The translations under genes and the position numbers were made by a program. Positions 1 to 64,000 of a stretch of 64,000 bases of DNA are shown in pieces; position 1 is the first letter of the stretch; each line of letters starts with the position of its first letter. The notes beneath the pieces are model-generated. The model saw only the letters and a list, made by a program, of their open reading frames with translations. It made no database searches and was not told the DNA's origin. The DNA is from Clostridia bacterium (GTDB lineage Bacteria; Bacillota; Peptococcia; DRI-13; UBA5745), in contig JAHDMJ010000001.1 in the NCBI GenBank assembly GCA_018436095.1, positions 124,001-188,000 on the forward strand. The letters are read 5' to 3'.

Positions 1-650
1 TTACCTTGCTGGCAATTGTTAATCATCAAAGGAATCAGCTTCTCCGGAAACTGATAAGGTCCATAATTATTAGAGCAGCGGGTAATATTAACCGGCAATC
101 CAAAGGTTTCGTTGTAAGCCCGTACAACCATGTCTGCCCCAGCCTTAGATGCTGAGTAGGGACTATTAGGCGCAAGGGGGGTAGTTTCAGTAAACATCCC
201 TGTTTGTCCTAAAGCACCATATACTTCATCGGTGGAAACCTGCAAAAACTTTATGCCGGCAGCATAATCCCGACTATATTTATTATCAGGCTCAACCTTC
301 CAATGACGTTTGGCAATATCCAGCAGATTCTGTGTTCCGATAATATTCGTTGTTAAAAATATTTCCGGCTCCGTAATGCTACGATCCACATGGGATTCCG
401 CCGCAAAATTCACTACCGTATCAATATGATATTTATAGAATAAATTATCAATCAACTCTCTGTCCCGAATATCTCCTTTAACAAATCGATAGCGTGGATT
501 CTCCGCCACCTCGGCTAAGCTTTGCAGGTTTCCCGCATAGGTCAGCAGGTCCACATTAATGATACTTACGTTATCATCAATGTTAAGCATATATTTAACA
601 AAATTTGAGCCGATGAAGCCGGCACCGCCGGTAACAAGAATATTTTTCAT
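1..650 (-). CDS. rmlB: dTDP-glucose 4,6-dehydratase, C-terminal part beyond window
   Basis: Converts dTDP-glucose to dTDP-4-keto-6-deoxyglucose, the branch point for many deoxysugars. The gene reads leftward from ATG at 650 and is cut by the window edge, so about 216 N-terminal residues are visible. Seen directly: the Rossmann start MKNILVTGGAGFIGSNFVKY, a VSTDEVYG segment and the YSASKAGAD catalytic Tyr/Lys motif, all typical of RmlB rather than of generic epimerases. It is the last visible gene of the leftward glycan operon that also holds rmlA (7135-8010), so both first steps of dTDP-sugar synthesis are present. No rmlC or rmlD is visible, which points to a 4-amino sugar rather than rhamnose, though those genes could lie to the left. 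Confidence 0.93.
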   Translation of the reverse strand, partial: MKNILVTGGAGFIGSNFVKYMLNIDDNVSIINVDLLTYAGNLQSLAEVAENPRYRFVKGDIRDRELIDNLFYKYHIDTVVNFAAESHVDRSITEPEIFLTTNIIGTQNLLDIAKRHWKVEPDNKYSRDYAAGIKFLQVSTDEVYGALGQTGMFTETTPLAPNSPYSASKAGADMVVRAYNETFGLPVNITRCSNNYGPYQFPEKLIPLMINNCQQG

Positions 651-678
651 TGCTTTCCTCCGCAAGCCGTAGCAAATT

Positions 679-1389
679 TTATATCAAGTTATAGTCATCT
701 AAAAATCCGATTATTTCTTTAGGTGAGCAAAACATCATTACATCCAAGATAGACAGACCCTCGGTAAAATGTCCCATCTTTTGAATATAGGGCTTTAGAT
801 TTATTTTTAGAAACTCTAATTCTATATTGTTCTTTTTATATTTTTCTCTGTTAAAAAAAGCTATACCGCCCGGGGGATTAATGTATCTTGAATATCCTAA
901 TCTTTTTGTAATTTCAAGTGCCCAGTCATCAGGTTCCTGAATATTATCGAACTCTATATTCATCTTAGAAAATATACCATAAGATAATTTCAATCCTAAA
1001 TAGTCACATACCTTCACCATACTTAAAATGTTGAATTCCGATAAGTATTCAGTAGGCAGTTGAAAACAGCTTTTAAGAAGATTTATCACTTCATCATAAT
1101 AAGGTGCTTTACGCCTATAAAGTGTAAATTGTCCTAAAAGCTTTTCTTGCCAATTTACAGATTGATCAATCAGGATTTCATTAATAGCAGTTATTTGTGG
1201 TGATTTTTTTACCGGAACTGTAATATAGTTAAACTCTTCTTTTAAATGAAGAATTCGATTCCGATTCACCCATCCTTTTCTAATATACTGCGGAGTATCG
1301 AAAAAAACAAAATGGTCGCTATTACGTATTAGAGAGAAATACCCGAGATATGGGAAGAAATACGGTTGCATTATTGCTATAGTACTCAT
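679..1389 (-). CDS. WbqC-like family protein
   Basis: A 236-residue cytoplasmic protein with the WbqC-family start (IAIMQPYFFPYLGYFSLI) and the downstream DTPQYIRKGWVNRNRI segment. WbqC-like proteins sit in O-antigen and capsule clusters beside aminotransferases and dTDP-sugar genes. Their chemistry is not firmly established; a role in modifying an amino sugar is often assumed. Here it lies between rmlB and the DegT-type aminotransferase in one leftward operon, which fits that assumption. Family assignment is good; the function is inference from context. Confidence 0.8.
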   Translation of the reverse strand: MSTIAIMQPYFFPYLGYFSLIRNSDHFVFFDTPQYIRKGWVNRNRILHLKEEFNYITVPVKKSPQITAINEILIDQSVNWQEKLLGQFTLYRRKAPYYDEVINLLKSCFQLPTEYLSEFNILSMVKVCDYLGLKLSYGIFSKMNIEFDNIQEPDDWALEITKRLGYSRYINPPGGIAFFNREKYKKNNIELEFLKINLKPYIQKMGHFTEGLSILDVMMFCSPKEIIGFLDDYNLI

Positions 1390-1426
1390 GATTAATCCTA
1401 CCTTTTATAAAGCTATTAAGTATTCT

Positions 1427-2536
1427 TTAATTCACTGCGGTTTCCAATATAGCATCACACACTCTATCTACCTCCGCCATCGTTAAATCAGCATAAAGAG
1501 GCAAACATAAAATCTGATTCGAAATTTCTCGTGCAATAGGCGTCTCTTGAATCGAAAAATTTCCTCGGCAGATTGGGAAATCCGACGTTAACGGATAGAA
1601 ATATTTACGCACAAAAATATCCTGTCGCATAAGGAAATCAACAATAGCATTTCTATCGCAGCCAAACTGTTCTGGTTTTATGCGTACAGGCATATAGGCA
1701 TAATTAGGAGTGACTCCCTGCTGTTCATTACACAGTATTAATCCCGGCTGACTCAAAAGCCGTTCTCGGTATCTGAATACAGCACTTCGGCGCAAATTAA
1801 CTTGATTAGCAAAATGACGTAGGTTACAAAGTCCCATTGCTGCTGCAAACTCAGTTAACTTAGCATTAGTACCCACAATCTCGGATTGCTCACCATCATA
1901 CATACCAAACTGACGCCATGCCGCTAATTTTTTTGAAAGCGTTGGGTCATTATATGTTAAGCATCCTCCCTCAATAGTATGGAACACTTTAGTTGCATGG
2001 AAGCTAAACATTGAGAGGTCGCCTAAGCTACCCGCATTATTTCCAAGATCCACAACACCAAATGCATGTGCTGCATCATAAATAACTTTTAGATTGTATT
2101 TTGCTGCAATTTCTGCAATTCTACGCCAATCACATAAATTCCCATATACATGGACCGGTGCAATAGCCACTGTCTTTTCAGTAATTAACTTCTCAATGCA
2201 TTCGGGATCAAGAGTATAGAAATCTGACTCTATATCACAGAATACAGGTATCAAGCCACAACGTATGATTGCCAAAGTAGTCGAGGCAAAAGTAAAAGGC
2301 GTGGTGATTACCTCTGATCCTACAGGAAAAAAAGAAAAAACGGCTTCCAAAGCTTGATGACCATTAGAAAAAAGAGAAATCTCTTTAGCTCCAAGTGCTG
2401 TAGTAAGCTCTGTCACTAATTGTTGATGTTTAGGGCCATTGTTAGTTAACCAACAATTCTCCCAAATGCCTTGGATTTCCTCTATATACTCTTCAATTGG
2501 TGGCAGAGAAGGTCTGGTTACATTTATGCGTTCCAT
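1427..2536 (-). CDS. DegT/DnrJ/EryC1/StrS-family sugar aminotransferase
   Basis: A 369-residue PLP enzyme. Seen: NGHQALEAV near residue 60, the TTPFTFASTTLAI segment, the cofactor-binding Asp in VIYDAAHAFG (about D154) and the internal-aldimine lysine in HATKVFHTIEGG (about K183). Such enzymes transaminate keto-sugars on nucleotides. With rmlA and rmlB present and a GT56 (WecF-like) transferase in the same operon, the simplest inference is a WecE/VioA-like enzyme making dTDP-4-amino-4,6-dideoxyhexose (Fuc4N or Qui4N type). The exact stereochemistry cannot be read from the sequence. Complete and uninterrupted. Confidence 0.9.
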   Translation of the reverse strand: MERINVTRPSLPPIEEYIEEIQGIWENCWLTNNGPKHQQLVTELTTALGAKEISLFSNGHQALEAVFSFFPVGSEVITTPFTFASTTLAIIRCGLIPVFCDIESDFYTLDPECIEKLITEKTVAIAPVHVYGNLCDWRRIAEIAAKYNLKVIYDAAHAFGVVDLGNNAGSLGDLSMFSFHATKVFHTIEGGCLTYNDPTLSKKLAAWRQFGMYDGEQSEIVGTNAKLTEFAAAMGLCNLRHFANQVNLRRSAVFRYRERLLSQPGLILCNEQQGVTPNYAYMPVRIKPEQFGCDRNAIVDFLMRQDIFVRKYFYPLTSDFPICRGNFSIQETPIAREISNQILCLPLYADLTMAEVDRVCDAILETAVN

Positions 2537-2618
2537 AAAAACCCTTTCTAGAAAAATAATCTGTAAAACTATTATGTCAAACTGCGTAAAAAAACTTCAG
2601 TTATTACAAATCTATCAT

Positions 2619-3533
2619 TTATGATAATGATACACCAGAAGAATTATTTTTATAGAATTCATATAAAAAAATTTCCACTAGCATTTCCTTAATAGAGTAT
2701 TTTGGCAGCCATTTTGTTAACTTATAAAACCTCTGACAATCCATCCCATCGTATAAGGAAATGTCTGAAGGTGTAAATTGCAATTCAACAGAAATATTTT
2801 GCTGTTCTTTTAAAACGCTAACAGCTTCTTGTGCAAGTTCTAAGATTGTAATTGCTCTCTGGGGCCCTAGATTATAAACCTCATCCCATTTTTTATAATT
2901 TGAGCCAATAAATTGAATTATTCCTGCAGCTGCATCCCGAATGTCTAAATATGCGAATAACTGTTTTCCGCCTTCTATTTTAAGTCTCTTCTGGGAGAGA
3001 GCTAGTTTTATGAGTTTATTTGGAAGTCTCTCTTCAAATATCGGGCCAATCAAGCCGGCCAATCTTATGCTAGTAACATTTGTATCAGAATTGGAGTAAG
3101 AAGAAACAATCTGCTCAGTTTTATATTTAGCATGTGCATAAGGGGAATTAGGTTCTGGCCTCATATCCTCATTCCATGGCAACTGCGATATTTGTCCATA
3201 TACACTTCTTGAGGATATATTGATCAAATGTGGTACATTATGGTTCTTAGCTGTATAAAACAATTCCGATGTATAGTTAATACTATCTTGTAAGCATTTT
3301 TCTTCCATGGAACGAGAAAAAGCACAGTGCAAAACTGTATCAATTGGGTAAGAAGACAAGACTTCTTCATATGCTTCCCGTGCCACTATTTTACAAAAAG
3401 GGAAGTGTTTCACTATGAATTCCGGATTGGATGTTAATGCATAAATAATATATTCCTGATGTTCTGACAATTGCTTCATAAGTTCCTGACCCAACATGCC
3501 CCCTGCACCAGTCAATAGTAATCCTCGTTTCAT
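2619..3533 (-). CDS. NAD(P)-dependent epimerase/dehydratase (extended SDR)
   Basis: A 304-residue extended short-chain dehydrogenase. Seen: the N-terminal nucleotide-binding motif LLLTGAGGMLGQ, ISSRSVYG, and the YAHAKYKTE catalytic Tyr-x-x-x-Lys. It could act as a nucleotide-sugar 4-reductase, epimerase or dehydratase. It lies between the aminotransferase and the ATP-grasp gene on the same strand, so its substrate is probably an intermediate of the same glycan. The specific reaction is not recognisable. Confidence 0.82.
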   Translation of the reverse strand: MKRGLLLTGAGGMLGQELMKQLSEHQEYIIYALTSNPEFIVKHFPFCKIVAREAYEEVLSSYPIDTVLHCAFSRSMEEKCLQDSINYTSELFYTAKNHNVPHLINISSRSVYGQISQLPWNEDMRPEPNSPYAHAKYKTEQIVSSYSNSDTNVTSIRLAGLIGPIFEERLPNKLIKLALSQKRLKIEGGKQLFAYLDIRDAAAGIIQFIGSNYKKWDEVYNLGPQRAITILELAQEAVSVLKEQQNISVELQFTPSDISLYDGMDCQRFYKLTKWLPKYSIKEMLVEIFLYEFYKNNSSGVSLS

Positions 3534-3606
3534 TAAGCCTCCTCTTCTTGATTATACTTTCTTAATGGCCAATCCTTAGTTTCGAACAAGCTAGCCTTTT
3601 CTTAAA

Positions 3607-4893
3607 TTATTCGTTAAATAGTCGATCTGTATCAAACGGACAAAAAAGCATATTTTTCCCTTCAACATCTTTGATTACAATATGTTTTTGAATTAGATTA
3701 ATAACATTTACTAACTCATATTTATTTTGTCCAAATATATTAGCCCTGAATACCGATTGGGCCATTGATGCACTGTCAATGATTTTATCGCCGACCACAC
3801 GTAAGTATTCAGCAGAAATTACATTATCCAACTTTAGAACTTCTTCCAACCCCTCTTGCGTTCCAATTATACCGCTATGGGCTGTCATATTGAATATTGC
3901 ACTTAACTGTGAAGGAAATGGGTTCTCCCGTTTTAAATCACAATCACCCATGCTTCCAGTTACAGCATAACGAATCATCATCTCAAGATAGTTTATACCA
4001 TGGAGATTCATCATATTATGATAGTCACACAAAGCATTAATTCGATACCCACATTCAAAAAAAGTAATCTTCTTCTCATTTGCGATTCCCTGAAAAAATA
4101 CGCTTGCATTAGTTGCTTTTGTTCTCCGAAAAAGCTCAACAAATTTTGGATGCTCATCTTTCATAAATGCTTCTATATATTTTGAAGGAATTAAAGATAA
4201 ATCATATTGTGATGTTATTCTTTCATATTCTTTAGAAGGATAACGATCTCGCAGGCAAGAAAGACTAATCTCTCCATCTTTTATAGTATATACTGCTGTA
4301 ATTTCTTGACCGACAATATACTCTTCTACGATAATATAACCGCTAGGCGAGTTCTCTAAAGCGCATTCAATAGCTGGTCGAATTTCTGACTCATTATAGC
4401 AAATCGTAACGCCAAGTCCACCACCACCATCCCTCGGCTTTACAATAACTGGATATTGTATATATGCAAGCTCGCTTTCAACTAGGGGATATGAAACTAA
4501 ATAATTCCTTGGAACATAAATCCCCACTTCTTCACATTTTTGTTTAAAATACATTTTATCAAAATTAAGTCGTAATTGTTCATCTGTTGCATAAAAAGGT
4601 AAATTACATTTGTCACATAACTCTTTTGTACGTTTTAAATTAAATTCGTGAGCACCTGTAAATATTCCATCAATTTTTCGGCTTAATACCCTTTCTGCCA
4701 ATATTTCTATATCAGCTGTGCTAATATCCCATACTTCATCAGCTAAAAGTTTTGCTGGTGATTTCTCTTGATTCAGGTTGTCGGTAACAATAGCATAAAC
4801 CCCCATGGCCTTTGCCATACGAACAATATCCTGTGAAGCAGCTGGTTTTCCACCCAAAACAAGCAATTTTTTTCCTAAAATATTTTGTTTCAC
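3607..4893 (-). CDS. ATP-grasp superfamily ligase (carbamoyl-phosphate synthase L-like)
   Basis: A 428-residue protein with a preATP-grasp Rossmann part (KLLVLGGKPAASQDIVRMAK) followed by an ATP-grasp fold: YPVIVKPRDGGGGLGVTI (Lys and Gly-rich loop, about residues 147-164) and the IVEEYIVGQEITAVY strand. ATP-grasp enzymes form amide or thioester bonds through an acyl phosphate. In surface-polysaccharide loci they can attach amino acids or other acyl groups to amino sugars. Its place in an operon that seems to make a 4-amino-4,6-dideoxy sugar supports that role here, but this is inference. The C-terminal third is not assigned. Confidence 0.8.
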   Translation of the reverse strand: MKQNILGKKLLVLGGKPAASQDIVRMAKAMGVYAIVTDNLNQEKSPAKLLADEVWDISTADIEILAERVLSRKIDGIFTGAHEFNLKRTKELCDKCNLPFYATDEQLRLNFDKMYFKQKCEEVGIYVPRNYLVSYPLVESELAYIQYPVIVKPRDGGGGLGVTICYNESEIRPAIECALENSPSGYIIVEEYIVGQEITAVYTIKDGEISLSCLRDRYPSKEYERITSQYDLSLIPSKYIEAFMKDEHPKFVELFRRTKATNASVFFQGIANEKKITFFECGYRINALCDYHNMMNLHGINYLEMMIRYAVTGSMGDCDLKRENPFPSQLSAIFNMTAHSGIIGTQEGLEEVLKLDNVISAEYLRVVGDKIIDSASMAQSVFRANIFGQNKYELVNVINLIQKHIVIKDVEGKNMLFCPFDTDRLFNE

Positions 4894-4960
4894 TATAATT
4901 CTCCCTTCTCATCGTTTCGCATGGCAATTCTAAACTATAAAATATCATTGAAAATTTAGA

Positions 4961-6160
4961 TCAAACACTAAGCTCTTCAATTATGCTCTTCCAACGCTTT
5001 GCACTATTTTGTGGCAAAAAATTTTCATTAATCCATTGAGCTGCTTTAGGAGAATCAAATGGCTCTGCTATTTCTTTAATAGTCTGGATTTCTAACAGCT
5101 TAGTACTAAAAATTTTAATCCCCTGTTTATTGAAATAAGAATACATCGGATTGTCTGGATTCATATAGATTTTTTTTCCAAAATATAAATATTTAAGCAG
5201 GTTTCCTAATCCATTCTGTCTCTCAGAATTCAAAATAAGCACATCCATGAAATAGATGAAACCAGTATAGTCATTCTGCGACATAAGTTTATCTAAAAAC
5301 ACGATTTTATCATTAAATATGTCTTTTCCATAATCTTTCAAGGCGCGTTTATACCATCTTTTTGTAGTGTGATTATCTCCACCATAACTTATTGGAAGGA
5401 ATAGCTTTATATTTTCTTCATTGAAGCGCCGTAATGTATCTAGTATCTGCTTATGATTATTGAATTGATAGGCATTATGTCCAATTTGAATTTTGATTGA
5501 AGCAGTTTCCAAATTCTTTTTTGACTCATCCAAGCTAGTTACTGGATCCGAAGACGCATTTTTATTCCCTACATATTCTTCATATGGAAAATAGTATTCT
5601 TCTCCAGTTTGCTGTGATTTTAGGTGTTCCATTACCTTCCAGGATTCTTCCCCCAAGCAATATGGAGCAAAAAAAATTTTCAATTTTCCTCCAAACTGCT
5701 CTTGCGCAATTTCTATATCCGTAGGAAAGATGACATTAATTGCAAGCATTTTTTCACGGCATTTCTTATTTAAATAATTGATTACTTTGTTCTTTAATCC
5801 TTTTTCGTTACGCTTCCAATTGTATAAATCAATTCCCCAAGAAACCCATATTGTTTTCTTCAACAATCCAGGATTAAAAAAGGCAAAAAGTAACAACTCT
5901 CTGCGCGGTATAAAATTATGCCAAAATATATAATCTGCCTTTTCCATCTCTTTTTTGAGATTTCGTAAGCAGGTATTTGTATTGTTGCCTAATTCCTCCC
6001 ATCCTTTTACTTGATCTATCAATAATAATGATACTTCACTTAGAGCGCATTCACCATATGTTAGAAAAAAATGTTCTTCTTTATTTAAATTTTGTTGAAT
6101 CATTGCAATATTCCCCTTCATCATTCGTAAACTGGGAGGAATTAGGTGCAAATATCTCAT
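4961..6160 (-). CDS. GT56-family glycosyltransferase (WecF / Fuc4NAc transferase-like)
   Basis: A 399-residue soluble or peripheral glycosyltransferase resembling family 56, the TDP-Fuc4NAc:lipid II Fuc4NAc transferase family. Recognisable parts are FWHNFIPRRELLL, the WVSWGIDLYNW segment matching the WecF HIWGADLY region, IQIGHNAYQFNNHKQIL (WecF GNSGDRSNEH-like) and LPISYGGDN. It would add a 4-amino-4,6-dideoxy sugar to a lipid-linked intermediate at the cytoplasmic face. It is 40 or so residues longer than enterobacterial WecF. The presence of rmlA, rmlB and a DegT aminotransferase in the operon strongly supports the donor assignment. Confidence 0.78.
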   Translation of the reverse strand: MRYLHLIPPSLRMMKGNIAMIQQNLNKEEHFFLTYGECALSEVSLLLIDQVKGWEELGNNTNTCLRNLKKEMEKADYIFWHNFIPRRELLLFAFFNPGLLKKTIWVSWGIDLYNWKRNEKGLKNKVINYLNKKCREKMLAINVIFPTDIEIAQEQFGGKLKIFFAPYCLGEESWKVMEHLKSQQTGEEYYFPYEEYVGNKNASSDPVTSLDESKKNLETASIKIQIGHNAYQFNNHKQILDTLRRFNEENIKLFLPISYGGDNHTTKRWYKRALKDYGKDIFNDKIVFLDKLMSQNDYTGFIYFMDVLILNSERQNGLGNLLKYLYFGKKIYMNPDNPMYSYFNKQGIKIFSTKLLEIQTIKEIAEPFDSPKAAQWINENFLPQNSAKRWKSIIEELSV

Positions 6161-6164
6161 GGAT

Positions 6165-7142
6165 TTACCTACCTTTCCTATTTATAATCTTTCTCAAAGG
6201 AAACCCAATAGTTTTTCGCAGTAAAAATATTATTGTGAAAGCTTTTTGAGGCTGCTTAGAGAACAGCTCCCAAAAAACTTTTCGATTATTTTTGGTTGGT
6301 TTTTTTAGCATTAATACATATGCATGATAAACAATATCCCTTGCCATTTCCCGATAATGTAGTATTACACCAAATGTCTCTCTAGCATAGCGTATACGCT
6401 CCTCACGCCAATATTCATAAGTAAGAGACAGGTTTTGTTCTTTAGTGGTAGCAGACCAACTGAAGCCACCACTAGTAACATAGCGATAAACTCCCATAAA
6501 CTCAGGAAAACAATAAACAGGACCAAACAATACGATAGTTAAGGCAATTTTCATATCCCCAATACTATCACACTGCAAATAAGCCTGCCTTAGAGGTTCA
6601 TTTTCATAAAAAAAATTGCGATACATTAACGTGGAGGTTTGCGAAGGAAGGAAACCTGCCTCAGCCTCCTTAATCGTATAGATATCCCCTGAAAAAAAAC
6701 GCTTAAAAGTAAATCCAGCACACACCTGTCCAAAACGATCCACGAACCGAAAACGATGGCAACAGCCACTATATTCTGGATGGCTATCCAAAAAATCCAG
6801 CTGTGTTTGCAACTTGCGAGGATCTGTCCAAAAATCGTCTCCCTCTAAAATAGCAAGATAACGCCCTTGAGCAATACGGCGTGCTTCTTCGGTACAAATA
6901 TTCATGCCTTGATTTTTCTCAGGTAAAAGCAATTTGAAAAAACCGGGATATTTTTCTACATATTCTGATAGTATCTTACGAGTCTCATCAGTGGACGCAT
7001 CATCTGAAATGATCACTTCCATGGAGAAAGAAATCTCCTGCATCAAAATCCCATCTAAAGCTTTTCTGATATAACTGCCGTGATTATAGGTAAAAACCAG
7101 GACGCTCAAATCCGACCTTAGCTTTTCTAACTCTTTATTCAT
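6165..7142 (-). CDS. Family 2 glycosyltransferase
   Basis: A 325-residue GT-A enzyme. Seen: the N-terminal [22 protein letters not shown], the DDASTDET motif, and the metal-binding ILEGDDFW motif near residue 97. The C-terminal half is basic and may lie on the membrane. Its start overlaps the end of rmlA by 8 bp and it ends a few bases before the GT56 gene, so the three are translationally close. The sugar it transfers cannot be told from sequence. Confidence 0.88.
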
Positions 7143-8010
7143 GTCCTTCTTCTACCAATGATATTAAGTATTTACCATAAGCTGTCATGGATAAGGATTC
7201 ACCAATTGCATGAAGTTGTTCCTGGGTAATCCATCCATTCCTCCATGCAATTTCTTCAATGCATGAAATATAGTATCCTTGACGGGACTGCACTGTCTCC
7301 ACAAATTCTGCAGCTTTTAGTAACGCTTCTGGTGAACCAGTATCTAACCATGCCATTCCTCTTCCCATACGTATAACATGTAGGTTGCCACGGTCCAGAT
7401 ATACCTTATTGACACTAGTAATTTCAATTTCTCCTCGTGCGGAAGGCTTGATCTTTTTAGCAATATCAATCACATCATTATCATAGAAGTACAGACCCGG
7501 AACTGCATAGTTGGATTTTGGAGCAGTTGGTTTTTCTTCTAATGAAAGTACCTGGCCATTTTTATCAAACTCCACGACGCCAAAAGACGAAGGATTTTTG
7601 ACTAAATAACCAAATATCCTAGCACCTTTTTCTCTTTGACTCGCTAATTTCAGATAATTAGAAAAGCCTTGACCAAAGAAGACATTATCACCCAAAACTA
7701 AGCAAACGCTATCCTTTCCAATGAACTCTTCGCCCAATATAAAAGCATCTGCCAAGCCTCGAGGCTGCTCCTGTACTTGATACTCAAATCGAAGACCTAG
7801 GCGACTGCCGTCTCCTAATAAACGTCGATAGTTAGGAATATCCTCAGGTGTTGAGATAATCAAAATCTCTCTGATGCCAGCTAGCATTAAAACAGAGACA
7901 GGGTAATAAATCATGGGTTTATCATATAATGGCAAAAGCTGCTTGCTCACAACTTCTGTCATCGGATAAAGTCGGGTTCCTTTCCCCCCTGCTAATACAA
8001 TGCCTTTCAT
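7135..8010 (-). CDS. rmlA: Glucose-1-phosphate thymidylyltransferase
   Basis: Makes dTDP-glucose from glucose-1-phosphate and dTTP, the first step of dTDP-sugar synthesis. The 291-residue length is normal for the family. Seen: the nucleotide-binding start [44 protein letters not shown] and the [20 protein letters not shown] region. It lies in the leftward glycan operon and overlaps the following GT2 gene by 8 bp. Its product is the substrate of RmlB at the left edge of the window. Confidence 0.96.
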
Positions 8011-8033
8011 CTTTTCAACTCCTTGATATAAAT

Positions 8034-9230
8034 TTATTTATTACATTCTAACAGCCTTTGCACAATAGCTTCATATGTTCTTTGACAATTTTTTTCATCA
8101 TTAAACGCAAAAAATTTATTATACCGTAATAAATATTTTTCTGGCACGGTGAATTGATTTTCTACAATCTCTAACAAAGACATTATTACCTCGTCAGGAG
8201 TCGTACACAAGTTTCCAAAACCGTCTCGAGCATAACTAAAATATCCTTCTTCTAAATGCCGATTACGAAACTCCTTGTAATCAAACTGATAATAAATCAA
8301 TGGCCTCTTCAAATAGGCAAAATCAACGGAAACGCTAGAGTAATCAGTAATTAGCATGGCTGCATTTTGGATTTCATTCATTATATCTTTACTACCCATG
8401 TTACAAATATCAATTCGAGGGCAATTGGAAGAAAAATCAGAAGTAAAAGGTACCATGTTGCGATGCAAGAGAAATCTCATTTGGATATTTTCTTTTTCCA
8501 GTAAAAGATGCAACTTCGGATGGTTTAAAAACTCATTCCAGCCATTAAAATAATCAGACATTAAAATGGAATCACTATCTTTAAGCCAGTTACGCCAGGT
8601 GGGAAAAACTAATATTATCCGTTCATAGTTAGTCACTTTATACAACCTATCATAACGGCACATACCGGTATAAGCTATTTCTTCTAGAGAATAGCCAAAC
8701 CTCTCTTTTACAAACTCATATTCTGGAGTTGCTCCGCAAGTGATCAAGCTAAATCGCGCATTATTTTTATGAAGATAAGGTAAATCATTAAGAATAATAC
8801 CATGCTGAATAAACACTCTAAAATTTTTAAGTAGACCATAAACCTCTAAAATATAACAGACTGCGGCGTTAGGCTTACCACCTTTTTGAGAACTAACATT
8901 AACTTGAGCGGCTAAATAATATATCCAATGCTTCAAGCTTCCAAAACTCACCACATCTCCCAGAGCAACCACCTTATTTCGGGCCTTAGAATTTTTTCCT
9001 ATGGCATACACTGCATCTATTTCCGGCCGTTGCATGCGTAAATAGTGAAAAAAGCAAAAACCATTATCGTGAGCTTCATCCTTATACTCACAAATCAACC
9101 ATAAGTTTTTTCTATAAATCCTTATAAGACGGGAAATTGGTAACGCCACCAAAAAAAAGAAAATGTGCACTATATCTGCGATTTCTACTTTTTTTAATTT
9201 AGTAAGTAAAGATTCCCACATAGTATTCAT
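8034..9230 (-). CDS. CDP-glycerol glycerophosphotransferase family protein (TagB/TagF-like)
   Basis: A 398-residue protein with a hydrophobic N-terminal segment (about residues 19-36) and a C-terminal transferase domain. Typical family marks are seen: VQHGIIL-type segment ([14 protein letters not shown]), [20 protein letters not shown], and [22 protein letters not shown]. Members transfer glycerol-phosphate or ribitol-phosphate units from CDP-alditols during teichoic acid synthesis. It is adjacent to a TagGH-like ABC exporter, so the locus may make a phosphodiester-containing polymer. No CDP-glycerol synthetase (TagD) is visible in the window. Confidence 0.88.
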
Positions 9231-9258
9231 CCTAATTTATTATAATAACGCAAAATCT

Positions 9259-9993
9259 CTATTTTATTTGTAAAGACTCATAGTAACGATCACAAATTTC
9301 CTTTGTTTCTCCGAAAGCTATTTGCTTACCTTTATCTAACCAAAGGACTTTATTACACATCCTTCTAATCTGATCTAGAGAGTGTGAAACTAGTATAGTA
9401 GTAATTCCACCCTGAATAATCTCATTCATTTTTTTCTCACTCTTATTTCGAAAAGCACCATCGCCTACAGATAATACTTCATCAAGAATCAAAATATCAG
9501 GATTTACAAGACACGCAATTGAAAATGCTAAACGTGATTTCATTCCAGACGATAATTGCCTAAACGAATAATCTTGAAATTCCTCTAGCTCTGCAAATTT
9601 GATAATCTCCTCATATTTTTCATTCATAAATTTACGCGTATAACCTAGCAATGCACCTCTCAGAAATGTGTTTTCACGTACAGTTAGATCTTCGTCAAAA
9701 CCTGAAGCAAGTTCGAGTAATGCTGCTACGTTTCCTTTTACGCATAATTCACCTTCCGTTGGTTTCATGATTCTTGTTAAAGATTTAAGTAACGTAGACT
9801 TTCCAGCACCATTTTTACCTATAATACCTAGAAGATCCCCTTTTTCCAAAGAAAGAGTGACGCCATCCACTGCCCAAAATTCCTTAGCAACGTAAGTTTT
9901 CTTTAAATTTTGGATCACGTAATCTTTGATTCCAATATCTTTAAAGTTTCCAGTCATATAGCGGATTCGCACATTTCTCAACTCTACAATCAT
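9259..9993 (-). CDS. Polysaccharide/teichoic acid ABC exporter ATP-binding protein (TagH/Wzt-like)
   Basis: ATPase of an ABC-2 exporter. Seen: Walker A GIIGKNGAGKSTLLKSL, signature LSSGMKSRLAFSIAC and Walker B ILILDEVLSVGD. The about 244-residue length is a minimal TagH/Wzt ATPase without the extra C-terminal carbohydrate-binding domain. The ATG at 9993 is chosen because GAGG sits a few bases upstream; a GTG at 10005 is possible but has no site. It follows the permease gene directly, so the two form one transporter. Confidence 0.93.
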   Translation of the reverse strand: MIVELRNVRIRYMTGNFKDIGIKDYVIQNLKKTYVAKEFWAVDGVTLSLEKGDLLGIIGKNGAGKSTLLKSLTRIMKPTEGELCVKGNVAALLELASGFDEDLTVRENTFLRGALLGYTRKFMNEKYEEIIKFAELEEFQDYSFRQLSSGMKSRLAFSIACLVNPDILILDEVLSVGDGAFRNKSEKKMNEIIQGGITTILVSHSLDQIRRMCNKVLWLDKGKQIAFGETKEICDRYYESLQIK

Positions 9994-10004
9994 ATCTATC
10001 CTCA

Positions 10005-10772
10005 CTACATGTAATAAATAAATTTATAATTGTTCTTTTTATATATCCAAGCACCCGTTATCAAAGCTAATAAAGCATAAATTAGACATAGAACATGATG
10101 CTGTAAAGAAGGCATAATCCCCTCAATTACAACTTGGCGAAAATATTTGATATAAACATAAATAGGATTAAAATTAAATAACAGCTGATATTTATCCGGA
10201 AACATATCCACACTATAGAAAATAGCTGAAACATATAATAAAAGCATAATAAAAATATCATATAAATACTGAATATCTTTAAAAAATACATAAAGAGCAG
10301 ATAATATTGCACCAATGCCTATATTAAAGATCAGCAAGCAAATAACTGGATAAATCAGTAGAAAAAAGCGTGGGCTAAATATTATCCCATCAATAGCAAC
10401 AAAAATGAAATAAATACACAACGTTAACAAAAAATTTATCAGAGAGGCTGATATCTTCGCCAATAAAAAGAGATACTTAGGTACATTAATCTTAGTAATA
10501 ATAGCAGAATTATGCACTAATGATGTCATTCCACCCATTGTTGCTTCACGAAAAAAACCAAAAATTAAATTGCCCGAAAACATATAGATAATAAAATGAG
10601 GTATATCACGTCCAAATATCTGTGTAAAAACTATCCCCATTACAAGTAATTGTAGTAATGGTGAAACAAGACTCCAACCCATTCCCAAAACCGTACGTTT
10701 ATATTTCTTCTTAAAGTCTCTCTTAATAAGCTCTTCAAACACAAACCTATATTTTTTAAATTTCTCGATCAT
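10005..10772 (-). CDS. Polysaccharide/teichoic acid ABC exporter permease (TagG/Wzm-like)
   Basis: A 255-residue ABC-2 family membrane protein with about six hydrophobic segments and the family start FEELIKRDFKKKYKRTVLGMGWSLVSPLLQ. It would move the finished lipid-linked glycan across the membrane, powered by the ATPase encoded just downstream. It is the first gene of the leftward operon; a strong promoter lies at 10809-10837. Confidence 0.93.
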   Translation of the reverse strand: MIEKFKKYRFVFEELIKRDFKKKYKRTVLGMGWSLVSPLLQLLVMGIVFTQIFGRDIPHFIIYMFSGNLIFGFFREATMGGMTSLVHNSAIITKINVPKYLFLLAKISASLINFLLTLCIYFIFVAIDGIIFSPRFFLLIYPVICLLIFNIGIGAILSALYVFFKDIQYLYDIFIMLLLYVSAIFYSVDMFPDKYQLLFNFNPIYVYIKYFRQVVIEGIMPSLQHHVLCLIYALLALITGAWIYKKNNYKFIYYM

Positions 10773-10808
10773 TATGATCTCCCTATAGCATCTTTAAAAT
10801 ATAATTAA

Positions 10809-10837
10809 ATACTAGACTTATATCTCTATGTTGTCAA
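10809..10837 (-). promoter_or_regulatory. Sigma-A-type promoter of the leftward glycan operon
   Basis: On the minus strand TTGACA (10832-10837) is followed after 17 bp by TAGTAT (10809-10814). Both hexamers are near consensus and the spacing is ideal. It reads into the permease gene starting at 10772 and probably drives all genes down to rmlB, since no large gap interrupts the series. Confidence 0.75.
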
Positions 10838-10930
10838 CCTCTCCAATAGATTCAAAAACACTCGGGTACCACCATTGCCTTCCCCCCTCTTCCATGATAA
10901 ATTAATGCCTAGAGTGAGGAGGGCTTTTTT

Positions 10931-11686
10931 ATGCAGCAAAACCATTTATGCTCCGTTATCATCCCCGCATACAACTGCGAAAACTTAATCGCAGAAGCTA
11001 TTCAGTCGGCTCTGGACCAAACCTACCAAAACATTGAGGTTCTCGTCATTGACGACTGCTCCACAGACTCCACTTATGAACAAATTTGCGCTATTGCCAA
11101 AGCCGACTCTCGAATCATTCCGCTGCAAAACCCTCACAATATGGGCGTAGCCCTCACCCGGAATTACGGCTTTCAAAAAGCCTCCGGTCCTTACATTGCT
11201 CTGCTGGATGGCGATGATTTTTGGCTTCCGGACAAACTTCAGCAACAAATTATTCAGTTGGAAGCTACCGGGGCAGATATCTGCTGCACTGCCTATGCTT
11301 TAATCGATGAGAAAAGCCAGCCTACAGGCAAGTGCTTTGTTCCGCCCAAAAAGACTTCCTTTGATCGGCTACGCAAACAAAACTTTATCGGCTGCTCCAC
11401 AGCCCTCTTTCACCGGCAAGTCATTGAGCAAATACAAATGCGGCCTGAATTCTCTCATGAGGATTACGCTTTCTGGCTGGAAGCAGCTCAAGCCGGTTTT
11501 CAAATTACCGCTCTTCACCAACCTCTGGTTCAATACCGTATTTTGCAAAGCAGCCGCTCCGCCAACAAACTGCGTTCCGCCTATAATTGCTGGCTCATTT
11601 ACCGTAAGTTCATGAAGTATAATCTTTTCCGGGCTTTTTACTACTTTATCTGGTACGCTATCTACGGCACTTTAAGGCGTTTGTAA
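10931..11686 (+). CDS. Family 2 glycosyltransferase
   Basis: A 251-residue GT-A enzyme. Seen: CSVIIPAYNCENLIAEAIQSAL, the VIDDCSTDSTY motif, ALLDGDDFWLPDKL with the metal-binding DxD and SHEDYAFWLEA with a likely catalytic acidic pair. The C-terminus is aromatic and may contact the membrane. It is divergent from the operon to its left and convergent with the sugar transferase to its right. GAGGAGGG just before a T-run and ATG gives a good ribosome site. Confidence 0.9.
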   Translation: MQQNHLCSVIIPAYNCENLIAEAIQSALDQTYQNIEVLVIDDCSTDSTYEQICAIAKADSRIIPLQNPHNMGVALTRNYGFQKASGPYIALLDGDDFWLPDKLQQQIIQLEATGADICCTAYALIDEKSQPTGKCFVPPKKTSFDRLRKQNFIGCSTALFHRQVIEQIQMRPEFSHEDYAFWLEAAQAGFQITALHQPLVQYRILQSSRSANKLRSAYNCWLIYRKFMKYNLFRAFYYFIWYAIYGTLRRL

Positions 11687-11713
11687 AGACCATTGTCCCA
11701 AACAATTCCACAC

Positions 11714-12301
11714 CTATTTCCTTCTTCCTTCCCTGACACCGCTGCCAAATAGCACCACCTTTATCGTTTGCCATAATATTTGGCAATCAAACCAAACCCC
11801 CATCTTCCTGTAATACTCCCCGTCATAGGCCGCCTTCTCAGGAATAGGTAGCTCATCCCGGCCCCGTATCTGGGCAAGGCCCGTCAATCCCGGCCGGATG
11901 GCGTTAGCCCCCCAGCGGTCCCGCTCCGCAACCAAATCGTCCTGGTTCCACAAAGCAGGCCGGGGGCCCACAATACTCATATCCCCTTTGAATATATTCC
12001 ACAATTGTGGCAGCTCATCCAGGCTGGACTTCCGCAAAAAGCGCCCGATAGGCGTAATATACGCGTAAGGATCCTGCAGCAAATGGGTGGGGATTTCCGA
12101 AGGTGTATCAATTCGCATACTGCGGAATTTCGCCATCTGAAATATTGTTTTATCCTTGCCAATCCGTTTCTGCTTAAATATCGCCGGTCCCGGTGAAGTC
12201 AGCCGCACCGCCATCCAAAGCAACAGTAAAACCGGGCTCAGAAGGATCAGGCCCATACTGGCAAGCAATATATCGATTAAGCGTTTAACGTACCTATACA
12301 T
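11714..12301 (-). CDS. Initiating sugar transferase (WcaJ/EpsL-type phosphoglycosyltransferase)
   Basis: A 195-residue membrane enzyme that transfers a sugar-1-phosphate to undecaprenyl phosphate to begin glycan assembly. Seen: the membrane anchor LIDILLASMGLILLSPVLLLLWMAV, then FKQKRIGKDKTIFQMAKFRSMR, the conserved SLDELPQLWNIFKGDMSIVGPRP and the LTGLAQIRGRDEL segment. The ATG at 12301 is chosen because AAGGTGAG lies 9-10 bp upstream. A longer reading to 12331 would run through that ribosome site. It follows the FlaA1/CapD-type gene on the same strand. Confidence 0.94.
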   Translation of the reverse strand: MYRYVKRLIDILLASMGLILLSPVLLLLWMAVRLTSPGPAIFKQKRIGKDKTIFQMAKFRSMRIDTPSEIPTHLLQDPYAYITPIGRFLRKSSLDELPQLWNIFKGDMSIVGPRPALWNQDDLVAERDRWGANAIRPGLTGLAQIRGRDELPIPEKAAYDGEYYRKMGVWFDCQILWQTIKVVLFGSGVREGRRK

Positions 12302-12394
12302 AATCCGCTTCTCACCTTTATTCTTTTGCAATACCTATCGCAGTTCATCCTCGCAATCCAGGCTTAGCTCCCGTTCCACTCTCGCTCCCAAGCC

Positions 12395-14197
12395 TCAGCA
12401 GCCGATGGCTGCCATCAGAGCTTCCTTCAAGTGCTCTTCCCCTTGTCCCCTAAGGGCCAGCTCTTTCACGTTATCCAGGCTGACCGCAAAAGCCTCATAA
12501 TCAATGGCCTGGCTTCTCATTACGAAAAGCTTCTCCTGCACCGTCTTAATAACTTTCTCTTCATCCCAATAGATTTCCTCGGCCATTTTCTCCCCGGGCC
12601 TAATGCCCACGTATTCAATCTTAATATCCTTATCCGGCTCAAGACCTGACAACCGAATCAGTTCTCTGGCCAGCATATCGATTTTCACGGGTTTACCCAT
12701 GTCCAAGGCAAAGATTTCGCCGCCCTCCGCCAGGGTCGCCGCCACCATGATCAGAGAAACAGCCTCAGGTATAGTAATAAAATAGCGCTCCATATCCTGG
12801 TGGGTCACCGTTATGGGCCCGCCTTCTTCAATTTGTTTTTTAAATATCGGTACTACGCTGCCTTTGGAGCCCAATACATTGCCAAAACGCACAGCCGCCA
12901 TCCGGCATTGGGGGCTGTTTAAGCCTTGCACCAGCAGCTCCGCCGCCCGCTTCGTAGCGCCCATAATGCTGGAAGGATTGACAGCCTTGTCCGTAGAAAT
13001 CAGGATACAGCGCTCCACCTGATGCTCTCTACAGCTCTGCAATACATTTTCCGTACCGATAATATTATTTTTTACGGCTTCAAAAGGGTTACCCTCCATC
13101 ATCGGCACATGCTTATGGGCAGCAGCATGGAATACCACTTGGGGCCGGTATTTGCTAAAGACCTCCTGCAGCCGCTCTTTATCCCGGATAGAGCCAAGAC
13201 ACACCTGGAACCTGTCCTCTTCATGCTTTTTCTTTAATTCTTCATTGATGCCGAAGAGACCATTCTCATTAAAATCATAGATAATCAATTGCCGGCAGCC
13301 ATTAGCCAAAGCCTGGCGGCAGATTTCACTGCCGATTGATCCGGCGCCGCCGGTAACCAGTATCCTCTTACCTTTAAGGCATTGGAAGATTAGGTTCTTG
13401 TCCAACCTGACACTATCCCGAAACAGCAGATCCTCCAAGGATATTTGTTTCAAAGCTTTCCTGTCCCCGGCCAGATAGCTTTCCATATCCACAGTGCTCT
13501 GGAATATCCTGAATTTCAGACCATAATCGGTACAGCTGTGGTAAATTTCAATAATGGCCTCCGTATCGATGGAGGGTATAGCCAATATAGCTTCCTCCAC
13601 TTTATACTGCTGGGCCACTTTGGGAATGTCCTTTAGGCTGCCGGCCACATATACGCCGGCCACCCGCATTTTCAGCTTGGCCGGATCATCATCAACTGCC
13701 ACTACCGGATAAAGACCCTCTTCACCATTTTCCTCCAGGCGTTTAATTACCATGGCTCCAGTGGTACCGGCGCCGACAATCAGCGTGCGCTTGGCCCCGT
13801 CATTATTTCGCATAAAAAGAAAATAACGGAATCGTGGAATCAGACGAATACCCGTAGTCAGCATTAGGGCGATACCAAAATAAATTACAGTAATGGAACC
13901 GGAAACCTGCAATAAGCCCGTATATTTGATAACAAAAAATACTGCTGCCGAGGCCGACACCGCTCCGATCTGCCGGAAGGCGTCCACAAAGCCAATGTAT
14001 TTCAGTACCGATTGATAAGTACCAAAAAGAAAGCCTGCCGGCACAATAGAACAAGCAGCTATCAGATAATACAAATTCAGCAAATCCTGGTACTCTACCC
14101 TGATTCGCCCGTCAAACCGCAGCCATACCGCAAAATATATAGAAGCTATGCTTAATACGATATCACCTATGATAAATCCTATCTGTTTGCTTTTCAT
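12395..14197 (-). CDS. FlaA1/CapD-type UDP-sugar 4,6-dehydratase, membrane-bound
   Basis: A 600-residue protein: four N-terminal membrane helices (about residues 8-115), a first Rossmann domain (RTLIVGAGTTGAMVIKRL) and a large C-terminal SDR domain (RILVTGGAGSIGSEICRQAL). The HKHVPMMEGNPFEAVKNN and SSIMGATKRAAE segments carry the catalytic residues, with Met replacing Tyr as in FlaA1/WbpM/PglF enzymes. These act on UDP-GlcNAc to give UDP-4-keto-6-deoxy sugars. The initiating transferase lies just downstream, so its product is a plausible first sugar. Confidence 0.93.
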   Translation of the reverse strand: MKSKQIGFIIGDIVLSIASIYFAVWLRFDGRIRVEYQDLLNLYYLIAACSIVPAGFLFGTYQSVLKYIGFVDAFRQIGAVSASAAVFFVIKYTGLLQVSGSITVIYFGIALMLTTGIRLIPRFRYFLFMRNNDGAKRTLIVGAGTTGAMVIKRLEENGEEGLYPVVAVDDDPAKLKMRVAGVYVAGSLKDIPKVAQQYKVEEAILAIPSIDTEAIIEIYHSCTDYGLKFRIFQSTVDMESYLAGDRKALKQISLEDLLFRDSVRLDKNLIFQCLKGKRILVTGGAGSIGSEICRQALANGCRQLIIYDFNENGLFGINEELKKKHEEDRFQVCLGSIRDKERLQEVFSKYRPQVVFHAAAHKHVPMMEGNPFEAVKNNIIGTENVLQSCREHQVERCILISTDKAVNPSSIMGATKRAAELLVQGLNSPQCRMAAVRFGNVLGSKGSVVPIFKKQIEEGGPITVTHQDMERYFITIPEAVSLIMVAATLAEGGEIFALDMGKPVKIDMLARELIRLSGLEPDKDIKIEYVGIRPGEKMAEEIYWDEEKVIKTVQEKLFVMRSQAIDYEAFAVSLDNVKELALRGQGEEHLKEALMAAIGC

Positions 14198-14301
14198 TGC
14201 TATCCTTCTAGGTAATATATTAGATTTTTAATCTTCTCATTTTAACATAAAACGCCGTCTTCTTCCAGCCCTCAGCAGTCATTTTCATTGCACAGTAAAC
14301 A

Positions 14302-14310
14302 TGGTATAAT
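14302..14310 (+). promoter_or_regulatory. Extended -10 promoter before the BRO-type gene
   Basis: TGGTATAAT gives a TGn extended -10 element with a perfect TATAAT at 14305-14310. The -35 region is weak. It lies about 50 bp upstream of the ATG at 14357. Confidence 0.45.
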
Positions 14311-14356
14311 TTAGTTAGAGAATTTAATGCACCGGCAGTGCGGAAAGGATTTACGC

Positions 14357-15205
14357 ATGGACAAGGATAAATCCATTAAACTCTTCGAGGAAAAGACTAT
14401 CCGTACCCATTGGGATGGGGAAAAAGAAAAATGGTATTTTTCTATTATCGACGTGATTGCCGTCCTGACAGACAGCGAAAATCCCCGTCATTATTGGACC
14501 GTACTAAAAGGACGATTGAAAGCCGAAGGAAATGAAACAGTCACAAATTGTGAGCGTTTGAAAATGAAGGCGGCTGACGGAAAAATGCGCCTGACCGACG
14601 TTGCCGATACCGAACAGCTTTTGCGGCTGATTCAGACAATTCCAAGTAAAAAAGCTGAACCCTTTAAGCTGTGGCTGGCTCGTGTAGGCAGCCAGCGAAT
14701 TGACGAAACCGCCGACCCTGAGCTTACCATTGACCGCGCCTTAGAAACCTACCTCAAAAAAGGTTACTCTCGGAATTGGATCAATCAAAGATTGAAAACC
14801 ATTGAAGTCCGCAAGGAGTTAACCGATGAATGGGAAAAATGCGGTGTCACCGACAAACGTGATTTTGCTATTCTGACCGATGAGATAACAAGGTCATGGT
14901 CTGGCAAGACAACTAAGCAATACAAGGAATTTAAAAACATTAAAAAAGAGAACCTGCGGGACAACATGACCAATGTTGAGCTTGTTTTGAATATGCTGGC
15001 GGAAGTCACCACAACGGATATTACCCGCCAGGACGCACCCGGAACCATGGCAGGGCACAAGAGTGTTGCCCGGCGGGGAGGCTCAGTAGCAAAGGCTGCA
15101 CGTTTGCAATATGAAAGACAGACAGGAAAGAAAGCGGTAACGCCTTTGAATGCCAAAAGTTTCGAAGGTTTAATAGATAAGCAAAAGGATGATAATGACA
15201 ATTGA
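14357..15205 (+). CDS. BRO-family / phage antirepressor-like protein
   Basis: A 282-residue protein resembling BRO-N antirepressor-type proteins found in phages and as single chromosomal genes. The N-terminal part has the pattern IRTHWDGEKEKWYFSIIDVIAVLTDSENPRHYW, usual for that domain, followed by a helical region with many charged residues. ATG at 14357 follows GGAAAGGA at a good distance. No other phage gene is near. It is followed by recQ with only 8 bp between stop and start, so the two are probably cotranscribed. The cellular role is unknown. Confidence 0.75.
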   Translation: MDKDKSIKLFEEKTIRTHWDGEKEKWYFSIIDVIAVLTDSENPRHYWTVLKGRLKAEGNETVTNCERLKMKAADGKMRLTDVADTEQLLRLIQTIPSKKAEPFKLWLARVGSQRIDETADPELTIDRALETYLKKGYSRNWINQRLKTIEVRKELTDEWEKCGVTDKRDFAILTDEITRSWSGKTTKQYKEFKNIKKENLRDNMTNVELVLNMLAEVTTTDITRQDAPGTMAGHKSVARRGGSVAKAARLQYERQTGKKAVTPLNAKSFEGLIDKQKDDNDN

Positions 15206-15213
15206 AGGATACC

Positions 15214-17058
15214 ATGATAATTCATAAAGCATTAAAAAAGCATTTTGGCTACGACAGCTTTCGCAATGGCCAGCAAGAGCTGATTCTCGATATTCTGGCT
15301 AGCCGGGATGTGCTGGGTATTATGCCCACCGGCGCCGGCAAATCCGTTTGTTTTCAACTGCCTGCCGTTTTGCAGGAAGGACTTACCCTTGTGGTCTCCC
15401 CCTTGATCTCTTTGATGAAGGATCAGGTAGGCGCTCTTACCCAATCGGGCATTCCCGCAGCCTATATCAACTCAACTCTGACCTCCCGTCAGATTGAAAT
15501 CATCCTTCAAAACGCCAAAAGCGGCAAATATAAGCTAATTTACGTTGCCCCCGAGCGTCTCATGGCCCCGGATTTTCTGGTCTTCGCCCGAAGTACGAAA
15601 ATTGCTATGCTGACGGTGGACGAAGCCCATTGTATTTCCCAATGGGGCCATGACTTCCGCCCCAGCTATGGGCAAATTTCTCAATTTATTGGCCTGTTGA
15701 AAGCCAGGCCCGTCCTTTCAGCCTTTACAGCCACTGCCACCCAGCAGGTTAAAGAAGACATCATTCCCCTGCTTTCTCTGCAAAATCCCAGAGTTTTAGT
15801 GACAGGCTTCGATCGGCAAAATCTTTATTTTGAAGTACAGGCTCCTAAAAATAAAATGCAGGCCTTGCTCGTCTTTCTCAAAGCTCACCAAAACCAAAGC
15901 GGTGTAATCTATTGCGCTACCCGCAAAACCGTGGAGGAGGTTTGCGAAGCTCTTTGCAGGCTGGGCTTTCCCGCCACCCGTTATCATGCCGGCCTCCCTG
16001 ACGAGGAACGGCGCCGCAATCAGGATGACTTCCTCTTTGACAAGCTTCCCCTTATGGTAGCTACCAACGCCTTTGGTATGGGTATCGACAAATCAAACGT
16101 GGCTTTCGTGATCCATTACAACATGCCCAAGGATATGGAAAGCTACTACCAGGAAGCGGGACGGGCCGGCCGGGACGGCAGTCAAGCTGCCTGCCTTTTG
16201 CTGTACAGCGGCCAGGATGTCCGCACTAATCAATGGCTAATCGAAAATGCCCGGGACACCTCTTATGCCGATGAGAATATGGAGCAGTTGCTTAAGGAAC
16301 GGGATTATCAGCGTTTGCGGGAAATGACCTTTTACGCTACCACCAACGACTGCCTCCGTGCCTATATTCTGCGCTATTTCGGCGAAAACCCTGCCGGTTA
16401 CTGCGGCTATTGCGGCAATTGTGACACTAAGTTTGAGACGGCAGATATTACGGAAGACGCTCAAAAGATCATGTCCTGCGTGCTGCGAATGGGCGAGCGC
16501 TTTGGCGCTACCCTGGTCATTGACGTACTCCGGGGCAGCAAAAACAAGCGTATATACGAGCTGGGCCTGGACAGCTTATCAACTTATGGCATCAGTCAAA
16601 AAAGCGCTCATACACTGCATGCGATTATTGACTTTCTATTACAGCAAGGTTACCTTGATAAAAGCAATGAATACTCCGTTTTGAGCCTTAACCCTAAAGC
16701 CAGAGAAGTGCTGAAAGGCACCGTCACCCTGCAAATGAAGCTGGCCAAAGAAAAAATAACCCCTGCTGTAGAGGTTGAGGCGGCTTCAGGCCGAGGTAAA
16801 AACGTGGTACCTAAAGGCAGAGAGGAGCTTTTTCAGCGCTTAAAAGCCTTACGCCTGCAGATAGCCTCCAGTCAGGGCCTGCCGGCCTTCGTGGTTTTCA
16901 CCGACAGCAGCCTTACCCACATGTGCATAAGGCTGCCTAAAAACTCCGCCGAATTCCTAATGATTTCCGGCGTAGGGGAGTCCAAACTCAAGCGTTATGG
17001 GGAAAGGTTTCTACAGGAGATAAACGCCTTCTGCCGGGAAAATCCGGCTGTGGAGTAA
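15214..17058 (+). CDS. recQ: ATP-dependent DNA helicase RecQ
   Basis: A 614-residue 3'-5' helicase for recombination and repair. Domains in order: RecA-like helicase core with Walker A IMPTGAGKSVCFQLP and DEAH motif TVDEAHCISQWGHDFRP, second core with MGIDKSNVAFVIHYNMP and QEAGRAGRDG, a Cys cluster (GYCGYCGNC) of the zinc-binding domain, the winged-helix RQC region and a C-terminal HRDC domain. GAAGGAT before ATG 15214 decides the start over a TTG at 15202. Follows the BRO-type gene closely. Confidence 0.96.
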   Translation: MIIHKALKKHFGYDSFRNGQQELILDILASRDVLGIMPTGAGKSVCFQLPAVLQEGLTLVVSPLISLMKDQVGALTQSGIPAAYINSTLTSRQIEIILQNAKSGKYKLIYVAPERLMAPDFLVFARSTKIAMLTVDEAHCISQWGHDFRPSYGQISQFIGLLKARPVLSAFTATATQQVKEDIIPLLSLQNPRVLVTGFDRQNLYFEVQAPKNKMQALLVFLKAHQNQSGVIYCATRKTVEEVCEALCRLGFPATRYHAGLPDEERRRNQDDFLFDKLPLMVATNAFGMGIDKSNVAFVIHYNMPKDMESYYQEAGRAGRDGSQAACLLLYSGQDVRTNQWLIENARDTSYADENMEQLLKERDYQRLREMTFYATTNDCLRAYILRYFGENPAGYCGYCGNCDTKFETADITEDAQKIMSCVLRMGERFGATLVIDVLRGSKNKRIYELGLDSLSTYGISQKSAHTLHAIIDFLLQQGYLDKSNEYSVLSLNPKAREVLKGTVTLQMKLAKEKITPAVEVEAASGRGKNVVPKGREELFQRLKALRLQIASSQGLPAFVVFTDSSLTHMCIRLPKNSAEFLMISGVGESKLKRYGERFLQEINAFCRENPAVE

Positions 17059-17062
17059 GCGG

Positions 17063-18022
17063 TTAATAGCCTTCCGTTTTTCTCATGGACTCCTGAAAAT
17101 CACAAACACAATATTGATAATCGAAGGGGTCCGGCAAATTTTGATCATAAACAAGGCTGCCAAAAGCCTTGGCCAAGCTGCCGTATATTTTGGCAGGAAT
17201 TCTGCCGGGAAGACTGCCCGCGATCCCACCAAGAACTTTGATCATAGGATTAAATAAGGCACTACACCAAATATTGACGCCATTATTCCTGGCAATGGCC
17301 TCCGCCATCTGCCAGGTCTTCACATAATTCCTGTTTTGAGGTGTAAAGACTCCTGCCGATCCGTTGAAAATCACCAGCCGGATCAGTTCGCAGAGGTTGT
17401 CGATAAAAATCATGCTTCTCGCATTATCATACCGTGGAAATACCTTGACTTTCAGAATCAGCTTGCGCAAGCTCTGATAATTGCCGGGGCAGCCGGGTCC
17501 GTAAACCATAGGAGGCCTGATCAATGCCAAGGTAAAGTCCTCATCAGCTACGGCGGTTAGAATCTGCTCCGCCGCTAGCTTGCTCTTGCCATAGGCCGTA
17601 AAAGGTGCCAACGGCGTATTTTCATTGATGATTGCCGGCTGTCCAAGGCTCCGCTCCAGGCTATCCTTTACTCCAAAGACTGCCATAGTGCTGATAAAAA
17701 CGAAATGGCCGACACCTTCTTTTTTGGCTTTTTCCGCCAGGGCCCAGGTTAGCTCCGTATTAATAGCGGCGAAATCCGTCCCTTCTTCTTTCTCCCGGCC
17801 ATGAGCCAGCCCCGCCAAATGAACAATGCAATCGTAGCCGGAGAAATCCATCTCCCGCCACGCCTCCCCCCGGAGGCTGATTTTTTTGATTTCGGCAATG
17901 CTCCCGATGCTTTCCCCTGCAATCTCTTTTCGCATCTCCAGCCACTTCTCCAGACAAGTGACGATATAGCCTTGCTCACCGGTCAGGAGCACTCTTAGCC
18001 CGCCAGCACCGACGTCTCTCAT
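17063..18022 (-). CDS. NAD-dependent epimerase/dehydratase family protein
   Basis: A 319-residue extended SDR. Seen: LRVLLTGEQGYIV as a degenerate glycine motif (the usual second and third Gly are partly replaced), FISTMAVFG and the YGKSKLAAEQ catalytic motif. It resembles UDP-glucose/UDP-GlcNAc 4-epimerase-like proteins in glycan clusters. Its ATG overlaps the stop of the O-antigen polymerase gene by 4 bp (ATGA), so the two are translationally coupled. The substrate is unknown. Confidence 0.82.
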   Translation of the reverse strand: MRDVGAGGLRVLLTGEQGYIVTCLEKWLEMRKEIAGESIGSIAEIKKISLRGEAWREMDFSGYDCIVHLAGLAHGREKEEGTDFAAINTELTWALAEKAKKEGVGHFVFISTMAVFGVKDSLERSLGQPAIINENTPLAPFTAYGKSKLAAEQILTAVADEDFTLALIRPPMVYGPGCPGNYQSLRKLILKVKVFPRYDNARSMIFIDNLCELIRLVIFNGSAGVFTPQNRNYVKTWQMAEAIARNNGVNIWCSALFNPMIKVLGGIAGSLPGRIPAKIYGSLAKAFGSLVYDQNLPDPFDYQYCVCDFQESMRKTEGY

Positions 18023-20610
18023 GACAGGGCCGCCAATTCTTCCTGCCAGCCCTCAATCAGCTTCAGCAACTCATCTGATGGCTGCAGCTCCGCCCATTTT
18101 TCGGCAAACATCTCTTGCATTTCCTGAGGAATAGCAATGCCTTTTTCCAGCCAGGTTTTACGCTGGTCCATCCCGGCAGCCCCTGCAGCGTCAGCCAATT
18201 TTTCAAAAATTCCCTGGATTAATTGTCCTCTGGCCAGCCAATACTCCTGTCGGAAAGGCTCAATCTCCACCAGCCTGCCATTGGCGGCATAGGCTTTTTC
18301 AAATTGGTCTGTATTATAATAATACTCCACTAACATTACTAAAGTATCGGCACTGAATTGGCCCTGCTGTTCCGCAGACTCAGCTAAGGCTTCCCTCTCC
18401 GCTATCCCCTGCTCTGCGGTTTGCCCCGCCATACCCAGTCTTATAGCGGCAAGAGCTTTATATTCCGGCCGGAAAGGATCATTTTTTACCGCCCTTTTCG
18501 ACAATACAATGGCACTTTCCAGATCGCCAGCCCCCATGCTGTAGGCAGAAGCCGTGACTTGGGCGATGGCCCGGTTAAAGCGAAAGGGCAACAGGCAGGC
18601 AATAATCATTACGATGACAACAAAACCGTCCCCCAAGTATTTCAGTTTGGAGTTGGTCAGCTTTTGGCCATCAAAAATCCGACCCTCGAAAAGAGGAATA
18701 TTCATTAAGGTAAAAAGTAAAACAAAAATCAGATACTCACTATAGAACGCAAAATCTACGTCAATCAGGCTATGGAGAAACAGGCTCCCCGCCATTACCA
18801 AAAATACAATATCTCTCTCCCGTCGTTCTCTGATACAGTGAATAAAAGCCGAAATAAAACCTATAACCATACCGGCAAAAACCAATACGCCAAAAACACC
18901 ATATTCTACAGCCAACTGTACCGCGAAAGAATGAATGTCATTGGCAATATAAAAGAATTTCTGGTAACCATGATAAATACGGCTCCAGCTATCGCCGCCT
19001 ACACCGGTAAGGGGATAATCAATAAAAACGTGGAAAGCGTCAAGATAAAAGCCAAAACGGTCATACATGCTCTTGGGATTAAGAATATTCTCCAGCCGCT
19101 GTACGAAATCTTCCGATAAAAGATACCTGCTTAGCTTGATCTTAGCAGTCTCCCCTTGGGGAGTCATCAGATTGATCGCCAATATCTTATTGTCTGCACC
19201 GGTGGCAGGCCCATCTATTTGCAGACGCAAATAAGCTTCTGCCTCCTCCATTGTGAAAGGCAGGCTAATTTCACTTTCACCCAGATACTCACCAATCTTC
19301 TTTTGAGCCAACACATTTTGTTGGCCTTGCAGCATTTCCCTTCTATTCTGCCCCTGCAGCAAAAGGGATAGATCCTGCGCCTCATTTAGAGGCTGGTCAA
19401 AGCTAATCTGTAGTTGATAATCCCCGGCCTCATCTGCTTTGAATTGGCGCACCAATCGCTGGCTGCCGTCTAAAGCAAACGGCGTGGAACTTTGCCAAGC
19501 AAAGAGCAAGCCAAATATTGCAGCTAAAACTAATCCTGCAACCACAACAACTATTGTTTTGATTTGGCGCCGGGAGACCTTCGCGGCCGCCTTCTTCTCA
19601 AGTTTCTCATTTTTATGCTCATAATTACTTAGGCCGAAGCTTAGTCCTCCCGCCGCCCCAAACAATACTGCCATTGCCACCCAGCCCATCAGCGGCTGCG
19701 CATCGCGTAAGGCATTGCCCGGCAAGCTGAAGAATCCTAATAAAATTCCAGGAATGAAACAGAAAAGCAAGGGCAGCAAAGGATTCCTACGGCCCTCCTT
19801 CGGCAGAAGAAGGTAATAGGCCAGCATAACAGGCACACTTATTAAGTACATTCCCCTACTCATGGTCAAAACAAAAGCCAAAAAAATCAGATTGGCCAAA
19901 CCCGGCAAAGCAAAAAGCTTCAGCTTATGCCATTTAAGACCCTTACCCTTTTCCTCCATATATACATATTGATGGGCTGCGGCAAACCAGGCAGCCAACA
20001 AGAAGGCGGCAGTGGTGTTGGGATACTGGAATAAGGAGGAAAGCCGGTCTGCAAAGACCATTTGAAACAGAAAGCCTTGGCCTCCTTCGGGAATAGGCCC
20101 GCCATTAAGCATGGTATTAATAGCTTCCACTATGTGGCCGCCCCAAACTCCGTCCAAGCCCAATAAAGCAACAATACCACCGGCAATTACAAAGGCTTTA
20201 AGCACCCACTGAGCAAAGGGAATTTTCTCATTAAGCATTTTAGCGGCCATCACCAATAAGAGTAGGGAGCAATTGCGGCTCAGGGCCAAAATAGCATTGT
20301 GGGCATACACCGCCTTAAATAAGGAAAAGAGAGAGGCGGCTGTCAGCAGCAAAAAAACATAAAGGGCAAAGGGCTGCTTCAACGCAAAACCGCCTGTAAT
20401 TCTTGTTTTAATGATCACAACGCAGAATAACAGGGAGAAAAGTAAAATAGCCGGGGTTTTTTGCACTTCGAAAAGTAAACCCTGCCATAATAAACTGAAA
20501 AATATAGCAAACAGTAATAAAAAAGCCATGACCTCCTCAAAAAAATGGGAATCCCGGCTAGACGACATTGTCGCCCCTGCTTTTGTTCTTTGTTTTTTAC
20601 CCTCGGCCAT
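18019..20610 (-). CDS. O-antigen ligase/polymerase family membrane protein with TPR-like tail
   Basis: An 863-residue protein with about a dozen hydrophobic segments. A large extracytoplasmic loop lies about residues 380-530. The conserved Wzy_C region (MYDRFGFYLDAFHVFIDYPLTGVGGDSW) is followed by a C-terminal helical region with TPR-like repeats (about residues 690-860). Such proteins polymerise or ligate lipid-linked glycans outside the membrane. ATG 20610 is chosen because TTGGAGGGC immediately precedes it; an upstream TTG at 20622 contains that site. Coupled to the following epimerase gene. Confidence 0.85.
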   Translation of the reverse strand: MAEGKKQRTKAGATMSSSRDSHFFEEVMAFLLLFAIFFSLLWQGLLFEVQKTPAILLFSLLFCVVIIKTRITGGFALKQPFALYVFLLLTAASLFSLFKAVYAHNAILALSRNCSLLLLVMAAKMLNEKIPFAQWVLKAFVIAGGIVALLGLDGVWGGHIVEAINTMLNGGPIPEGGQGFLFQMVFADRLSSLFQYPNTTAAFLLAAWFAAAHQYVYMEEKGKGLKWHKLKLFALPGLANLIFLAFVLTMSRGMYLISVPVMLAYYLLLPKEGRRNPLLPLLFCFIPGILLGFFSLPGNALRDAQPLMGWVAMAVLFGAAGGLSFGLSNYEHKNEKLEKKAAAKVSRRQIKTIVVVVAGLVLAAIFGLLFAWQSSTPFALDGSQRLVRQFKADEAGDYQLQISFDQPLNEAQDLSLLLQGQNRREMLQGQQNVLAQKKIGEYLGESEISLPFTMEEAEAYLRLQIDGPATGADNKILAINLMTPQGETAKIKLSRYLLSEDFVQRLENILNPKSMYDRFGFYLDAFHVFIDYPLTGVGGDSWSRIYHGYQKFFYIANDIHSFAVQLAVEYGVFGVLVFAGMVIGFISAFIHCIRERRERDIVFLVMAGSLFLHSLIDVDFAFYSEYLIFVLLFTLMNIPLFEGRIFDGQKLTNSKLKYLGDGFVVIVMIIACLLPFRFNRAIAQVTASAYSMGAGDLESAIVLSKRAVKNDPFRPEYKALAAIRLGMAGQTAEQGIAEREALAESAEQQGQFSADTLVMLVEYYYNTDQFEKAYAANGRLVEIEPFRQEYWLARGQLIQGIFEKLADAAGAAGMDQRKTWLEKGIAIPQEMQEMFAEKWAELQPSDELLKLIEGWQEELAALS

Positions 20611-20727
20611 ATTGCCCTCCAAAATTCCTTATATGGATATTTTTACTCAATTTCAACGTGATTTTACAAATATTATTTGCATATTTTAAAGATTATCTCA
20701 TTTTTTTCGTCCTTTGTCTATTTCTCT

Positions 20728-20810
20728 GTAAACACAGTATGAACAATTTGTTATCATTCATTTATCCTACTGTTTTCCTGCCTGTCTTTGTATTAAAATA
20801 GCCTTAATCG
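20728..20810 (+). repeat. Duplicated upstream block, copy 1
   Basis: About 80 bp starting GTAAACA and containing ATGAACAATTTGTTATCATT, then TATTAAAATAGC and TTAA. A diverged copy lies at 25700-25782. Each copy is upstream of a secreted stalk-domain gene (20848 and 25857), so it is probably a duplicated promoter region. Confidence 0.65.
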
Positions 20811-20847
20811 GTTTCAGCTTTCATCACACAAAATCGGAGGTATCATT

Positions 20848-22752
20848 ATGGCAGAAGGCTGCCTTAAGTATCATTCTTCTCTATCGCCCATGCTATCTGC
20901 AAGGAAGCTCTGCCGTCTTTTGCCGGCACTGCTGCTTATAACCTTGCTTCTCTTTGTTATGCCCCAGGCCGCCTGGGCCACTCCCGTATCGGAAAGCGAT
21001 ATTGCCCCCAGCCTCCTTGCCGCCGTCAAAAGCGTTACCGGTCTAAGCCCCAACTTCCCTTTGCAGCCCAACGATCCTTTTTTCGCTCAAGCCACCCTGG
21101 ATCTCAACAGCAAATCTATTACCAGCCTTAAAGGCATCCAATACTTTACAGAGCTTACCCGCCTCACTGTGGAATACAACAAGCTCTCTTCTTTAAGAGG
21201 TACCGAATTTCCGGATAACATCCGTTATCTGTCTCTGGCCCATAATAGCATAACGGAGCTTAGCCAAATTTCCTGGCCCTCCCGGCTGCGGACTTTAGAC
21301 CTGCGCAATAACCGGTTGACCTCTCCCCTGAATGCCAGCTTTCCGGAAAACGTCAGCTCCATCTCTCTGGACAACAATTTCCTGACGGCTAAGATATCCG
21401 GTATGCCGAAAGATTCCAGTGTCTCCTATGCCGGCAACTTTATTTATGAAGCCAGCGCCATCCGGCCGGCCTCTCTGGTGATCAAGGATATCGATGCCAT
21501 CAGCCTTTCCCCCGGTGACCAAAAAGCCATTCCCTTCGTCAATCTCACTACCTCGACCAATCCCAACAATCAGGTGCCGCCAAAATTAATCACCGCCCAG
21601 GTGGAGTTAGGCAAAGACAGCCCCGTACAATTGCAGCGGGAAGATCATCGTTTTATGGTTATTGCCCAAAAAGCCGGCCGGGATAATTTCGTGGTAAGCC
21701 TGTCTTTATCCGATTACCAAATTACTCAATATGAGAAAATGAGCCTCTCTTTCTATAAAGCTTCTGTCCCCATTACGGTTTGGCAGTCGGCGGAAAACCG
21801 GCCGGGAGCTACCGCTGCCAATAATGGAGATGCCGCCCTGCAAACAGCTCTCAGCGGCCGCAGCAGCAACGCCGTGGTAGATATGACCCGCTTTACCGAC
21901 GGCAAAGCTACCTTCAGTCCCGGTCTTCTGGCCCAATTGGCCGGCCAAAATCAAAAGCTGATTCTTTCCCATGATTTCGGCAACCTGACCATTGAGCCAA
22001 AAAACCTCAGGGCCATTGCGAATCAGGCCAATGTCAGCGCCGACGCCACCATACAGATGACCCTGAATCCTTACGATTCCCGGCCGGTGGGCTATGGCCC
22101 CAGCCGTTTCAGTGATAAACAGATTGCCATTCTGCCCTACAAGGATTATAATTTCTCTGTACAGTTGCGGGTTCCCGGCAGCAATCTGCAAGATATGGAA
22201 CTGGGTTCTCCCGTCTCCGCCGTACTTTATTTAAATAATCTGGGCTTTACGGATTGGGATCTCAAGCGGCTCACCGCTTTCAAAGACAACGGCAGCTCCC
22301 TGGATCTCCTGGGCGGCGTGTATAACCCTGCCAACAGCAGCTTTTCTTATCTTCTCAATGGCACCGGCCGTTTTGGTTTGGGTACCAGAGGCACCCCCGT
22401 ACAATGGGTGGATTTGACTATCAATTCCATGCAGATTATTCATTCCGACGGCCAATCCAGCACAGTTAATCCTGCGCCTTTGATCTATCGGGGGGCCACC
22501 ATGGTTCCTTTGCGCTCCGTCTTTGAGAAAATGGGGGCCAGCGTCAACTGGCATGAGTCCATCCGTTCCGCCACCATCTCCTACGGCAGCAAAACCATTT
22601 ACATTACCGAAGGCAAAACCATCAGCGGCAGTGACCAGGCTCCATATGTAATCAATGGCCGGATGCTGGTTCCCCTGCGATACATTACCACAGAATTTGG
22701 CGCCACCGTATTATGGTGGGGTCAGGAGGGGAAAATTAGGATAGTCTATTAA
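20848..22752 (+). CDS. Secreted leucine-rich-repeat protein with C-terminal stalk (copper amine oxidase N-like) domain
   Basis: A 634-residue predicted exported protein. A signal peptide covers about residues 20-45 (LLPALLLITLLLFVMPQAAWA). Residues 85-185 carry leucine-rich repeats (LTRLTVEYNKLSSLRG, IRYLSLAHNSITEL, LRTLDLRNNRLTS). The C-terminal 120 residues form a stalk domain with paired motifs MVPLRSVFEKMGASVNW and MLVPLRYITTEFGATVLWW. GGAGGT precedes the ATG. Stalk domains are widespread in secreted clostridial and paenibacillar proteins and probably mediate surface structure. Four other proteins in this window end with the same domain type. Confidence 0.85.
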   Translation: MAEGCLKYHSSLSPMLSARKLCRLLPALLLITLLLFVMPQAAWATPVSESDIAPSLLAAVKSVTGLSPNFPLQPNDPFFAQATLDLNSKSITSLKGIQYFTELTRLTVEYNKLSSLRGTEFPDNIRYLSLAHNSITELSQISWPSRLRTLDLRNNRLTSPLNASFPENVSSISLDNNFLTAKISGMPKDSSVSYAGNFIYEASAIRPASLVIKDIDAISLSPGDQKAIPFVNLTTSTNPNNQVPPKLITAQVELGKDSPVQLQREDHRFMVIAQKAGRDNFVVSLSLSDYQITQYEKMSLSFYKASVPITVWQSAENRPGATAANNGDAALQTALSGRSSNAVVDMTRFTDGKATFSPGLLAQLAGQNQKLILSHDFGNLTIEPKNLRAIANQANVSADATIQMTLNPYDSRPVGYGPSRFSDKQIAILPYKDYNFSVQLRVPGSNLQDMELGSPVSAVLYLNNLGFTDWDLKRLTAFKDNGSSLDLLGGVYNPANSSFSYLLNGTGRFGLGTRGTPVQWVDLTINSMQIIHSDGQSSTVNPAPLIYRGATMVPLRSVFEKMGASVNWHESIRSATISYGSKTIYITEGKTISGSDQAPYVINGRMLVPLRYITTEFGATVLWWGQEGKIRIVY

Positions 22753-22782
22753 TTTTATAGAGGGGATGGCTAGGACACTGAC

Positions 22783-23607
22783 ATGACGACTTGGGATCAA
22801 AGGCTTACGACCAAAGAAAATGTTTTTCGCTTATTTAAAAAATACGGTTACTTTATATTGGGCATACCTTTGTTATTGCTTCCTCTCCTCTACCGCCTCT
22901 CTACTCCCTTAAAGCAGGATATTCGCTTTCTTCTGGCCTACCTGCCGATTGTAGGGGTTATCTTTATCATACTGGGCTGCCTGGGCCTGTGGGCTCAGGA
23001 TAAAGCCAACAGCCATCCCGGGAAGCTGGTCTTTCACGGGCTATGGGTGTTGCTGATCCTTTATTTTGCCAGCCTGGCCATGACTACCACTTCTCTTTTG
23101 TCGGAGACGAAGCGCAACCCCTTAATGTCCGGTCAGGACATTATCGTTTTGGGCGCCGAATTATCCGCCGACAGTGACCGGCGTATCCTCAATCATCTAT
23201 TGGAGCCGGTGGCCGGCTATCTTAAACAATACCCGGAGGCCAAGGCCATTCTTACCGGCGGCATTTACGAGGGGGCTTCCCAAAGCACCGCTTACTATAT
23301 GGTCAATTACCTGGAAGCTGAAGGCATCAGCGGGGAAAGGCTATATTTGGCCGATGGTTCGACAGATACTAAGCAGGTTATCCGGGAGGCCAAGGCTGTT
23401 GTAGAAGAGCTTCAGGGCGGCAGTCAGCAAACCTCCGTGGGTCTGGCCGGCCACGAATACCAGCTGCACCGGGGCAGGCTCTACGCCAAGCGGGAGAGCT
23501 TGGACATCGCCAAAATGTGTGTGATTACACCCTCCGACGGCTTTCTCAGCGCCAACTATTTCATCCGGGAGCATCCCAAGGTGTTATTGGCCTGGATGGG
23601 GCGATAG
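22783..23607 (+). CDS. YdcF/SanA-family (DUF218) membrane protein
   Basis: A 274-residue protein with three N-terminal membrane segments (about residues 25-110) and a DUF218 domain. Seen: DIIVLGAELSADSDRRILNHLLEPV, AKAILTGGIYEGASQSTAYYM and GISGERLYLADGSTDTKQ. Family members are linked to envelope integrity and polyprenyl or cell-wall metabolism, but the biochemical role is not settled. It starts 30 bp after the leucine-rich-repeat gene and may be cotranscribed with it. Confidence 0.85.
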   Translation: MTTWDQRLTTKENVFRLFKKYGYFILGIPLLLLPLLYRLSTPLKQDIRFLLAYLPIVGVIFIILGCLGLWAQDKANSHPGKLVFHGLWVLLILYFASLAMTTTSLLSETKRNPLMSGQDIIVLGAELSADSDRRILNHLLEPVAGYLKQYPEAKAILTGGIYEGASQSTAYYMVNYLEAEGISGERLYLADGSTDTKQVIREAKAVVEELQGGSQQTSVGLAGHEYQLHRGRLYAKRESLDIAKMCVITPSDGFLSANYFIREHPKVLLAWMGR

Positions 23608-23639
23608 GGAAAGAATGCAATAAAATCTGCGCTGCCAAT

Positions 23640-23693
23640 ACAACTACCAAGGATAAACCCAAGATGCATCTTGGGTTTATCCTTGGTAGTTGT
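23640..23693. repeat. 54-bp perfect palindrome
   Basis: Every base from 23640 to 23693 pairs with its partner; the centre is at GATGCATC (23663-23670). Each arm is 27 bp, without mismatch or loop spacer. It lies just after the YdcF-like gene and just before an AT-richer segment. It may act as a terminator, but it is far longer than needed and the 3' arm also contains the -35 box of the next promoter. It could instead be the trace of an insertion or a protein-binding site. Confidence 0.85.
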
Positions 23694-23699
23694 TATAAT
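23671..23699 (+). promoter_or_regulatory. Promoter of the HAD hydrolase gene
   Basis: TTGGGT (23671-23676), a 17-bp spacer and a perfect TATAAT (23694-23699). The -35 box lies inside the right arm of the 54-bp palindrome, so anything that extrudes or binds the palindrome should affect this promoter. Confidence 0.6.
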
Positions 23700-23731
23700 T
23701 GAATTAATATTAAATGCGAGGTGGATATCTT

Positions 23732-24643
23732 ATGGCCAATATTATCGCAGTTGTTTGGGATTTTGATAAAACACTTGTCGATGGTTATATGCAAGACCCA
23801 ATATTTAAAAAGTTCAATGTTGACCCACATGAGTTTTGGGCTGAAGTAAACTCATTGCCTGAAAAATATAAAACAGAACAGGGTGTGAAAGTAAACCCTG
23901 ATACAATTTATCTAAATCATTTTATTAATTGTGTCCGCAATGGTAAGTTTCCCGGCCTAAACAATGCGCTGTTAAAAGATTTAGGCGCTTCGCTCAAATT
24001 CTATGATGGTATTCCAGAGATTTTCAAGAAAACAAAAGAGCTTATAGAAAAGGAACCAAGTTATTCTGAGTTTGGTATAAAAGTCGAACATTATATAGTT
24101 AGTACGGGGATGACTCAAATAATTCGTGGAAGTTCTATTATGCCTTATGTTGATGGGGTGTGGGGATGTGAGCTAATCGAGGCTCTGGACAAGGATGGTA
24201 GCCCTATCATAAGTGAAATTGGGTATACAATTGATAATACATCAAAGACAAGGGCTCTTTTCGAAATTAATAAGGGGATACCCCAAAGGCCCGAAGTGAA
24301 TGTGAATTCAAAAATGTCCGAGGAGCTTCGGCGAGTTCATTTCCATAACATGATTTATATTGCAGATGGTCCCAGTGATATTCCTGCTTTTTCTCTTATT
24401 AATAAAAATGGCGGATCAACTTTTGCCATATACCCTAAAGGCAATGAAAGAGCACTAAAACAAGTCGAGCAAATGCGGGAGGATGGACGGATTAACATGT
24501 ATGCTGAAGCTGATTATTCAGAAGGAACTACAGCCTACATGTGGATTGCAAACAAAATTGGAGTATTAGCGCAACGCATTCATACAGAAGAGAAAAATAA
24601 GATATCACATTCTACTTCTGTAGTTCCTCAGCACTTAGTTTGA
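23732..24643 (+). CDS. HAD-superfamily hydrolase
   Basis: A 303-residue protein with the HAD nucleophile motif VVWDFDKTLVDG (Asp10, Asp12), the STGM motif 2 region (HYIVSTGMTQ) and IADGPSDIPAF with the metal-binding Asp pair. It probably hydrolyses a phosphate ester; the substrate is unknown. ATG 23732 is preceded by GAGGTGG; the upstream ATG at 23714 has no site. Its base composition is visibly AT-richer than the flanking stalk-domain genes, like the gene remnants downstream, which suggests it arrived with them. Confidence 0.85.
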   Translation: MANIIAVVWDFDKTLVDGYMQDPIFKKFNVDPHEFWAEVNSLPEKYKTEQGVKVNPDTIYLNHFINCVRNGKFPGLNNALLKDLGASLKFYDGIPEIFKKTKELIEKEPSYSEFGIKVEHYIVSTGMTQIIRGSSIMPYVDGVWGCELIEALDKDGSPIISEIGYTIDNTSKTRALFEINKGIPQRPEVNVNSKMSEELRRVHFHNMIYIADGPSDIPAFSLINKNGGSTFAIYPKGNERALKQVEQMREDGRINMYAEADYSEGTTAYMWIANKIGVLAQRIHTEEKNKISHSTSVVPQHLV

Positions 24644-24662
24644 CTTAAACACAGAATAATAG

Positions 24663-25340
24663 GTTCAATCTTACGGTTCAGCCTATTGCCTAATATCTAT
24701 AGTTTATTTAAAAGCAGCCTTAAAAAATCTTTATGAATATTATCCTGATTTGATTACAAGAGAAGACAGTGGCGATTTTGATTTTAAAATATCTTTTTTA
24801 AGGAAATCTAAACGACTATCTTATTTCTTTGGTATTAGCTCAGATGGGGCTGATGGGATGCAAAATCTTTACTCTTATTTTTCTTCAGAGAACAATCCGA
24901 TATATCCTAATTATTTAAGGTATTTTAATGAAATAAATCACTTTACTTGCCATCCTAAAAACCCAGTAATTTTTATTTTCGATAATGAATTGGAATGTAA
25001 CGGTAAGCCTTTAAGCAAATTTTTCAATAAGGTAAAGCCTATATGCAAAAATATTTTTAAAAAGGAGCTTTTCGCTAAATTAATTGGGAATTTGTATCTT
25101 ATGACACACCCATTGATTAACGGAAAAAATGAGTGCGAGATTGAAGATTTGTTTAAAAAAGAAACGTTAGAGTATAGGATAGATGGAAAAAGTTTTTCGC
25201 GTAAAAGTGACTATGATACTAACAAATATTATGGTAAAGAGATTTTTTCAAGATATGTCTCTAGTAACTATGAGAGTATTGATTTTATTGGATTTAGAGG
25301 ACTTTTAGATAACCTCAATAAGATAATAAAAATGTATTAA
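24663..25340 (+). pseudogene. Remnant of a retron Ec67-like reverse transcriptase: C-terminal TOPRIM-like part
   Basis: The open frame from just after a TAG at 24660 to 25340 encodes a C-terminal fragment resembling the nuclease half of retron Ec67-type RT/TOPRIM proteins. Seen in order: YLKAALKNLYEYYPDLI (the stretch that normally follows the EGKTD motif), NPVIFIFDNELECNGKPLS (normally DNDxGxK), LYLMTHPLINGKNECEIEDLF and YGKEIFSRYVSSN...GFRGLLD. The whole RT domain and the first TOPRIM glutamate motif are missing, the acidic motif is altered (DNE for DND), and no ATG or ribosome site precedes the frame. I judge it non-functional. Confidence 0.62.
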
Positions 25341-25570
25341 ATTCTATACATTAGTTCCTTCTGACCTGCTTAAACTTAACACCTTTAGGATGTGCTTCAT
25401 TCCCAAAGTCCTCCATAAGCGTTTCTGTAGATGTCGCTCAATAGCTTCTAAATCGTTCCCCCAGCTAGTTAATGTCCTGGTGGCGCTTAAACTTAAACCT
25501 AAAGCTGCTGTGTCTGTTGATTGCCAATAATCTCGCTGCAAATTTAGATTCTCAATATCATTATATATAG

Positions 25571-25696
25571 CATATTAAACAACGAAATACGGTGGTCAAA
25601 CATCGGGGCCGGGGCAGCGATTACACTGGAGTGGTTATTCTGCAAAAGACTAAAATTATCGGAATGCCGATCTTTATTAATATATTGCAGCAACCG
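25571..25696 (-). pseudogene. Fragment of a HipA-like kinase
   Basis: The minus strand encodes LLQYINKDRHSDNFSLLQNN followed by APAPMFDHRISLF. This is the pattern of the catalytic and metal-binding loops of HipA-related kinases (N-x-DRH-x-x-N, then AP-x-FD-x-G-x-SL), with Arg in place of the usual Gly after the DH. Nothing before or after it matches the rest of such a kinase, so only about 42 codons survive. It lies beside the retron-like remnant. Confidence 0.45.
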
Positions 25697-25699
25697 ACA

Positions 25700-25782
25700 G
25701 TAAACAGGCCATGAACAATTTGTTATCATTCCTTTAATCCCCTGTTCTCCCGTCCAACTTTATATTAAAATAGCATTAACCC
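25700..25782 (+). repeat. Duplicated upstream block, copy 2
   Basis: Second copy of the block at 20728-20810. It shares GTAAACA, ATGAACAATTTGTTATCATT and TATTAAAATAGC in the same order, with small differences. It is about 75 bp upstream of the stalk-domain gene at 25857. Confidence 0.65.
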
Positions 25783-25856
25783 ATTACCGGCCCCTCTCAG
25801 AGCCATATCAGCTTAAAATATTATTAATGTACCAGGCCGGTGGAAAGGAGAAGATG

Positions 25857-27113
25857 ATGAAAAAAACTTTATCTCAAACCAGAATTTTACCTTATGCCCT
25901 GGCCTCAGGTTTGCTTCTGTCCATTCTGGCCATGGCGCCTGCCTCATTAGTGGCAGCTGCCCCCAGCACCTACACATCAAACTTTATGCTTACCAAGGCT
26001 TCTACCTCTGCAGTAGCTACCGTCACTCCCGACAGTGACGGCATAGAATTTGAGGTGCTGCTGGTTTCGGAAAATGATTCAGCTCTAAGTGGCAGTATTT
26101 ATGTGGCCTCCAGCCGCAGCATAGACAGCTTCTTTTTTCAGGATGCCGGCGGGGCCTGGCTCTCGGTGGGCAGCGATGGCGAAATCCCCTTAAATCAAGT
26201 GGTTGCAGACAGTAAGGCAGGCACTGACGGTACCTTAACTCGAACCCTGCATTTTACCGTAAAGGCTGTATCTACTGTTGCGGGCAATCCGGAATTCGCC
26301 TTAGGACTCCACGCTGACTGCACAAAAGCCTTTGTCCGCCAAACTTCTTTTCCCGACGGCTGCGATCTAAGCCATATTATTCAACAGACCACCATTGGCC
26401 GCCCATCTGCCGAGGAGGATAGTAAAACCAAACTCCAGTTAGCCATCGACGGTGCTGCCAAAAACCTGCCGGCTAACGGCGCGGCTGCTTATACAGTAGT
26501 AGCCTATGCCACCGACAGCGGCAGCGGCGCCAAGCTCAGCGGCAAGGATATTTATTTCAGCATTACCGGCGGCGAAGGGGCTTCCCTATCAGCGGCAACA
26601 GCTACAACGGATAGCGACGGTAAGGCTCAGGTCAGCATAAGCGCTACCAAAGCCGGCAGCTATACCTTGGAGATCCGGGATAGCAGTTCCTCGGCAGCTA
26701 AGGCTTTCCTCACCCTCAACTTCATAGCGCCTTCTCCTAAGCTGGTCTTCACTGTGGACAGTCCTTTTTACACGGTAGATGGTGAGCTGCTTTCTGCTAT
26801 CGCCCCCGCTTTCCTAGAGAAGGATCGGGTTTTCCTCAGCGTCAGAGACATGGGTGATGCTCTTGGCGCCGAGATCATCTGGGATCAAGATAGCCAGACA
26901 GCTACCTTAAAGAAAGAAGACATTACCCTCCAGATTGCTGTAGGGGCCGAAATCCTCTCTCTCAGCAAGGCCGGTATTCATTATGAGGTACTTACCGACG
27001 CCCCTGCTCTGAACAAGGAAGATCGCATATATTTACCTTTCCGGGCCGTACTGGAGGCCTTTGACTACCAGGTAAACTATGATCAAAGCAGGCAGGAAAT
27101 AACCTGTTTATAG
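25857..27113 (+). CDS. Secreted protein with Ig-like and C-terminal stalk domain, small paralogue
   Basis: A 418-residue exported protein. The signal peptide is about residues 10-34. The N-terminal domain (DSDGIEFEVLLVSENDSAL...IYVASSRSIDSFFF) matches the same region of the two large proteins at 29388-31646 and 35826-38189. A middle Ig-like/invasin-type repeat has GKDIYFSITGGEGASLSAATATTDSDGKAQV. The C-terminus is a stalk domain (FLSVRDMGDALGAEIIWD, IYLPFRAVLEAFDYQVNYD). It is a shortened paralogue lacking the central repeats of the large pair. The ATG at 25857 has AAGGAG six bases upstream. Confidence 0.85.
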   Translation: MKKTLSQTRILPYALASGLLLSILAMAPASLVAAAPSTYTSNFMLTKASTSAVATVTPDSDGIEFEVLLVSENDSALSGSIYVASSRSIDSFFFQDAGGAWLSVGSDGEIPLNQVVADSKAGTDGTLTRTLHFTVKAVSTVAGNPEFALGLHADCTKAFVRQTSFPDGCDLSHIIQQTTIGRPSAEEDSKTKLQLAIDGAAKNLPANGAAAYTVVAYATDSGSGAKLSGKDIYFSITGGEGASLSAATATTDSDGKAQVSISATKAGSYTLEIRDSSSSAAKAFLTLNFIAPSPKLVFTVDSPFYTVDGELLSAIAPAFLEKDRVFLSVRDMGDALGAEIIWDQDSQTATLKKEDITLQIAVGAEILSLSKAGIHYEVLTDAPALNKEDRIYLPFRAVLEAFDYQVNYDQSRQEITCL

Positions 27114-27170
27114 GAAATTGAGATAGTCAGTAAAACAGTAGAACCGTATTATAACAACACATAAAAGAAG

Positions 27171-27212
27171 CCGCCGGCTTTGGGATAAACAAACCCTAGC
27201 CGGCGGTTTTTC
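27171..27212 (+). terminator. Rho-independent terminator
   Basis: CCGCCGGCT (27171-27179) pairs with AGCCGGCGG (27198-27206) and is followed by TTTTTC. It lies 57 bp after the stalk-domain gene. Confidence 0.9.
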
Positions 27213-27394
27213 TATCGATATTTCTCTCATCAATAAATAGCACTATGGATTAAAATACAAATAAATGTCACAAAACCGCGACAGCTTCATAGACTGGTAC
27301 CATAAGAGGATTAATGCATGTCGTATTTTTTCTCTTATATAGTACTTCGGTCGAATATCATGTCGTTACATTTTTAGAAAGGGTAAAAAGTAAA

Positions 27395-27889
27395 ATGAGT
27401 GAAAACAATGTTAATCAAGTTGATGCTTCTGCCATTTTGAGTTCTGATGTCGTAAGCGGCAGCATTACCGGAATGTTGTACGGTTTAGGGAATAATAATA
27501 TTCCTGTCACCGTTTATTATCAAAAAATCGGGAATATCAGCTATATCAGGTTTAATGCGCCACTGAATGCTTATGAATATACACCAAACAATGAAGAACT
27601 AAGCATTCGCTGGACTCCGGGACCAGATACTTTGTGGTTCGATAGGCAAGTGTATCCTATTGATGGGTCTTTTTTATGGCTGTCAGCTCAGGGCTTTAGT
27701 AAAGGGTATACTCAATACTATCTTAAATTAGAGGCATACCAAATCACATTTTGCGGTGGGCAACACTTTACCGGGCCGTCAGGCGGCAGTTTTAAAGCTT
27801 ATTCTGTTACTAGCCTTCGTGGAACGGATTTAGTAACTGGTGCATGGAGTAGTGCAGATCTTCGCTTGCCTTGTGTGATAGGATATTAA
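27395..27889 (+). CDS. Hypothetical protein, 164 aa
   Basis: I do not recognise this protein. It has no signal peptide or membrane segment from the ATG at 27395. It is rich in aromatic residues, Gly, Ser and Thr, with a beta-rich look (SGSITGMLYGLGNNNIPVTV, YYLKLEAYQITFCGG). It might be a small beta-sandwich or lectin-like protein. GGG-rich bases about 11 bp upstream are a weak ribosome site. An earlier start at 27314 would add 27 hydrophobic residues without a site. It is a single gene between two strong terminators. Confidence 0.6.
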   Translation: MSENNVNQVDASAILSSDVVSGSITGMLYGLGNNNIPVTVYYQKIGNISYIRFNAPLNAYEYTPNNEELSIRWTPGPDTLWFDRQVYPIDGSFLWLSAQGFSKGYTQYYLKLEAYQITFCGGQHFTGPSGGSFKAYSVTSLRGTDLVTGAWSSADLRLPCVIGY

Positions 27890-27910
27890 TCTTGTAATGG
27901 TGAAATAGGC

Positions 27911-27956
27911 AAGGTGCCGGTTCTAGGATTTCTATCCTAGCCGGCACCTTTTTGCT
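27911..27956 (+). terminator. Rho-independent terminator
   Basis: AAGGTGCCGG (27911-27920) pairs perfectly with CCGGCACCTT (27941-27950), with an inner CTAGGAT/ATCCTAG stem, then TTTTTGCTTTTT. It ends the 164-aa gene and may serve the convergent TolC-like gene as well. Confidence 0.92.
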
Positions 27957-27973
27957 TTTTAGAGTGACTACAT

Positions 27974-29179
27974 CTATTTCTGCGCACCGGCTGCTGAACT
28001 AATCGCCACACCTTTAACAAGGAGGGAGGCCCTTCGCAGGCTTAGATAATAGCTTTGTTGAGCTTTGAGCAAATCATTCTTAGCCGTATCCAGTTCAAGC
28101 TCGGCACCTTGCAAACCTAATTTGGGAGCCAAGCCCAAGGAGGTTTGCAGCTTCATGGTTTCATAATCCGCCGCCTTTTCATCAATTTTCTTCTCTAATA
28201 AGGCCATTTCCTGGCGGCTTAGCGCTAAACCAGAGGCAGTGGAGCGGGCCAAAAGCTTAATCGACTGTTCGGCATTATTTTTGCCCAGAATCGCGGCGTC
28301 AATTCGGCTGCCCATCTGGCTTCTTGCAGAAGGTGCCAAGACATTTTCCAGGTTATCCAACATCTTATCAATGTTCCTGGCATTCACAGATAGTTCTAAA
28401 TTATTCTTGACCGCTAAGTCCGCCAGTTGATCGGGGTCATACTCTTCCCTCATGCCTTCGGTAGAGAATTCCCGGTCCAAACGAAACTCCAGATCAAGCT
28501 CCTGGCCAATTTGCCGCATCAAACTACGTCCGGTAAGTTCAAGATTATTCTTCAAACCCTCCAGTTTATCTTTTAGCTCCGCAAGTGCCACTTCCTTTTT
28601 TTGCACTTCTATAGGAGTGCTTAGTCCCAAATCAATTTTTAATTTCTCAACCTTCAACTGCTCCTGACTTAAAGCTATACTTTTTTCCAAAAGAACAATG
28701 GCATCCTGTAATTGCAGGTAGGTAAAATATAAGTCTTCTCCAGTATAGACCGCTACTTCCATCTGAGATTCCGCTTTAGCCTTGGCATCATCCAATCCTA
28801 AAATAGCTTCCTCCTGACCGCCCATAGCTCCAGCTAAAGCTTCCTGCACTACATTGGATGGTCCTGGCAGGCTTGCATTATACCTAGCATCGTAAACCGC
28901 CATATCCGCTGCTTCTTTGCTGGCTTCAGCAATGGCTAAATCAGATTTGGCGCTTAAAGTTTCAATGCCTCGGGAACGGGCCATATCCTGCACTTCTTTT
29001 AGCGTAAACAGCTTCTTTTGAACTTCTTCGGCTTCCTTCTGCTCTAGAACATCCTTATAAGCATAAGCCTCTTCGGAAGATGCCAGCAGGCTGGAGGATT
29101 GACCAAAAACCATGGCTAAACATAATGCCATAGAGCCTAATTTTAAATACCTCTTTTTATTTTTCTTTTGCATACTCAT
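27974..29179 (-). CDS. TolC-like (outer membrane efflux protein family) secreted coiled-coil protein
   Basis: A 401-residue exported protein. The signal peptide spans about residues 13-34. Two internally related halves of long heptad helices follow (LFTLKEVQDMARSRGIETLSAKSDLAIAEA... and LYFTYLQLQDAIVLLEKSIALSQEQLKVEKLKIDLGL), as in TolC/OEP proteins. The usual beta-barrel insertion strands are not obvious. In diderms TolC forms an outer-membrane exit duct; in monoderm Clostridia similar proteins occur with unclear roles. A TetR-type palindrome lies just upstream (29201-29218), so a small-molecule-responsive regulator is likely. Confidence 0.75.
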   Translation of the reverse strand: MSMQKKNKKRYLKLGSMALCLAMVFGQSSSLLASSEEAYAYKDVLEQKEAEEVQKKLFTLKEVQDMARSRGIETLSAKSDLAIAEASKEAADMAVYDARYNASLPGPSNVVQEALAGAMGGQEEAILGLDDAKAKAESQMEVAVYTGEDLYFTYLQLQDAIVLLEKSIALSQEQLKVEKLKIDLGLSTPIEVQKKEVALAELKDKLEGLKNNLELTGRSLMRQIGQELDLEFRLDREFSTEGMREEYDPDQLADLAVKNNLELSVNARNIDKMLDNLENVLAPSARSQMGSRIDAAILGKNNAEQSIKLLARSTASGLALSRQEMALLEKKIDEKAADYETMKLQTSLGLAPKLGLQGAELELDTAKNDLLKAQQSYYLSLRRASLLVKGVAISSAAGAQK

Positions 29180-29200
29180 TAAACCTGCCTCTGCTTAATT

Positions 29201-29218
29201 ACCGACCAGCCGGTCGGT
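29201..29218. promoter_or_regulatory. TetR-family-type operator palindrome
   Basis: ACCGACC and GGTCGGT (arms of 7 bp, 4-bp centre) form an inverted repeat 22 bp upstream of the TolC-like ATG. This size and composition are usual for TetR-family operators controlling efflux genes. No TetR gene is present in the window. Confidence 0.55.
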
Positions 29219-29323
29219 TTTGTTTATAGTTTAAATTACTTCAGGCTTTATGTCAATGTACAGAAGATAAGTTTCATCTATTTTTAAGGCCGGTTTAACA
29301 GAAAATTAAGATGTTCATATGTT

Positions 29324-29353
29324 AAAAAGGAGGAGCCTCGGCTCCTCCTTTTT
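29324..29353 (-). terminator. Terminator of the leftward large surface protein
   Basis: A 14-bp perfect stem (29324-29337 with 29340-29353) with a 2-base loop and flanking A/T runs. The same hairpin, with a slightly different loop, follows the inverted paralogue at 38224-38253. The flanking A and T runs could make it work in both directions. Confidence 0.92.
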
Positions 29354-29387
29354 GGTGGTTTAAACTATGTAACTGTCTCGCTGCGAA

Positions 29388-31646
29388 TTACAGAGTGCAG
29401 ACGATGGAGTTGGTAGCCTGATCGTAAGCAACGGTGTAGTTGAAGGCTTCGAGTACGGCCCGGAAGGGCAGGTATACGCGACCATTCTTGTTCTGAGCAG
29501 GAGCATCAATCTCGATCTCAGAGGTTACGCCGTTCTTCGTCACAGCAATTTTGGAAGCGCCAACGGTTACTTTAACAGTAATACCATCTTTGCTCAAGGA
29601 AGCAGTCTGAGAAGCCTGATCCCATTCAACGGTAGCACCAATGGCGGTACCCATGTCGCGTACGCCCAGGAAGGTGCGGCCACTGTCGATGAAAGAAGGA
29701 GACTCAGAAGCATATACCTTGTTGCCGGATACAAAGGAGGGGCTGCCGATGATGAAGATCAGCTGGCCAGCGCCTTCAGAAGCTTTACCGAAGGAAACAG
29801 TGCAAGCGCCGGTGTAGACTTTGCCAGATTTTGCTGTGCCGGCAGTGCCTGCATCTTCAATAATGATAACCTGGAGACTTACATCGCCTTCCACATTGGA
29901 GCTGACTTTAACTTCGGCTTTGCCTTTAGCAAAATCAGAGGCATCCACGGAGGAAGCGGAAACGATGGAATCCTGAGGTTTGGCAATGATGGTGGCGCTG
30001 GGAGTACCGAAAGCGTCGTTGCCGGTAGCAACCTGCTGGCCATCAACGTCCACTAATTCAATCTTAACGGTGACTTCGCCGCCTACAGCACCAACGCTCT
30101 GAGGAGTCAGTTTCAGGTAGGAAGCAGCTTTCTGAATGGTCAGAACCTGAGTAGCTACCAGGTTTTCGACGGTATCCACAGCCGTCATGGTCAAAACGCC
30201 GGTCTTATCTTCTTTCAGAGTGAAAGAGCCGTCTAATTCAGACATGCCATCAGAGGTCATGAAAGAAGCATCGCTGAGGCTCAGTTTTACTGCACTATTT
30301 ACATCTTTGTAATCTTTCTCTACAGAGTAGCCTTCAGCATCCAGGTACTCGATTTTGGGCATAGGAACCTTAGAATCGGCAGCGTAGCTGCTGGAGCCGT
30401 ATTTCAGCTTCATCTCGGTAACATCGCCCTGCTCTTTGGAGCTGAACTTGTAGGAAACAGAGGAACCGTTGGCCAGGTGAATCTTAACTTCATATTCACC
30501 GTCTTTGCCAAGCTTTGTGGTGTCGATATTGATTCTGCCATAGCCGTCGGCATTGGTGTCATCAATTACAAAACCGTTGTCTTTGGTGAAATTAGAACCG
30601 GAGGGCTTGGTTACAACAGTCTTGGTGACAAGAGCCTTATCAGCAAATTTAACACGATTGCCGTTGGCATCGTAAGCGCTGAATTTGAAAGTTTTGGTGC
30701 CGTTGTTGCGGGCAACTTTCTGGTTATTGTCGCTTTCAGCTTTAATGCTGACAATACCAGGGGTTTTGAAAATAACGTCAACATCGGAGCTTTCACCAGT
30801 TTTGTTACCGATTTTGGCACGAACTTCAATTTTGCCGTCTCTCTGAGAGTAAATTTTAACTTCTGCTTTACCAGAAGCGCTGGTAGTAGCTTTGGAAGCA
30901 GTTAAAGAGGCACCAGTGCCGCTGATGATATTGAACTGAACATCTTTGCCGGCAACAGGGACATTATTGTCTGTGGTTACATAAGCAACCAGAGTATAGG
31001 TGTCTACGTTGTTAGCAGGCTTTTGATTTACAGCCAACAGCATTTGAGCAGGAGGAATTCCATCAACGCTCAAAGTAACTTTGGTAGCAGCGGGAGCGTC
31101 GAACTCAACAGGGTAAAGATTGCCGCCAATGATTTTAGAAATGTCGTCACTGCTAGGTCCTTGATAGTCTCTGCTTAATGCATAATCTCTGGCAGCTGTA
31201 GGCGTTAAGCCAAAAGCAATATTGGTCCTGCCAGCTGCAGTGGAAACGACTTTCAGCTCTAAGGCCCGAGCGGTAGAGCTCGCATCGCCTAAACGGGTGG
31301 TTTTAGCAGCATCGATCTCGACAACTCTTTGTAACACGGTAACTTCAGTGCCCTCTGCCCCAGTTTGTGTGTAGAAAGGAATTTCATACCATTTGCTGTC
31401 CAACTTGTAATAATAGCTGGTAGCAGCGGGCCGGCTGGAAGCGACATAAATAGGGCCGTCACCAACGATAACAACGTCAAACTCTGCGCCGTCGCTATCA
31501 GTAGCAGGGGTTCCTACTGCGGGAACGGTACCTGTAGGAGCATCAATAGAAGAGTTGTAAGCATCGACAGCAAAAGCCGCAAAGGGCACGATGCTGATCA
31601 GAAAAGCAGCCAGTACAACTAAGGCTAAAACTTTCTTAGTTTTCAA
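29388..31646 (-). CDS. Large secreted surface protein with Ig-like repeats and stalk domain (paralogue A)
   Basis: A 752-residue exported protein. Signal peptide about residues 1-26 (MKTKKVLALVVLAAFLISIV). The N-terminal domain has IYVASSRPAATSYYY. Central Ig/invasin-like repeats include GKDVQFNIISGTGASLTASK and VSIKAESDNNQKVARNNG. The C-terminus is a stalk domain (FLGVRDMGTAIGATVEWD, VYLPFRAVLEAFNYTVAYD). The start is TTG behind AAGGAGGG, identical in the inverted paralogue at 35826. The long leader, start, ends and terminator are shared with that gene while the middle is diverged. It looks like an abundant surface or S-layer-like component; no SLH domain is present. Confidence 0.85.
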   Translation of the reverse strand: MKTKKVLALVVLAAFLISIVPFAAFAVDAYNSSIDAPTGTVPAVGTPATDSDGAEFDVVIVGDGPIYVASSRPAATSYYYKLDSKWYEIPFYTQTGAEGTEVTVLQRVVEIDAAKTTRLGDASSTARALELKVVSTAAGRTNIAFGLTPTAARDYALSRDYQGPSSDDISKIIGGNLYPVEFDAPAATKVTLSVDGIPPAQMLLAVNQKPANNVDTYTLVAYVTTDNNVPVAGKDVQFNIISGTGASLTASKATTSASGKAEVKIYSQRDGKIEVRAKIGNKTGESSDVDVIFKTPGIVSIKAESDNNQKVARNNGTKTFKFSAYDANGNRVKFADKALVTKTVVTKPSGSNFTKDNGFVIDDTNADGYGRINIDTTKLGKDGEYEVKIHLANGSSVSYKFSSKEQGDVTEMKLKYGSSSYAADSKVPMPKIEYLDAEGYSVEKDYKDVNSAVKLSLSDASFMTSDGMSELDGSFTLKEDKTGVLTMTAVDTVENLVATQVLTIQKAASYLKLTPQSVGAVGGEVTVKIELVDVDGQQVATGNDAFGTPSATIIAKPQDSIVSASSVDASDFAKGKAEVKVSSNVEGDVSLQVIIIEDAGTAGTAKSGKVYTGACTVSFGKASEGAGQLIFIIGSPSFVSGNKVYASESPSFIDSGRTFLGVRDMGTAIGATVEWDQASQTASLSKDGITVKVTVGASKIAVTKNGVTSEIEIDAPAQNKNGRVYLPFRAVLEAFNYTVAYDQATNSIVCTL

Positions 31647-31913
31647 GAAAAATCCCTCCTTAAATTTGGGGTGCGGGTCTATCCCGCAAGGATATCCATT
31701 TCATGGCGAAGGCCGCCTTTCACGCTAACCGGGCTTCTGCCCGGGGTCAATGGTGAGGAAGAACCGTCGCAATCTTTGGAATCCCATATTATTCTGACTG
31801 AGACCCTCAGCCGGGGGTAGTTCCTGCCGGCAAGATAACCGGTCCGGCAAAACGGCCCGGAACCCAATTAGCCGCTCTGCTTTCTTACTAACGAGTGGCA
31901 ATATCACTCCTTT
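31647..31913 (-). ncRNA. Conserved long 5' leader of surface protein A
   Basis: From AAAGGAGTGATATTG (about 31913) down to the TTG start, the minus strand is nearly identical to 35503-35825 in front of paralogue B, apart from an insertion of about 55 bp in B. It contains the GCCGG/CCGGC, CTGAG-GGT-CTCAG, GGCG/CGCC and GCGGG-ATAGA-CCCGC hairpins. The short open frame in it differs between copies by amino-acid-changing bases and by frame, so a structured untranslated leader is more likely than a peptide. Confidence 0.6.
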
Positions 31914-32070
31914 TAATAAGTGAATTGTCTCTGCGCAAATAAAAAAGCCTCTTGTGGCAGTAGGCAAAGGGTGTCTAAAATAGAACTATTTCAACTTATA
32001 TTTGTGCTTTTTGCGTCTATCACCTATAATAAAATGCGGCGCAGTGCAGATGTGCCGTAATAAAGCATAA
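31914..32070. other. Intergenic spacer between surface protein A leader and symporter
   Basis: Divergent spacer. Outside the conserved leader no similarity to the region before paralogue B is seen. It holds the symporter promoter at 32002-32030. A short GCCT/AGGC hairpin followed by six T on the minus strand (about 31944-31966) is too weak to call a terminator. Confidence 0.5.
32002..32030 (+). promoter_or_regulatory. Promoter of the PutP-like symporter gene
   Basis: TTGTGC (32002-32007), 17-bp spacer, perfect TATAAT (32025-32030), about 55 bp upstream of the start codon. Confidence 0.6.
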
Positions 32071-32085
32071 ATGAGGAGGATGTTG

Positions 32086-33651
32086 ATGGACGCAGGTTCA
32101 ATTCAGGTTTTGCTTGCAATGGCCGCATATATGGCTATCGTTGTTGGGATTGGTATTTTCTTCGCCAGACGGGCAAACCAAAGTTCGGAAAACTATTTTC
32201 TTGGGGGGCGCAGTTTGGGGCCCTGGGTGACAGCGATGAGTGCAGAGGCCTCGGATATGTCGGGCTGGCTGTTGATGGGGTTGCCGGGCGTAGCTTATTG
32301 GCTTGGTCTGGCGGATGCGGCGTGGACGGCCATTGGATTGGCCTTGGGGACGTACATCAACTGGTTGATTGTTTCCAAAAGGCTCCGCCGCTACAGTGAG
32401 AAGGCCGGAAATGCAATCACTCTTCCCGAGTTTTTTTCCAACCGATTCCGGGAAGAAAAAAAGGTGCTGATGACGATTTCAGCTGTCTTTATCTTGATAT
32501 TTTTCACTGTATATGCTTCCAGTTGTCTCGTGACCTGCGGCAAGCTGTTTTCCACACTATTTGGCGCTCCATACGTTATCATGATGATTCTCGGTGCAGT
32601 GTTTGTGCTGGTATACACCATTATCGGTGGTTTTTTGGCCGAAAGCGCCTCGGATTTCATGCAATCCATCGTTATGATAATAGCGCTGGTAATGGTTGTT
32701 TTGGCCGGAACCGCCGCCGCCGGCGGCATAAGCGCCGTTGTAGCCAATGCAAAGAGCATTCCCGGCTTTTTTGAGTTCTTCAATATTGCCAGCCCCTCTC
32801 TGGATGGAAACGGTGTTCAGATGGTGGCAAACAATGCCCCTGTGTTTGGCGGGGCCGGGAGTTATGGCTTTATTTCTATCATTTCCACTCTGGCCTGGGG
32901 CTTGGGTTACTTCGGTATGCCTCAGGTGCTGCTGCGTTTTATGGCCATCCGTAAGGAGAGCGAGCTGACAAGTTCCAGACGTATTGCTATTGTTTGGGTT
33001 GTTATCTCCTTGAGTGTGGCCGTGTTTATCGGAATCGTCGGCAGGGCGTTGTACCCTGTGGCGTTGAGCACTGCGGCAGAGGCTGAAAATGTGTTTATCC
33101 TGCTTTCAACCCGTCTTTTACCGCCCCTTCTGGCCGGTCTTATCATGTCCGGTATTCTGGCTGCGACGATCAGCTCCTCGGATTCCTATTTACTGATTGC
33201 AGCCTCTTCTTTAGCCAAAAATATCTATCAAGGTTTATTAAAAAAGGATGCCAGCGATAAAGAGGTAATGCGGGTTTCCCGTATCACGCTGCTGGTAATT
33301 ACCCTTGTCGCTATTTTGATTGCCCTGGATGAAAAGAGCGTTATTTTTACAATCGTGTCTTTTGCCTGGGCTGGCTTTGGTGCGACCTTCGGCCCTCTGA
33401 TGTTGTTTTCGCTGTTTTGGAAGCGCATTAACCGCGCCGGGGCGATGGCAGGCATGCTGGGCGGCGGTTGCATGGTGTTTTTCTGGAAGCTGGTTATCCG
33501 CCCGCTGGGCGGTGGCTGGAACATTTACGAGCTGCTTCCCGCCTTTCTCTTTTCCTGCGCATTGATCGTGATCGTTTCCTTTGTAACGGAGCCGCCGTCA
33601 AAGGAGCTGCAGGCGGAATTCGACGAGGTTAAAAGGGGCGGTGTGTGCTAA
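32086..33651 (+). CDS. putP: Sodium/proline symporter (SSS family, PutP-like)
   Basis: A 521-residue sodium:solute symporter with about 13 hydrophobic segments. PutP-type features: FLGGRSLGPWVTAMSAEASDMSGWLLMGLPG, with the SA-x-SDMSGW sodium-site region, and GILAATISSSDSYLLIAASSLAKNI. It probably imports proline with sodium. AGGAGG at 32074-32079 supports ATG 32086 over the in-frame ATGs at 32071 and 32080. It lies between the two inverted surface-protein genes and just upstream of the IS110 element; no functional link is evident. Confidence 0.92.
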   Translation: MDAGSIQVLLAMAAYMAIVVGIGIFFARRANQSSENYFLGGRSLGPWVTAMSAEASDMSGWLLMGLPGVAYWLGLADAAWTAIGLALGTYINWLIVSKRLRRYSEKAGNAITLPEFFSNRFREEKKVLMTISAVFILIFFTVYASSCLVTCGKLFSTLFGAPYVIMMILGAVFVLVYTIIGGFLAESASDFMQSIVMIIALVMVVLAGTAAAGGISAVVANAKSIPGFFEFFNIASPSLDGNGVQMVANNAPVFGGAGSYGFISIISTLAWGLGYFGMPQVLLRFMAIRKESELTSSRRIAIVWVVISLSVAVFIGIVGRALYPVALSTAAEAENVFILLSTRLLPPLLAGLIMSGILAATISSSDSYLLIAASSLAKNIYQGLLKKDASDKEVMRVSRITLLVITLVAILIALDEKSVIFTIVSFAWAGFGATFGPLMLFSLFWKRINRAGAMAGMLGGGCMVFFWKLVIRPLGGGWNIYELLPAFLFSCALIVIVSFVTEPPSKELQAEFDEVKRGGVC

Positions 33652-33701
33652 CCCCGGCCATTTTATCAAAACGTCATCCAAACGGCTTCCTTTAAGCTTG
33701 C

Positions 33702-33925
33702 GGCTAGGCTACAATAAGGGAGGCAACTGGCTGACGTATCACTCCTTGGGCTACTATGTCCGACTTGAAAGACTTTCAACAACATTTGGTGCAAAAGCTC
33801 GAGAGCCAGTTGGCCTTATTCCATCTCGGGCTGCGCTGCAATAAAGAGAGTAATAAACTGACGCATCAATCCTTGGGCCCCTGTGTCCGTTTGAAAGGCT
33901 GTCAGTCTCTCTTTATTGCAGTCGT
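33702..33925 (+). ncRNA. Candidate IS110 bridge RNA with two tandem stem-loop modules
   Basis: Two related modules follow each other. Module 1: AATAAGG (33713-33719) and CAACTGGCT (33724-33732) pair with AGCCAGTTG (33804-33812) and CCTTATT (33814-33820). Module 2: CTGCAATAAAGAGAG (33836-33850) and ACTGAC (33857-33862) pair with GTCAGT (33901-33906) and CTCTCTTTATTGCAG (33907-33921). The loops share TCCTTGGGC and TTGAAAG with scattered differences, whereas the stems keep pairing with different bases. IS110-group elements encode a bridge RNA with a target loop and a donor loop in this position. Assigning the loops is inference. Confidence 0.6.
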
Positions 33926-34039
33926 CTCTGGGAGCGATAGCGCGGCGGAATGCCAATCCCAGCAGGCCGCCCGATATTTTGAATCGTCAATGAGAAAAAG
34001 TGATTCCCGGTTGCGATTTATGGTATTGGGGGAATAGAA

Positions 34040-35248
34040 ATGAACGCAGTGGGGATTGATGTTTCCAAAGGAAAAAGTATGATAGCTGTTATGGATCCTT
34101 TCCGGGGGGAAATCATCTCGCCTTTTGAGGTGCAGCACAACGATGGCGAACTAAAAAAGCTGGCTAAAAAACTTCTGGATCTAGGCGGTGAGACCCGGGC
34201 AGTCATGGAATACACCGGCAATTATCATGCGGTTATTGCCCGGGTGCTTCATGACGCCGGCATTTATATTTCAGTAGTCAACGCGACGCTGGTACACAAC
34301 TATGGCAACAATAGCCTGCGCCGGGCTAAAACAGACAAGAAGGATGCTCTAAAGCTAGCAAATTACGCCCTTGACCATTGGCCTAATTTGCCTAAATATA
34401 TCCCCGAAGAAGATATCCGTTTGATGCTAAAAAGCTGCTACCGCCAGTATGAGCAGTATTCCAAAATGCGGGCTATGCTGAAGAATAACCTGATTTCTCT
34501 CCTTGACCAGACTTTTCCGGAGGTGAATCGCCTCTTTCATAGCTCGCGCCGGGCCGACGGCAGTGAGAAATGGATTGACTTTGCAGCCGAATTCTGGCAT
34601 TGTGAATGCGTTTGCAACCTCTCCCAGGAGGCTTTTTCCGAACGCTACCGGCGGTGGTGCAAGGATAATGGCTATAATTTCAGCGCAGGCAAGGCTCTGG
34701 ATATTTATACTGCTGCCTGCAATCATATTGGGTTGATGCCCCAAAGAGAAACGGCAAATATTCTGGTTCAACAAGCCATTTCCCAATTGCGGACAAGCTC
34801 TATTGCCCTGGCAACTCTTCAGCAAGAGATGCAAAGCCTTGCGGTTTCTTTGCCGGAATACGATATCGTAATGAAAATGTTCGGCGTGGGGCCGGCTCTG
34901 GGGCCCCAGCTTATGGCTGAAATTGGCGATGTCCGGCGGTTTCATTCTAAAAAAGCTCTGGTGGCTTTTGCTGGTATTGATGCGCCTCCTTATCAATCCG
35001 GTACCATAAATGCCCACAGCCGCAGAATTACAAAGCGAGGCTCTCCATCCCTTCGCCGGACGCTCTTTTTAGTGATGAGTGTTCTTCTGCAAAGAGCACC
35101 TCTTGATGAGCCTGTTTACCAATTTATGAGCAGGAAACGCTCCGAAGGCAAGCCCTATCGCGTGTATATGATGGCCTCTGCCAACAAGTTTCTGCGCATC
35201 TATTATTCCACGGTAAAAGCCTCCCTGGATGGAGGGACTGACATGTGA
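34040..35248 (+). CDS. IS110-family transposase (DEDD recombinase)
   Basis: A 402-residue recombinase, full length for the family. The N-terminal RuvC-like DEDD domain shows GIDVSK (Asp7), VMEYTGNYH (Glu57) and KTDKKDALKLA (Asp99, Asp102). A coiled region follows. The C-terminal Tnp20 domain has MFGVGPALGPQLMAEIG, FAGIDAPPYQSGT with the candidate catalytic Ser near 320, and ITKRGSPSLRRTLF. IS110 enzymes insert through a Ser/DEDD mechanism guided by a bridge RNA. No stop or frameshift interrupts it, so it may be active. Confidence 0.95.
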   Translation: MNAVGIDVSKGKSMIAVMDPFRGEIISPFEVQHNDGELKKLAKKLLDLGGETRAVMEYTGNYHAVIARVLHDAGIYISVVNATLVHNYGNNSLRRAKTDKKDALKLANYALDHWPNLPKYIPEEDIRLMLKSCYRQYEQYSKMRAMLKNNLISLLDQTFPEVNRLFHSSRRADGSEKWIDFAAEFWHCECVCNLSQEAFSERYRRWCKDNGYNFSAGKALDIYTAACNHIGLMPQRETANILVQQAISQLRTSSIALATLQQEMQSLAVSLPEYDIVMKMFGVGPALGPQLMAEIGDVRRFHSKKALVAFAGIDAPPYQSGTINAHSRRITKRGSPSLRRTLFLVMSVLLQRAPLDEPVYQFMSRKRSEGKPYRVYMMASANKFLRIYYSTVKASLDGGTDM

Positions 35249-35502
35249 TTGCCGGTTTCATGAGAATAGAAATGGCTGAAATCCCTTATAAAATATAGAG
35301 ATTTTCTATAACTTCAATGAGAATTTGCAAGAATTTGTTTTCCAGCAACAAAAGGTTTACACTTTGTTCACCGTTTCGGGGCCTGGCCTTATTGACCAGA
35401 AATCAACTTATGCTATAATAACCATAAGGTCGGCCAAAAGCCCCTGATTTTTCCAACTATGTTTTCAGCTTTTTTAAGTTTAAACACATTGAATACTTTC
35501 TG
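35249..35502. other. IS110 right flank and promoter region of surface protein B
   Basis: No gene seen. The first part probably includes the right end of the IS110 element. From about 35392 a good promoter begins. The TTTAAGTTTAAACAC region near 35472-35486 is AT-rich without clear function. Confidence 0.5.
35392..35419 (+). promoter_or_regulatory. Promoter of surface protein B
   Basis: TTGACC (35392-35397), 16-bp spacer, perfect TATAAT (35414-35419). It predicts a transcript start near 35426 and a leader of about 400 nt before the TTG start at 35826. Confidence 0.7.
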
Positions 35503-35825
35503 AAAGGAGTGATATTGCCACTCGTTAGTAAGAAAGCAAAGCGGCTAATTGAGTTCCGGGCCGTTTTGCCGGACCGGTTATCTTGCCGGCAGGAACTACC
35601 CCCGGCTGAGGGTCTCAGTCAGAATAATATGGGATTCCAAAGATTGCGACGGTTCTTCCTCACCATTGACCCCGGGCAGAAGCCATACTTCCGAAGTTTA
35701 ACTAGTTTAACTGGTGAAACTACGGAAGCCGGCAGCCTCCCGGTTAGCGTGAAAGGCGGCCTTCGCCATGAAATGGATATCCTTGCGGGATAGACCCGCA
35801 CCCCAAATTTAAGGAGGGATTTTTC
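35503..35825 (+). ncRNA. Conserved long 5' leader of surface protein B
   Basis: Nearly identical to the leader of paralogue A (31647-31913, opposite strand), with one insertion near 35684-35738 that forms its own hairpin (CTTCCG-AGTTT with AAACT-CGGAAG). Other hairpins are GCCGG/CCGGC, CTGAG-GGT-CTCAG, GGCG/CGCC and GCGGG-ATAGA-CCCGC, the last about 20 bp before the ribosome site AAGGAGGG. AAAGGAG followed by TTG at 35515 could start a short frame ending at 35793, but the frame is not conserved in copy A. An mRNA-stabilising or regulatory leader is the likely role. Confidence 0.6.
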
Positions 35826-38189
35826 TTGAAAACTAAGAAAGTTTTAGCCTTAGTCGTTTTGGCTGCTTTTCTGATCAGCATTGTGCCTTTTGCAGCTTTT
35901 GGTGCTGTTGGAGATGTTGATGTTTACAACTCTGCTGTTGAAGTAACAGAGGATGGCAACAGCGCTGTTTCCGGTACTATAGACGGAGATAGCGACGGTA
36001 ATGAAATGGAAGTCACCTTAGTTAACGCTAAGGATGGCGGAACAATTTACGTTGCTGCTAGCCGCCCTGATGCCACAACCTTCTTCTATGAAAAAGGTGA
36101 TAAGTGGATCAAAATCACTGATAAGGTAGCTAGTACTGATAGTTATGTCATTAATATTGACACAATGGCTATCCCTGTTACTACTGGCTCCACAACCAAA
36201 GTATTAAACTTAAAGGTTGTATCTACAGCCTCCGGTACTACCCAGATCGTTTTTGGCTTAACTGCTACAGCTGCTGATAGCCATGCTCTGAGCAAGGAGT
36301 GGGCATCTGGGTCTGGAGACAATCTTTCCAGAATCATTGACGGGAAACATCCTATCGAATTTGCTGCTGCAAAAGCAGGCGAAATCATCTTGTCTGTGAA
36401 GGATTTCAGCGCAGCTGATTTAGAGAATGTCACCAAACAGAAGCCTGCTAACAATGTGGACGCTTATACTGTGGTCGCTAATGTCACTACCGATGGCGGC
36501 GTTCCTGTAAGCGGTAAAGATGTAACCTTCTCCATCACCAGCGGTACCGGCGCTTCTCTGGCCGCTACCAGGGCTACTACCAATGCTTCTGGTAAAGCTG
36601 AGGTTAAGGTTTATTCCTCCAAAGCCGGCACCATTGAAGTACTTGCCAGAGTCAGCGGCCTTGCTGAGCAGAAGAGTACAGATGCAAATGGCGATCCCAG
36701 GACTAGAACTGACAAAATTAAGCTCACTTTTAGATCTACCGGTATCGTAAGTGTTAAGCCTGAGAGCGATGACAACCAAAAGGTTGCTCGCGAGAGTGAT
36801 GGCTTTAAAGCTTTCCGTTTCAGCTCCTATGATGCTGCCGGTACAAGAATGGATTTCATTAAGCTTTTGAATCTTGACACAAGCGTAACTGGCTGGTCGG
36901 CTAATTCAAGAGAAGATGCTACTGACTACATGAAGGACGATGTTGACATGAAGGCTACCATTGTTACTAAGCCTTCCAGCTCCAACTTAAAAGATGGCGA
37001 TATTGAATTCAGAGTCCATTCCTCCGGCAATATGGAGTTCTTGGTTCCTCATGACAAGTTAAATAGAGATGGCGACTATGAAGTAAGAGTCTATCTGGTT
37101 AATGGCGTTGGCGTATCCTACAAATTCAACGTAAAAGACCAGGGTGATATTACAAAAATGATTTTAAGCTATGGTTCTAAGAGCTACTCTGCTGGCACTG
37201 TTATGCCTCAGCCTGATGTAAAATACCAGGATGCCGAAGGTTATGAGACCAGCAAAGGTCTTGACATGACTAGCAACTCCAATCTCAAGCTTAGCATCAG
37301 CGATGCCTCTTTCATGGATGGCAAAATGGACGACAGGACTGGCCAGTTCAAACTGAAAGAGGATAAGAGTGGTGTCGTTAAGATGACCTTAGTTGACACT
37401 GAGAAAAATCTTGTGGCTACTCAGGATATCACTATTGAGAAGGCCGCTTCCTACTTGAAACTGACTCCTCAGAGTGTTGGTTCTGTAGGCGGCGAAGTTA
37501 CTGTTAAGATTGAACTGGTAGACGTAGATGGCAAATTGGCTGCTTCTGGCGTAGACGCTGAGAGTGCAAATGCCTCTGTTATTGCTAAACCTGAGGGTGC
37601 TATTGCATCTGCTAGCTCTGTTGATACTGCTGACTTCAAAAAGGGTCTAGCCTCTGTTAAGGTAAGCAGTAATGTTGAAGGTGATGTAACTCTGCAGGTG
37701 ATTATCGTTGAGAAAGAGGGCGATGTTCCTAATTCTACTGATAAATTCGGCGGACGTACCTACACCGGTGCAGCTACTGTTTCCTTCGGTAAAGCTTCTG
37801 CTGGCGGCGGACAGCTGATCTTCATTATCGGCGCTCCCTCCTTCGTATCCGGCAACCAGGTTCATGCTGCTGAGTCTCCTTCCTTCATCGAAAATGGCCG
37901 CACCTTCCTGGGCGTACGCGACATGGGTACCTCCATCGGCGCTACCGTTGAATGGGATCAGGCTTCTCAGACTGCTTCCTTGAGCAAAGACGGTATCACT
38001 GTTAAAGTAACCGTTGGCGCTTCCAAAATTGCTGTGACCAAGAACGGCGTAACCTCTGAGATCGAGATCGATGCTCCCGCTCAGAACAAGAATGGCCGCG
38101 TATACCTGCCCTTCCGGGCCGTACTCGAAGCCTTCAACTACACCGTAACCTATGATCAGGCTACTAACTCCATCGTTTGTGCTCTGTAA
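35826..38189 (+). CDS. Large secreted surface protein with Ig-like repeats and stalk domain (paralogue B)
   Basis: A 787-residue exported protein, inverted paralogue of 29388-31646. The signal peptide (MKTKKVLALVVLAAFLISIV) and the C-terminal stalk domain (FLGVRDMGTSIGATVEWD, VYLPFRAVLEAFNYTVTYD) are almost identical to paralogue A. The middle (residues about 30-500) is diverged, with insertions such as the segment around MDFIKLLNLDTSVTGW. Central Ig-like repeat: GKDVTFSITSGTGASLAATRATT. The start is TTG behind AAGGAGGG. High similarity at both ends and divergence in the middle suggests exchange between the copies. Probably a major surface protein. Confidence 0.85.
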   Translation: MKTKKVLALVVLAAFLISIVPFAAFGAVGDVDVYNSAVEVTEDGNSAVSGTIDGDSDGNEMEVTLVNAKDGGTIYVAASRPDATTFFYEKGDKWIKITDKVASTDSYVINIDTMAIPVTTGSTTKVLNLKVVSTASGTTQIVFGLTATAADSHALSKEWASGSGDNLSRIIDGKHPIEFAAAKAGEIILSVKDFSAADLENVTKQKPANNVDAYTVVANVTTDGGVPVSGKDVTFSITSGTGASLAATRATTNASGKAEVKVYSSKAGTIEVLARVSGLAEQKSTDANGDPRTRTDKIKLTFRSTGIVSVKPESDDNQKVARESDGFKAFRFSSYDAAGTRMDFIKLLNLDTSVTGWSANSREDATDYMKDDVDMKATIVTKPSSSNLKDGDIEFRVHSSGNMEFLVPHDKLNRDGDYEVRVYLVNGVGVSYKFNVKDQGDITKMILSYGSKSYSAGTVMPQPDVKYQDAEGYETSKGLDMTSNSNLKLSISDASFMDGKMDDRTGQFKLKEDKSGVVKMTLVDTEKNLVATQDITIEKAASYLKLTPQSVGSVGGEVTVKIELVDVDGKLAASGVDAESANASVIAKPEGAIASASSVDTADFKKGLASVKVSSNVEGDVTLQVIIVEKEGDVPNSTDKFGGRTYTGAATVSFGKASAGGGQLIFIIGAPSFVSGNQVHAAESPSFIENGRTFLGVRDMGTSIGATVEWDQASQTASLSKDGITVKVTVGASKIAVTKNGVTSEIEIDAPAQNKNGRVYLPFRAVLEAFNYTVTYDQATNSIVCAL

Positions 38190-38223
38190 TCGGAGCAATA
38201 CAGTTACATAGTTTGAACCCATT

Positions 38224-38253
38224 AAAAAGGAGGAGCAATCGCTCCTCCTTTTT
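38224..38253 (+). terminator. Terminator of surface protein B
   Basis: AAAAAGGAGGAGC and GCTCCTCCTTTTT pair around AATC. It is the same hairpin as after paralogue A, in mirror orientation. Confidence 0.92.
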
Positions 38254-38263
38254 GGTATTTATA

Positions 38264-39388
38264 TTACCCCTTCTCCCGCCCCTTTTGCCTCCTCACCGCC
38301 ATCATAAACCGGGGCAAAGCCCAAATCCGGCCCAGCCGTTTCGGATTTTGGGCAAAACGGTAAGCCCACTCTAAATTCATCTTCTGTATCCAGCCGGGAG
38401 CCCGCTGCACCCGGCCGCTGAGGGCGTCGAAAGCCCCGCCTACTCCCATCATGATCCCTACCGGCAGCCGCCCTCTATTCTCTACAAAAAACCGATCCTG
38501 AGCCGGAAATCCCATGGCGATAAACAAAAAGTCCGGCCGCTTTTCTTCGATTTCCTGGAGAATGCGCTCTTTCTCAGCCTTATCAAAATAACCGTCGTGC
38601 ATGCCAGCGATCTTTAGCGCCGGATATTTAACCTGCAAGGCCACCGCTGCTCCCGCCACCGATTCCCGGGCTGCCCCCAGCAGATAGATGCTGCGGCCTT
38701 TATCTGCCGCCCAAGCAGCCAACTGCCAAAGCAAGTCCACGCCGGCTACCCGGTCCTTCACCGGCCGGCCTAAGCGGCTAGCCGCCTTTACCACGCCGAT
38801 ACCGTCAGGTACAATCAGATCGGCGCTATGGAGTAGTTCTCCCAGCTTAGAATCTGCGTAGGCATGATACAGTATCTCCGCATTAGCCGTGACAATCCGC
38901 ATACTATGACGGCCTATCGCCGGCCCGGCCCCGGCTCCCGTCCCAGATTCCGGCCTGGCAACAACACCGGCTTCTCCTGGTTTTCCGCTCTCAATCGCCA
39001 TCGCTACAGCAGCTACGGTCTCCTCCATATCTACATTAGCTATAGGAAAGCCTAAAATATCCACTTTAGGGATATATTCCATCACCAAGCTCTCAATAGT
39101 ATTCGCCGTTACCTTTTTGACGGTGTCCTCTGCGTTAATCTCTTGGCGGGCCGCGTCCTTATCAAAAGCTTCTACTTCGCCCCCCTCTTCACTAGCTATC
39201 TCTCCAGTTATCTCCGTAGCCGCCACCTCATCAGCCCCCTCAGAGACCTCTTTAGCAGCCCCCACAGCCTGCTCATTCACTCCTGACAGTGCTCCCTGTA
39301 TTATTCCCGTCCCCTCGCAAGCTTGAGTTACTTCCTGCACTGTCTCTTTCTCCCCGAACCCATGCTTCTCCGTTACCTTCGATTGCAT
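38264..39388 (-). CDS. WecG/TagA/CpsF-family glycosyltransferase with acidic N-terminal extension
   Basis: A 374-residue protein whose C-terminal 240 residues form a TagA/WecG domain: IVTANAEILYHAY, ADLIVPDGIGVVKAA (catalytic Asp region), RVAGVDLLWQL, IYLLGAA, GYFDKAEKERIL, DFLFIAMGFPAQDRF and the APGWIQKMNLEWAYRFAQNPKR end. TagA transfers ManNAc to lipid-linked GlcNAc; WecG acts similarly. About 100 acidic residues precede the domain, and a Gly/Ala-rich insert of about 25 residues splits it after VAMAIESG. AAGGAG ten bases before ATG 39388 supports translation of the extension. Confidence 0.88.
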   Translation of the reverse strand: MQSKVTEKHGFGEKETVQEVTQACEGTGIIQGALSGVNEQAVGAAKEVSEGADEVAATEITGEIASEEGGEVEAFDKDAARQEINAEDTVKKVTANTIESLVMEYIPKVDILGFPIANVDMEETVAAVAMAIESGKPGEAGVVARPESGTGAGAGPAIGRHSMRIVTANAEILYHAYADSKLGELLHSADLIVPDGIGVVKAASRLGRPVKDRVAGVDLLWQLAAWAADKGRSIYLLGAARESVAGAAVALQVKYPALKIAGMHDGYFDKAEKERILQEIEEKRPDFLFIAMGFPAQDRFFVENRGRLPVGIMMGVGGAFDALSGRVQRAPGWIQKMNLEWAYRFAQNPKRLGRIWALPRFMMAVRRQKGREKG

Positions 39389-39435
39389 TTTTACCAGCTC
39401 CTTGGTAAGATAATCATATAGCCATCTATCAATAT

Positions 39436-39514
39436 GTGTATTATCCCATTAGCGTTTTAACAGGGCAATACACTTAGCGCATTATCCCGCTAGGATTCCC
39501 ATAGGATAATACAC
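39436..39514. promoter_or_regulatory. Inverted repeat upstream of the dNTPase gene
   Basis: GTGTATTATCC (39436-39446) is inverted as GGATAATACAC (39504-39514). Partial copies (CAATACAC, ATTATCCC) lie between. It separates the divergent transferase and dNTPase genes and could be an operator pair. Function unproven. Confidence 0.45.
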
Positions 39515-39536
39515 TTGGAAAGGATCGAAAGTTTAT

Positions 39537-40769
39537 ATGCTCAATTATGCTGCCCTTTCCCCTGCCCTGCAAGAGCGAATTAATGAGGACCGCCGCCAGG
39601 GCTGGGTTAACCCCTGGCGTTGCGATGACGCCCGGGCCCTCCGCCGCAATCCCCAGCGGGATGAGCCCACCCTTTGGCGCCCGGCTTTCGTCCGGGACGT
39701 GGAAAAGGTCCTCCATTCTCCTTATTATAACCGATATACGGACAAAACTCAGGTCTTTTCTTTCTACCGCAATGACGATATTACCCGGCGGGCCCTCCAC
39801 GTCCAATTGGTTTCCCGCATTGCCCGCAATGTCGGCAATGCTCTGGGTCTTAATCAGGATCTTATCGAGGCAATCGCTTTAGGCCACGATCTGGGCCATA
39901 CTCCCTTTGGTCATGCCGGCGAAGACTTTTTGAGCCAGTTGCTTTACCAGGAGACCGGCCGTTTCTTTAATCACAATGTCCACAGCGTCCGGGTGCTGGA
40001 TAAGCTGTTTTGCCGCAATCTTACCTTGCAGACCTTAGACGGCATCCTTTGCCACAACGGTGAATTCGTCCAACAGGGCTATAAGCCTGACCACCGCTCC
40101 CCTCTCTCCTTTGCAGCCTTCGATGCCAAGATTGAGGAATGCGACCGCAATGAAGCTATCATTCCCTCCTTGATTCCCAATACCTTGGAGGGCTGTGTTG
40201 TTCGCATCTGCGATATGGTAGCCTATTTGGGCAAGGACCGGCAGGACGCCCGCCGTGCCCGTCTGCTCCAGGGCGATGAGCCCTTCAGCGCCGAGCACAT
40301 TGGCTTGGAAAACGCCGAGATTATCAACAACGTCACCGTTAATCTCATCGAAAACAGCTACGGCAAAGACTATTTGGAGATGGACGAGGAAATGGCCAGG
40401 GAAATGAAAATCGCCAAGCAGGAAAACTATGACTTCATCTATAAAAATGAAAAGGTAGCGGCGGTTTATCAGGAGAATATCCAGCCTATGTTTCAGGCTA
40501 TTTACTATCGGCTTCTCGATGATCTGATCAAGGACCGCCGGGATTCCTGGGTATTCCGTCATCATATTTATTTCGTCAACAACAACCGCCGTTACTATCT
40601 GGATACCAGCGATCCCGCCAACGACTATCTTAACGAAGAGCCCAACCAGATCATCGCCGATTATATTGCCAGCATGACCGACGATTATTTTGTGGATCTT
40701 TACCACGATCTCTTCCCTTTAGGCAAACACAACATCCGCTACGTCTCTTACTTTGACGATCCCAAATAA
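39537..40769 (+). CDS. Deoxyguanosinetriphosphate triphosphohydrolase-like HD protein
   Basis: A 410-residue HD-superfamily protein of the Dgt-like dNTP triphosphohydrolase family, which removes triphosphate from dNTPs. Seen: QVFSFYRNDDITRRALHVQLVSRIARNVG, and the metal-binding HD motif ALGHDLGHTPFGHAGE with the later ILCHNGE and RICDMVAYLGKDRQD histidine/aspartate segments. The length fits the shorter Gram-positive type. GGAAAGGA lies about 12 bp before the ATG. Single-gene unit ended by a strong terminator. Confidence 0.9.
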   Translation: MLNYAALSPALQERINEDRRQGWVNPWRCDDARALRRNPQRDEPTLWRPAFVRDVEKVLHSPYYNRYTDKTQVFSFYRNDDITRRALHVQLVSRIARNVGNALGLNQDLIEAIALGHDLGHTPFGHAGEDFLSQLLYQETGRFFNHNVHSVRVLDKLFCRNLTLQTLDGILCHNGEFVQQGYKPDHRSPLSFAAFDAKIEECDRNEAIIPSLIPNTLEGCVVRICDMVAYLGKDRQDARRARLLQGDEPFSAEHIGLENAEIINNVTVNLIENSYGKDYLEMDEEMAREMKIAKQENYDFIYKNEKVAAVYQENIQPMFQAIYYRLLDDLIKDRRDSWVFRHHIYFVNNNRRYYLDTSDPANDYLNEEPNQIIADYIASMTDDYFVDLYHDLFPLGKHNIRYVSYFDDPK

Positions 40770-40833
40770 TTTCGCCGCCACGGAAACACGGTGGGATAGA
40801 GACGTCATAGTTCAAGTTTTGCGCATCGTCGTT

Positions 40834-40868
40834 AGAGCCTCTTTTACGCATCCCGTAAAGGAGGCTCT
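40834..40868 (+). terminator. Terminator of the dNTPase gene
   Basis: AGAGCCTC-TTTTACG pairs with CGTAAAG-GAGGCTCT, followed by a T-rich stretch. Confidence 0.9.
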
Positions 40869-41048
40869 TTCTTTTCCGCCTATCCGCTAAGCTAGCGATC
40901 CTCTTTTCATCTTTTTCTCTTTTTTCTATCCACCTTCCCCCGCTCCTCTTTTCACCGTCCCCCCCCCGGTCACCTCTCTCTAATGTCATTTAGTTTAGGA
41001 GCACCTCAAAAAACAGAAGGGGGGCGGGACAGCTACCGACCGGCGATT

Positions 41049-41269
41049 GTGCAGTTTTTTCGTTTGTGCAAAGATTCTCTCCGGTGCTTGTGCAGTTTTT
41101 TCGTTTGTGAGTGAATTGCAGCCGCTGCCGGGGTCAAGTTTAGGCAATTTCAGGTCAAATCTGTTCAGTTTTTTCGTTTGTGTGCGGATATGCAGCTTGC
41201 ATTTCACGCACAACCGCAATTTTTGCTCATCCGACTCCGTCGATTTTCATACAACCGCAAATTTTGCAC
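41049..41269. repeat. Phased inverted array of ~20-bp repeats, locus 1
   Basis: Forward copies: GTGCAGTTTTTTCGTTTGTG at 41049-41068 and 41090-41109 (41-bp period), and GTTCAGTTTTTTCGTTTGTG at 41163-41182. Inverted copies, read on the minus strand as GAGCAAAAATTGCGGTTGT and GTGCAAAATTTGCGGTTGT, lie at 41210-41228 and 41251-41269, again 41 bp apart. They match the family seen at 53815-54106. No gene is encoded here. Confidence 0.7.
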
Positions 41270-41324
41270 ACATCGCCGCGGCCGTAGCACCGCCACTATC
41301 CTGCCAACGCCGCATGATGTCACC

Positions 41325-41640
41325 ACCTTTTGCTTTCCTCCGCTCCTCTCTTTTCCGCCAATCCGTTAAGCCAGCCATTCCTTTTCCTCTTTCTACAATC
41401 CGCCGCTCCTCTTTCTGCCTTCCTCACTCCGCTTTTTCCCCTTTTCCCCTTTTCCTCTTTCGCTCTTCTCCTCTATTCTCATCCTCTTTCTCTCGTCCCT
41501 CCTTTCTTCTTTTTGCGCGCCCCTCCCCTCTTTGCCTTCCTCCTTCCTCCTTTTCCCTCCCTTTTTACTCCTTCCTTCTTTTCTTCATTTTCCCCCTTCC
41601 CTTTTCCGCCTTTTTTCGCATCTTCCCTCCCCCAACGACA
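41325..41640 (+). repeat. Polypyrimidine (C/T) tract
   Basis: More than 300 bp in which the plus strand is almost entirely C and T, in degenerate CTTTTCC/CCTCTTT units. A complementary purine strand of this length can form triplex (H-) DNA. It lies upstream of the redox gene pair. No gene is credible here. Confidence 0.8.
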
Positions 41641-41825
41641 GCAGCCAACCGGCCTCCTTTGCCCTCGACAGAAACTGCCATAAAAAACTGTCACCAATTA
41701 CAAGCCCTAAAAATATCTTAACCTGTGTAAAGAAAATTGCAAAACCCTTCACCGGTGTATTGGCCAGCAAACCGAATTCTCCGCCGGACAGTACACTAAT
41801 AGCTCTATTTGAAAGGGGCATAGTC

Positions 41826-42803
41826 ATGATACAAAACCACCCTCCATTGTTCCAATGCATTGACGCCGGTACAGAAAACTGTCCCTGTTCTCTGGCCGTC
41901 AGCGGCAATTGCCTGACCTGCAGCCGGTTGGCCGGTAAAGACTGCGGGGATTGCGACTGGCCAGGCGTCTGCATTTATAACGAGTTCATGCAAAACGGCC
42001 AAAAAATAAAATCCTCCAGGGAGGAAATGTTGGTTCCCATTGTTGAGAAAAAATCTTATGGCGACGATACGATCCGCTTTATTCTCGATGTGGGCAAAGG
42101 CCTGGCCGCAAAGTGCTTTATGCCGGGAAGCTACCTGATGATCCGCAGCCGGGAGTTAAGCGAGTATTATAATGCCCCGATCTCCGTCATGTTTGCCGAT
42201 CTGGAAAAAGGCCACGTTCATGTGCTTATCAAGGCCATCTCTTTTAAAACAAAGCAGTTAGCCGAGGAAACAGAGCATCTGTACATTAAGGGACCTTACA
42301 AAAACGGCTTATTAGGTCTGGCCTCCCTTAAAGCCCCCCAGAGCCAAAGCTTCCTGATCGTTGCCAAAGGCATCGGCCTGTCCCCCGCCATCAAAATGGC
42401 TCAGTATCTTAAGTCCAGGCGCCAAATCCGGCTCCTTGCCGACCCGGCCCAGGTAGACCGGCAGCTGCTGGCTGACTATTCCCTGAATCAAGAGGCGGAA
42501 ACCACATTGGTTGACCTTATGGAAAGCCAAGACCTGGAGCTGCTGCGGCAGGAAATCTCCACAAGCCGCCACAGTGCCGTCTGCCTTTTCACCTCTGATT
42601 ATTTCTTGTCGGCCATAGGGGAAATGGTCAAGGAGCTCTGTCCCGCAGCGGATATTGTAACGGCCAACAACTTCAATATTTGCTGCGGCGAAGGGGTCTG
42701 CGGGGCCTGCAGCGTGGCCGGTGAAAAGGGAGAAACCATTAAAATGTGCAAATGCCAGCTTGCCGGCAAGGACCTGCTGCGGCGCAAGGTGGTTTGGGAG
42801 TAA
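41826..42803 (+). CDS. PyrK-like iron-sulfur flavoprotein (electron-transfer subunit type)
   Basis: A 325-residue protein. An N-terminal Cys-rich segment (CPCSLAVSGNCLTCSRLAGK, then CGDCDWPGVC) may bind an Fe-S cluster. The middle resembles a ferredoxin-NADP reductase fold (PGSYLMIRSRELSEYYNAPISVM for FAD; FLIVAKGIGLSPAIKMAQYL for NAD). The C-terminus has the PyrK-type [2Fe-2S] set NICCGEGVCGACSV...KMCKC. GAAAGGGG supports ATG 41826; frames further upstream run through the polypyrimidine tract. It forms an operon with the FAD-dependent oxidoreductase 20 bp downstream, so the two probably make one redox complex. The substrate is unknown. Confidence 0.8.
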   Translation: MIQNHPPLFQCIDAGTENCPCSLAVSGNCLTCSRLAGKDCGDCDWPGVCIYNEFMQNGQKIKSSREEMLVPIVEKKSYGDDTIRFILDVGKGLAAKCFMPGSYLMIRSRELSEYYNAPISVMFADLEKGHVHVLIKAISFKTKQLAEETEHLYIKGPYKNGLLGLASLKAPQSQSFLIVAKGIGLSPAIKMAQYLKSRRQIRLLADPAQVDRQLLADYSLNQEAETTLVDLMESQDLELLRQEISTSRHSAVCLFTSDYFLSAIGEMVKELCPAADIVTANNFNICCGEGVCGACSVAGEKGETIKMCKCQLAGKDLLRRKVVWE

Positions 42804-42823
42804 GATAAAGGAGGCAATTGATC

Positions 42824-44104
42824 ATGTATAGATTGGTAATCATCGGAGGCGGCTGGGCGGGCTGTGCCGCCGCAGTTGCGGCAAGGAAAGCAGGGGCTGA
42901 GGTTACACTTCTGGAAAGGACCGACATGCTGCTGGGTCTGGGCAATGTGGGCGGTATTATGCGCAATAACGGGCGGTTTACTGCCGCCGAAGAAAATATC
43001 GCTCTGGGGGCGTCGGAGCTTTTTGCTATTACCGACAAACTTTCCCGTCATGTCAATATCGATTTTCCCGGCCACAAACATGCCAGCCTCTATGATGTGA
43101 CGAAAATCGAGGCCCATATCCGCCGTTTTCTGACGGAAATGGGGGTGGAGGTCAGGCTGCTCTCCCGGGCCGTTGACGTGACCATGGACGGTAAAGCTCT
43201 GCAAGCCGTGGTGCTGGCCGACGGCAGCGCCGTCGAAGGGGATATGTTTTTGGAGAGCACAGGCTCCAGCGGGCCTATGGGCAACTGCCTGGCTTATGGC
43301 AACGGCTGTTGCATGTGCATCCTGCGCTGTCCCGCCTTTGGTCCCCGGGTAAGCATCAGCCAAAAAGCCGGCAAAACCGATATTATGGGCAGAAGAAGGG
43401 ATGGCAGTTTCGGCGCTTTCAGCGGCTCTTGCAAGCTGGAAAAGGGCTCTCTGTCCCAGGAAATCAGAGATTTGCTGGATGAGCAAGGTGTAGCTGTTAT
43501 TCCTGTGGGCCAGGAAAACGTCAATAAATCCAAACTGGATATCAAGGTTTGCCAGCAGTATGCCTTAAACGAATACGCCGAAAATATTATTTTATTGGAT
43601 ACGGGCCATGCCAAGCTAATGACGCCCTTTTTCCCCTTGGATAAATTGCGGGCCATCAAAGGACTGGAAAACGCCAGATACGTGGATCCCTATGCCGGCA
43701 GCAAGGGCAATTCCATCCGCTACCTCTCCATTGCTCCCAGAGACAACGCCATGCAAGTGGAGGATATTGAAAACCTCTTCTGCGCCGGCGAAAAATCCGG
43801 CCTCTTTATCGGCCATACCGAGGCCATCACCACCGGTTCCCTGGCCGGCCACAATAGCTGCCGCCGTCTGAAAGGCCTGGAGCCCCTGGAATTGCCCACC
43901 AGCCTGGCCACCGGCGATCTGATTGCCTTCGCCAATGACTGCCTGTCCACGGAAGAAGGTATGATGACCCGCTACACCTTTGCGGGAGCCGACTATTTCC
44001 GGCGCATGCAAGACCGGGGCCTTTACAGCACAGATTGCCGGGAAATCAAAAACCGGGTCAAAAAAGCGGATTTAGACGGTCTCTACAGCCAAGAACTCAT
44101 CTGA
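42824..44104 (+). CDS. FAD-dependent oxidoreductase, GidA/TrmFO-like fold
   Basis: A 426-residue flavoprotein with the N-terminal dinucleotide-binding motif VIIGGGWAGCAAAVAARKAG and an Asn-rich NVGGIMRNNGRF loop. The C-terminal NLFCAGEKSGLFIGHTEAITTGSLAGHNS resembles the FAD-binding end of TrmFO/MnmG. A Cys-rich loop (GNGCCMCILRCPAF) is unusual for TrmFO and may contact the Fe-S partner. AAAGGAGG precedes ATG 42824. It follows the PyrK-like gene closely. It is not convincingly TrmFO itself; a different redox role is likely. Confidence 0.78.
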   Translation: MYRLVIIGGGWAGCAAAVAARKAGAEVTLLERTDMLLGLGNVGGIMRNNGRFTAAEENIALGASELFAITDKLSRHVNIDFPGHKHASLYDVTKIEAHIRRFLTEMGVEVRLLSRAVDVTMDGKALQAVVLADGSAVEGDMFLESTGSSGPMGNCLAYGNGCCMCILRCPAFGPRVSISQKAGKTDIMGRRRDGSFGAFSGSCKLEKGSLSQEIRDLLDEQGVAVIPVGQENVNKSKLDIKVCQQYALNEYAENIILLDTGHAKLMTPFFPLDKLRAIKGLENARYVDPYAGSKGNSIRYLSIAPRDNAMQVEDIENLFCAGEKSGLFIGHTEAITTGSLAGHNSCRRLKGLEPLELPTSLATGDLIAFANDCLSTEEGMMTRYTFAGADYFRRMQDRGLYSTDCREIKNRVKKADLDGLYSQELI

Positions 44105-44120
44105 CACCCCTACCCCTGAC

Positions 44121-44204
44121 TCCACTAACGCCACTAATGCTATTAATGCTATTAATGCCGCTAATGCTATTAATGCCGCTAACACTATTAATTCCATTAA
44201 CGCC
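44121..44204 (+). repeat. Degenerate 9-bp tandem repeat
   Basis: About nine units of AATGCTATT with variants AATGCCGCT, AACACTATT, AATTCCATT. It lies between the stop of the oxidoreductase gene and its terminator. Probably a replication-slippage product. Confidence 0.8.
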
Positions 44205-44240
44205 ACCGGCTTTGGGAGTTTCTTCCCAAAGCCGGTTTTT
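44205..44240 (+). terminator. Terminator of the redox gene pair
   Basis: ACCGGCTTTGGG (44205-44216) pairs perfectly with CCCAAAGCCGGT (44225-44236), followed by TTTT. Confidence 0.93.
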
Positions 44241-44328
44241 ACGCAGCGATCATTTGCCCTTGACCGCCGCCGCTATTCATCTTTTATCTTATGCCTGATT
44301 TCCTGGACCTGACGCCTCGGCGCCGTCC

Positions 44329-45558
44329 CTATTCCTGAACCGGAGTATCCCAGGAGCCGTCGCTTTCCTTCTGCTCCCGCAGAGTATCCTCATCCGCCGG
44401 TTCTGTGGCGCCCTCCGCTTCCTCAGTGCCGGCAGCCGGCGGATTAAAGATATTCGTAATTAAAGCCTTAGCCGCTTCTTCATCCATCACCCAGTATGAG
44501 CCGCCGCCGATATACTTCGGTTCTCCCGGCAGGGTTGTAGCCTCTATGCTCAAACTTTTGATGTCGATAAACTGGGTAGCCAAGGATATCATTTGGGCTG
44601 TGGTCATATCCGTCTCCACGTTTTCCCGCAGAGCAGCCACCAGACTGGGCAGTTTCGGCACCGTGGCCACGTTCATGGACTGCTGCAGCACCGCTTGCAG
44701 GAATTTTTGCTGCCGGGCTACCCGGCCGATATCCGCCGTAGCGTCCCCTCTCCAGCGCACATACTGCAAAGCCTTGTCTCCCGTCAGCTTCTGCTGGCCG
44801 GCCTGGAGGTTAATGCCTTCATCCAGCAAAACCATCCGCCGTTCCACATTATAATTGATGCCGCCTAAAATATCGATGCATTTGGCAAAGCCTTGAAAAT
44901 TCGTTTCTACATAATAATGAACATTGATCCCCAACAGGTTCTCCACCGTCTTGACCATCCGCTCCGGTCCGCCGGTAGAGTGAGCATGGTTGATTTTCGT
45001 AGTCTTCTGGGTGTCGGCAACCAAAGCCCTGGTATCCCGGGGAATGGAAATCATATTGATGGCCTTGGTGTCCAGATTCATGGTCACCAGAATAATCACG
45101 TCGGCCCGGGCCAGCTCGTTTTTCTCCCGCTGGTCCGTCCCCATCATCAGCATAGTCAGGATCCGGGGTCCTTGTGGTTCTGCCGGCAAAGCTGATTGAT
45201 CATCATTTTCACCCGGATTGACAAAAACCGGTTCCTCAGGAATCAAGGTAGCGCCATAGACCTTGCCTACCATATAAGAACCCATAGCAAACAACATGCA
45301 AATTAAGACGGCCAGCAGAATTTTCCATAATTCCGGCCCTTCATTAACTTTTTCTCTTTTGGTTTTTTTCTGCACTCTTTCCAAAGGGGGAAGCTCAAAA
45401 AAAGGATGCTGGGGCTTCTCCTCCTCCCTTGCCTCCTCTATATCTTGGGCATCTAACCAAGTATCTGCAGGCTTAGCCGCCGCCTTGACTGCAGCTTTTC
45501 TTTCATTATATATTTCTTCTAACGCGTCTTGCCCTTGAATCTCTCGTTGTCCGTTCAT
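44329..45558 (-). CDS. LytR-CpsA-Psr (LCP) family cell-wall glycopolymer transferase
   Basis: A 409-residue type II membrane protein. A charged cytoplasmic tail is followed by one membrane segment (ILLAVLICMLFAMGSYMVG) and an extracellular LCP domain: ILTMLMMGTDQREKNELARADVIILV, MISIPRDTRALV, KINHAHSTGGPERMVKTVENLLGI and YVETNFQGFAKCIDILGGI. LCP enzymes attach teichoic acids or capsule polymers from lipid carriers to peptidoglycan, which fits the glycan loci in this window. GGAGGAG seven bases before ATG 45558 decides the start. The C-terminal tail is Ala/Glu-rich. Confidence 0.92.
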   Translation of the reverse strand: MNGQREIQGQDALEEIYNERKAAVKAAAKPADTWLDAQDIEEAREEEKPQHPFFELPPLERVQKKTKREKVNEGPELWKILLAVLICMLFAMGSYMVGKVYGATLIPEEPVFVNPGENDDQSALPAEPQGPRILTMLMMGTDQREKNELARADVIILVTMNLDTKAINMISIPRDTRALVADTQKTTKINHAHSTGGPERMVKTVENLLGINVHYYVETNFQGFAKCIDILGGINYNVERRMVLLDEGINLQAGQQKLTGDKALQYVRWRGDATADIGRVARQQKFLQAVLQQSMNVATVPKLPSLVAALRENVETDMTTAQMISLATQFIDIKSLSIEATTLPGEPKYIGGGSYWVMDEEAAKALITNIFNPPAAGTEEAEGATEPADEDTLREQKESDGSWDTPVQE

Positions 45559-45684
45559 CGGCAGCTCCTCCGTTTTATTGCATGCCATTATTTGCTTCCT
45601 GCCGCATTCTGTCACAAACTGTGCCAATTCCTATAATTTTGTATCATAAAATTGCATCATATTTGTATAGTCGGACTGCTGAAA

Positions 45685-46353
45685 TCAACCCAAAGCTTCG
45701 CCGGAGCCGCTGACGCCCGTACCGCCGGCATTGCCGCCTTTGACGTAGCCTATTTCCACCCGTTTCAGCCCTTCATCCCACTTCACAATAGCCCCCAGCC
45801 ACTGGCCCACAAAGCGCACCGGCACCATAGTACGGCCATTAATAATCATAGGGGCTGCATCCATGGCCAGGTTCTGACCCGCCACCTGCACATCTTTTTG
45901 TCCTACGGTCAATAAAATCTGGCGATTATGCGCCACATAAGTAACCTGCCGCGTATCACCGTTCCAGATCACTTCCGCCCCCAGGACCTCACCTACAAAA
46001 CGCAGCGGCACAAAAGTACGGCCATCATGGACCTGAGGCGGGGCATCAAGGCTGCCCTTGCTGCCGGGAACGCCGCCGGGATTGTAATACTCCACCTGGG
46101 TATTGCCCGGCCACAAATAAAGCTTGTACAAATTCTGGCTCTCCCAGGCCTGCAAACCGCTCTCTACGGCTGCCAGCCGGCTCTCCAGCTTCGATAGCTT
46201 GTCCTCCCGGGCCAGGAACTTTTGCTGCAGCCAATTGGCTAAACCAGACTCCGACATTAGCACTTCCCCCGCCCAAAGAGGCGAAGAAAAGGCCATTGCA
46301 GCGGCCAGAATCAATGAAGTCAGGATTATTTTTTTTCTTTTCTTAATCTTCAC
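45685..46353 (-). CDS. Secreted stalk-domain protein, 222 aa
   Basis: A small exported protein. The signal peptide is about residues 8-28, then a coiled-coil stretch (LANWLQQKFLAREDKLSKLESRLAAVESGLQ). A two-part stalk domain follows with TFVPLRFVGEVLGAEVIWN and TMVPVRFVGQWLGAIVKWD. The coiled coil may oligomerise it. The C-terminal tail is Gly/Ser-rich. It is a single gene downstream of the long gene-free region. Confidence 0.85.
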   Translation of the reverse strand: MKIKKRKKIILTSLILAAAMAFSSPLWAGEVLMSESGLANWLQQKFLAREDKLSKLESRLAAVESGLQAWESQNLYKLYLWPGNTQVEYYNPGGVPGSKGSLDAPPQVHDGRTFVPLRFVGEVLGAEVIWNGDTRQVTYVAHNRQILLTVGQKDVQVAGQNLAMDAAPMIINGRTMVPVRFVGQWLGAIVKWDEGLKRVEIGYVKGGNAGGTGVSGSGEALG

Positions 46354-46545
46354 CTGATCTGTCTCCTTGAGGATTTGGCTAACTGGTCGTGTTTTTGATC
46401 TTCCAGGCCGATTATATCACAATTTGCGGTAATTCCCAAAGGGAAGGGCAGAAAGTCCGCCGAAAAATAACGCCGAAAAAATTTAAATTTTTGTAAACAG
46501 CCGGTAAATTTGTTCCATGCAAAATAAAATCCGTTCATTCTCCAT

Positions 46546-46777
46546 GTACAAAATTTGTACAACCAACCCGGGGCAACCTACCGTAACCGCATCAAGCTGA
46601 CTGTCCTGGAGCTGAAATGTACAAAATTTGAGGTTTTATGTTTATTTGCCAGGGCTAACAACTCCAAATCTTCAGTTTTACGTTAGCGAACAATATTTTC
46701 TCCTATATCTAGTGTTACTGATAATTTGAATCCACTATCTTAAAGGAGGCGACTACTAAAAACCTCAAATTTTGTAC
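46546..46777. repeat. Diverged repeats related to the phased arrays, locus 3
   Basis: Forward GTACAAAATTTGTAC at 46546-46560 and GTACAAAATTTGAGGTTTTA at 46619-46638, 73 bp apart. An inverted copy (minus strand GTACAAAATTTGAGGTTTT) ends at 46777. Orientation is again head-to-head, and 73 bp is also the distance between the second and third copies in locus 1. The sequence match to loci 1 and 2 is only partial. Confidence 0.5.
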
Positions 46778-46857
46778 ACCCGGCTGAGACTGAGGCGACT
46801 TTTTTCAGTGCCCCCCAGCCCGGCCATACTTCCATTGGCGCTACTCAAACTACGCAC

Positions 46858-46898
46858 AAAAAAACCCCGGCAGCCGCTTCAATCCGGCAACCGGGGTT
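46858..46898 (-). terminator. Terminator of mbl
   Basis: On the minus strand AACCCCGG and CCGGGGTT pair around a smaller stem, followed by seven T. Confidence 0.88.
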
Positions 46899-47110
46899 CT
46901 GCAAACAAAGTTGGTGAAGCTCGCCGCTTCAGCATTGCGCATTGCCATTTCTAAATCTTTGGTGCCAAAGCTCAGATGAGTTTGCGATGGCCTAGCCCCA
47001 AAACCGCTCCAGCCTCAGCAGCTCAAACGTGCCGTAGCCCAGCTTTCCAGGCGCCAGCCCAGGGCGCCCATCCCAGTCCAGGCTGCCCGCCCCATGCCCC
47101 GGCTGCCGAT

Positions 47111-48139
47111 TTAGCCCCGGCCCTGGGAACGCTTGAAGGACCGGGCCGATTCCAGCAGGTCCAGATTGACCAAAGCCTTGGCGGTACCCATGGCCACGCA
47201 TTGCACCGGGTTTTCCGCCACGTGCACCGGCAGCTGGGTCTCGTTCATCAGCCGGATATCCAGGCCGTGCAGCAAAGCACCGCCGCCGGTGAGCACGATG
47301 CCTTTGTCCATGATGTCTGCCGCCAGCTCAGGGGGAGTCCGCTCCAGCACTTCCTTGGAGGCGGCCACAATGGTATCGATCTGCTCCTTCATGGCTTCAT
47401 GAGCCTCGTCACAAGTGACAATAATATTTTTCGGCAGGCCGCTGACCAGATCCCGGCCCCGGATTTCCACTTCCTTGTTTTCCCGCTCTTCCGGCCAGGC
47501 CGAGCCGATCTCCTGCTTCATTTCCTCTGCTGTCCGCTCGCCGATCATCATATTGTGATAACGGCGCATATAGCGGACTAAAGACTCATCCAGCTTATCG
47601 CCGCCTACCCGGACGGACTTGCTGATAACGATGCCGCCCAAGGACAGCACCGCAATATCCGTAGTGCCGCCGCCGATATCCACCACCATGGATCCGGCAG
47701 GAGCCGCAATATCCAGGCCGGCGCCTAAAGCGGCTGCCAAGGGCTCTTCGATAAGAAAGCACTGCTTGGCTCCGGCGGCAATAGCCGCCTGGCGTACCGC
47801 CCTCTCTTCAACGCTGGTAACGCCGGAGGGAATGCCCACCATGACCCTGGGTTTGAAAAACTGACGGCTCATGGCTTTATTAATGAAGTAACGCAGCATC
47901 TTTTCCGTCACCTCATAATCGGCGATAACCCCTTCCTTCATGGGCCGGATAGCCCTAATATTGCCGGGGGTCCGGCCCAGCATAGCCCAAGCCTCGCTGC
48001 CTACGGAAATCACCCGGCCGGTATTGGTGTCCAAAGCCACCACCGAAGGCTCGTTCAAAACGATGCCCTTATTTTTTACATAAACCAGAATGCTGGCTGT
48101 CCCCAGGTCAATACCAATATCTTCCCCAAAACTAAACAC
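47111..48139 (-). CDS. mbl: Rod shape-determining protein MreB/Mbl
   Basis: A 342-residue actin-like protein guiding peptidoglycan synthesis under the membrane. Seen: DIGIDLGTASILVYVKNKGIVLNEPSVVA (phosphate 1), VVDIGGGTTDIAVLSLGG (phosphate 2), RPGNIRAIRPMKEGVIADY-type segment (TPGNIRAIRPMKEGVIADY) and GIVLTGGGALLHGLD (adenosine motif). The isolated position without mreC/mreD supports Mbl rather than MreB. In Bacillus, mbl lies beside spoIIID; here spoIIID is at the far right end of the window. Good monocistronic terminator. Confidence 0.94.
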   Translation of the reverse strand: MFSFGEDIGIDLGTASILVYVKNKGIVLNEPSVVALDTNTGRVISVGSEAWAMLGRTPGNIRAIRPMKEGVIADYEVTEKMLRYFINKAMSRQFFKPRVMVGIPSGVTSVEERAVRQAAIAAGAKQCFLIEEPLAAALGAGLDIAAPAGSMVVDIGGGTTDIAVLSLGGIVISKSVRVGGDKLDESLVRYMRRYHNMMIGERTAEEMKQEIGSAWPEERENKEVEIRGRDLVSGLPKNIIVTCDEAHEAMKEQIDTIVAASKEVLERTPPELAADIMDKGIVLTGGGALLHGLDIRLMNETQLPVHVAENPVQCVAMGTAKALVNLDLLESARSFKRSQGRG

Positions 48140-48280
48140 GCTAAATCCTCCCGATCTTCCTGTACTTCCCCATTATATGATCAATTGTACACTGTTTCAG
48201 CGGTATTTGCACTAGCTTTTTTTCTCTGGCCTTTGCCGCTTTTTTCCTTAATAATCTCGTTTTAACCAGTCAATTATGGC

Positions 48281-49432
48281 TTAATCAATCTCGATTAATT
48301 CGTAATCCATGGAACCCAGGCCAATTTTCTCGCCGTGCTCCAAGCCGCTCAACCAATCGGTATCAGGATGGCAGAACGTAAAGACGTCCTGATCGCCGAT
48401 TCCCTTATGCCCTTTGCCGCCGGCCGTTTCCTCCTTAGCCAGCTTCCTGTCCAAGGCGCTGCCGGGGATGACCGGCTGCCCTTTGGCTTTATCCACACAA
48501 GCTTTATCCAGAGCCACCGGATCAAAGGATGCAAAAAAGCCTACGTCGGGAATAATCGGCATATCATTGTGGGACATGCAATCGCAGGCGGGAGAAATAT
48601 CCACCATCAGGCTGATATGGAAGCAAGGCCGGTCCTGGACCACCGCTTGAGCGTACTCGGCAATCTTCTTGCTTAACACGCTGTTGCTCTCATCCCAGGG
48701 AACCTGCACCGCGCCGAAGGGACAGGCGCTGATGCAGCGGCCGCAGCCTACGCAGATATCCTGGTGGATGAAGGCCTTATTGTCCTGATCCATGGTAATG
48801 GCGTCCTGACCGCAGTCCATGATGCAAGCCCGGCAGCTCCGGCATTTTGCGGTCTTGATCTTAGGCTTGCCCTCGCAGTGCATATCCATTTTGCCGGGAA
48901 TAGAGCCGCCGCCCATACCCAAATTTTTCAGCGTGCCGCCAAAGCCTGTGCTTTCGTGGCCTTTAAAATGAGTAAGGGAGATAACGATATCGGCGTCCAT
49001 CAGGGCCCGGCCGATTTTGGCTTTCTGCACCAGCTCACCGTTTTTCACCGGCACTTCCACGTCGTCGTTGCCTTTTAAGCCGTCGCCGATAATGATGGGG
49101 CAACCGGTAGAAAAGGGGCTGAAGCCGTTTTCAAAGGCTGCCTCCAGATGATCCACGGCGTTTTTGCGGCGGCCGGTGTACAGGGTATTGCAGTCCGTCA
49201 AAAAGACCCAGCCTCCCTGCTCCTTGATCATATCCACCAATACCTTGGTGTAATTAGGCCGCAGGTAGCCCAGGTTGCCCGGCTCGCCCAAATGCAGCTT
49301 GATGGCCGTATAGCGTCCGGCAAAATCTATATCCTTCATACCGGCGGCAGTGGCCAGATTACGCAGCTTAACCAGCAGGTTATTGCCGAATTTTGTCCGC
49401 AGGTTTGTAAAATATACTTTGCTTTTTTCCAT
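48281..49432 (-). CDS. DUF362 protein with two [4Fe-4S] ferredoxin motifs
   Basis: A 383-residue cytoplasmic protein. The DUF362 part (KVYFTNLRTKFGNNLLVKLRNLA...IKLHLGEPGNLGYLRPNY) is interrupted by a 2[4Fe-4S] ferredoxin segment (CRSCRACIMDCGQDAI and CVGCGRCISACPFGAV). The role is unknown; such proteins are common in anaerobes and presumed redox-active. ATG 49432 is preceded by GGGGAGAG. A longer frame to 49555 is not supported by a site. It lies downstream of upp on the same strand. Confidence 0.88.
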   Translation of the reverse strand: MEKSKVYFTNLRTKFGNNLLVKLRNLATAAGMKDIDFAGRYTAIKLHLGEPGNLGYLRPNYTKVLVDMIKEQGGWVFLTDCNTLYTGRRKNAVDHLEAAFENGFSPFSTGCPIIIGDGLKGNDDVEVPVKNGELVQKAKIGRALMDADIVISLTHFKGHESTGFGGTLKNLGMGGGSIPGKMDMHCEGKPKIKTAKCRSCRACIMDCGQDAITMDQDNKAFIHQDICVGCGRCISACPFGAVQVPWDESNSVLSKKIAEYAQAVVQDRPCFHISLMVDISPACDCMSHNDMPIIPDVGFFASFDPVALDKACVDKAKGQPVIPGSALDRKLAKEETAGGKGHKGIGDQDVFTFCHPDTDWLSGLEHGEKIGLGSMDYELIEID

Positions 49433-49496
49433 TTTTCTCTCCCCTTGCCTTACTTCCCTTAAATGTCCTGGTTGCCCTTGCTTGTCCTTTTTTTCC

Positions 49497-50132
49497 TTAC
49501 AGCGTGCCAAACAAGCGGTCGCCGGCATCGCCCAGGCCGGGGTTGATGTAGCCATTGCTGTTCAGCACTTCGTCTACTGTACCGCAATAAATCGGTACAT
49601 CGGGATGATCTTTAAGAATCCGCTCCACTCCCGTTTTAGCGCCGATAATATTCATCAGCTTGATATGCTTGGCCCCTTTTTCTTTCAGAAAACGGATAGC
49701 CGCAGAGGCGGAACCGCCGGTGGCCAGCATGGGGTCCAGCACAATCGTCAGGCCTTCCTTGACCTCCTCCGGCAGCTTGCAATAGTATTCCACAGGCTCC
49801 AGAGTCTCGTGATCCCTGTACAGGCCGATATGGCCGATGCGCACCGTAGGGATCAAGGATTCTATGCCATGGACCATGCCTAAGCCCGCCCGCAGCACCG
49901 GTACCAAAGTAATCTTGGGACCCGCCAACTGTCTGGCCATAGCCTTGGCAATAGGCGTCTCCACCTCCACCTCTTTTAACGGCAGATCCCGGGTGACTTC
50001 ATAAGCCATCAGCATGGCAATCTCGTCCACCAACTGCCGGAAATCCTTGCTGCCCGTATTTTTGTCCCGCAAAAATGATATTTTATGCTGGATCAGGGGA
50101 TGGTCAAAAATCGTGACATTCTCATATTTCAT
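49497..50132 (-). CDS. upp: Uracil phosphoribosyltransferase
   Basis: A 211-residue salvage enzyme converting uracil and PRPP to UMP. Seen: [24 protein letters not shown], the family start; [22 protein letters not shown]; the PRPP-binding loop [16 protein letters not shown]; and the C-terminal uracil-site [17 protein letters not shown]. Complete and normal length. Confidence 0.97.
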
Positions 50133-50210
50133 TATCGTTTCATCCCTTCATATGCAGAATCGAGAAAATTCCCTATAAAAATTCATCTTTTAATTATAAC
50201 GTATATCGAT

Positions 50211-51059
50211 TTAAAATGGTAGGGATTCTTTTTGACAATCGGCACAGAAAAAACTGCTGCGGCCCCCTACTTTGATTCGCCGAAGCTCGCTGCCACAACG
50301 GCGGCAAGGCTCCCCTTCCCGCTGGTATACTTGCAGATACTTCTGGTTATTGCCCATCTGGTCTAAGGCGTCCACATAATCCCGGAAGCTGGTGCCCCGG
50401 TTGACGATACCCGCCAGCAAAACCTGACGGCAGGCAGCGGCCAGCCCTTCCAATTCCTCGTCCGTCAGGCTGCCGGCAGATCTTAAAGGATGGATGCCGG
50501 CCATAAACAAGGCTTCATCTACGTAAATATTGCCTAAACCAGCCACCACCTGCTGATCCAGCAGGGCATTCTTAATTTTAGCCTTGGCGCGGCGGGTCAA
50601 GCGCTGAGCCAGCACCTGGCCGGAAAACTCCTCATCTATAGGCTCCGGCCCCAGACTGGCTAACCCGGCTAAACCGGGTATGCCCCCAAACTCCTGCCCT
50701 TCGGTAAGCCACCAACGGCCGAAGCGCCGTACATCCTGAAAATGCAGCTGTCCCCCGCTTTGAAAATCCAAGACTACGTGGGTATGCAGGGCCGGCGGCG
50801 CTCCCTTGACATACCACAAAAGGCGGCCCGTCATCCGCAAGTGGATTACCAACCGCTGGCCGTGACTAAGCTCTAAAAGCAAGTATTTGCCCCGGCGGCC
50901 AAAACCCACTATGGCCTGACCCGGCAAAATCAGGGCATAATCCCGGGAATCCGGCAGTAGTACGCTGGGCTGTATAATCTGTACGCCGGCAATAACCTGT
51001 CCCTCCAGGCAGGAGGCCAGGCTGCGGCGCAATGTTTCGACTTCCGGCAATTCCGGCAT
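50211..51059 (-). CDS. mutM: Formamidopyrimidine-DNA glycosylase
   Basis: A 282-residue base-excision repair enzyme removing oxidised purines such as 8-oxoguanine. The start MPELPEVETLRR fixes the catalytic Pro after Met removal; ATG 51059 with AGGAGGG upstream is therefore chosen over 51149. Other marks: the helix-two-turn-helix DQQVVAGLGNIYVDEALF and the C-terminal zinc finger CRRCG...FFCADCQ. It is divergent from the Rrf2 regulator gene. Confidence 0.96.
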   Translation of the reverse strand: MPELPEVETLRRSLASCLEGQVIAGVQIIQPSVLLPDSRDYALILPGQAIVGFGRRGKYLLLELSHGQRLVIHLRMTGRLLWYVKGAPPALHTHVVLDFQSGGQLHFQDVRRFGRWWLTEGQEFGGIPGLAGLASLGPEPIDEEFSGQVLAQRLTRRAKAKIKNALLDQQVVAGLGNIYVDEALFMAGIHPLRSAGSLTDEELEGLAAACRQVLLAGIVNRGTSFRDYVDALDQMGNNQKYLQVYQREGEPCRRCGSELRRIKVGGRSSFFCADCQKESLPF

Positions 51060-51197
51060 TGATTTTTCCCTCCTAAAATTATGAATGTTGTGTTCATTTA
51101 TAACTTTCAGTTTATCCGCCGCCAATAAAGCTGTCAACGGAATAGCCAAACATTGCCTATATTATTCCGGGCAGATAAGCATTATTGTATACATTCC

Positions 51198-51244
51198 AAC
51201 TAGGAAAAAAGGGTCTTTATTTCCTAGTTATACCGTGGTATAAT
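51198..51244 (+). promoter_or_regulatory. Promoter and operator of the Rrf2-nifS-nifU operon
   Basis: AACTAGGAAA (51198-51207) and TTTCCTAGTT (51220-51229) form a perfect 10-bp inverted repeat. A perfect TATAAT follows at 51239-51244, so the right arm covers the -35 region. This is the layout for autorepression by the Rrf2 protein encoded at 51263. Confidence 0.65.
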
Positions 51245-51262
51245 CGGTATAGGTGATGCAAT

Positions 51263-51724
51263 ATGAAAATATCCACAAAAGGTCGTTATGCCCTTCGCCT
51301 GATGCTGGATCTGGCAATGCAGCAAGAGGGCAGCTATACTTCATTAAAAGACGTTTCCAAACGTCAGTCCGTCTCCATGAAATATCTGGAGCAAATTGTA
51401 GCCCAGCTATGCCGGGCAGGCTACATTCGCAGCCTGCGGGGGCCTCAGGGAGGTTACCGTTTATCTCGGCAGCCGGAGGATTATTCCATCGGCGATATTC
51501 TGCGGGTGACGGAGGGCGATCTTTCTCCTACAGCCTGTCTGCAGGATCAGCCCAATACTTGTCCCGGCGCCGCTTTTTGCCCTACCTTGCCTTTCTGGCA
51601 GGGATTATCCGATGTGGTTAACAACTACGTCAATCAAGTCACTCTGGCGGATATTGCCGCCGGATATAGCCAGCAATTAAAGGATGGCGAAGATATTTCT
51701 GCCGGGCAACACCCCTGCCAGTAA
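51263..51724 (+). CDS. Rrf2/IscR-family transcriptional regulator
   Basis: A 153-residue winged-helix regulator: MKISTKGRYALRLMLDLAMQ, SVSMKYLEQIVAQLCRAGYIRSLRGPQGGYRL (recognition helix and wing), and three cysteines (CLQDQPNTCPGAAFC) in the position of IscR's Fe-S ligands. It probably senses Fe-S status and controls the NifS/NifU genes that follow. The operator at 51198-51229 suggests self-control. AGGTGAT lies just before the ATG. Confidence 0.92.
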   Translation: MKISTKGRYALRLMLDLAMQQEGSYTSLKDVSKRQSVSMKYLEQIVAQLCRAGYIRSLRGPQGGYRLSRQPEDYSIGDILRVTEGDLSPTACLQDQPNTCPGAAFCPTLPFWQGLSDVVNNYVNQVTLADIAAGYSQQLKDGEDISAGQHPCQ

Positions 51725-51776
51725 AAACCTTGCCGTTCACCATCCACAGAGTGGATAGAAAGAAGGTGTATATATT

Positions 51777-52958
51777 ATGCGTCAAGTTTATGCGGACAAC
51801 GCCGCTACCACTGCGGTAAGTTCTCATGCTTTGGAGGTTATGATCCCTTATTTCAGTGAAACCTATGGCAATCCTTCCAGCCTCCACACTTTTGGCCAGG
51901 AAGCCGCTTCCGCTATGAATGAGGCCCGGCAAACCATGGCCCGCTATCTGGGCTGCGATGCCCGGGAGATTTATTTTACCTCCGGCGGTACGGAAGCCGA
52001 CAACTGGGCTGTGCAAAATGCCTCCCGTTTAGGTGAGAAAAAAGGTAAAAAGCATTTAATTACCACCAGCTTTGAACATCACGCCCTTCTGCACACCATG
52101 CAGCAAATGGAGAAGCAGGGCTTTGAAGTAACCTATCTGGATGTACACGAGGATGGTCTGGTGCGCCTGGAGGAGCTGGCAGCCGCCATCCGTCCCGATA
52201 CGGCTTTAGTTTCCATTATGTATGCCAACAATGAGATTGGTACCGTTCAGCCTATTAAGGAAATCGGCCAGTTGTGCCGGGAAAAGGGCGTTCCCTTCCA
52301 TACCGACGCCGTCCAGGCTGCCGGCCACCTGCCCATCAATGTAGTGGAGCAGTCCATCGATATGCTCTCTTTGTCCGCTCATAAATTCCACGGTCCCAAA
52401 GGCGTAGGCCTTCTCTATTGCCGCCGGACGATTCCTTTAGGCAATCTGATCCACGGCGGCGGCCAGGAACGGGGCAAACGGCCCGGCACCGAAAACCTGG
52501 CAGCCATCATGGGTATGGCCGCTGCCTTCCAAGAAGCTTGCGATGCCATGGCAGAAGAAATGCCCAAAGTAGCAGCCTTACGGGACAAGCTGATTGCCGG
52601 CTTGCGGCCCATTTCCCGCAGCCGTCTCAACGGCCACCCCGAAAAACGGCTGCCCAACAACGTCAGCTTTTGCTTTGAAGGCATTGAAGGTGAATCCCTG
52701 CTTTTATCTCTGGATATGAAGGGTATTGCCGGCTCTTCCGGCTCTGCCTGCACTTCGGGCAGCCTGGATCCCAGCCACGTGCTTTTGGCCATCGGCCTGC
52801 CTCACGAAATTGCTCACGGTTCCCTGCGGCTGTCCTTATCCCGTTACACTACGGAAGAAGACATCGATTATATTCTGAAAGAGCTGCCCCCAATCGTGGC
52901 TTATCTGCGGGATATTTCCCCGGTCTGGGAACGCTTGATGAATGAAGAAAAGGCCTGA
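51777..52958 (+). CDS. nifS: Cysteine desulfurase, NifS/IscS type
   Basis: A 393-residue PLP enzyme that releases sulfur from cysteine for Fe-S cluster assembly. Seen: YADNAATT start, FTSGGTEADNWA, the FEHHALL His, HTDAVQAAGHL, the PLP lysine in SLSAHKFHGPKGVG (Lys203) and the active-site Cys325 in SSGSACTSGS. The operon Rrf2-nifS-nifU is a common clostridial arrangement. Normal length, no defect seen. Confidence 0.96.
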   Translation: MRQVYADNAATTAVSSHALEVMIPYFSETYGNPSSLHTFGQEAASAMNEARQTMARYLGCDAREIYFTSGGTEADNWAVQNASRLGEKKGKKHLITTSFEHHALLHTMQQMEKQGFEVTYLDVHEDGLVRLEELAAAIRPDTALVSIMYANNEIGTVQPIKEIGQLCREKGVPFHTDAVQAAGHLPINVVEQSIDMLSLSAHKFHGPKGVGLLYCRRTIPLGNLIHGGGQERGKRPGTENLAAIMGMAAAFQEACDAMAEEMPKVAALRDKLIAGLRPISRSRLNGHPEKRLPNNVSFCFEGIEGESLLLSLDMKGIAGSSGSACTSGSLDPSHVLLAIGLPHEIAHGSLRLSLSRYTTEEDIDYILKELPPIVAYLRDISPVWERLMNEEKA

Positions 52959-52969
52959 CCGAAGAAGCT

Positions 52970-53095
52970 TTAGATAGAGAACGTTTGATAGAAAACTCTC
53001 GATAGAAAATGTTTGATTTAAAATGCTTGAAAGAAGGCCCTTGATAGAAGCGTTTGATTAAAAATGCTTGATAGAAAAACTGCCTGATCAAAAAA
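52970..53095 (+). repeat. Degenerate short tandem repeats between nifS and nifU
   Basis: About eight loosely repeated units around TTTGATAGAAAA and TGCTTGATAGAA fill the gap of 150 bp. They precede the AAAGGAG site of nifU. No gene is seen. Confidence 0.6.
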
Positions 53096-53108
53096 GGAGT
53101 GAAATCTC

Positions 53109-53543
53109 ATGTTATATAGTGAAAAAGTCATGGACCATTTCGCCAATCCCCGCAATTTAGGCAAGATGGACGATGCCGACGGCATCGGCGAGGTAGGCAA
53201 CGCCAAATGCGGCGATATCATGAAAATGTACATTAAAGTAGAGGATGGCATCATCACCGATGTGACCTTTAATACTTTCGGTTGCGCCTCCGCCATCGCC
53301 ACCAGTTCTATGGCCACGGAGCTGGTCAAAGGCAAGCCTATCGACCAAGCTTTGGAGCTGACCAATAAGGCAGTGGTAGAGGCTCTGGACGGCCTGCCGC
53401 CGGCAAAGATTCATTGTTCCGTCTTGGCCGAGCAGGCAATCAAGGCCGCCATCGCCGATTATTATGAGAAAAACGGCATCGATTATGATAAAGCCGCTTT
53501 TGCCTGCGAAGACTGCGACCATTGCCATTTACACGAAGTTTAA
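53109..53543 (+). CDS. nifU: Fe-S cluster scaffold, NifU N-terminal/IscU type
   Basis: A 144-residue scaffold protein. The three cluster-binding cysteines are Cys34 (NAKCGD, with Asp36), Cys59 (TFGCAS) and Cys103 (KIHCS). A short Cys/His-rich tail (CEDCDHCHLHEV) is added. It would accept sulfur from the NifS protein encoded upstream. AAAAAGGAG precedes the ATG. Confidence 0.95.
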   Translation: MLYSEKVMDHFANPRNLGKMDDADGIGEVGNAKCGDIMKMYIKVEDGIITDVTFNTFGCASAIATSSMATELVKGKPIDQALELTNKAVVEALDGLPPAKIHCSVLAEQAIKAAIADYYEKNGIDYDKAAFACEDCDHCHLHEV

Positions 53544-53647
53544 TTTTGCAGCATAACCCTGCTGCTCCCTTTTCCCTTTATTCACCCCATTCCTTACACC
53601 CTTTATTCCTTACCCTGTCACTTGCATTTGTATTTGTACCCAAAACA

Positions 53648-53698
53648 AAAGACTGTCCGGTTCTCAGAGGCAATTGCCTCAGCAGCCGGGCAGTCTTT
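53648..53698 (+). terminator. Terminator of the nif operon
   Basis: AAAGACTG-T-CCGG pairs with CCGG-G-CAGTCTTT; an inner GAGGCAATTGCCTC palindrome sits in the loop. A T-rich stretch follows. Confidence 0.85.
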
Positions 53699-53814
53699 TA
53701 TTTTATTTGCTTTATTAAGAAGACCCGGCGTCAATAGTATATGCCGGGCGCTGCCCCGGGCATTGACCCAGGCAGTAGCCCAGACAGTGGCTCAGGCAGT
53801 AGCCCAGGCAAACC

Positions 53815-54106
53815 GTGCAAAATTGCAGGTTTGTTGCGGTATGCACTGGCTAACTGAGCAAAATTGCAAGTTTGTATCCAGAATCGCGGCATTTTGAGCA
53901 AAATTGCAAGTTTGTAATAGATGATCTAGCCTGAAAATAGGGTTCTCAGGCTAAATTCAGCCCGTTTCAGGCTAAATAGGTTTCCTAAGCAGTGATTTAA
54001 AGATAACAAACCTGGAATTTTGCACAGTTAGCCTAGGCAAACAACGACAAACTTGCAATTTTGCTCCTTTTTCAAAGCTTCAGCAAACAAACTTGCAATT
54101 TTGAGC
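53815..54106. repeat. Phased inverted array of 20-bp repeats, locus 2
   Basis: Six copies near the consensus GAGCAAAATTGCAAGTTTGT. Forward: 53815-53834, 53856-53875, 53896-53915. Inverted: 54006-54025, 54047-54066, 54087-54106. Starts are 41 and 40 bp apart in both halves, about four DNA turns, so all copies in a half lie on one face of the helix. A 90-bp centre separates the halves. Spacer sequences differ from each other. The whole layout is mirror-symmetric. Confidence 0.85.
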
Positions 54107-54177
54107 ATGTGTCCATTGTCCAGGGCATGTGCCTATTGTCCAGAGCATGTGCATGTGCCATGACGGCAATTCATCTG

Positions 54178-54420
54178 CTATTTTATTCTCTTCCGTATAA
54201 TGCACTTGATAACAACAGCTACCAATAAAACAACAACAGTAACTCCACCATAAACTAAAATGCTGGAATACCAGGGCGCCGATTGCCAATCATATAAACC
54301 TCGATGTGTTTTGTAATGCCAAAATCTATATAAGCTATGCCCGATAAACACCCCCAAAAAGGAGCCAATTATCATATTCAATATTTGATTCAGCCGTTTA
54401 AGTCTATTTTGTTTAAACAT
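54178..54420 (-). CDS. Small membrane protein, 80 aa
   Basis: A short protein with two membrane segments (about residues 12-32 and 54-73), starting MFKQNRLKRLNQILNMIIGS and ending in a Lys/Arg-rich tail. I do not recognise its family with certainty. The ATG at 54420 lies directly after the stop of the YkgJ-like gene, and GGAGGAA within that gene's end serves as its ribosome site, so the two are coupled. Confidence 0.65.
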   Translation of the reverse strand: MFKQNRLKRLNQILNMIIGSFLGVFIGHSLYRFWHYKTHRGLYDWQSAPWYSSILVYGGVTVVVLLVAVVIKCIIRKRIK

Positions 54421-54421
54421 A

Positions 54422-55486
54422 CTATTCCTCCGCCAACAGACGCTGCCACAGTCCTTCATTAACCACATCACGGAGAACCACATCGGCAAAGCGTTCTTTG
54501 CCTGCAAAGCCTTTGGACCGGTAGTCCTGCCAATCCTTGGCCACCTGCTCGCCAAGAATACGAATCAATTCGTTTTCGCCTTCGTTGACGATCTGGCGGC
54601 GCAAAGCTTCGGCCCGGCGGCTGGAGGGCAGGCAAACGTAGCTTTGGCAAACCAAAGGCCTCAAAGCATGGGCCCGGCAGCGCTGCTTGTCCAAATCCAG
54701 AAAAACACAGTTTCCCGCCTCCAACCGCCGCAGACAAATGTCGATAACGCCGGGACTCTCTGCCGCCGCTGAGGTATTTGCCGCTTCTGCCTTTGATGCC
54801 ACACTTGCAGCCCCTTCTACTTTTGTTGCTTCTGACTTCGCCTCTGGGCCTGCAGCCCCTTCTGCCTTCGCTGCCACGCTTGCAGCCGCTTCTGCTTTTG
54901 CCGTCTCTGCCCCTGGCGCCGCCGCCCCGGCAAAATCGCCGCCCCGAATCTCAGCATATTCCCGGATAAAACGCAGATTTTGCCTGGTATCCTTTTGCCG
55001 TAAGTTGCCAAAATATAAGGAGAGGCTACCGGAGCCGCCATCTCTCGTACCAAAGAAATCGTCAAATGTATCACTCAAATCGTCAAATGCACTACTCGAA
55101 TCGCCGGGTGCACTACTCGAATCGCCGGGTGCAGCGGCCGAATCGCTATATTCGTCGGCAAGCTTGGCGGTATCACCAGATGCTTTATTTGCGGTTTCCC
55201 CTTTCGCCATTGTGACCCCGGCATCTGCCTTTGCCGCCTCCGGCTCATTACCATAAAAAGCTGCGGCATACCGCAATACGTCCGGCGCCGTCAAAGGCAC
55301 CCGCTCCCAGCAGCAATTGCTGCAGCCATCGCAGGGCGCCACCTTTTCTTCCTGAAAATCGTTGAGGGCGTCCAGGTAATCCTGAATGTTGGCCTCTTGA
55401 TCCAACACCTGCACGTCATAGTTCAACATGCCGTCGCTGCCTTTGACCAGCTTGATTGCCACTTTATTTTTTGCTGTATTCTTCAC
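54422..55486 (-). CDS. YkgJ-family cysteine-cluster protein with low-complexity insertion
   Basis: A 354-residue protein. The CxxCxxxCC start (CDGCSNCCWERVPLT) and the late NCVFLDLDKQRCRAHALRPLVCQSYVC set are the metal- or Fe-S-binding cysteines of the YkgJ family (UPF0153). Between them about 180 residues of Ala/Glu/Ser/Lys-rich repeats (GDSSSAPGDSSSA, AEAAASVAAKAEGAAG) are inserted, making it much longer than usual. The function of the family is not settled. It is coupled to the small membrane protein downstream. Confidence 0.78.
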   Translation of the reverse strand: MKNTAKNKVAIKLVKGSDGMLNYDVQVLDQEANIQDYLDALNDFQEEKVAPCDGCSNCCWERVPLTAPDVLRYAAAFYGNEPEAAKADAGVTMAKGETANKASGDTAKLADEYSDSAAAPGDSSSAPGDSSSAFDDLSDTFDDFFGTRDGGSGSLSLYFGNLRQKDTRQNLRFIREYAEIRGGDFAGAAAPGAETAKAEAAASVAAKAEGAAGPEAKSEATKVEGAASVASKAEAANTSAAAESPGVIDICLRRLEAGNCVFLDLDKQRCRAHALRPLVCQSYVCLPSSRRAEALRRQIVNEGENELIRILGEQVAKDWQDYRSKGFAGKERFADVVLRDVVNEGLWQRLLAEE

Positions 55487-55678
55487 TTTTCCCTTGCCCC
55501 CAGATAACTACCGGCTTCGCTGCCGGTTCTCTTCATGCTTGCCTATTTCCGATTAAGCTATTTTTCAACCTTGCTTCTGGCTTCCAAAGTGTCTATAATA
55601 TTAATATTAGCTAAAGCAGCATATAATTATCATAGCACACATAATACCGCAAAATATATTATAATTGGAGTGCCGCTT

Positions 55679-56326
55679 ATGAACAATATCTTGCCCGGTT
55701 CTTTTTTTACCGTTGCCGAAGAAATTGCTAACGCCATTACCCACGGTATAGGCGCCGCTCTGGCCATTGCCGGCACGGTGGTAATGATCGTCACCGCAGC
55801 CATGACCGGAGACCCATGGAAAATCGTCAGCGTTTCCATCTATGGCGCCACCTTGATCCTGCTGTTTTTGATGTCCACTCTTTATCACGCCCTGGTGCCG
55901 GAAAAGGCCAAAAGGGTTTTCCGGATTTTTGACCACTCCTCCATTTTTCTGCTTATTGCCGGCAGCTATATCCCTTATACTCTGGTGACGCTCCGGGGCC
56001 CTTTGGGCTGGACTATTTTCGGTCTGGTCTGGGCATTGGCCATTGTGGGCGTAGTCTTAAACTGCATCAGCATTGAGCGTTTTGAGAAATTCTCTCTGGC
56101 GGCTTATTTGGGCATGGGCTGGTGCATCGTCATTGCCATCGTTCCCCTGATCCGGCTGCTGCCCGCCGGCGGCTTGGCCTTTTTAGTCACGGGAGGCTTG
56201 GCTTACACCTTTGGGGTCTATTTTTACCGCAAGGATACCGTCAAATACATGCATTCCGTATGGCATCTTTTTGTATTAGCCGGCGCCTTACTCCACTATT
56301 TTGCCGTCCAGTTTTACGTAATATAA
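55679..56326 (+). CDS. Hemolysin III / PAQR-family membrane protein
   Basis: A 215-residue protein with about seven membrane segments. Family marks: EEIANAITHGIGAALAIAG near the start, STLYHALVPEKAKRVFRIFDHSSIFLLIAGSYIPY, and the C-terminal HSVWHLFVLAGALLHYFAV with conserved His. Members are PAQR-like; the bacterial role is uncertain despite the hemolysin name. TTGGAGTG precedes ATG 55679. The Crp-like gene follows 24 bp after its stop. Confidence 0.92.
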   Translation: MNNILPGSFFTVAEEIANAITHGIGAALAIAGTVVMIVTAAMTGDPWKIVSVSIYGATLILLFLMSTLYHALVPEKAKRVFRIFDHSSIFLLIAGSYIPYTLVTLRGPLGWTIFGLVWALAIVGVVLNCISIERFEKFSLAAYLGMGWCIVIAIVPLIRLLPAGGLAFLVTGGLAYTFGVYFYRKDTVKYMHSVWHLFVLAGALLHYFAVQFYVI

Positions 56327-56350
56327 GGCCGTATAAGGGAGGCGTACGCG

Positions 56351-56905
56351 ATGAAAGATGAGAAATTTGTCCAACAAATATTAGATATTTTGCCCTCGCA
56401 GACCCTGGAATTAAAGCGCAAGAAATTTCACACCTTTAATTTCGGTCCTCAGCACAATGTCTGGATCGTTACCGACGGCTTGCTGATGTCGGTGCGCAGC
56501 GCCGAAGACGGCAGATTTAAAGGCACGGGGCTTTACGACAGCAATTCCATTCTGGGACTTGGCGGTTTTTACGGTCACGATAAAGAAGTGACCTGTTTTA
56601 CCTTGAGCAAAACCACCCTGCGCTGCATCCCCACCCGTCTGTTTAATGATCTGCTCAAGGAAAATGTGGATCTTTGCTACAATATGATGCTTTACAGCAG
56701 CCGGATGTTTACCAGGGTTATGGACGAGCTGGAAACCTCCACTTTGCGGACGCTGGAGGAGCAGATCGCCTCTTTTGAGCATAATTTAATGCAAATGGAC
56801 TTGCCTGATGATTTGTCGGTGACGGAAACTTGCATCGCAATGGCTATCGGCGCCCACCCCGTCAGCGTCAGCCGGGCCAGAAAGCGGCTGAAAGAAGGCC
56901 TCTAA
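56351..56905 (+). CDS. Crp/Fnr-family-like transcriptional regulator
   Basis: A 184-residue protein. An N-terminal cyclic-nucleotide-binding-like beta region (VWIVTDGLLMSVRSAEDGRFKGTGLYDSNSILGLGGF) is followed by a dimer helix and a C-terminal helix-turn-helix (LSVTETCIAMAIGAHPVSVSRARKRLKEGL). It is shorter than typical Crp and lacks FNR cysteines; the ligand is unknown. Probably cotranscribed with the hemolysin III gene. Confidence 0.8.
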   Translation: MKDEKFVQQILDILPSQTLELKRKKFHTFNFGPQHNVWIVTDGLLMSVRSAEDGRFKGTGLYDSNSILGLGGFYGHDKEVTCFTLSKTTLRCIPTRLFNDLLKENVDLCYNMMLYSSRMFTRVMDELETSTLRTLEEQIASFEHNLMQMDLPDDLSVTETCIAMAIGAHPVSVSRARKRLKEGL

Positions 56906-57030
56906 GCCCTCTACCAAACCCTTACTGACTCTACTAAACTCTATTAGGCCGCTGTCAAACTCAACTAGCCGCCATCCTCAACCCCTAGACACGCCTAAAT
57001 AATTGGCGCCATATAGCTCTATATGCACAT

Positions 57031-57059
57031 AAAAACGGACTCTTCTTGAGCCCGTTTTT
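57031..57059. terminator. Bidirectional terminator
   Basis: AAAAACGG pairs with CCGTTTTT around a short inner stem, with A and T runs on both sides. It serves the convergent Crp-like and thioesterase genes. Confidence 0.85.
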
Positions 57060-57084
57060 GTTATGTTGCCACGATTTATATAAA

Positions 57085-57591
57085 TTAAAATTCAAGAAAA
57101 TCCTGATCTTTTTCCTGAGGAATAAATATCCGCTCCAACTCCTGATCACTCAATTCAGCAATCTTCGTTAACGATTGCTTCATATAAGTCCCGGAAGCCG
57201 TAACCGCCACCTGGCCGTCGGGCAGGATTAATTCGCCGCTGCTGCGAAAAAGCCGGCGGCTGTTTTCCGTCACCTCAGCCACTACCTTGAGGGGCACATC
57301 CAGGGGCACCGGCTTCTTGTAGCGAATGGTCAGCTCCGCCGTCACCGCCCAGCAGTCCGGCTCTAAAGGCAGAATGGCCCGGCCCAGCGCCTCATCAATA
57401 ATCGAAGCAGCCACGCCGCCGTGGAGCCTTTGGGGATAGCTTTGAAATGTTTCGCCGGGCTGGAAAACCGCTACGGTTTTGCCCTCTTCCAAATCATAAA
57501 ACTGGGCCTTCAGTCCTCCCGGATTATCCTGGCCGCAGCAAAAACACATCTCGCTGATATATTGCTTGCCGATTACTTTATGCTTCGTCAT
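57085..57591 (-). CDS. PaaI-type hotdog thioesterase
   Basis: A 168-residue hotdog-fold protein. Seen: CFCCGQDNPGGLKAQFYDLEEG, QSYPQRLHGGVAASIIDEALGRAI (active-site region) and TAELTIRYKKPVPLDVPLKVVAEV. It probably hydrolyses acyl-CoA; the substrate is unknown. ATG 57591 follows GGAGGAG and overlaps the end of the fur-family gene by 14 bp, so the two are coupled. Confidence 0.88.
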   Translation of the reverse strand: MTKHKVIGKQYISEMCFCCGQDNPGGLKAQFYDLEEGKTVAVFQPGETFQSYPQRLHGGVAASIIDEALGRAILPLEPDCWAVTAELTIRYKKPVPLDVPLKVVAEVTENSRRLFRSSGELILPDGQVAVTASGTYMKQSLTKIAELSDQELERIFIPQEKDQDFLEF

Positions 57592-58090
57592 CCTGATCAA
57601 ACTCCTCCGGATCAAAAGGAAATTCCTCTTCTGTAAAAGAGCTGTCCTGAGCCACTCCCGGCAAATGCACCCGCCGGTGCTGAAAAGGCAGCTCCCGCTT
57701 AAGACAATTGGGACAAATCCCAAAAAACTCTAAATAATGGTGTTCGATTAAATAGCCGGTTTGCTGAGAAATCAGGTCCTCGCTGGCTTGTACCGGGCAA
57801 CTGTCGATAGCCACCTGAGCATGGCAGATGCGGCAAGTTACCATGTGCTTATGATTGGCCCCCGCCGCCGAAAAGCGGGCGGTACCGTCCGGGTATACGG
57901 CCTTTGTCACATGGCCCAGGTCAATGAGCCGGTCCAGGTTGCGGTATACGGTGGTCAGCGCCATATTGGGGCACTCGTTTTGACACCGTTTTAATATCTG
58001 ATCCGCTGTCAGCGGCTTGCTTACCGATGTAAAAATATCCAGCAGCTTTTTGCGCTGCTTTGTCTTTCGCAGATCCACTTCCTGATTCAA
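57578..58090 (-). CDS. Fur-family metalloregulator
   Basis: A Fur/PerR/Zur-type repressor of about 170 residues. DNA-binding part: RKTKQRKKLLDIFTSVSKPLTADQIL and ALTTVYRNLDRLIDLGHV. Metal-binding part: NHKHMVTCRICH (regulatory His/Cys), EHHYLEFFGICPNC with the structural zinc cysteines. An acidic tail of about 35 residues (EEEFPFDPEEFDQDDEA end) is longer than usual. TTG 58090 is favoured because GGAGGG lies seven bases upstream; the ATG at 58135 has no site. Which metal it senses cannot be read. Confidence 0.88.
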   Translation of the reverse strand: MNQEVDLRKTKQRKKLLDIFTSVSKPLTADQILKRCQNECPNMALTTVYRNLDRLIDLGHVTKAVYPDGTARFSAAGANHKHMVTCRICHAQVAIDSCPVQASEDLISQQTGYLIEHHYLEFFGICPNCLKRELPFQHRRVHLPGVAQDSSFTEEEFPFDPEEFDQDDEA

Positions 58091-58267
58091 CAATAACCCT
58101 CCACTATTTACTACTCTTCTTTTAAAGAATACCATACTTTAAAGGAAAAAAGCAAATGCAAATTACCTGCAAATCGACAAAATATTAACTCATGCTAATA
58201 TTTTAAAGCGAATTACAGGGACAAGTTGCCCTATCAGGACGATGAACAAACAACCCCATTACCGCTT

Positions 58268-59578
58268 TTACTCATATTCTTCTGTACAGGCCGTCTCCTC
58301 CCGGCCCAACTCCTCCCGGGCCAGCAAATCACAGGCCTCCCCCTCGGGCAAGGCCACCACATCCTGCAGCCGCCGGCGAATCTGGCGGGTTCTGACGCCA
58401 ATTAGCTTGTCCAGTTCTTTATTGGCCTGATCCAACCGCTGTTGGGTGGATTCAAGGACTATTCCGAATTTATCAAATTCGGTTTTAACCGCCCCCAAAA
58501 CTTGCCAAACCTCGCCGGATCGTTTCTGAATAGCCAAGGTTTTAAAGCCCATTTGCAGGCTATTGAGCAAAGCTGCCAATGTGGTGGGGCCGGCTATATT
58601 AATCCGGTAATCCCGCTGCAGGCTTTCTACCATACCCCGGCGGACAGCTTCGGCATAAAGGCCTTCAAAGGGCAGAAACAGGATAGCAAAATCCGTAGTA
58701 CAGGGCGGCTCCACGTATTTATCCCGAATATCCTTGGCAAAGCGGCGAATCCGCTGCTCCAGAGCCTGAGCCGCTGCCGCCACTTCCTGGGCGTCGCCCC
58801 TTTCGTAAGCCTCCACCAATTGGCTGTAACTATCGGCGGGGAATTTAGCGTCGATGGGCAGCCAAACCGTATCCTCACCGGCCCCCGGCAGGCGGACAGC
58901 GTATTCCACCACCTCCCGGCTGCCTTTTTTCGTGGCCACATTGGCGGCATATTGATCCGGTGACAAAATCTGCTCCAAAATGGCTCCCAACTGGTATTCA
59001 CCCAACACACCCCGGGTTTTGACGTTGGAAAGAACTTTTTTCAGATCTCCCACGCCGGCGGCCAAGGTCTGCATCTCCCCCAAGCCTTTATAAACCTGCT
59101 CCAGCCGCTGGCTCACCAATTGAAAAGACTGACCGATCCGCTCCTCTAAGGTTTTATGAAGCTTTTCATCCACCGTGGCCTGCATTGCAGTCAAACGGCC
59201 GTCCATAGCCTCGGTTACTTTCTCCAGGCGCTGGTCCACCCGCTGCCCCAGACGGTCCAGCCTGACCTCCTGGCTCTCCTGAATCTGCTGCAGCCGCAGG
59301 GCCACCTGCTCGTTGCCCCTTTGCATAGATTGGCGGTAAATCTCTAATATTCTGGCAGTTTCGTTGCTCAACTGGGCTATAGCATTCTTTTGGCTTTCCT
59401 GGCTGCCCTGCAAATGGGCCGTAACCGTTTCCAGGAATAGGCGCTGCTGGCCGCCCTGACGGCCGGCCTCCTCCCGGGCCGCCGATCTTAACTGCTCCGA
59501 CAGGCTTCGGAAAGAAAACAGCACCAGCACCAGCAAGACAATTACTGCTATTAATAAGATAATCAATACTGTCTCCAA
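58268..59578 (-). CDS. rmuC: DNA recombination protein RmuC
   Basis: A 436-residue protein with an N-terminal membrane anchor (about residues 3-24), a long coiled coil (about 25-180) and a C-terminal nuclease-like RmuC domain (VKTRGVLGEYQLGAILEQIL, VWLPIDAKFPADSY, FAILFLPFEGLYAEAVRR). RmuC limits inversion and rearrangement of short inverted repeats in E. coli, which is of note beside the many inverted repeats here. Normal length. Confidence 0.92.
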   Translation of the reverse strand: METVLIILLIAVIVLLVLVLFSFRSLSEQLRSAAREEAGRQGGQQRLFLETVTAHLQGSQESQKNAIAQLSNETARILEIYRQSMQRGNEQVALRLQQIQESQEVRLDRLGQRVDQRLEKVTEAMDGRLTAMQATVDEKLHKTLEERIGQSFQLVSQRLEQVYKGLGEMQTLAAGVGDLKKVLSNVKTRGVLGEYQLGAILEQILSPDQYAANVATKKGSREVVEYAVRLPGAGEDTVWLPIDAKFPADSYSQLVEAYERGDAQEVAAAAQALEQRIRRFAKDIRDKYVEPPCTTDFAILFLPFEGLYAEAVRRGMVESLQRDYRINIAGPTTLAALLNSLQMGFKTLAIQKRSGEVWQVLGAVKTEFDKFGIVLESTQQRLDQANKELDKLIGVRTRQIRRRLQDVVALPEGEACDLLAREELGREETACTEEYE

Positions 59579-59607
59579 TTTGCTCCCTCCTATAGGCTTT
59601 ATTATAA

Positions 59608-59747
59608 CGCCTCATTATAACGCCTCAGTGAAAATTTTTCGACGGTAGAAAAATTTTCTTCCTCTATGCGTTTCAATGAGGCTAGTGTATGTGCTGACTG
59701 AAAAAAGTGCAAAGGCATTGAGAATGCCGCAGACGCCTCATTATAAC
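59608..59747. repeat. Small repeat-bounded segment
   Basis: CGCCTCATTATAAC occurs at 59608-59621 and 59734-59747 as direct repeats. Between them GAAAATTTTTC (59630-59640) and GAAAAATTTTC (59648-59658) form an 11-bp hairpin. It may be a small non-autonomous insertion or slipped duplication. No gene is seen between rmuC and the next small gene. Confidence 0.5.
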
Positions 59748-59850
59748 ACAAAAAAAGAGAAAAGGAGGCAAGGCAGCCCTGTCCCTTTCGACAAGAGCAT
59801 GACTGCTTACCTCCTATTCCCTTTTCTGCTTTTGGCTTTCCGGCGGCCTT

Positions 59851-60048
59851 TTAGCGGCTGTTCTTCTGCAAATGGCCTTTCAGATTGGCCACCGCTCCGG
59901 GGGCTAATCCCAGCTCGTCGGCAATTTCCATATCGCTTCTATGCTGGCCCATTAAATTGATCAAAGCGTCCATATCGGTGCCTGCCTCTTCGCATTTGCG
60001 GCGAAAGTCCGGCTCTTCTTTTCTGAAGCCGCTGCCCTTCTCGTCCAA
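59851..60048 (-). CDS. Small helix-turn-helix protein, 65 aa
   Basis: A 65-residue charged protein. The segment INLMGQHRSDMEIADELGLAPGAVANLKGHL has the look of a helix-turn-helix (MEIADELGLAPGAVANL). The start is TTG 60048 behind an AGGAGG-rich stretch. The family is not recognised; it may be a small DNA-binding regulator. It is divergent from the dacF-like gene. Confidence 0.6.
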   Translation of the reverse strand: MDEKGSGFRKEEPDFRRKCEEAGTDMDALINLMGQHRSDMEIADELGLAPGAVANLKGHLQKNSR

Positions 60049-60143
60049 ATTCCTCGCCTCCTGCCTTTCTTTTACAAATTTATGACCTCTTTGTAAACCT
60101 TTCCGTCTGTTCCCAATTATTGTTTCCCGCTTTCGCTTAATTA

Positions 60144-60152
60144 TGATATAAT
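60144..60152 (+). promoter_or_regulatory. Extended -10 promoter of the carboxypeptidase gene
   Basis: TGATATAAT: a TGn element with a perfect TATAAT (60147-60152), about 55 bp before the ATG at 60208. Confidence 0.5.
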
Positions 60153-60207
60153 CGTTTTTAACTGAGGCTTCGACCCTGTGATTAAATGAAAGGATTTTTC
60201 AGCAGCT

Positions 60208-61629
60208 ATGCCAAAACCAACAGCCTTAACCCGCTTTTGGCAATTGCGTCCGGTCTCCGGGCTGCTCATTGCTTTATTGATATGTCAAACCCTGCTGCTT
60301 TTTCCTGTCGGACAAGCCCAAGCCGCCATTATGGACGAGGTGCAATCTCAGGCCTTTGTTTTAATGGATGGCGATACCGGTCAGATCTTGTTGCAAAGAG
60401 ATATGCACGGTATTCGCAAGCCTGCCAGCACTACCAAGATCATGACCACCTTATTGGCTTTAGAAAAAGGCGACACCGCCGACCCGGTGACCGTGTCCAA
60501 CACCGCCGTATCCTCCGTACCCCGGGATGCTTCCAGCGTCGGTTTAATGCCGGGAGAAATTCTGCCTTTGGAGAAGCTTCTCTACGCCGTCATGCTGGAA
60601 TCCGCCAATGAAGGAGCTAACGCTGTAGCGGAATACGTCAGCGGCTCCATAGAAGAATTTGCTGTTTTAATGAACCAAAGAGCTAAAGAACTGGGGGCAA
60701 AAAACACCCATTTCTCTAATGCCAACGGTTTAAACAGCGATGACCACTACACTACGGCCTACGATATGGCCCTAATTATGAAAAAAGCCATTGAAGACCC
60801 GCGTTTTGTAACCATTTGCTGCGCCTACCAGCACTTTTTGGAACCTACCAACCTGCAAAAGGAACGGCGTATTTTTAATAATAAAAACCGCCTGATTCCT
60901 CAAGGGGCCATGCCCTATGAAGGAATCTTAGGCGGTAAAACCGGTTATACCACTGCCTCCCAAAACACACTGGTAGAAGCTGCCTGCCGGGATGGCCGCA
61001 CTTTGATCTGCGTAGTTTTTCAAGCCCCTAGTTCCCTGGCTTCCTTCCAGGATACCGTGGCGCTGCTAAATTACGGTTTTGATCATTTCCGGCCGGTAAC
61101 CTATGAAGACAGTGAATATGAAGACTCTTATACTTATTTGTTGCACAATGATCTGAATCCGGAACAGGTTAACATCCTTTATGGCGAACCGGTAGAAAAT
61201 GAGGATGGCAGCACCACTGTTGACGTCAGTTTCAATCTGCCTACGGCCAACGCTGATCTCATGTATCCGGAGATTGCCGATATTGCCCTGACCTCGCCGG
61301 TACCGCCGCCGCCTCCCGAGAAAGCCCCTCTGTTTTCTGCGGCAGGAGTCAGCAGCTTTTTTAGAGAAACGCCACCCCTTTCCTGGATTGTCGGCCTCTT
61401 TTCTCTGCTGGCCCTCGTTTTCAGCAAGCTGCTGGAGCTTATTAATCTGCTGCCGTCAGGCCTGGCTTTGATCGTTAAGACTATTCTGGCTATCTTTATG
61501 GGTCTCTTTGTTTTGGCCTGCTTTTTCAGGACCCGGCGCTGGCTGCGCCGCCGCAAACGCCTGCTGCAAAAACAAAAAATGGAGGACAGGAGAAGGGCCT
61601 ACCGGGAGCAACAGTCTTACTGGGGCTAG
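60208..61629 (+). CDS. D-alanyl-D-alanine carboxypeptidase (DacF/PBP5 type)
   Basis: A 473-residue penicillin-binding protein that trims D-Ala from peptidoglycan stem peptides. Signal peptide about residues 18-40. Active site: SxxK in PASTTKIMT (Ser74, Lys77), SxN in ESANEGAN (Ser132-Asn134) and KTG in GGKTGYTTAS (Lys244). A PBP5-type C-terminal domain follows. The end has two hydrophobic segments (about 392-412 and 421-440) and a strongly basic tail, more than the usual amphipathic anchor. In a spore former it may act in cortex synthesis. Confidence 0.93.
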   Translation: MPKPTALTRFWQLRPVSGLLIALLICQTLLLFPVGQAQAAIMDEVQSQAFVLMDGDTGQILLQRDMHGIRKPASTTKIMTTLLALEKGDTADPVTVSNTAVSSVPRDASSVGLMPGEILPLEKLLYAVMLESANEGANAVAEYVSGSIEEFAVLMNQRAKELGAKNTHFSNANGLNSDDHYTTAYDMALIMKKAIEDPRFVTICCAYQHFLEPTNLQKERRIFNNKNRLIPQGAMPYEGILGGKTGYTTASQNTLVEAACRDGRTLICVVFQAPSSLASFQDTVALLNYGFDHFRPVTYEDSEYEDSYTYLLHNDLNPEQVNILYGEPVENEDGSTTVDVSFNLPTANADLMYPEIADIALTSPVPPPPPEKAPLFSAAGVSSFFRETPPLSWIVGLFSLLALVFSKLLELINLLPSGLALIVKTILAIFMGLFVLACFFRTRRWLRRRKRLLQKQKMEDRRRAYREQQSYWG

Positions 61630-61754
61630 GGCTTAGCCCAGGCTAGGCTTGTCCCGCTGCAATAATGCCGAAGCACTGGGGCTGCAGTTTCTGCCGCCGT
61701 CTTACCTGGTGCCGGGGCCGCTCATAATCAGGCTCAAATCAACTAAATTCTCCC

Positions 61755-61783
61755 TTGCTTTTCTGACCTGAAGAAAGTATAAT
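61755..61783 (+). promoter_or_regulatory. Promoter of the SSS symporter gene
   Basis: TTGCTT (61755-61760), 17-bp spacer, perfect TATAAT (61778-61783). It predicts transcript start near 61790. Confidence 0.7.
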
Positions 61784-61966
61784 TATTTTATTCTGAATAG
61801 CGCTATGGCAAAGTGCGTAAAGCAGGCCGGCAGTCATGGATTGCCCGGCAGTAGCAAATGTAGACGGTTTTGCCATAGAGGTTGGCCCCAGCCGGGGCCC
61901 GGGCGGCAGCCCTGGACAGCAGATTTAGCTGTACGATGCACAAAGTAGAACGGAAGGATGGTCTAT

Positions 61967-62062
61967 ATGTCTATGTTTATGATCAATTACAGGCATATTT
62001 CTGCGCCTTGGCGATTTAGTGCCACTAGCGCAGGCGGCCTGATTTTTTATTGCCTTTTTTAA
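61967..62062 (+). CDS. Putative leader peptide, 31 codons
   Basis: ATG 61967 with AAGGA eight bases upstream encodes MSMFMINYRHISAPWRFSAT and eleven more residues (SAGGLIFYCLF), ending at TAA 62060-62062 just after the T-run of the terminator hairpin. The overlap with the hairpin means a ribosome here would block it from forming. There is no run of one amino-acid codon to name a sensed amino acid. Confidence 0.45.
   Translation: MSMFMINYRHISAPWRFSATSAGGLIFYCLF
61991..62048 (+). terminator. Attenuator-type terminator hairpin
   Basis: AGGC, CTGCGC and TGGC pair with GCCA, GCGCAG and GCCT in order, followed by six T (62043-62048). It lies 40 bp upstream of the symporter ribosome site, inside the leader ORF. 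Confidence 0.55.
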
Positions 62063-62101
62063 CGAGAAAAAATAATAAGCACATGATTGGAGGCAATCTT
62101 A

Positions 62102-63661
62102 ATGGCAGCAAAAATTTTTTTATTGATCCTTTTCTTTGTAGTCACTATCGCCATCGGCATCTACTGCCGCAAACATACCACCGACGTCAACAGCTTTATC
62201 CTGGGGGGCCGTTCTGTAGGTCCCTGGCTTACGGCTTTCGCTTACGGCACATCCTACTTTTCCGCCGTGGTCTTCGTGGGTTATGCCGGTCAATTCGGCT
62301 GGAAATACGGCTTGTCCGCCACCTGGATCGGCTTGGGCAACGCCTTTATCGGCAGCCTGCTGGCCTGGGTAGTCCTGGGCCGCCGCACCAGAATCATGTC
62401 CAACCATTTAGAAGCCGCCACTATGCCGGAGTTTTTCGGCAAACGCTACAACAGCCAGGCGCTTAAGATCGTCTCCTCCGCCATCATCTTCGTTTTTTTG
62501 GTGCCCTACACCGCTTCCATCTACAACGGCTTATCGAGGCTCTTTGCCTTGGCCTTTGACCTGCCTTATTGGGTTTGTGTTTTGGGCATGGCTGTATTGA
62601 CGGGCCTGTATGTTATTCTGGGGGGCTACATGGCCACCGCCATCAATGACTTTTTCCAGGGCATTATCATGCTGGCGGGTATTGTGGCCGTCATTGCTTC
62701 CGTCCTTAACGGTCAGGGCGGTTTCTTTGCCGCCGTTAATTCCCTGGCCCAATTAAAAAGCGATATTCCCATAACCTTAGGCCAGTCCGGAGCCTTCACT
62801 TCCTTTTTCGGACCTGATCCGGTCAATCTTTTAGGCGTCATCATTCTTACCTCTCTGGGCACCTGGGGCCTGCCTCAGATGGTTCACAAATTTTATACCA
62901 TTAAGAGTGAAAAATCCGTGGCTGCCGGTACGGTTATCTCCACTATTTTCGCCTTGGTGATCGCCGGCGGCTGCTACTTTCTGGGGGGCTTTGCCCGTTT
63001 ATTCGACAATGCCGCCATTTACAACAGCCAAGGCAAGATAATGTACGACAGCATCATTCCTTACATGCTATCGGGTCTGCCGGATATCCTGATCGGCATC
63101 GTCATTATCCTGGTGCTTTCGGCTTCCATGTCCACTTTATCCGCCCTGGTGCTGACTTCCAGCTCCACCATGACCCTGGACTTTCTTAAAGGCCTCTTCC
63201 TGAAAAACATGACGGAAAAGAATCAGGTTTTGATCATGCGGCTCCTGATTGTTTTCTTCATTGCCTTGTCTGTGATTTTCGCCCTCAATCCGCCGGATTT
63301 CATCGCTCAGTTGATGGGAATTTCCTGGGGCGCCCTGGCCGGCTCCTTCCTGGCTCCCTTCCTTTACGGCCTTTACGGCAAATGGGTCACCCGCAAAGCA
63401 GTTTGGGCCAGCTTTATTACCGGCGTGGGCATTACACTGGCCAACCTCTTCTTCCCCTTTGTCGGCAGCCCCATCAATGCCGGCGCTCTGGCCATGGTGG
63501 CCGGCCTCATCGTCGTTCCCCTGGTCAGCCTCTTCACTCAGAATCCCTACTGCTCCACCATTGACGCCACTTTCTCCTGCTATGAAGAAGAAGTCGTGGT
63601 GCCCAAGCGGGTAGCCTTGTCCAACGGCGCTGCCGGAAAAAAGGAGACCTTCGAGGCCTGA
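62102..63661 (+). CDS. Sodium:solute symporter (SSS family)
   Basis: A 519-residue membrane protein with about 13 hydrophobic segments. Seen: SFILGGRSVGPWLTAFAYGTSYFSAVVFVGYAGQFGW in the sodium-site position, and LSASMSTLSALVLTSSSTMTLDFL. It differs clearly from the PutP-like protein at 32086-33651 and lacks the PutP SDMSGW motif, so the substrate (organic acid, amino acid or vitamin) is open. GGAGG nine bases before ATG 62102 sets the start. Its long leader suggests regulation by attenuation. Confidence 0.88.
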   Translation: MAAKIFLLILFFVVTIAIGIYCRKHTTDVNSFILGGRSVGPWLTAFAYGTSYFSAVVFVGYAGQFGWKYGLSATWIGLGNAFIGSLLAWVVLGRRTRIMSNHLEAATMPEFFGKRYNSQALKIVSSAIIFVFLVPYTASIYNGLSRLFALAFDLPYWVCVLGMAVLTGLYVILGGYMATAINDFFQGIIMLAGIVAVIASVLNGQGGFFAAVNSLAQLKSDIPITLGQSGAFTSFFGPDPVNLLGVIILTSLGTWGLPQMVHKFYTIKSEKSVAAGTVISTIFALVIAGGCYFLGGFARLFDNAAIYNSQGKIMYDSIIPYMLSGLPDILIGIVIILVLSASMSTLSALVLTSSSTMTLDFLKGLFLKNMTEKNQVLIMRLLIVFFIALSVIFALNPPDFIAQLMGISWGALAGSFLAPFLYGLYGKWVTRKAVWASFITGVGITLANLFFPFVGSPINAGALAMVAGLIVVPLVSLFTQNPYCSTIDATFSCYEEEVVVPKRVALSNGAAGKKETFEA

Positions 63662-63702
63662 CCTGTCGGGCTCCTTTTTAGGGCTAACCAGCCGGCAGCA
63701 AA

Positions 63703-63957
63703 TCAGCATTTGGCTTTGGCGTACTTTTTCTTCGTCGCCTCGCCGCCTCGCAAATGACGCTCTGCCTTGTTTTGCTCCAGCACGACTTTGGCTTTGGCCG
63801 CCAGATCCTTGTTGATGGACGGTAACCTTTCCGTAAGGTCTTTGTGGATCGTTGATTTTGATACACTGAAGATCTGCGCAGTCTGACGTACGGTGGCCTC
63901 TGTATCCAACATATAATTACAGACGTCCAATACCCGTTTCCTTATATAATCCTGCAT
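63703..63957 (-). CDS. spoIIID: Stage III sporulation transcriptional regulator SpoIIID
   Basis: An 84-residue DNA-binding protein acting in the mother cell after sigma-E. Seen: MQDYIRKRVLDVCNYMLDTEATVRQTAQIFSVSKSTIHKDLTERLP with the helix-turn-helix, then the basic C-terminal tail. Length and sequence are typical. It marks the organism as a spore former. Its promoter lies near or beyond the right edge. Confidence 0.96.
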   Translation of the reverse strand: MQDYIRKRVLDVCNYMLDTEATVRQTAQIFSVSKSTIHKDLTERLPSINKDLAAKAKVVLEQNKAERHLRGGEATKKKYAKAKC

Positions 63958-64000
63958 TCTGTCATCCCCCCGACCCTGCCCAATTTTCCTTACATCTTAT

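What the first reader, a model, noticed from the sequence alone, without database searches (positions are those of the whole stretch)
33702..33925. Two tandem, covarying hairpin modules upstream of an IS110 transposase: bridge-RNA candidate
Two modules of similar design lie head to tail in the non-coding 5' end of the IS110 element. The loops share long near-identical stretches (TCCTTGGGC, TTGAAAG), while the stems differ in sequence but keep their pairing (AATAAGG/CCTTATT and CAACTGGCT/AGCCAGTTG in one; CTGCAATAAAGAGAG/CTCTCTTTATTGCAG and ACTGAC/GTCAGT in the other). Compensatory change implies RNA function. IS110-group elements encode a bridge RNA with target and donor loops in this position. 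The high likeness of the two loops is unusual and could instead mean a recent module duplication.
Basis: partly seen in the sequence, partly recalled or inferred. Interest (0 to 1): 0.8.

Follow-up and report, generated by a model that had tools for sequence, protein, structure and literature searches.

The report
Two-target-loop bridge RNA at surface-gene switch
The two hairpins are two copies of the DNA-targeting loop of an RNA that guides a jumping-gene enzyme, but here the enzyme seems tamed: it has lost its jumping ends and sits between two mirror-image surface-protein genes, probably to flip which one is switched on.

Summary
The interpretation (bridge RNA) is right in kind but misses the main point. 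Thirty-one unique relatives of this IS110 element carry one target-binding loop (TBL), one donor-binding loop (DBL) and conserved ends. Their guides match their own insertion flanks far above chance (0 of 5000 shuffles). The window element and its one close relative (G004/L002, same genus) differ in the same way: two TBLs, no recognisable DBL, and no recognisable left or right end. More distant relatives (45-53% recombinase identity) keep all of these. The element is single-copy in both genomes, apparently at the same locus. Its recombinase is under strong purifying selection (dN/dS about 0.05, dS about 1.2), and both guide sets are identical across the two species. TBL1 pairs (11/11 with one wobble) with two sites that flank the element in inverted orientation, where a near-identical inverted-repeat leader of two homologous surface-protein genes stops. 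The only strong promoter lies inside this segment and faces one gene. Best reading: a domesticated, immobile IS110 whose bridge RNA carries two target loops and inverts the segment to switch surface proteins. Inversion itself is inferred, not shown. The main objection is that IS621 does not do target-target recombination.

The parts
33713..33820 (+). Target-binding loop 1 (TBL1): 5' arm 33713-33732, 3' arm 33804-33820
   Evidence: TBL covariance model 38.5 bits, E 2e-7; 33706-33771 is 62/66 identical to L002, P about 3e-12 at 45% divergence
33736..33746 (+). LTG1 (GTATCACTC-CT), guide to the left half of the site
   Evidence: Pairs 11/11 (one G-T wobble) with both flanking sites; identical in L002
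33764..33771 (+). RTG1 (CTTGAAAG)
   Evidence: 7 contiguous pairs (one wobble) with either site
33796..33832 (+). Second 5'-stem-loop-like segment (SL1b), overlapping and competing with the TBL1 3' arm
   Evidence: Stem AGCTCGAGA/TCTCGGGCT, conserved in L002 as AGCCCGAGA/TCTCGGGCT
33836..33921 (+). Target-binding loop 2 (TBL2)
   Evidence: TBL covariance model 60.1 bits, E 5e-13
33863..33873 (+). LTG2 (GCATCAATC-CT)
   Evidence: Identical in L002; pairs 9/11 (one wobble) with the flanking sites
33890..33897 (+). RTG2 (TTTGAAAG)
   Evidence: Identical in L002; 8 contiguous pairs with site R, 7 with site L, one wobble each
33922..33986 (+). Decayed donor-binding-loop region
   Evidence: DBL model only 13.1 bits (E 0.62), no hit in L002, while L058 gives 46.8 and L067 33.2 bits
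34040..35248 (+). IS110-type DEDD/Ser recombinase, 402 aa
   Evidence: Pfam PF01548 and PF02371; solved relatives IS621 8wt6 and ISCro4 9t56; dN/dS 0.049 against L002
31901..31918 (+). Site L: ATATCACTC-CT-TTTAATA (core 31910-31911)
   Evidence: TBL1 complement; 12-mer TATCACTCCTTT occurs 3 times in the genome, twice at sites L and R
35498..35515 (-). Site R: ATATCACTC-CT-TTCAGAA, inverted relative to site L (core 35505-35506)
   Evidence: As for site L; in sister genome G004 the 12-mer occurs only at these two sites
31732..31921 (-). Left leader, inverted-repeat arm
   Evidence: 190 nt, 97% complementary to 35495-35684; homology stops just past the core of the site
35495..35684 (+). Right leader, inverted-repeat arm
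35392..35419 (+). Strong promoter TTGACC-N16-TATAAT (TGn) facing the right surface gene, inside the segment between the sites
   Evidence: 11/12 consensus; same promoter in L002
29388..31646 (-). Left surface-protein gene (Big_1 + Cu_amine_oxidN1), no strong promoter found
35826..38189 (+). Right surface-protein gene (Big_1 + Cu_amine_oxidN1)
32071..33651 (+). Sodium:solute symporter gene lying between the sites here, absent from this position in L002
   Evidence: L002 sequence

Best explanation
A domesticated IS110 element. An IS110 whose bridge RNA targeted reversed Shine-Dalgarno sequences inserted at the ribosome-binding site of a surface-protein leader, lost its ends and donor loop, and gained a second target loop by duplication of the 5'-stem-loop/TBL unit. 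The recombinase with TBL1 and TBL2 binds two copies of the site ATATCACTC-CT-TTnAn, which lie in opposite orientation at the start of the leaders of two homologous surface-protein genes. It recombines them at the CT core and so inverts the segment that carries recombinase, guide RNA and the promoter. Inversion would connect the promoter to one surface gene and disconnect the other (Hin/Piv-like phase switch, but RNA-guided). Shown: two TBLs, loss of DBL and ends, single copy, purifying selection, site-guide complementarity, inverted sites, promoter position. Inferred: RNA expression, target-target recombination, inversion, and switching of expression.
For: Guides match own flanks in relatives, LTG 192/288 vs 127+-6.5 and RTG 131/174 vs 78+-5.2, 0/5000 shuffles. 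Two TBL hits in window and in L002, one in each other locus that matched. DBL absent here but found at 45-53% recombinase identity. LE and RE motifs no better than shuffles here, strong in L036, L053, L058, and RE in L067. One copy per genome in G000 and G004 with the same right flank and left site. dN/dS 0.049 at dS 1.21, with a neighbouring gene at dS 0.68. TBL1 sequence 62/66 identical, guides identical. The 12-nt site occurs exactly twice in G004 and three times in G000; two in each are the inverted sites flanking the element. Leader repeat stops just past the core. Leaders evolve in concert: 97.7% and 95.6% within genomes vs about 92% between. Single strong promoter inside the segment.
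Against: [quoted passage not shown] Only two species carry this form. No inverted orientation was observed, and the G004 contig ends in a 141-nt inverted repeat so cannot show it. TBL2 fits the sites less well (9/11 LTG with one wobble). The long leader repeat could also invert or convert by ordinary homologous recombination. In the window the left boundary of the element is displaced from site L by a symporter gene. The TBL1 hairpin is not the minimum-energy fold in the window.
Confidence: 0.5

Rival explanations
1. An IS110 element that is still mobile with diverged ends. The second TBL is a duplication with spare guides, and the element was simply inherited at an old insertion site (site L) whose twin (site R) is the uncut target in the homologous gene.
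For: TBL1 guide matches the L002 left flank exactly as for an ordinary insertion. Site L lies at the usual distance from the 5' stem-loop in L002.
Against: No LE or RE motif and no DBL in either species, although 45-53% identical relatives keep them. One copy in each genome. Both species share the right flank. An old unused insertion should not show dN/dS 0.05 and unchanged guides.
Confidence: 0.2
2. Surface-gene switching or homogenisation occurs by RecA-type recombination in the long inverted leader repeat. The IS110 element is a bystander, or is kept for another role such as regulation.
For: 190-nt 97% and 174-nt 94% inverted repeats plus a 431-nt C-terminal repeat. Concerted evolution of leaders.
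Against: Does not explain conservation of recombinase and both guides, the guide-site match at both repeat edges, or why homology stops next to the core.
Confidence: 0.17
3. The two loops act as target and surrogate donor loop. TBL2 took over the DBL role and now recognises a site other than L or R, so that the system inserts or excises something else.
For: TBL2 sits second, where the DBL should be. LTG2 differs from the sites at two positions in both species.
Against: No shared alternative target for TBL2 emerged in the two genomes. RTG2 fits site R best.
Confidence: 0.13

Closest known systems
IS110 bridge-RNA elements of the IS621 type (Durrant 2024, Hiraizumi 2024)
   Same: Recombinase domains DEDD_Tnp_IS110 and Transposase_20, upstream non-coding RNA, TBL with left and right guides, CT core
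   Different: Two TBLs, no recognisable DBL, no recognisable ends, single fixed copy flanked by two inverted target sites
Piv invertase of Moraxella
   Same: DEDD/SG recombinase related to IS110 transposases, placed with an invertible surface-gene segment
   Different: Piv belongs to the short 315-330 aa group (PMC11187229); this protein has 402 aa and a conserved two-TBL guide RNA; inversion is unproven here
Hin/H2 flagellar switch and Campylobacter fetus sap inversion (from own knowledge)
   Same: Promoter inside an invertible segment between alternative genes; Hin gene also inside the segment
   Different: Serine recombinase or RecA with fixed sites, no guide RNA
Clostridium difficile cwpV switch (PMC2784873)
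   Same: Inverted repeats upstream of a cell-wall protein gene, recombinase-driven inversion
   Different: Different recombinase, 195-bp segment without promoter, no guide RNA

Membership tests
IS110 bridge-RNA element (IS621-like) | DEDD RuvC-like domain plus Tnp domain with catalytic Ser | tested here: met
   Pfam, IS621 alignment including the SG motif, D, E, D-D motifs intact in alignment
IS110 bridge-RNA element (IS621-like) | Target-binding loop upstream of the gene | tested here: met
   Found twice
IS110 bridge-RNA element (IS621-like) | Donor-binding loop | tested here: not met
   13.1 bits, E 0.62 in window; none in L002
IS110 bridge-RNA element (IS621-like) | Element ends matching the donor guides | tested here: not met
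   LE and RE motifs not above shuffles
IS110 bridge-RNA element (IS621-like) | Mobility (several copies or differing sites) | tested here: not met
   One copy in G000 and one in G004, apparently same locus
IS110 bridge-RNA element (IS621-like) | Transcribed guide RNA bound by the recombinase | not testable with these tools
   No expression data
Piv-type invertase | IS110-related recombinase with inverted sites flanking a segment next to surface genes | tested here: met
Piv-type invertase | Short 315-330 aa protein of the Piv/IS492/IS621 branch | tested here: not met
   402 aa; branch not tested with a tree
Piv-type invertase | Demonstrated DNA inversion | not testable with these tools
   No reads or second assembly with resolvable orientation
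IS1111 / seekRNA group | Subterminal inverted repeats; guide usually downstream | not tested
   Guide is upstream here, as in most IS110-type elements; sTIR not searched for

The most novel reading that the evidence does not exclude
A natural RNA-guided DNA invertase: a bridge RNA with two target loops and no donor loop directs an IS110 recombinase to recombine two target sites, flipping a promoter between two surface-protein genes (RNA-guided phase variation).
Probability: 0.45. Interest if true: 0.92.

Novelty: new variant of a known kind. Interest (0 to 1): 0.74.

Why it matters
Bridge RNAs are known from mobile elements as one target loop plus one donor loop, and IS621 is reported unable to recombine two targets. 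A conserved two-target-loop RNA in an immobile, selected recombinase locus would show that RNA-guided recombination has been domesticated for gene regulation. It would also show that the target-target block can be overcome, which bears directly on programmable inversion tools. I found no such system in the papers searched.

Tried and rejected
Rfam found nothing in the window. A recent tandem duplication was rejected because both copies are in the sister species. Nested insertion of one element into another's TBL was considered, since the junction at 33771-33789 has a CT at the right place; it was not needed, because no remainder of a first element follows the 3' end. Reading module 2 as the donor loop was rejected by the two covariance models. 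A separate target for TBL2 was sought genome-wide without a clear candidate. A terminator insulating the left gene was considered; stems of 3-4 pairs were too weak to claim. Surface-gene trees could not show past inversion because no clear left/right orthology exists. The viral collection gave only two standard relatives.

Full report
What is there. The finding is correct as an observation. Both modules, their shared loop motifs and their stems are at the stated coordinates. The gene next to them (34040-35248) is an IS110-type recombinase with both Pfam domains. Its only sequence relatives among solved structures are IS621 and ISCro4. There is one copy in the genome.

What the relatives show. 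Sixty-two loci were fetched from other genomes, most with about 75% identical recombinases. In the complete relatives the non-coding 5' region has one layout: left end CT-ATTACAATAAATTTGG, a 5' stem-loop, one target-binding loop (TBL), one donor-binding loop (DBL), then the gene and a right end TTAGCAGGT-CT. The variable parts of the TBL are guides. The left guide equals the left flank and the reverse complement of the right guide equals the right flank, far above shuffled pairings (192/288 vs 127+-6.5; 131/174 vs 78+-5.2; 0 of 5000 shuffles each). The targets are mostly reversed Shine-Dalgarno sequences (CACCTCCTTTC). One natural donor co-variation was also seen: L058 has left end CTACT and DBL CAGTAG where the others have CTATT and CAATAG. 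The family therefore has a bridge RNA of the published kind (PMC11208160).

What is different here. Covariance models were built from 26 relatives, without the window or its closest relative. The TBL model (27 pairs, 4 with changes on both sides) hits the window twice (60.1 and 38.5 bits) and L002 twice (58.7 and 30.6 bits). It hits each other locus that matched once on the plus strand; L059 gave no hit. The DBL model hits L058 (recombinase 53% identical, 46.8 bits) and L067 (45%, 33.2 bits). It gives only 13.1 bits (E 0.62) in the window and nothing in L002. The left- and right-end motifs score no better than in shuffled sequence in the window and L002, while the controls L036, L053 and L058 keep both ends and L067 keeps the right end. 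So the window element has two target loops, no recognisable donor loop and no recognisable ends.

It is kept by selection. L002 lies in genome G004, another species of the same genus, again as a single copy. Both have the same right-hand flank (the promoter region of the right surface gene) and the same left site. Recombinase divergence is dS 1.21 with dN/dS 0.049; the neighbouring WecG-like gene has dS 0.68. The TBL1 stretch 33706-33771 is 62/66 identical between the species. At 45% neutral divergence, a value I chose near the observed synonymous differences, this has P about 3e-12. LTG1, RTG1, LTG2 and RTG2 are identical. An immobile, unused IS would not look like this.

What it sits in. The element lies between two homologous surface-protein genes in opposite orientation (29388-31646 minus, 35826-38189 plus; Big_1 and Cu_amine_oxidN1 domains). 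They share a near-identical inverted-repeat leader (190 nt at 97%, then 174 nt at 94%). The repeat ends at AAAGGAGTGATAT in both, that is, within three bases of a CT core flanked by the exact TBL1 target. LTG1 pairs 11/11 (one wobble) with both sites; RTG1 makes 7 contiguous pairs with each. TBL2 pairs 9/11 on the left (one wobble), and 8 or 7 contiguous pairs on the right (one wobble each). The 12-nt core of the site occurs twice in all of G004, at exactly these two places, and three times in G000, two of them here. The only strong promoter (35392-35419) lies between the sites and faces the right gene. None was found facing the left gene. Leaders are more alike within a genome (97.7%, 95.6%) than between species (about 92%), so the two ends exchange sequence.

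Most likely mechanism. The recombinase, guided by TBL1 and TBL2, pairs the two inverted sites and exchanges them at the CT core. This flips the segment that carries promoter, guide RNA and recombinase, so that one or the other surface protein is expressed. The structure, sites, selection and loss of mobility are shown; transcription, synapsis of two targets, inversion and expression switching are inferred. I put the domesticated two-TBL element at about 0.8 and the inversion switch at about 0.5.

Main objections. IS621 cannot recombine two targets in vitro because its TBL lacks the stem-loop contact to RuvC (PMC11208158), so this system would need another contact. Only two species are known. 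No flipped orientation was seen, and the G004 contig ends in a 141-nt inverted repeat, so its orientation is unresolved. The leader repeat could recombine by homology alone. In the window a symporter gene (32071-33651) separates site L from the guide region, and a competing fold of TBL1 is favoured by about 4 kcal/mol.

Comparison with known systems. It works, if the model is right, like Piv or Hin switches, but with an RNA guide. As an IS110 bridge-RNA element it fails two defining tests (DBL, ends), so it is not filed as an ordinary member. It is a derived, apparently domesticated variant. It is not a Piv in the narrow sense (402 aa against 315-330 aa for that branch, PMC11187229). Literature searches found no domesticated two-target-loop bridge RNA, within the limits of an open-access library.

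Noticed in passing
35345-35450: About 110 nt around the surface-gene promoter is fully identical between two species whose recombinase genes have dS about 1.2, more conserved than coding DNA; contains GC-rich inverted repeats (GGGGC..GGCC / GGCC..GCCCC).
   Followed up: partly
35503-35684 and 31732-31921: The leader has its own ribosome-binding site and a short open frame (TTG CCA CTC GTT AGT AAG AAA ...) plus a dyad GAGTG-n7-CACTC next to the recombination core; about 300 nt separate it from the surface gene start.
   Followed up: no
32071-33651: A sodium:solute symporter gene lies within the putative invertible segment in this genome but not at this position in the sister species.
   Followed up: partly
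25827-27113: A further paralogous surface protein (N- and C-terminal similarity) lies upstream on the plus strand, without the shared leader.
   Followed up: no
L003-L056 left flanks: This IS110 subgroup mostly inserts into reversed Shine-Dalgarno sequences just upstream of start codons (CACCTCCTTTC), guided by its TBL.
   Followed up: partly
L058:2751-3000, L059: Left end CTACT instead of CTATT is matched in L058 by DBL CAGTAG instead of CAATAG: a natural donor-guide compensatory change.
   Followed up: partly
L053, L058, L059: Recombinase reading frames look frameshifted in the middle although the RNA and ends are intact.
   Followed up: no
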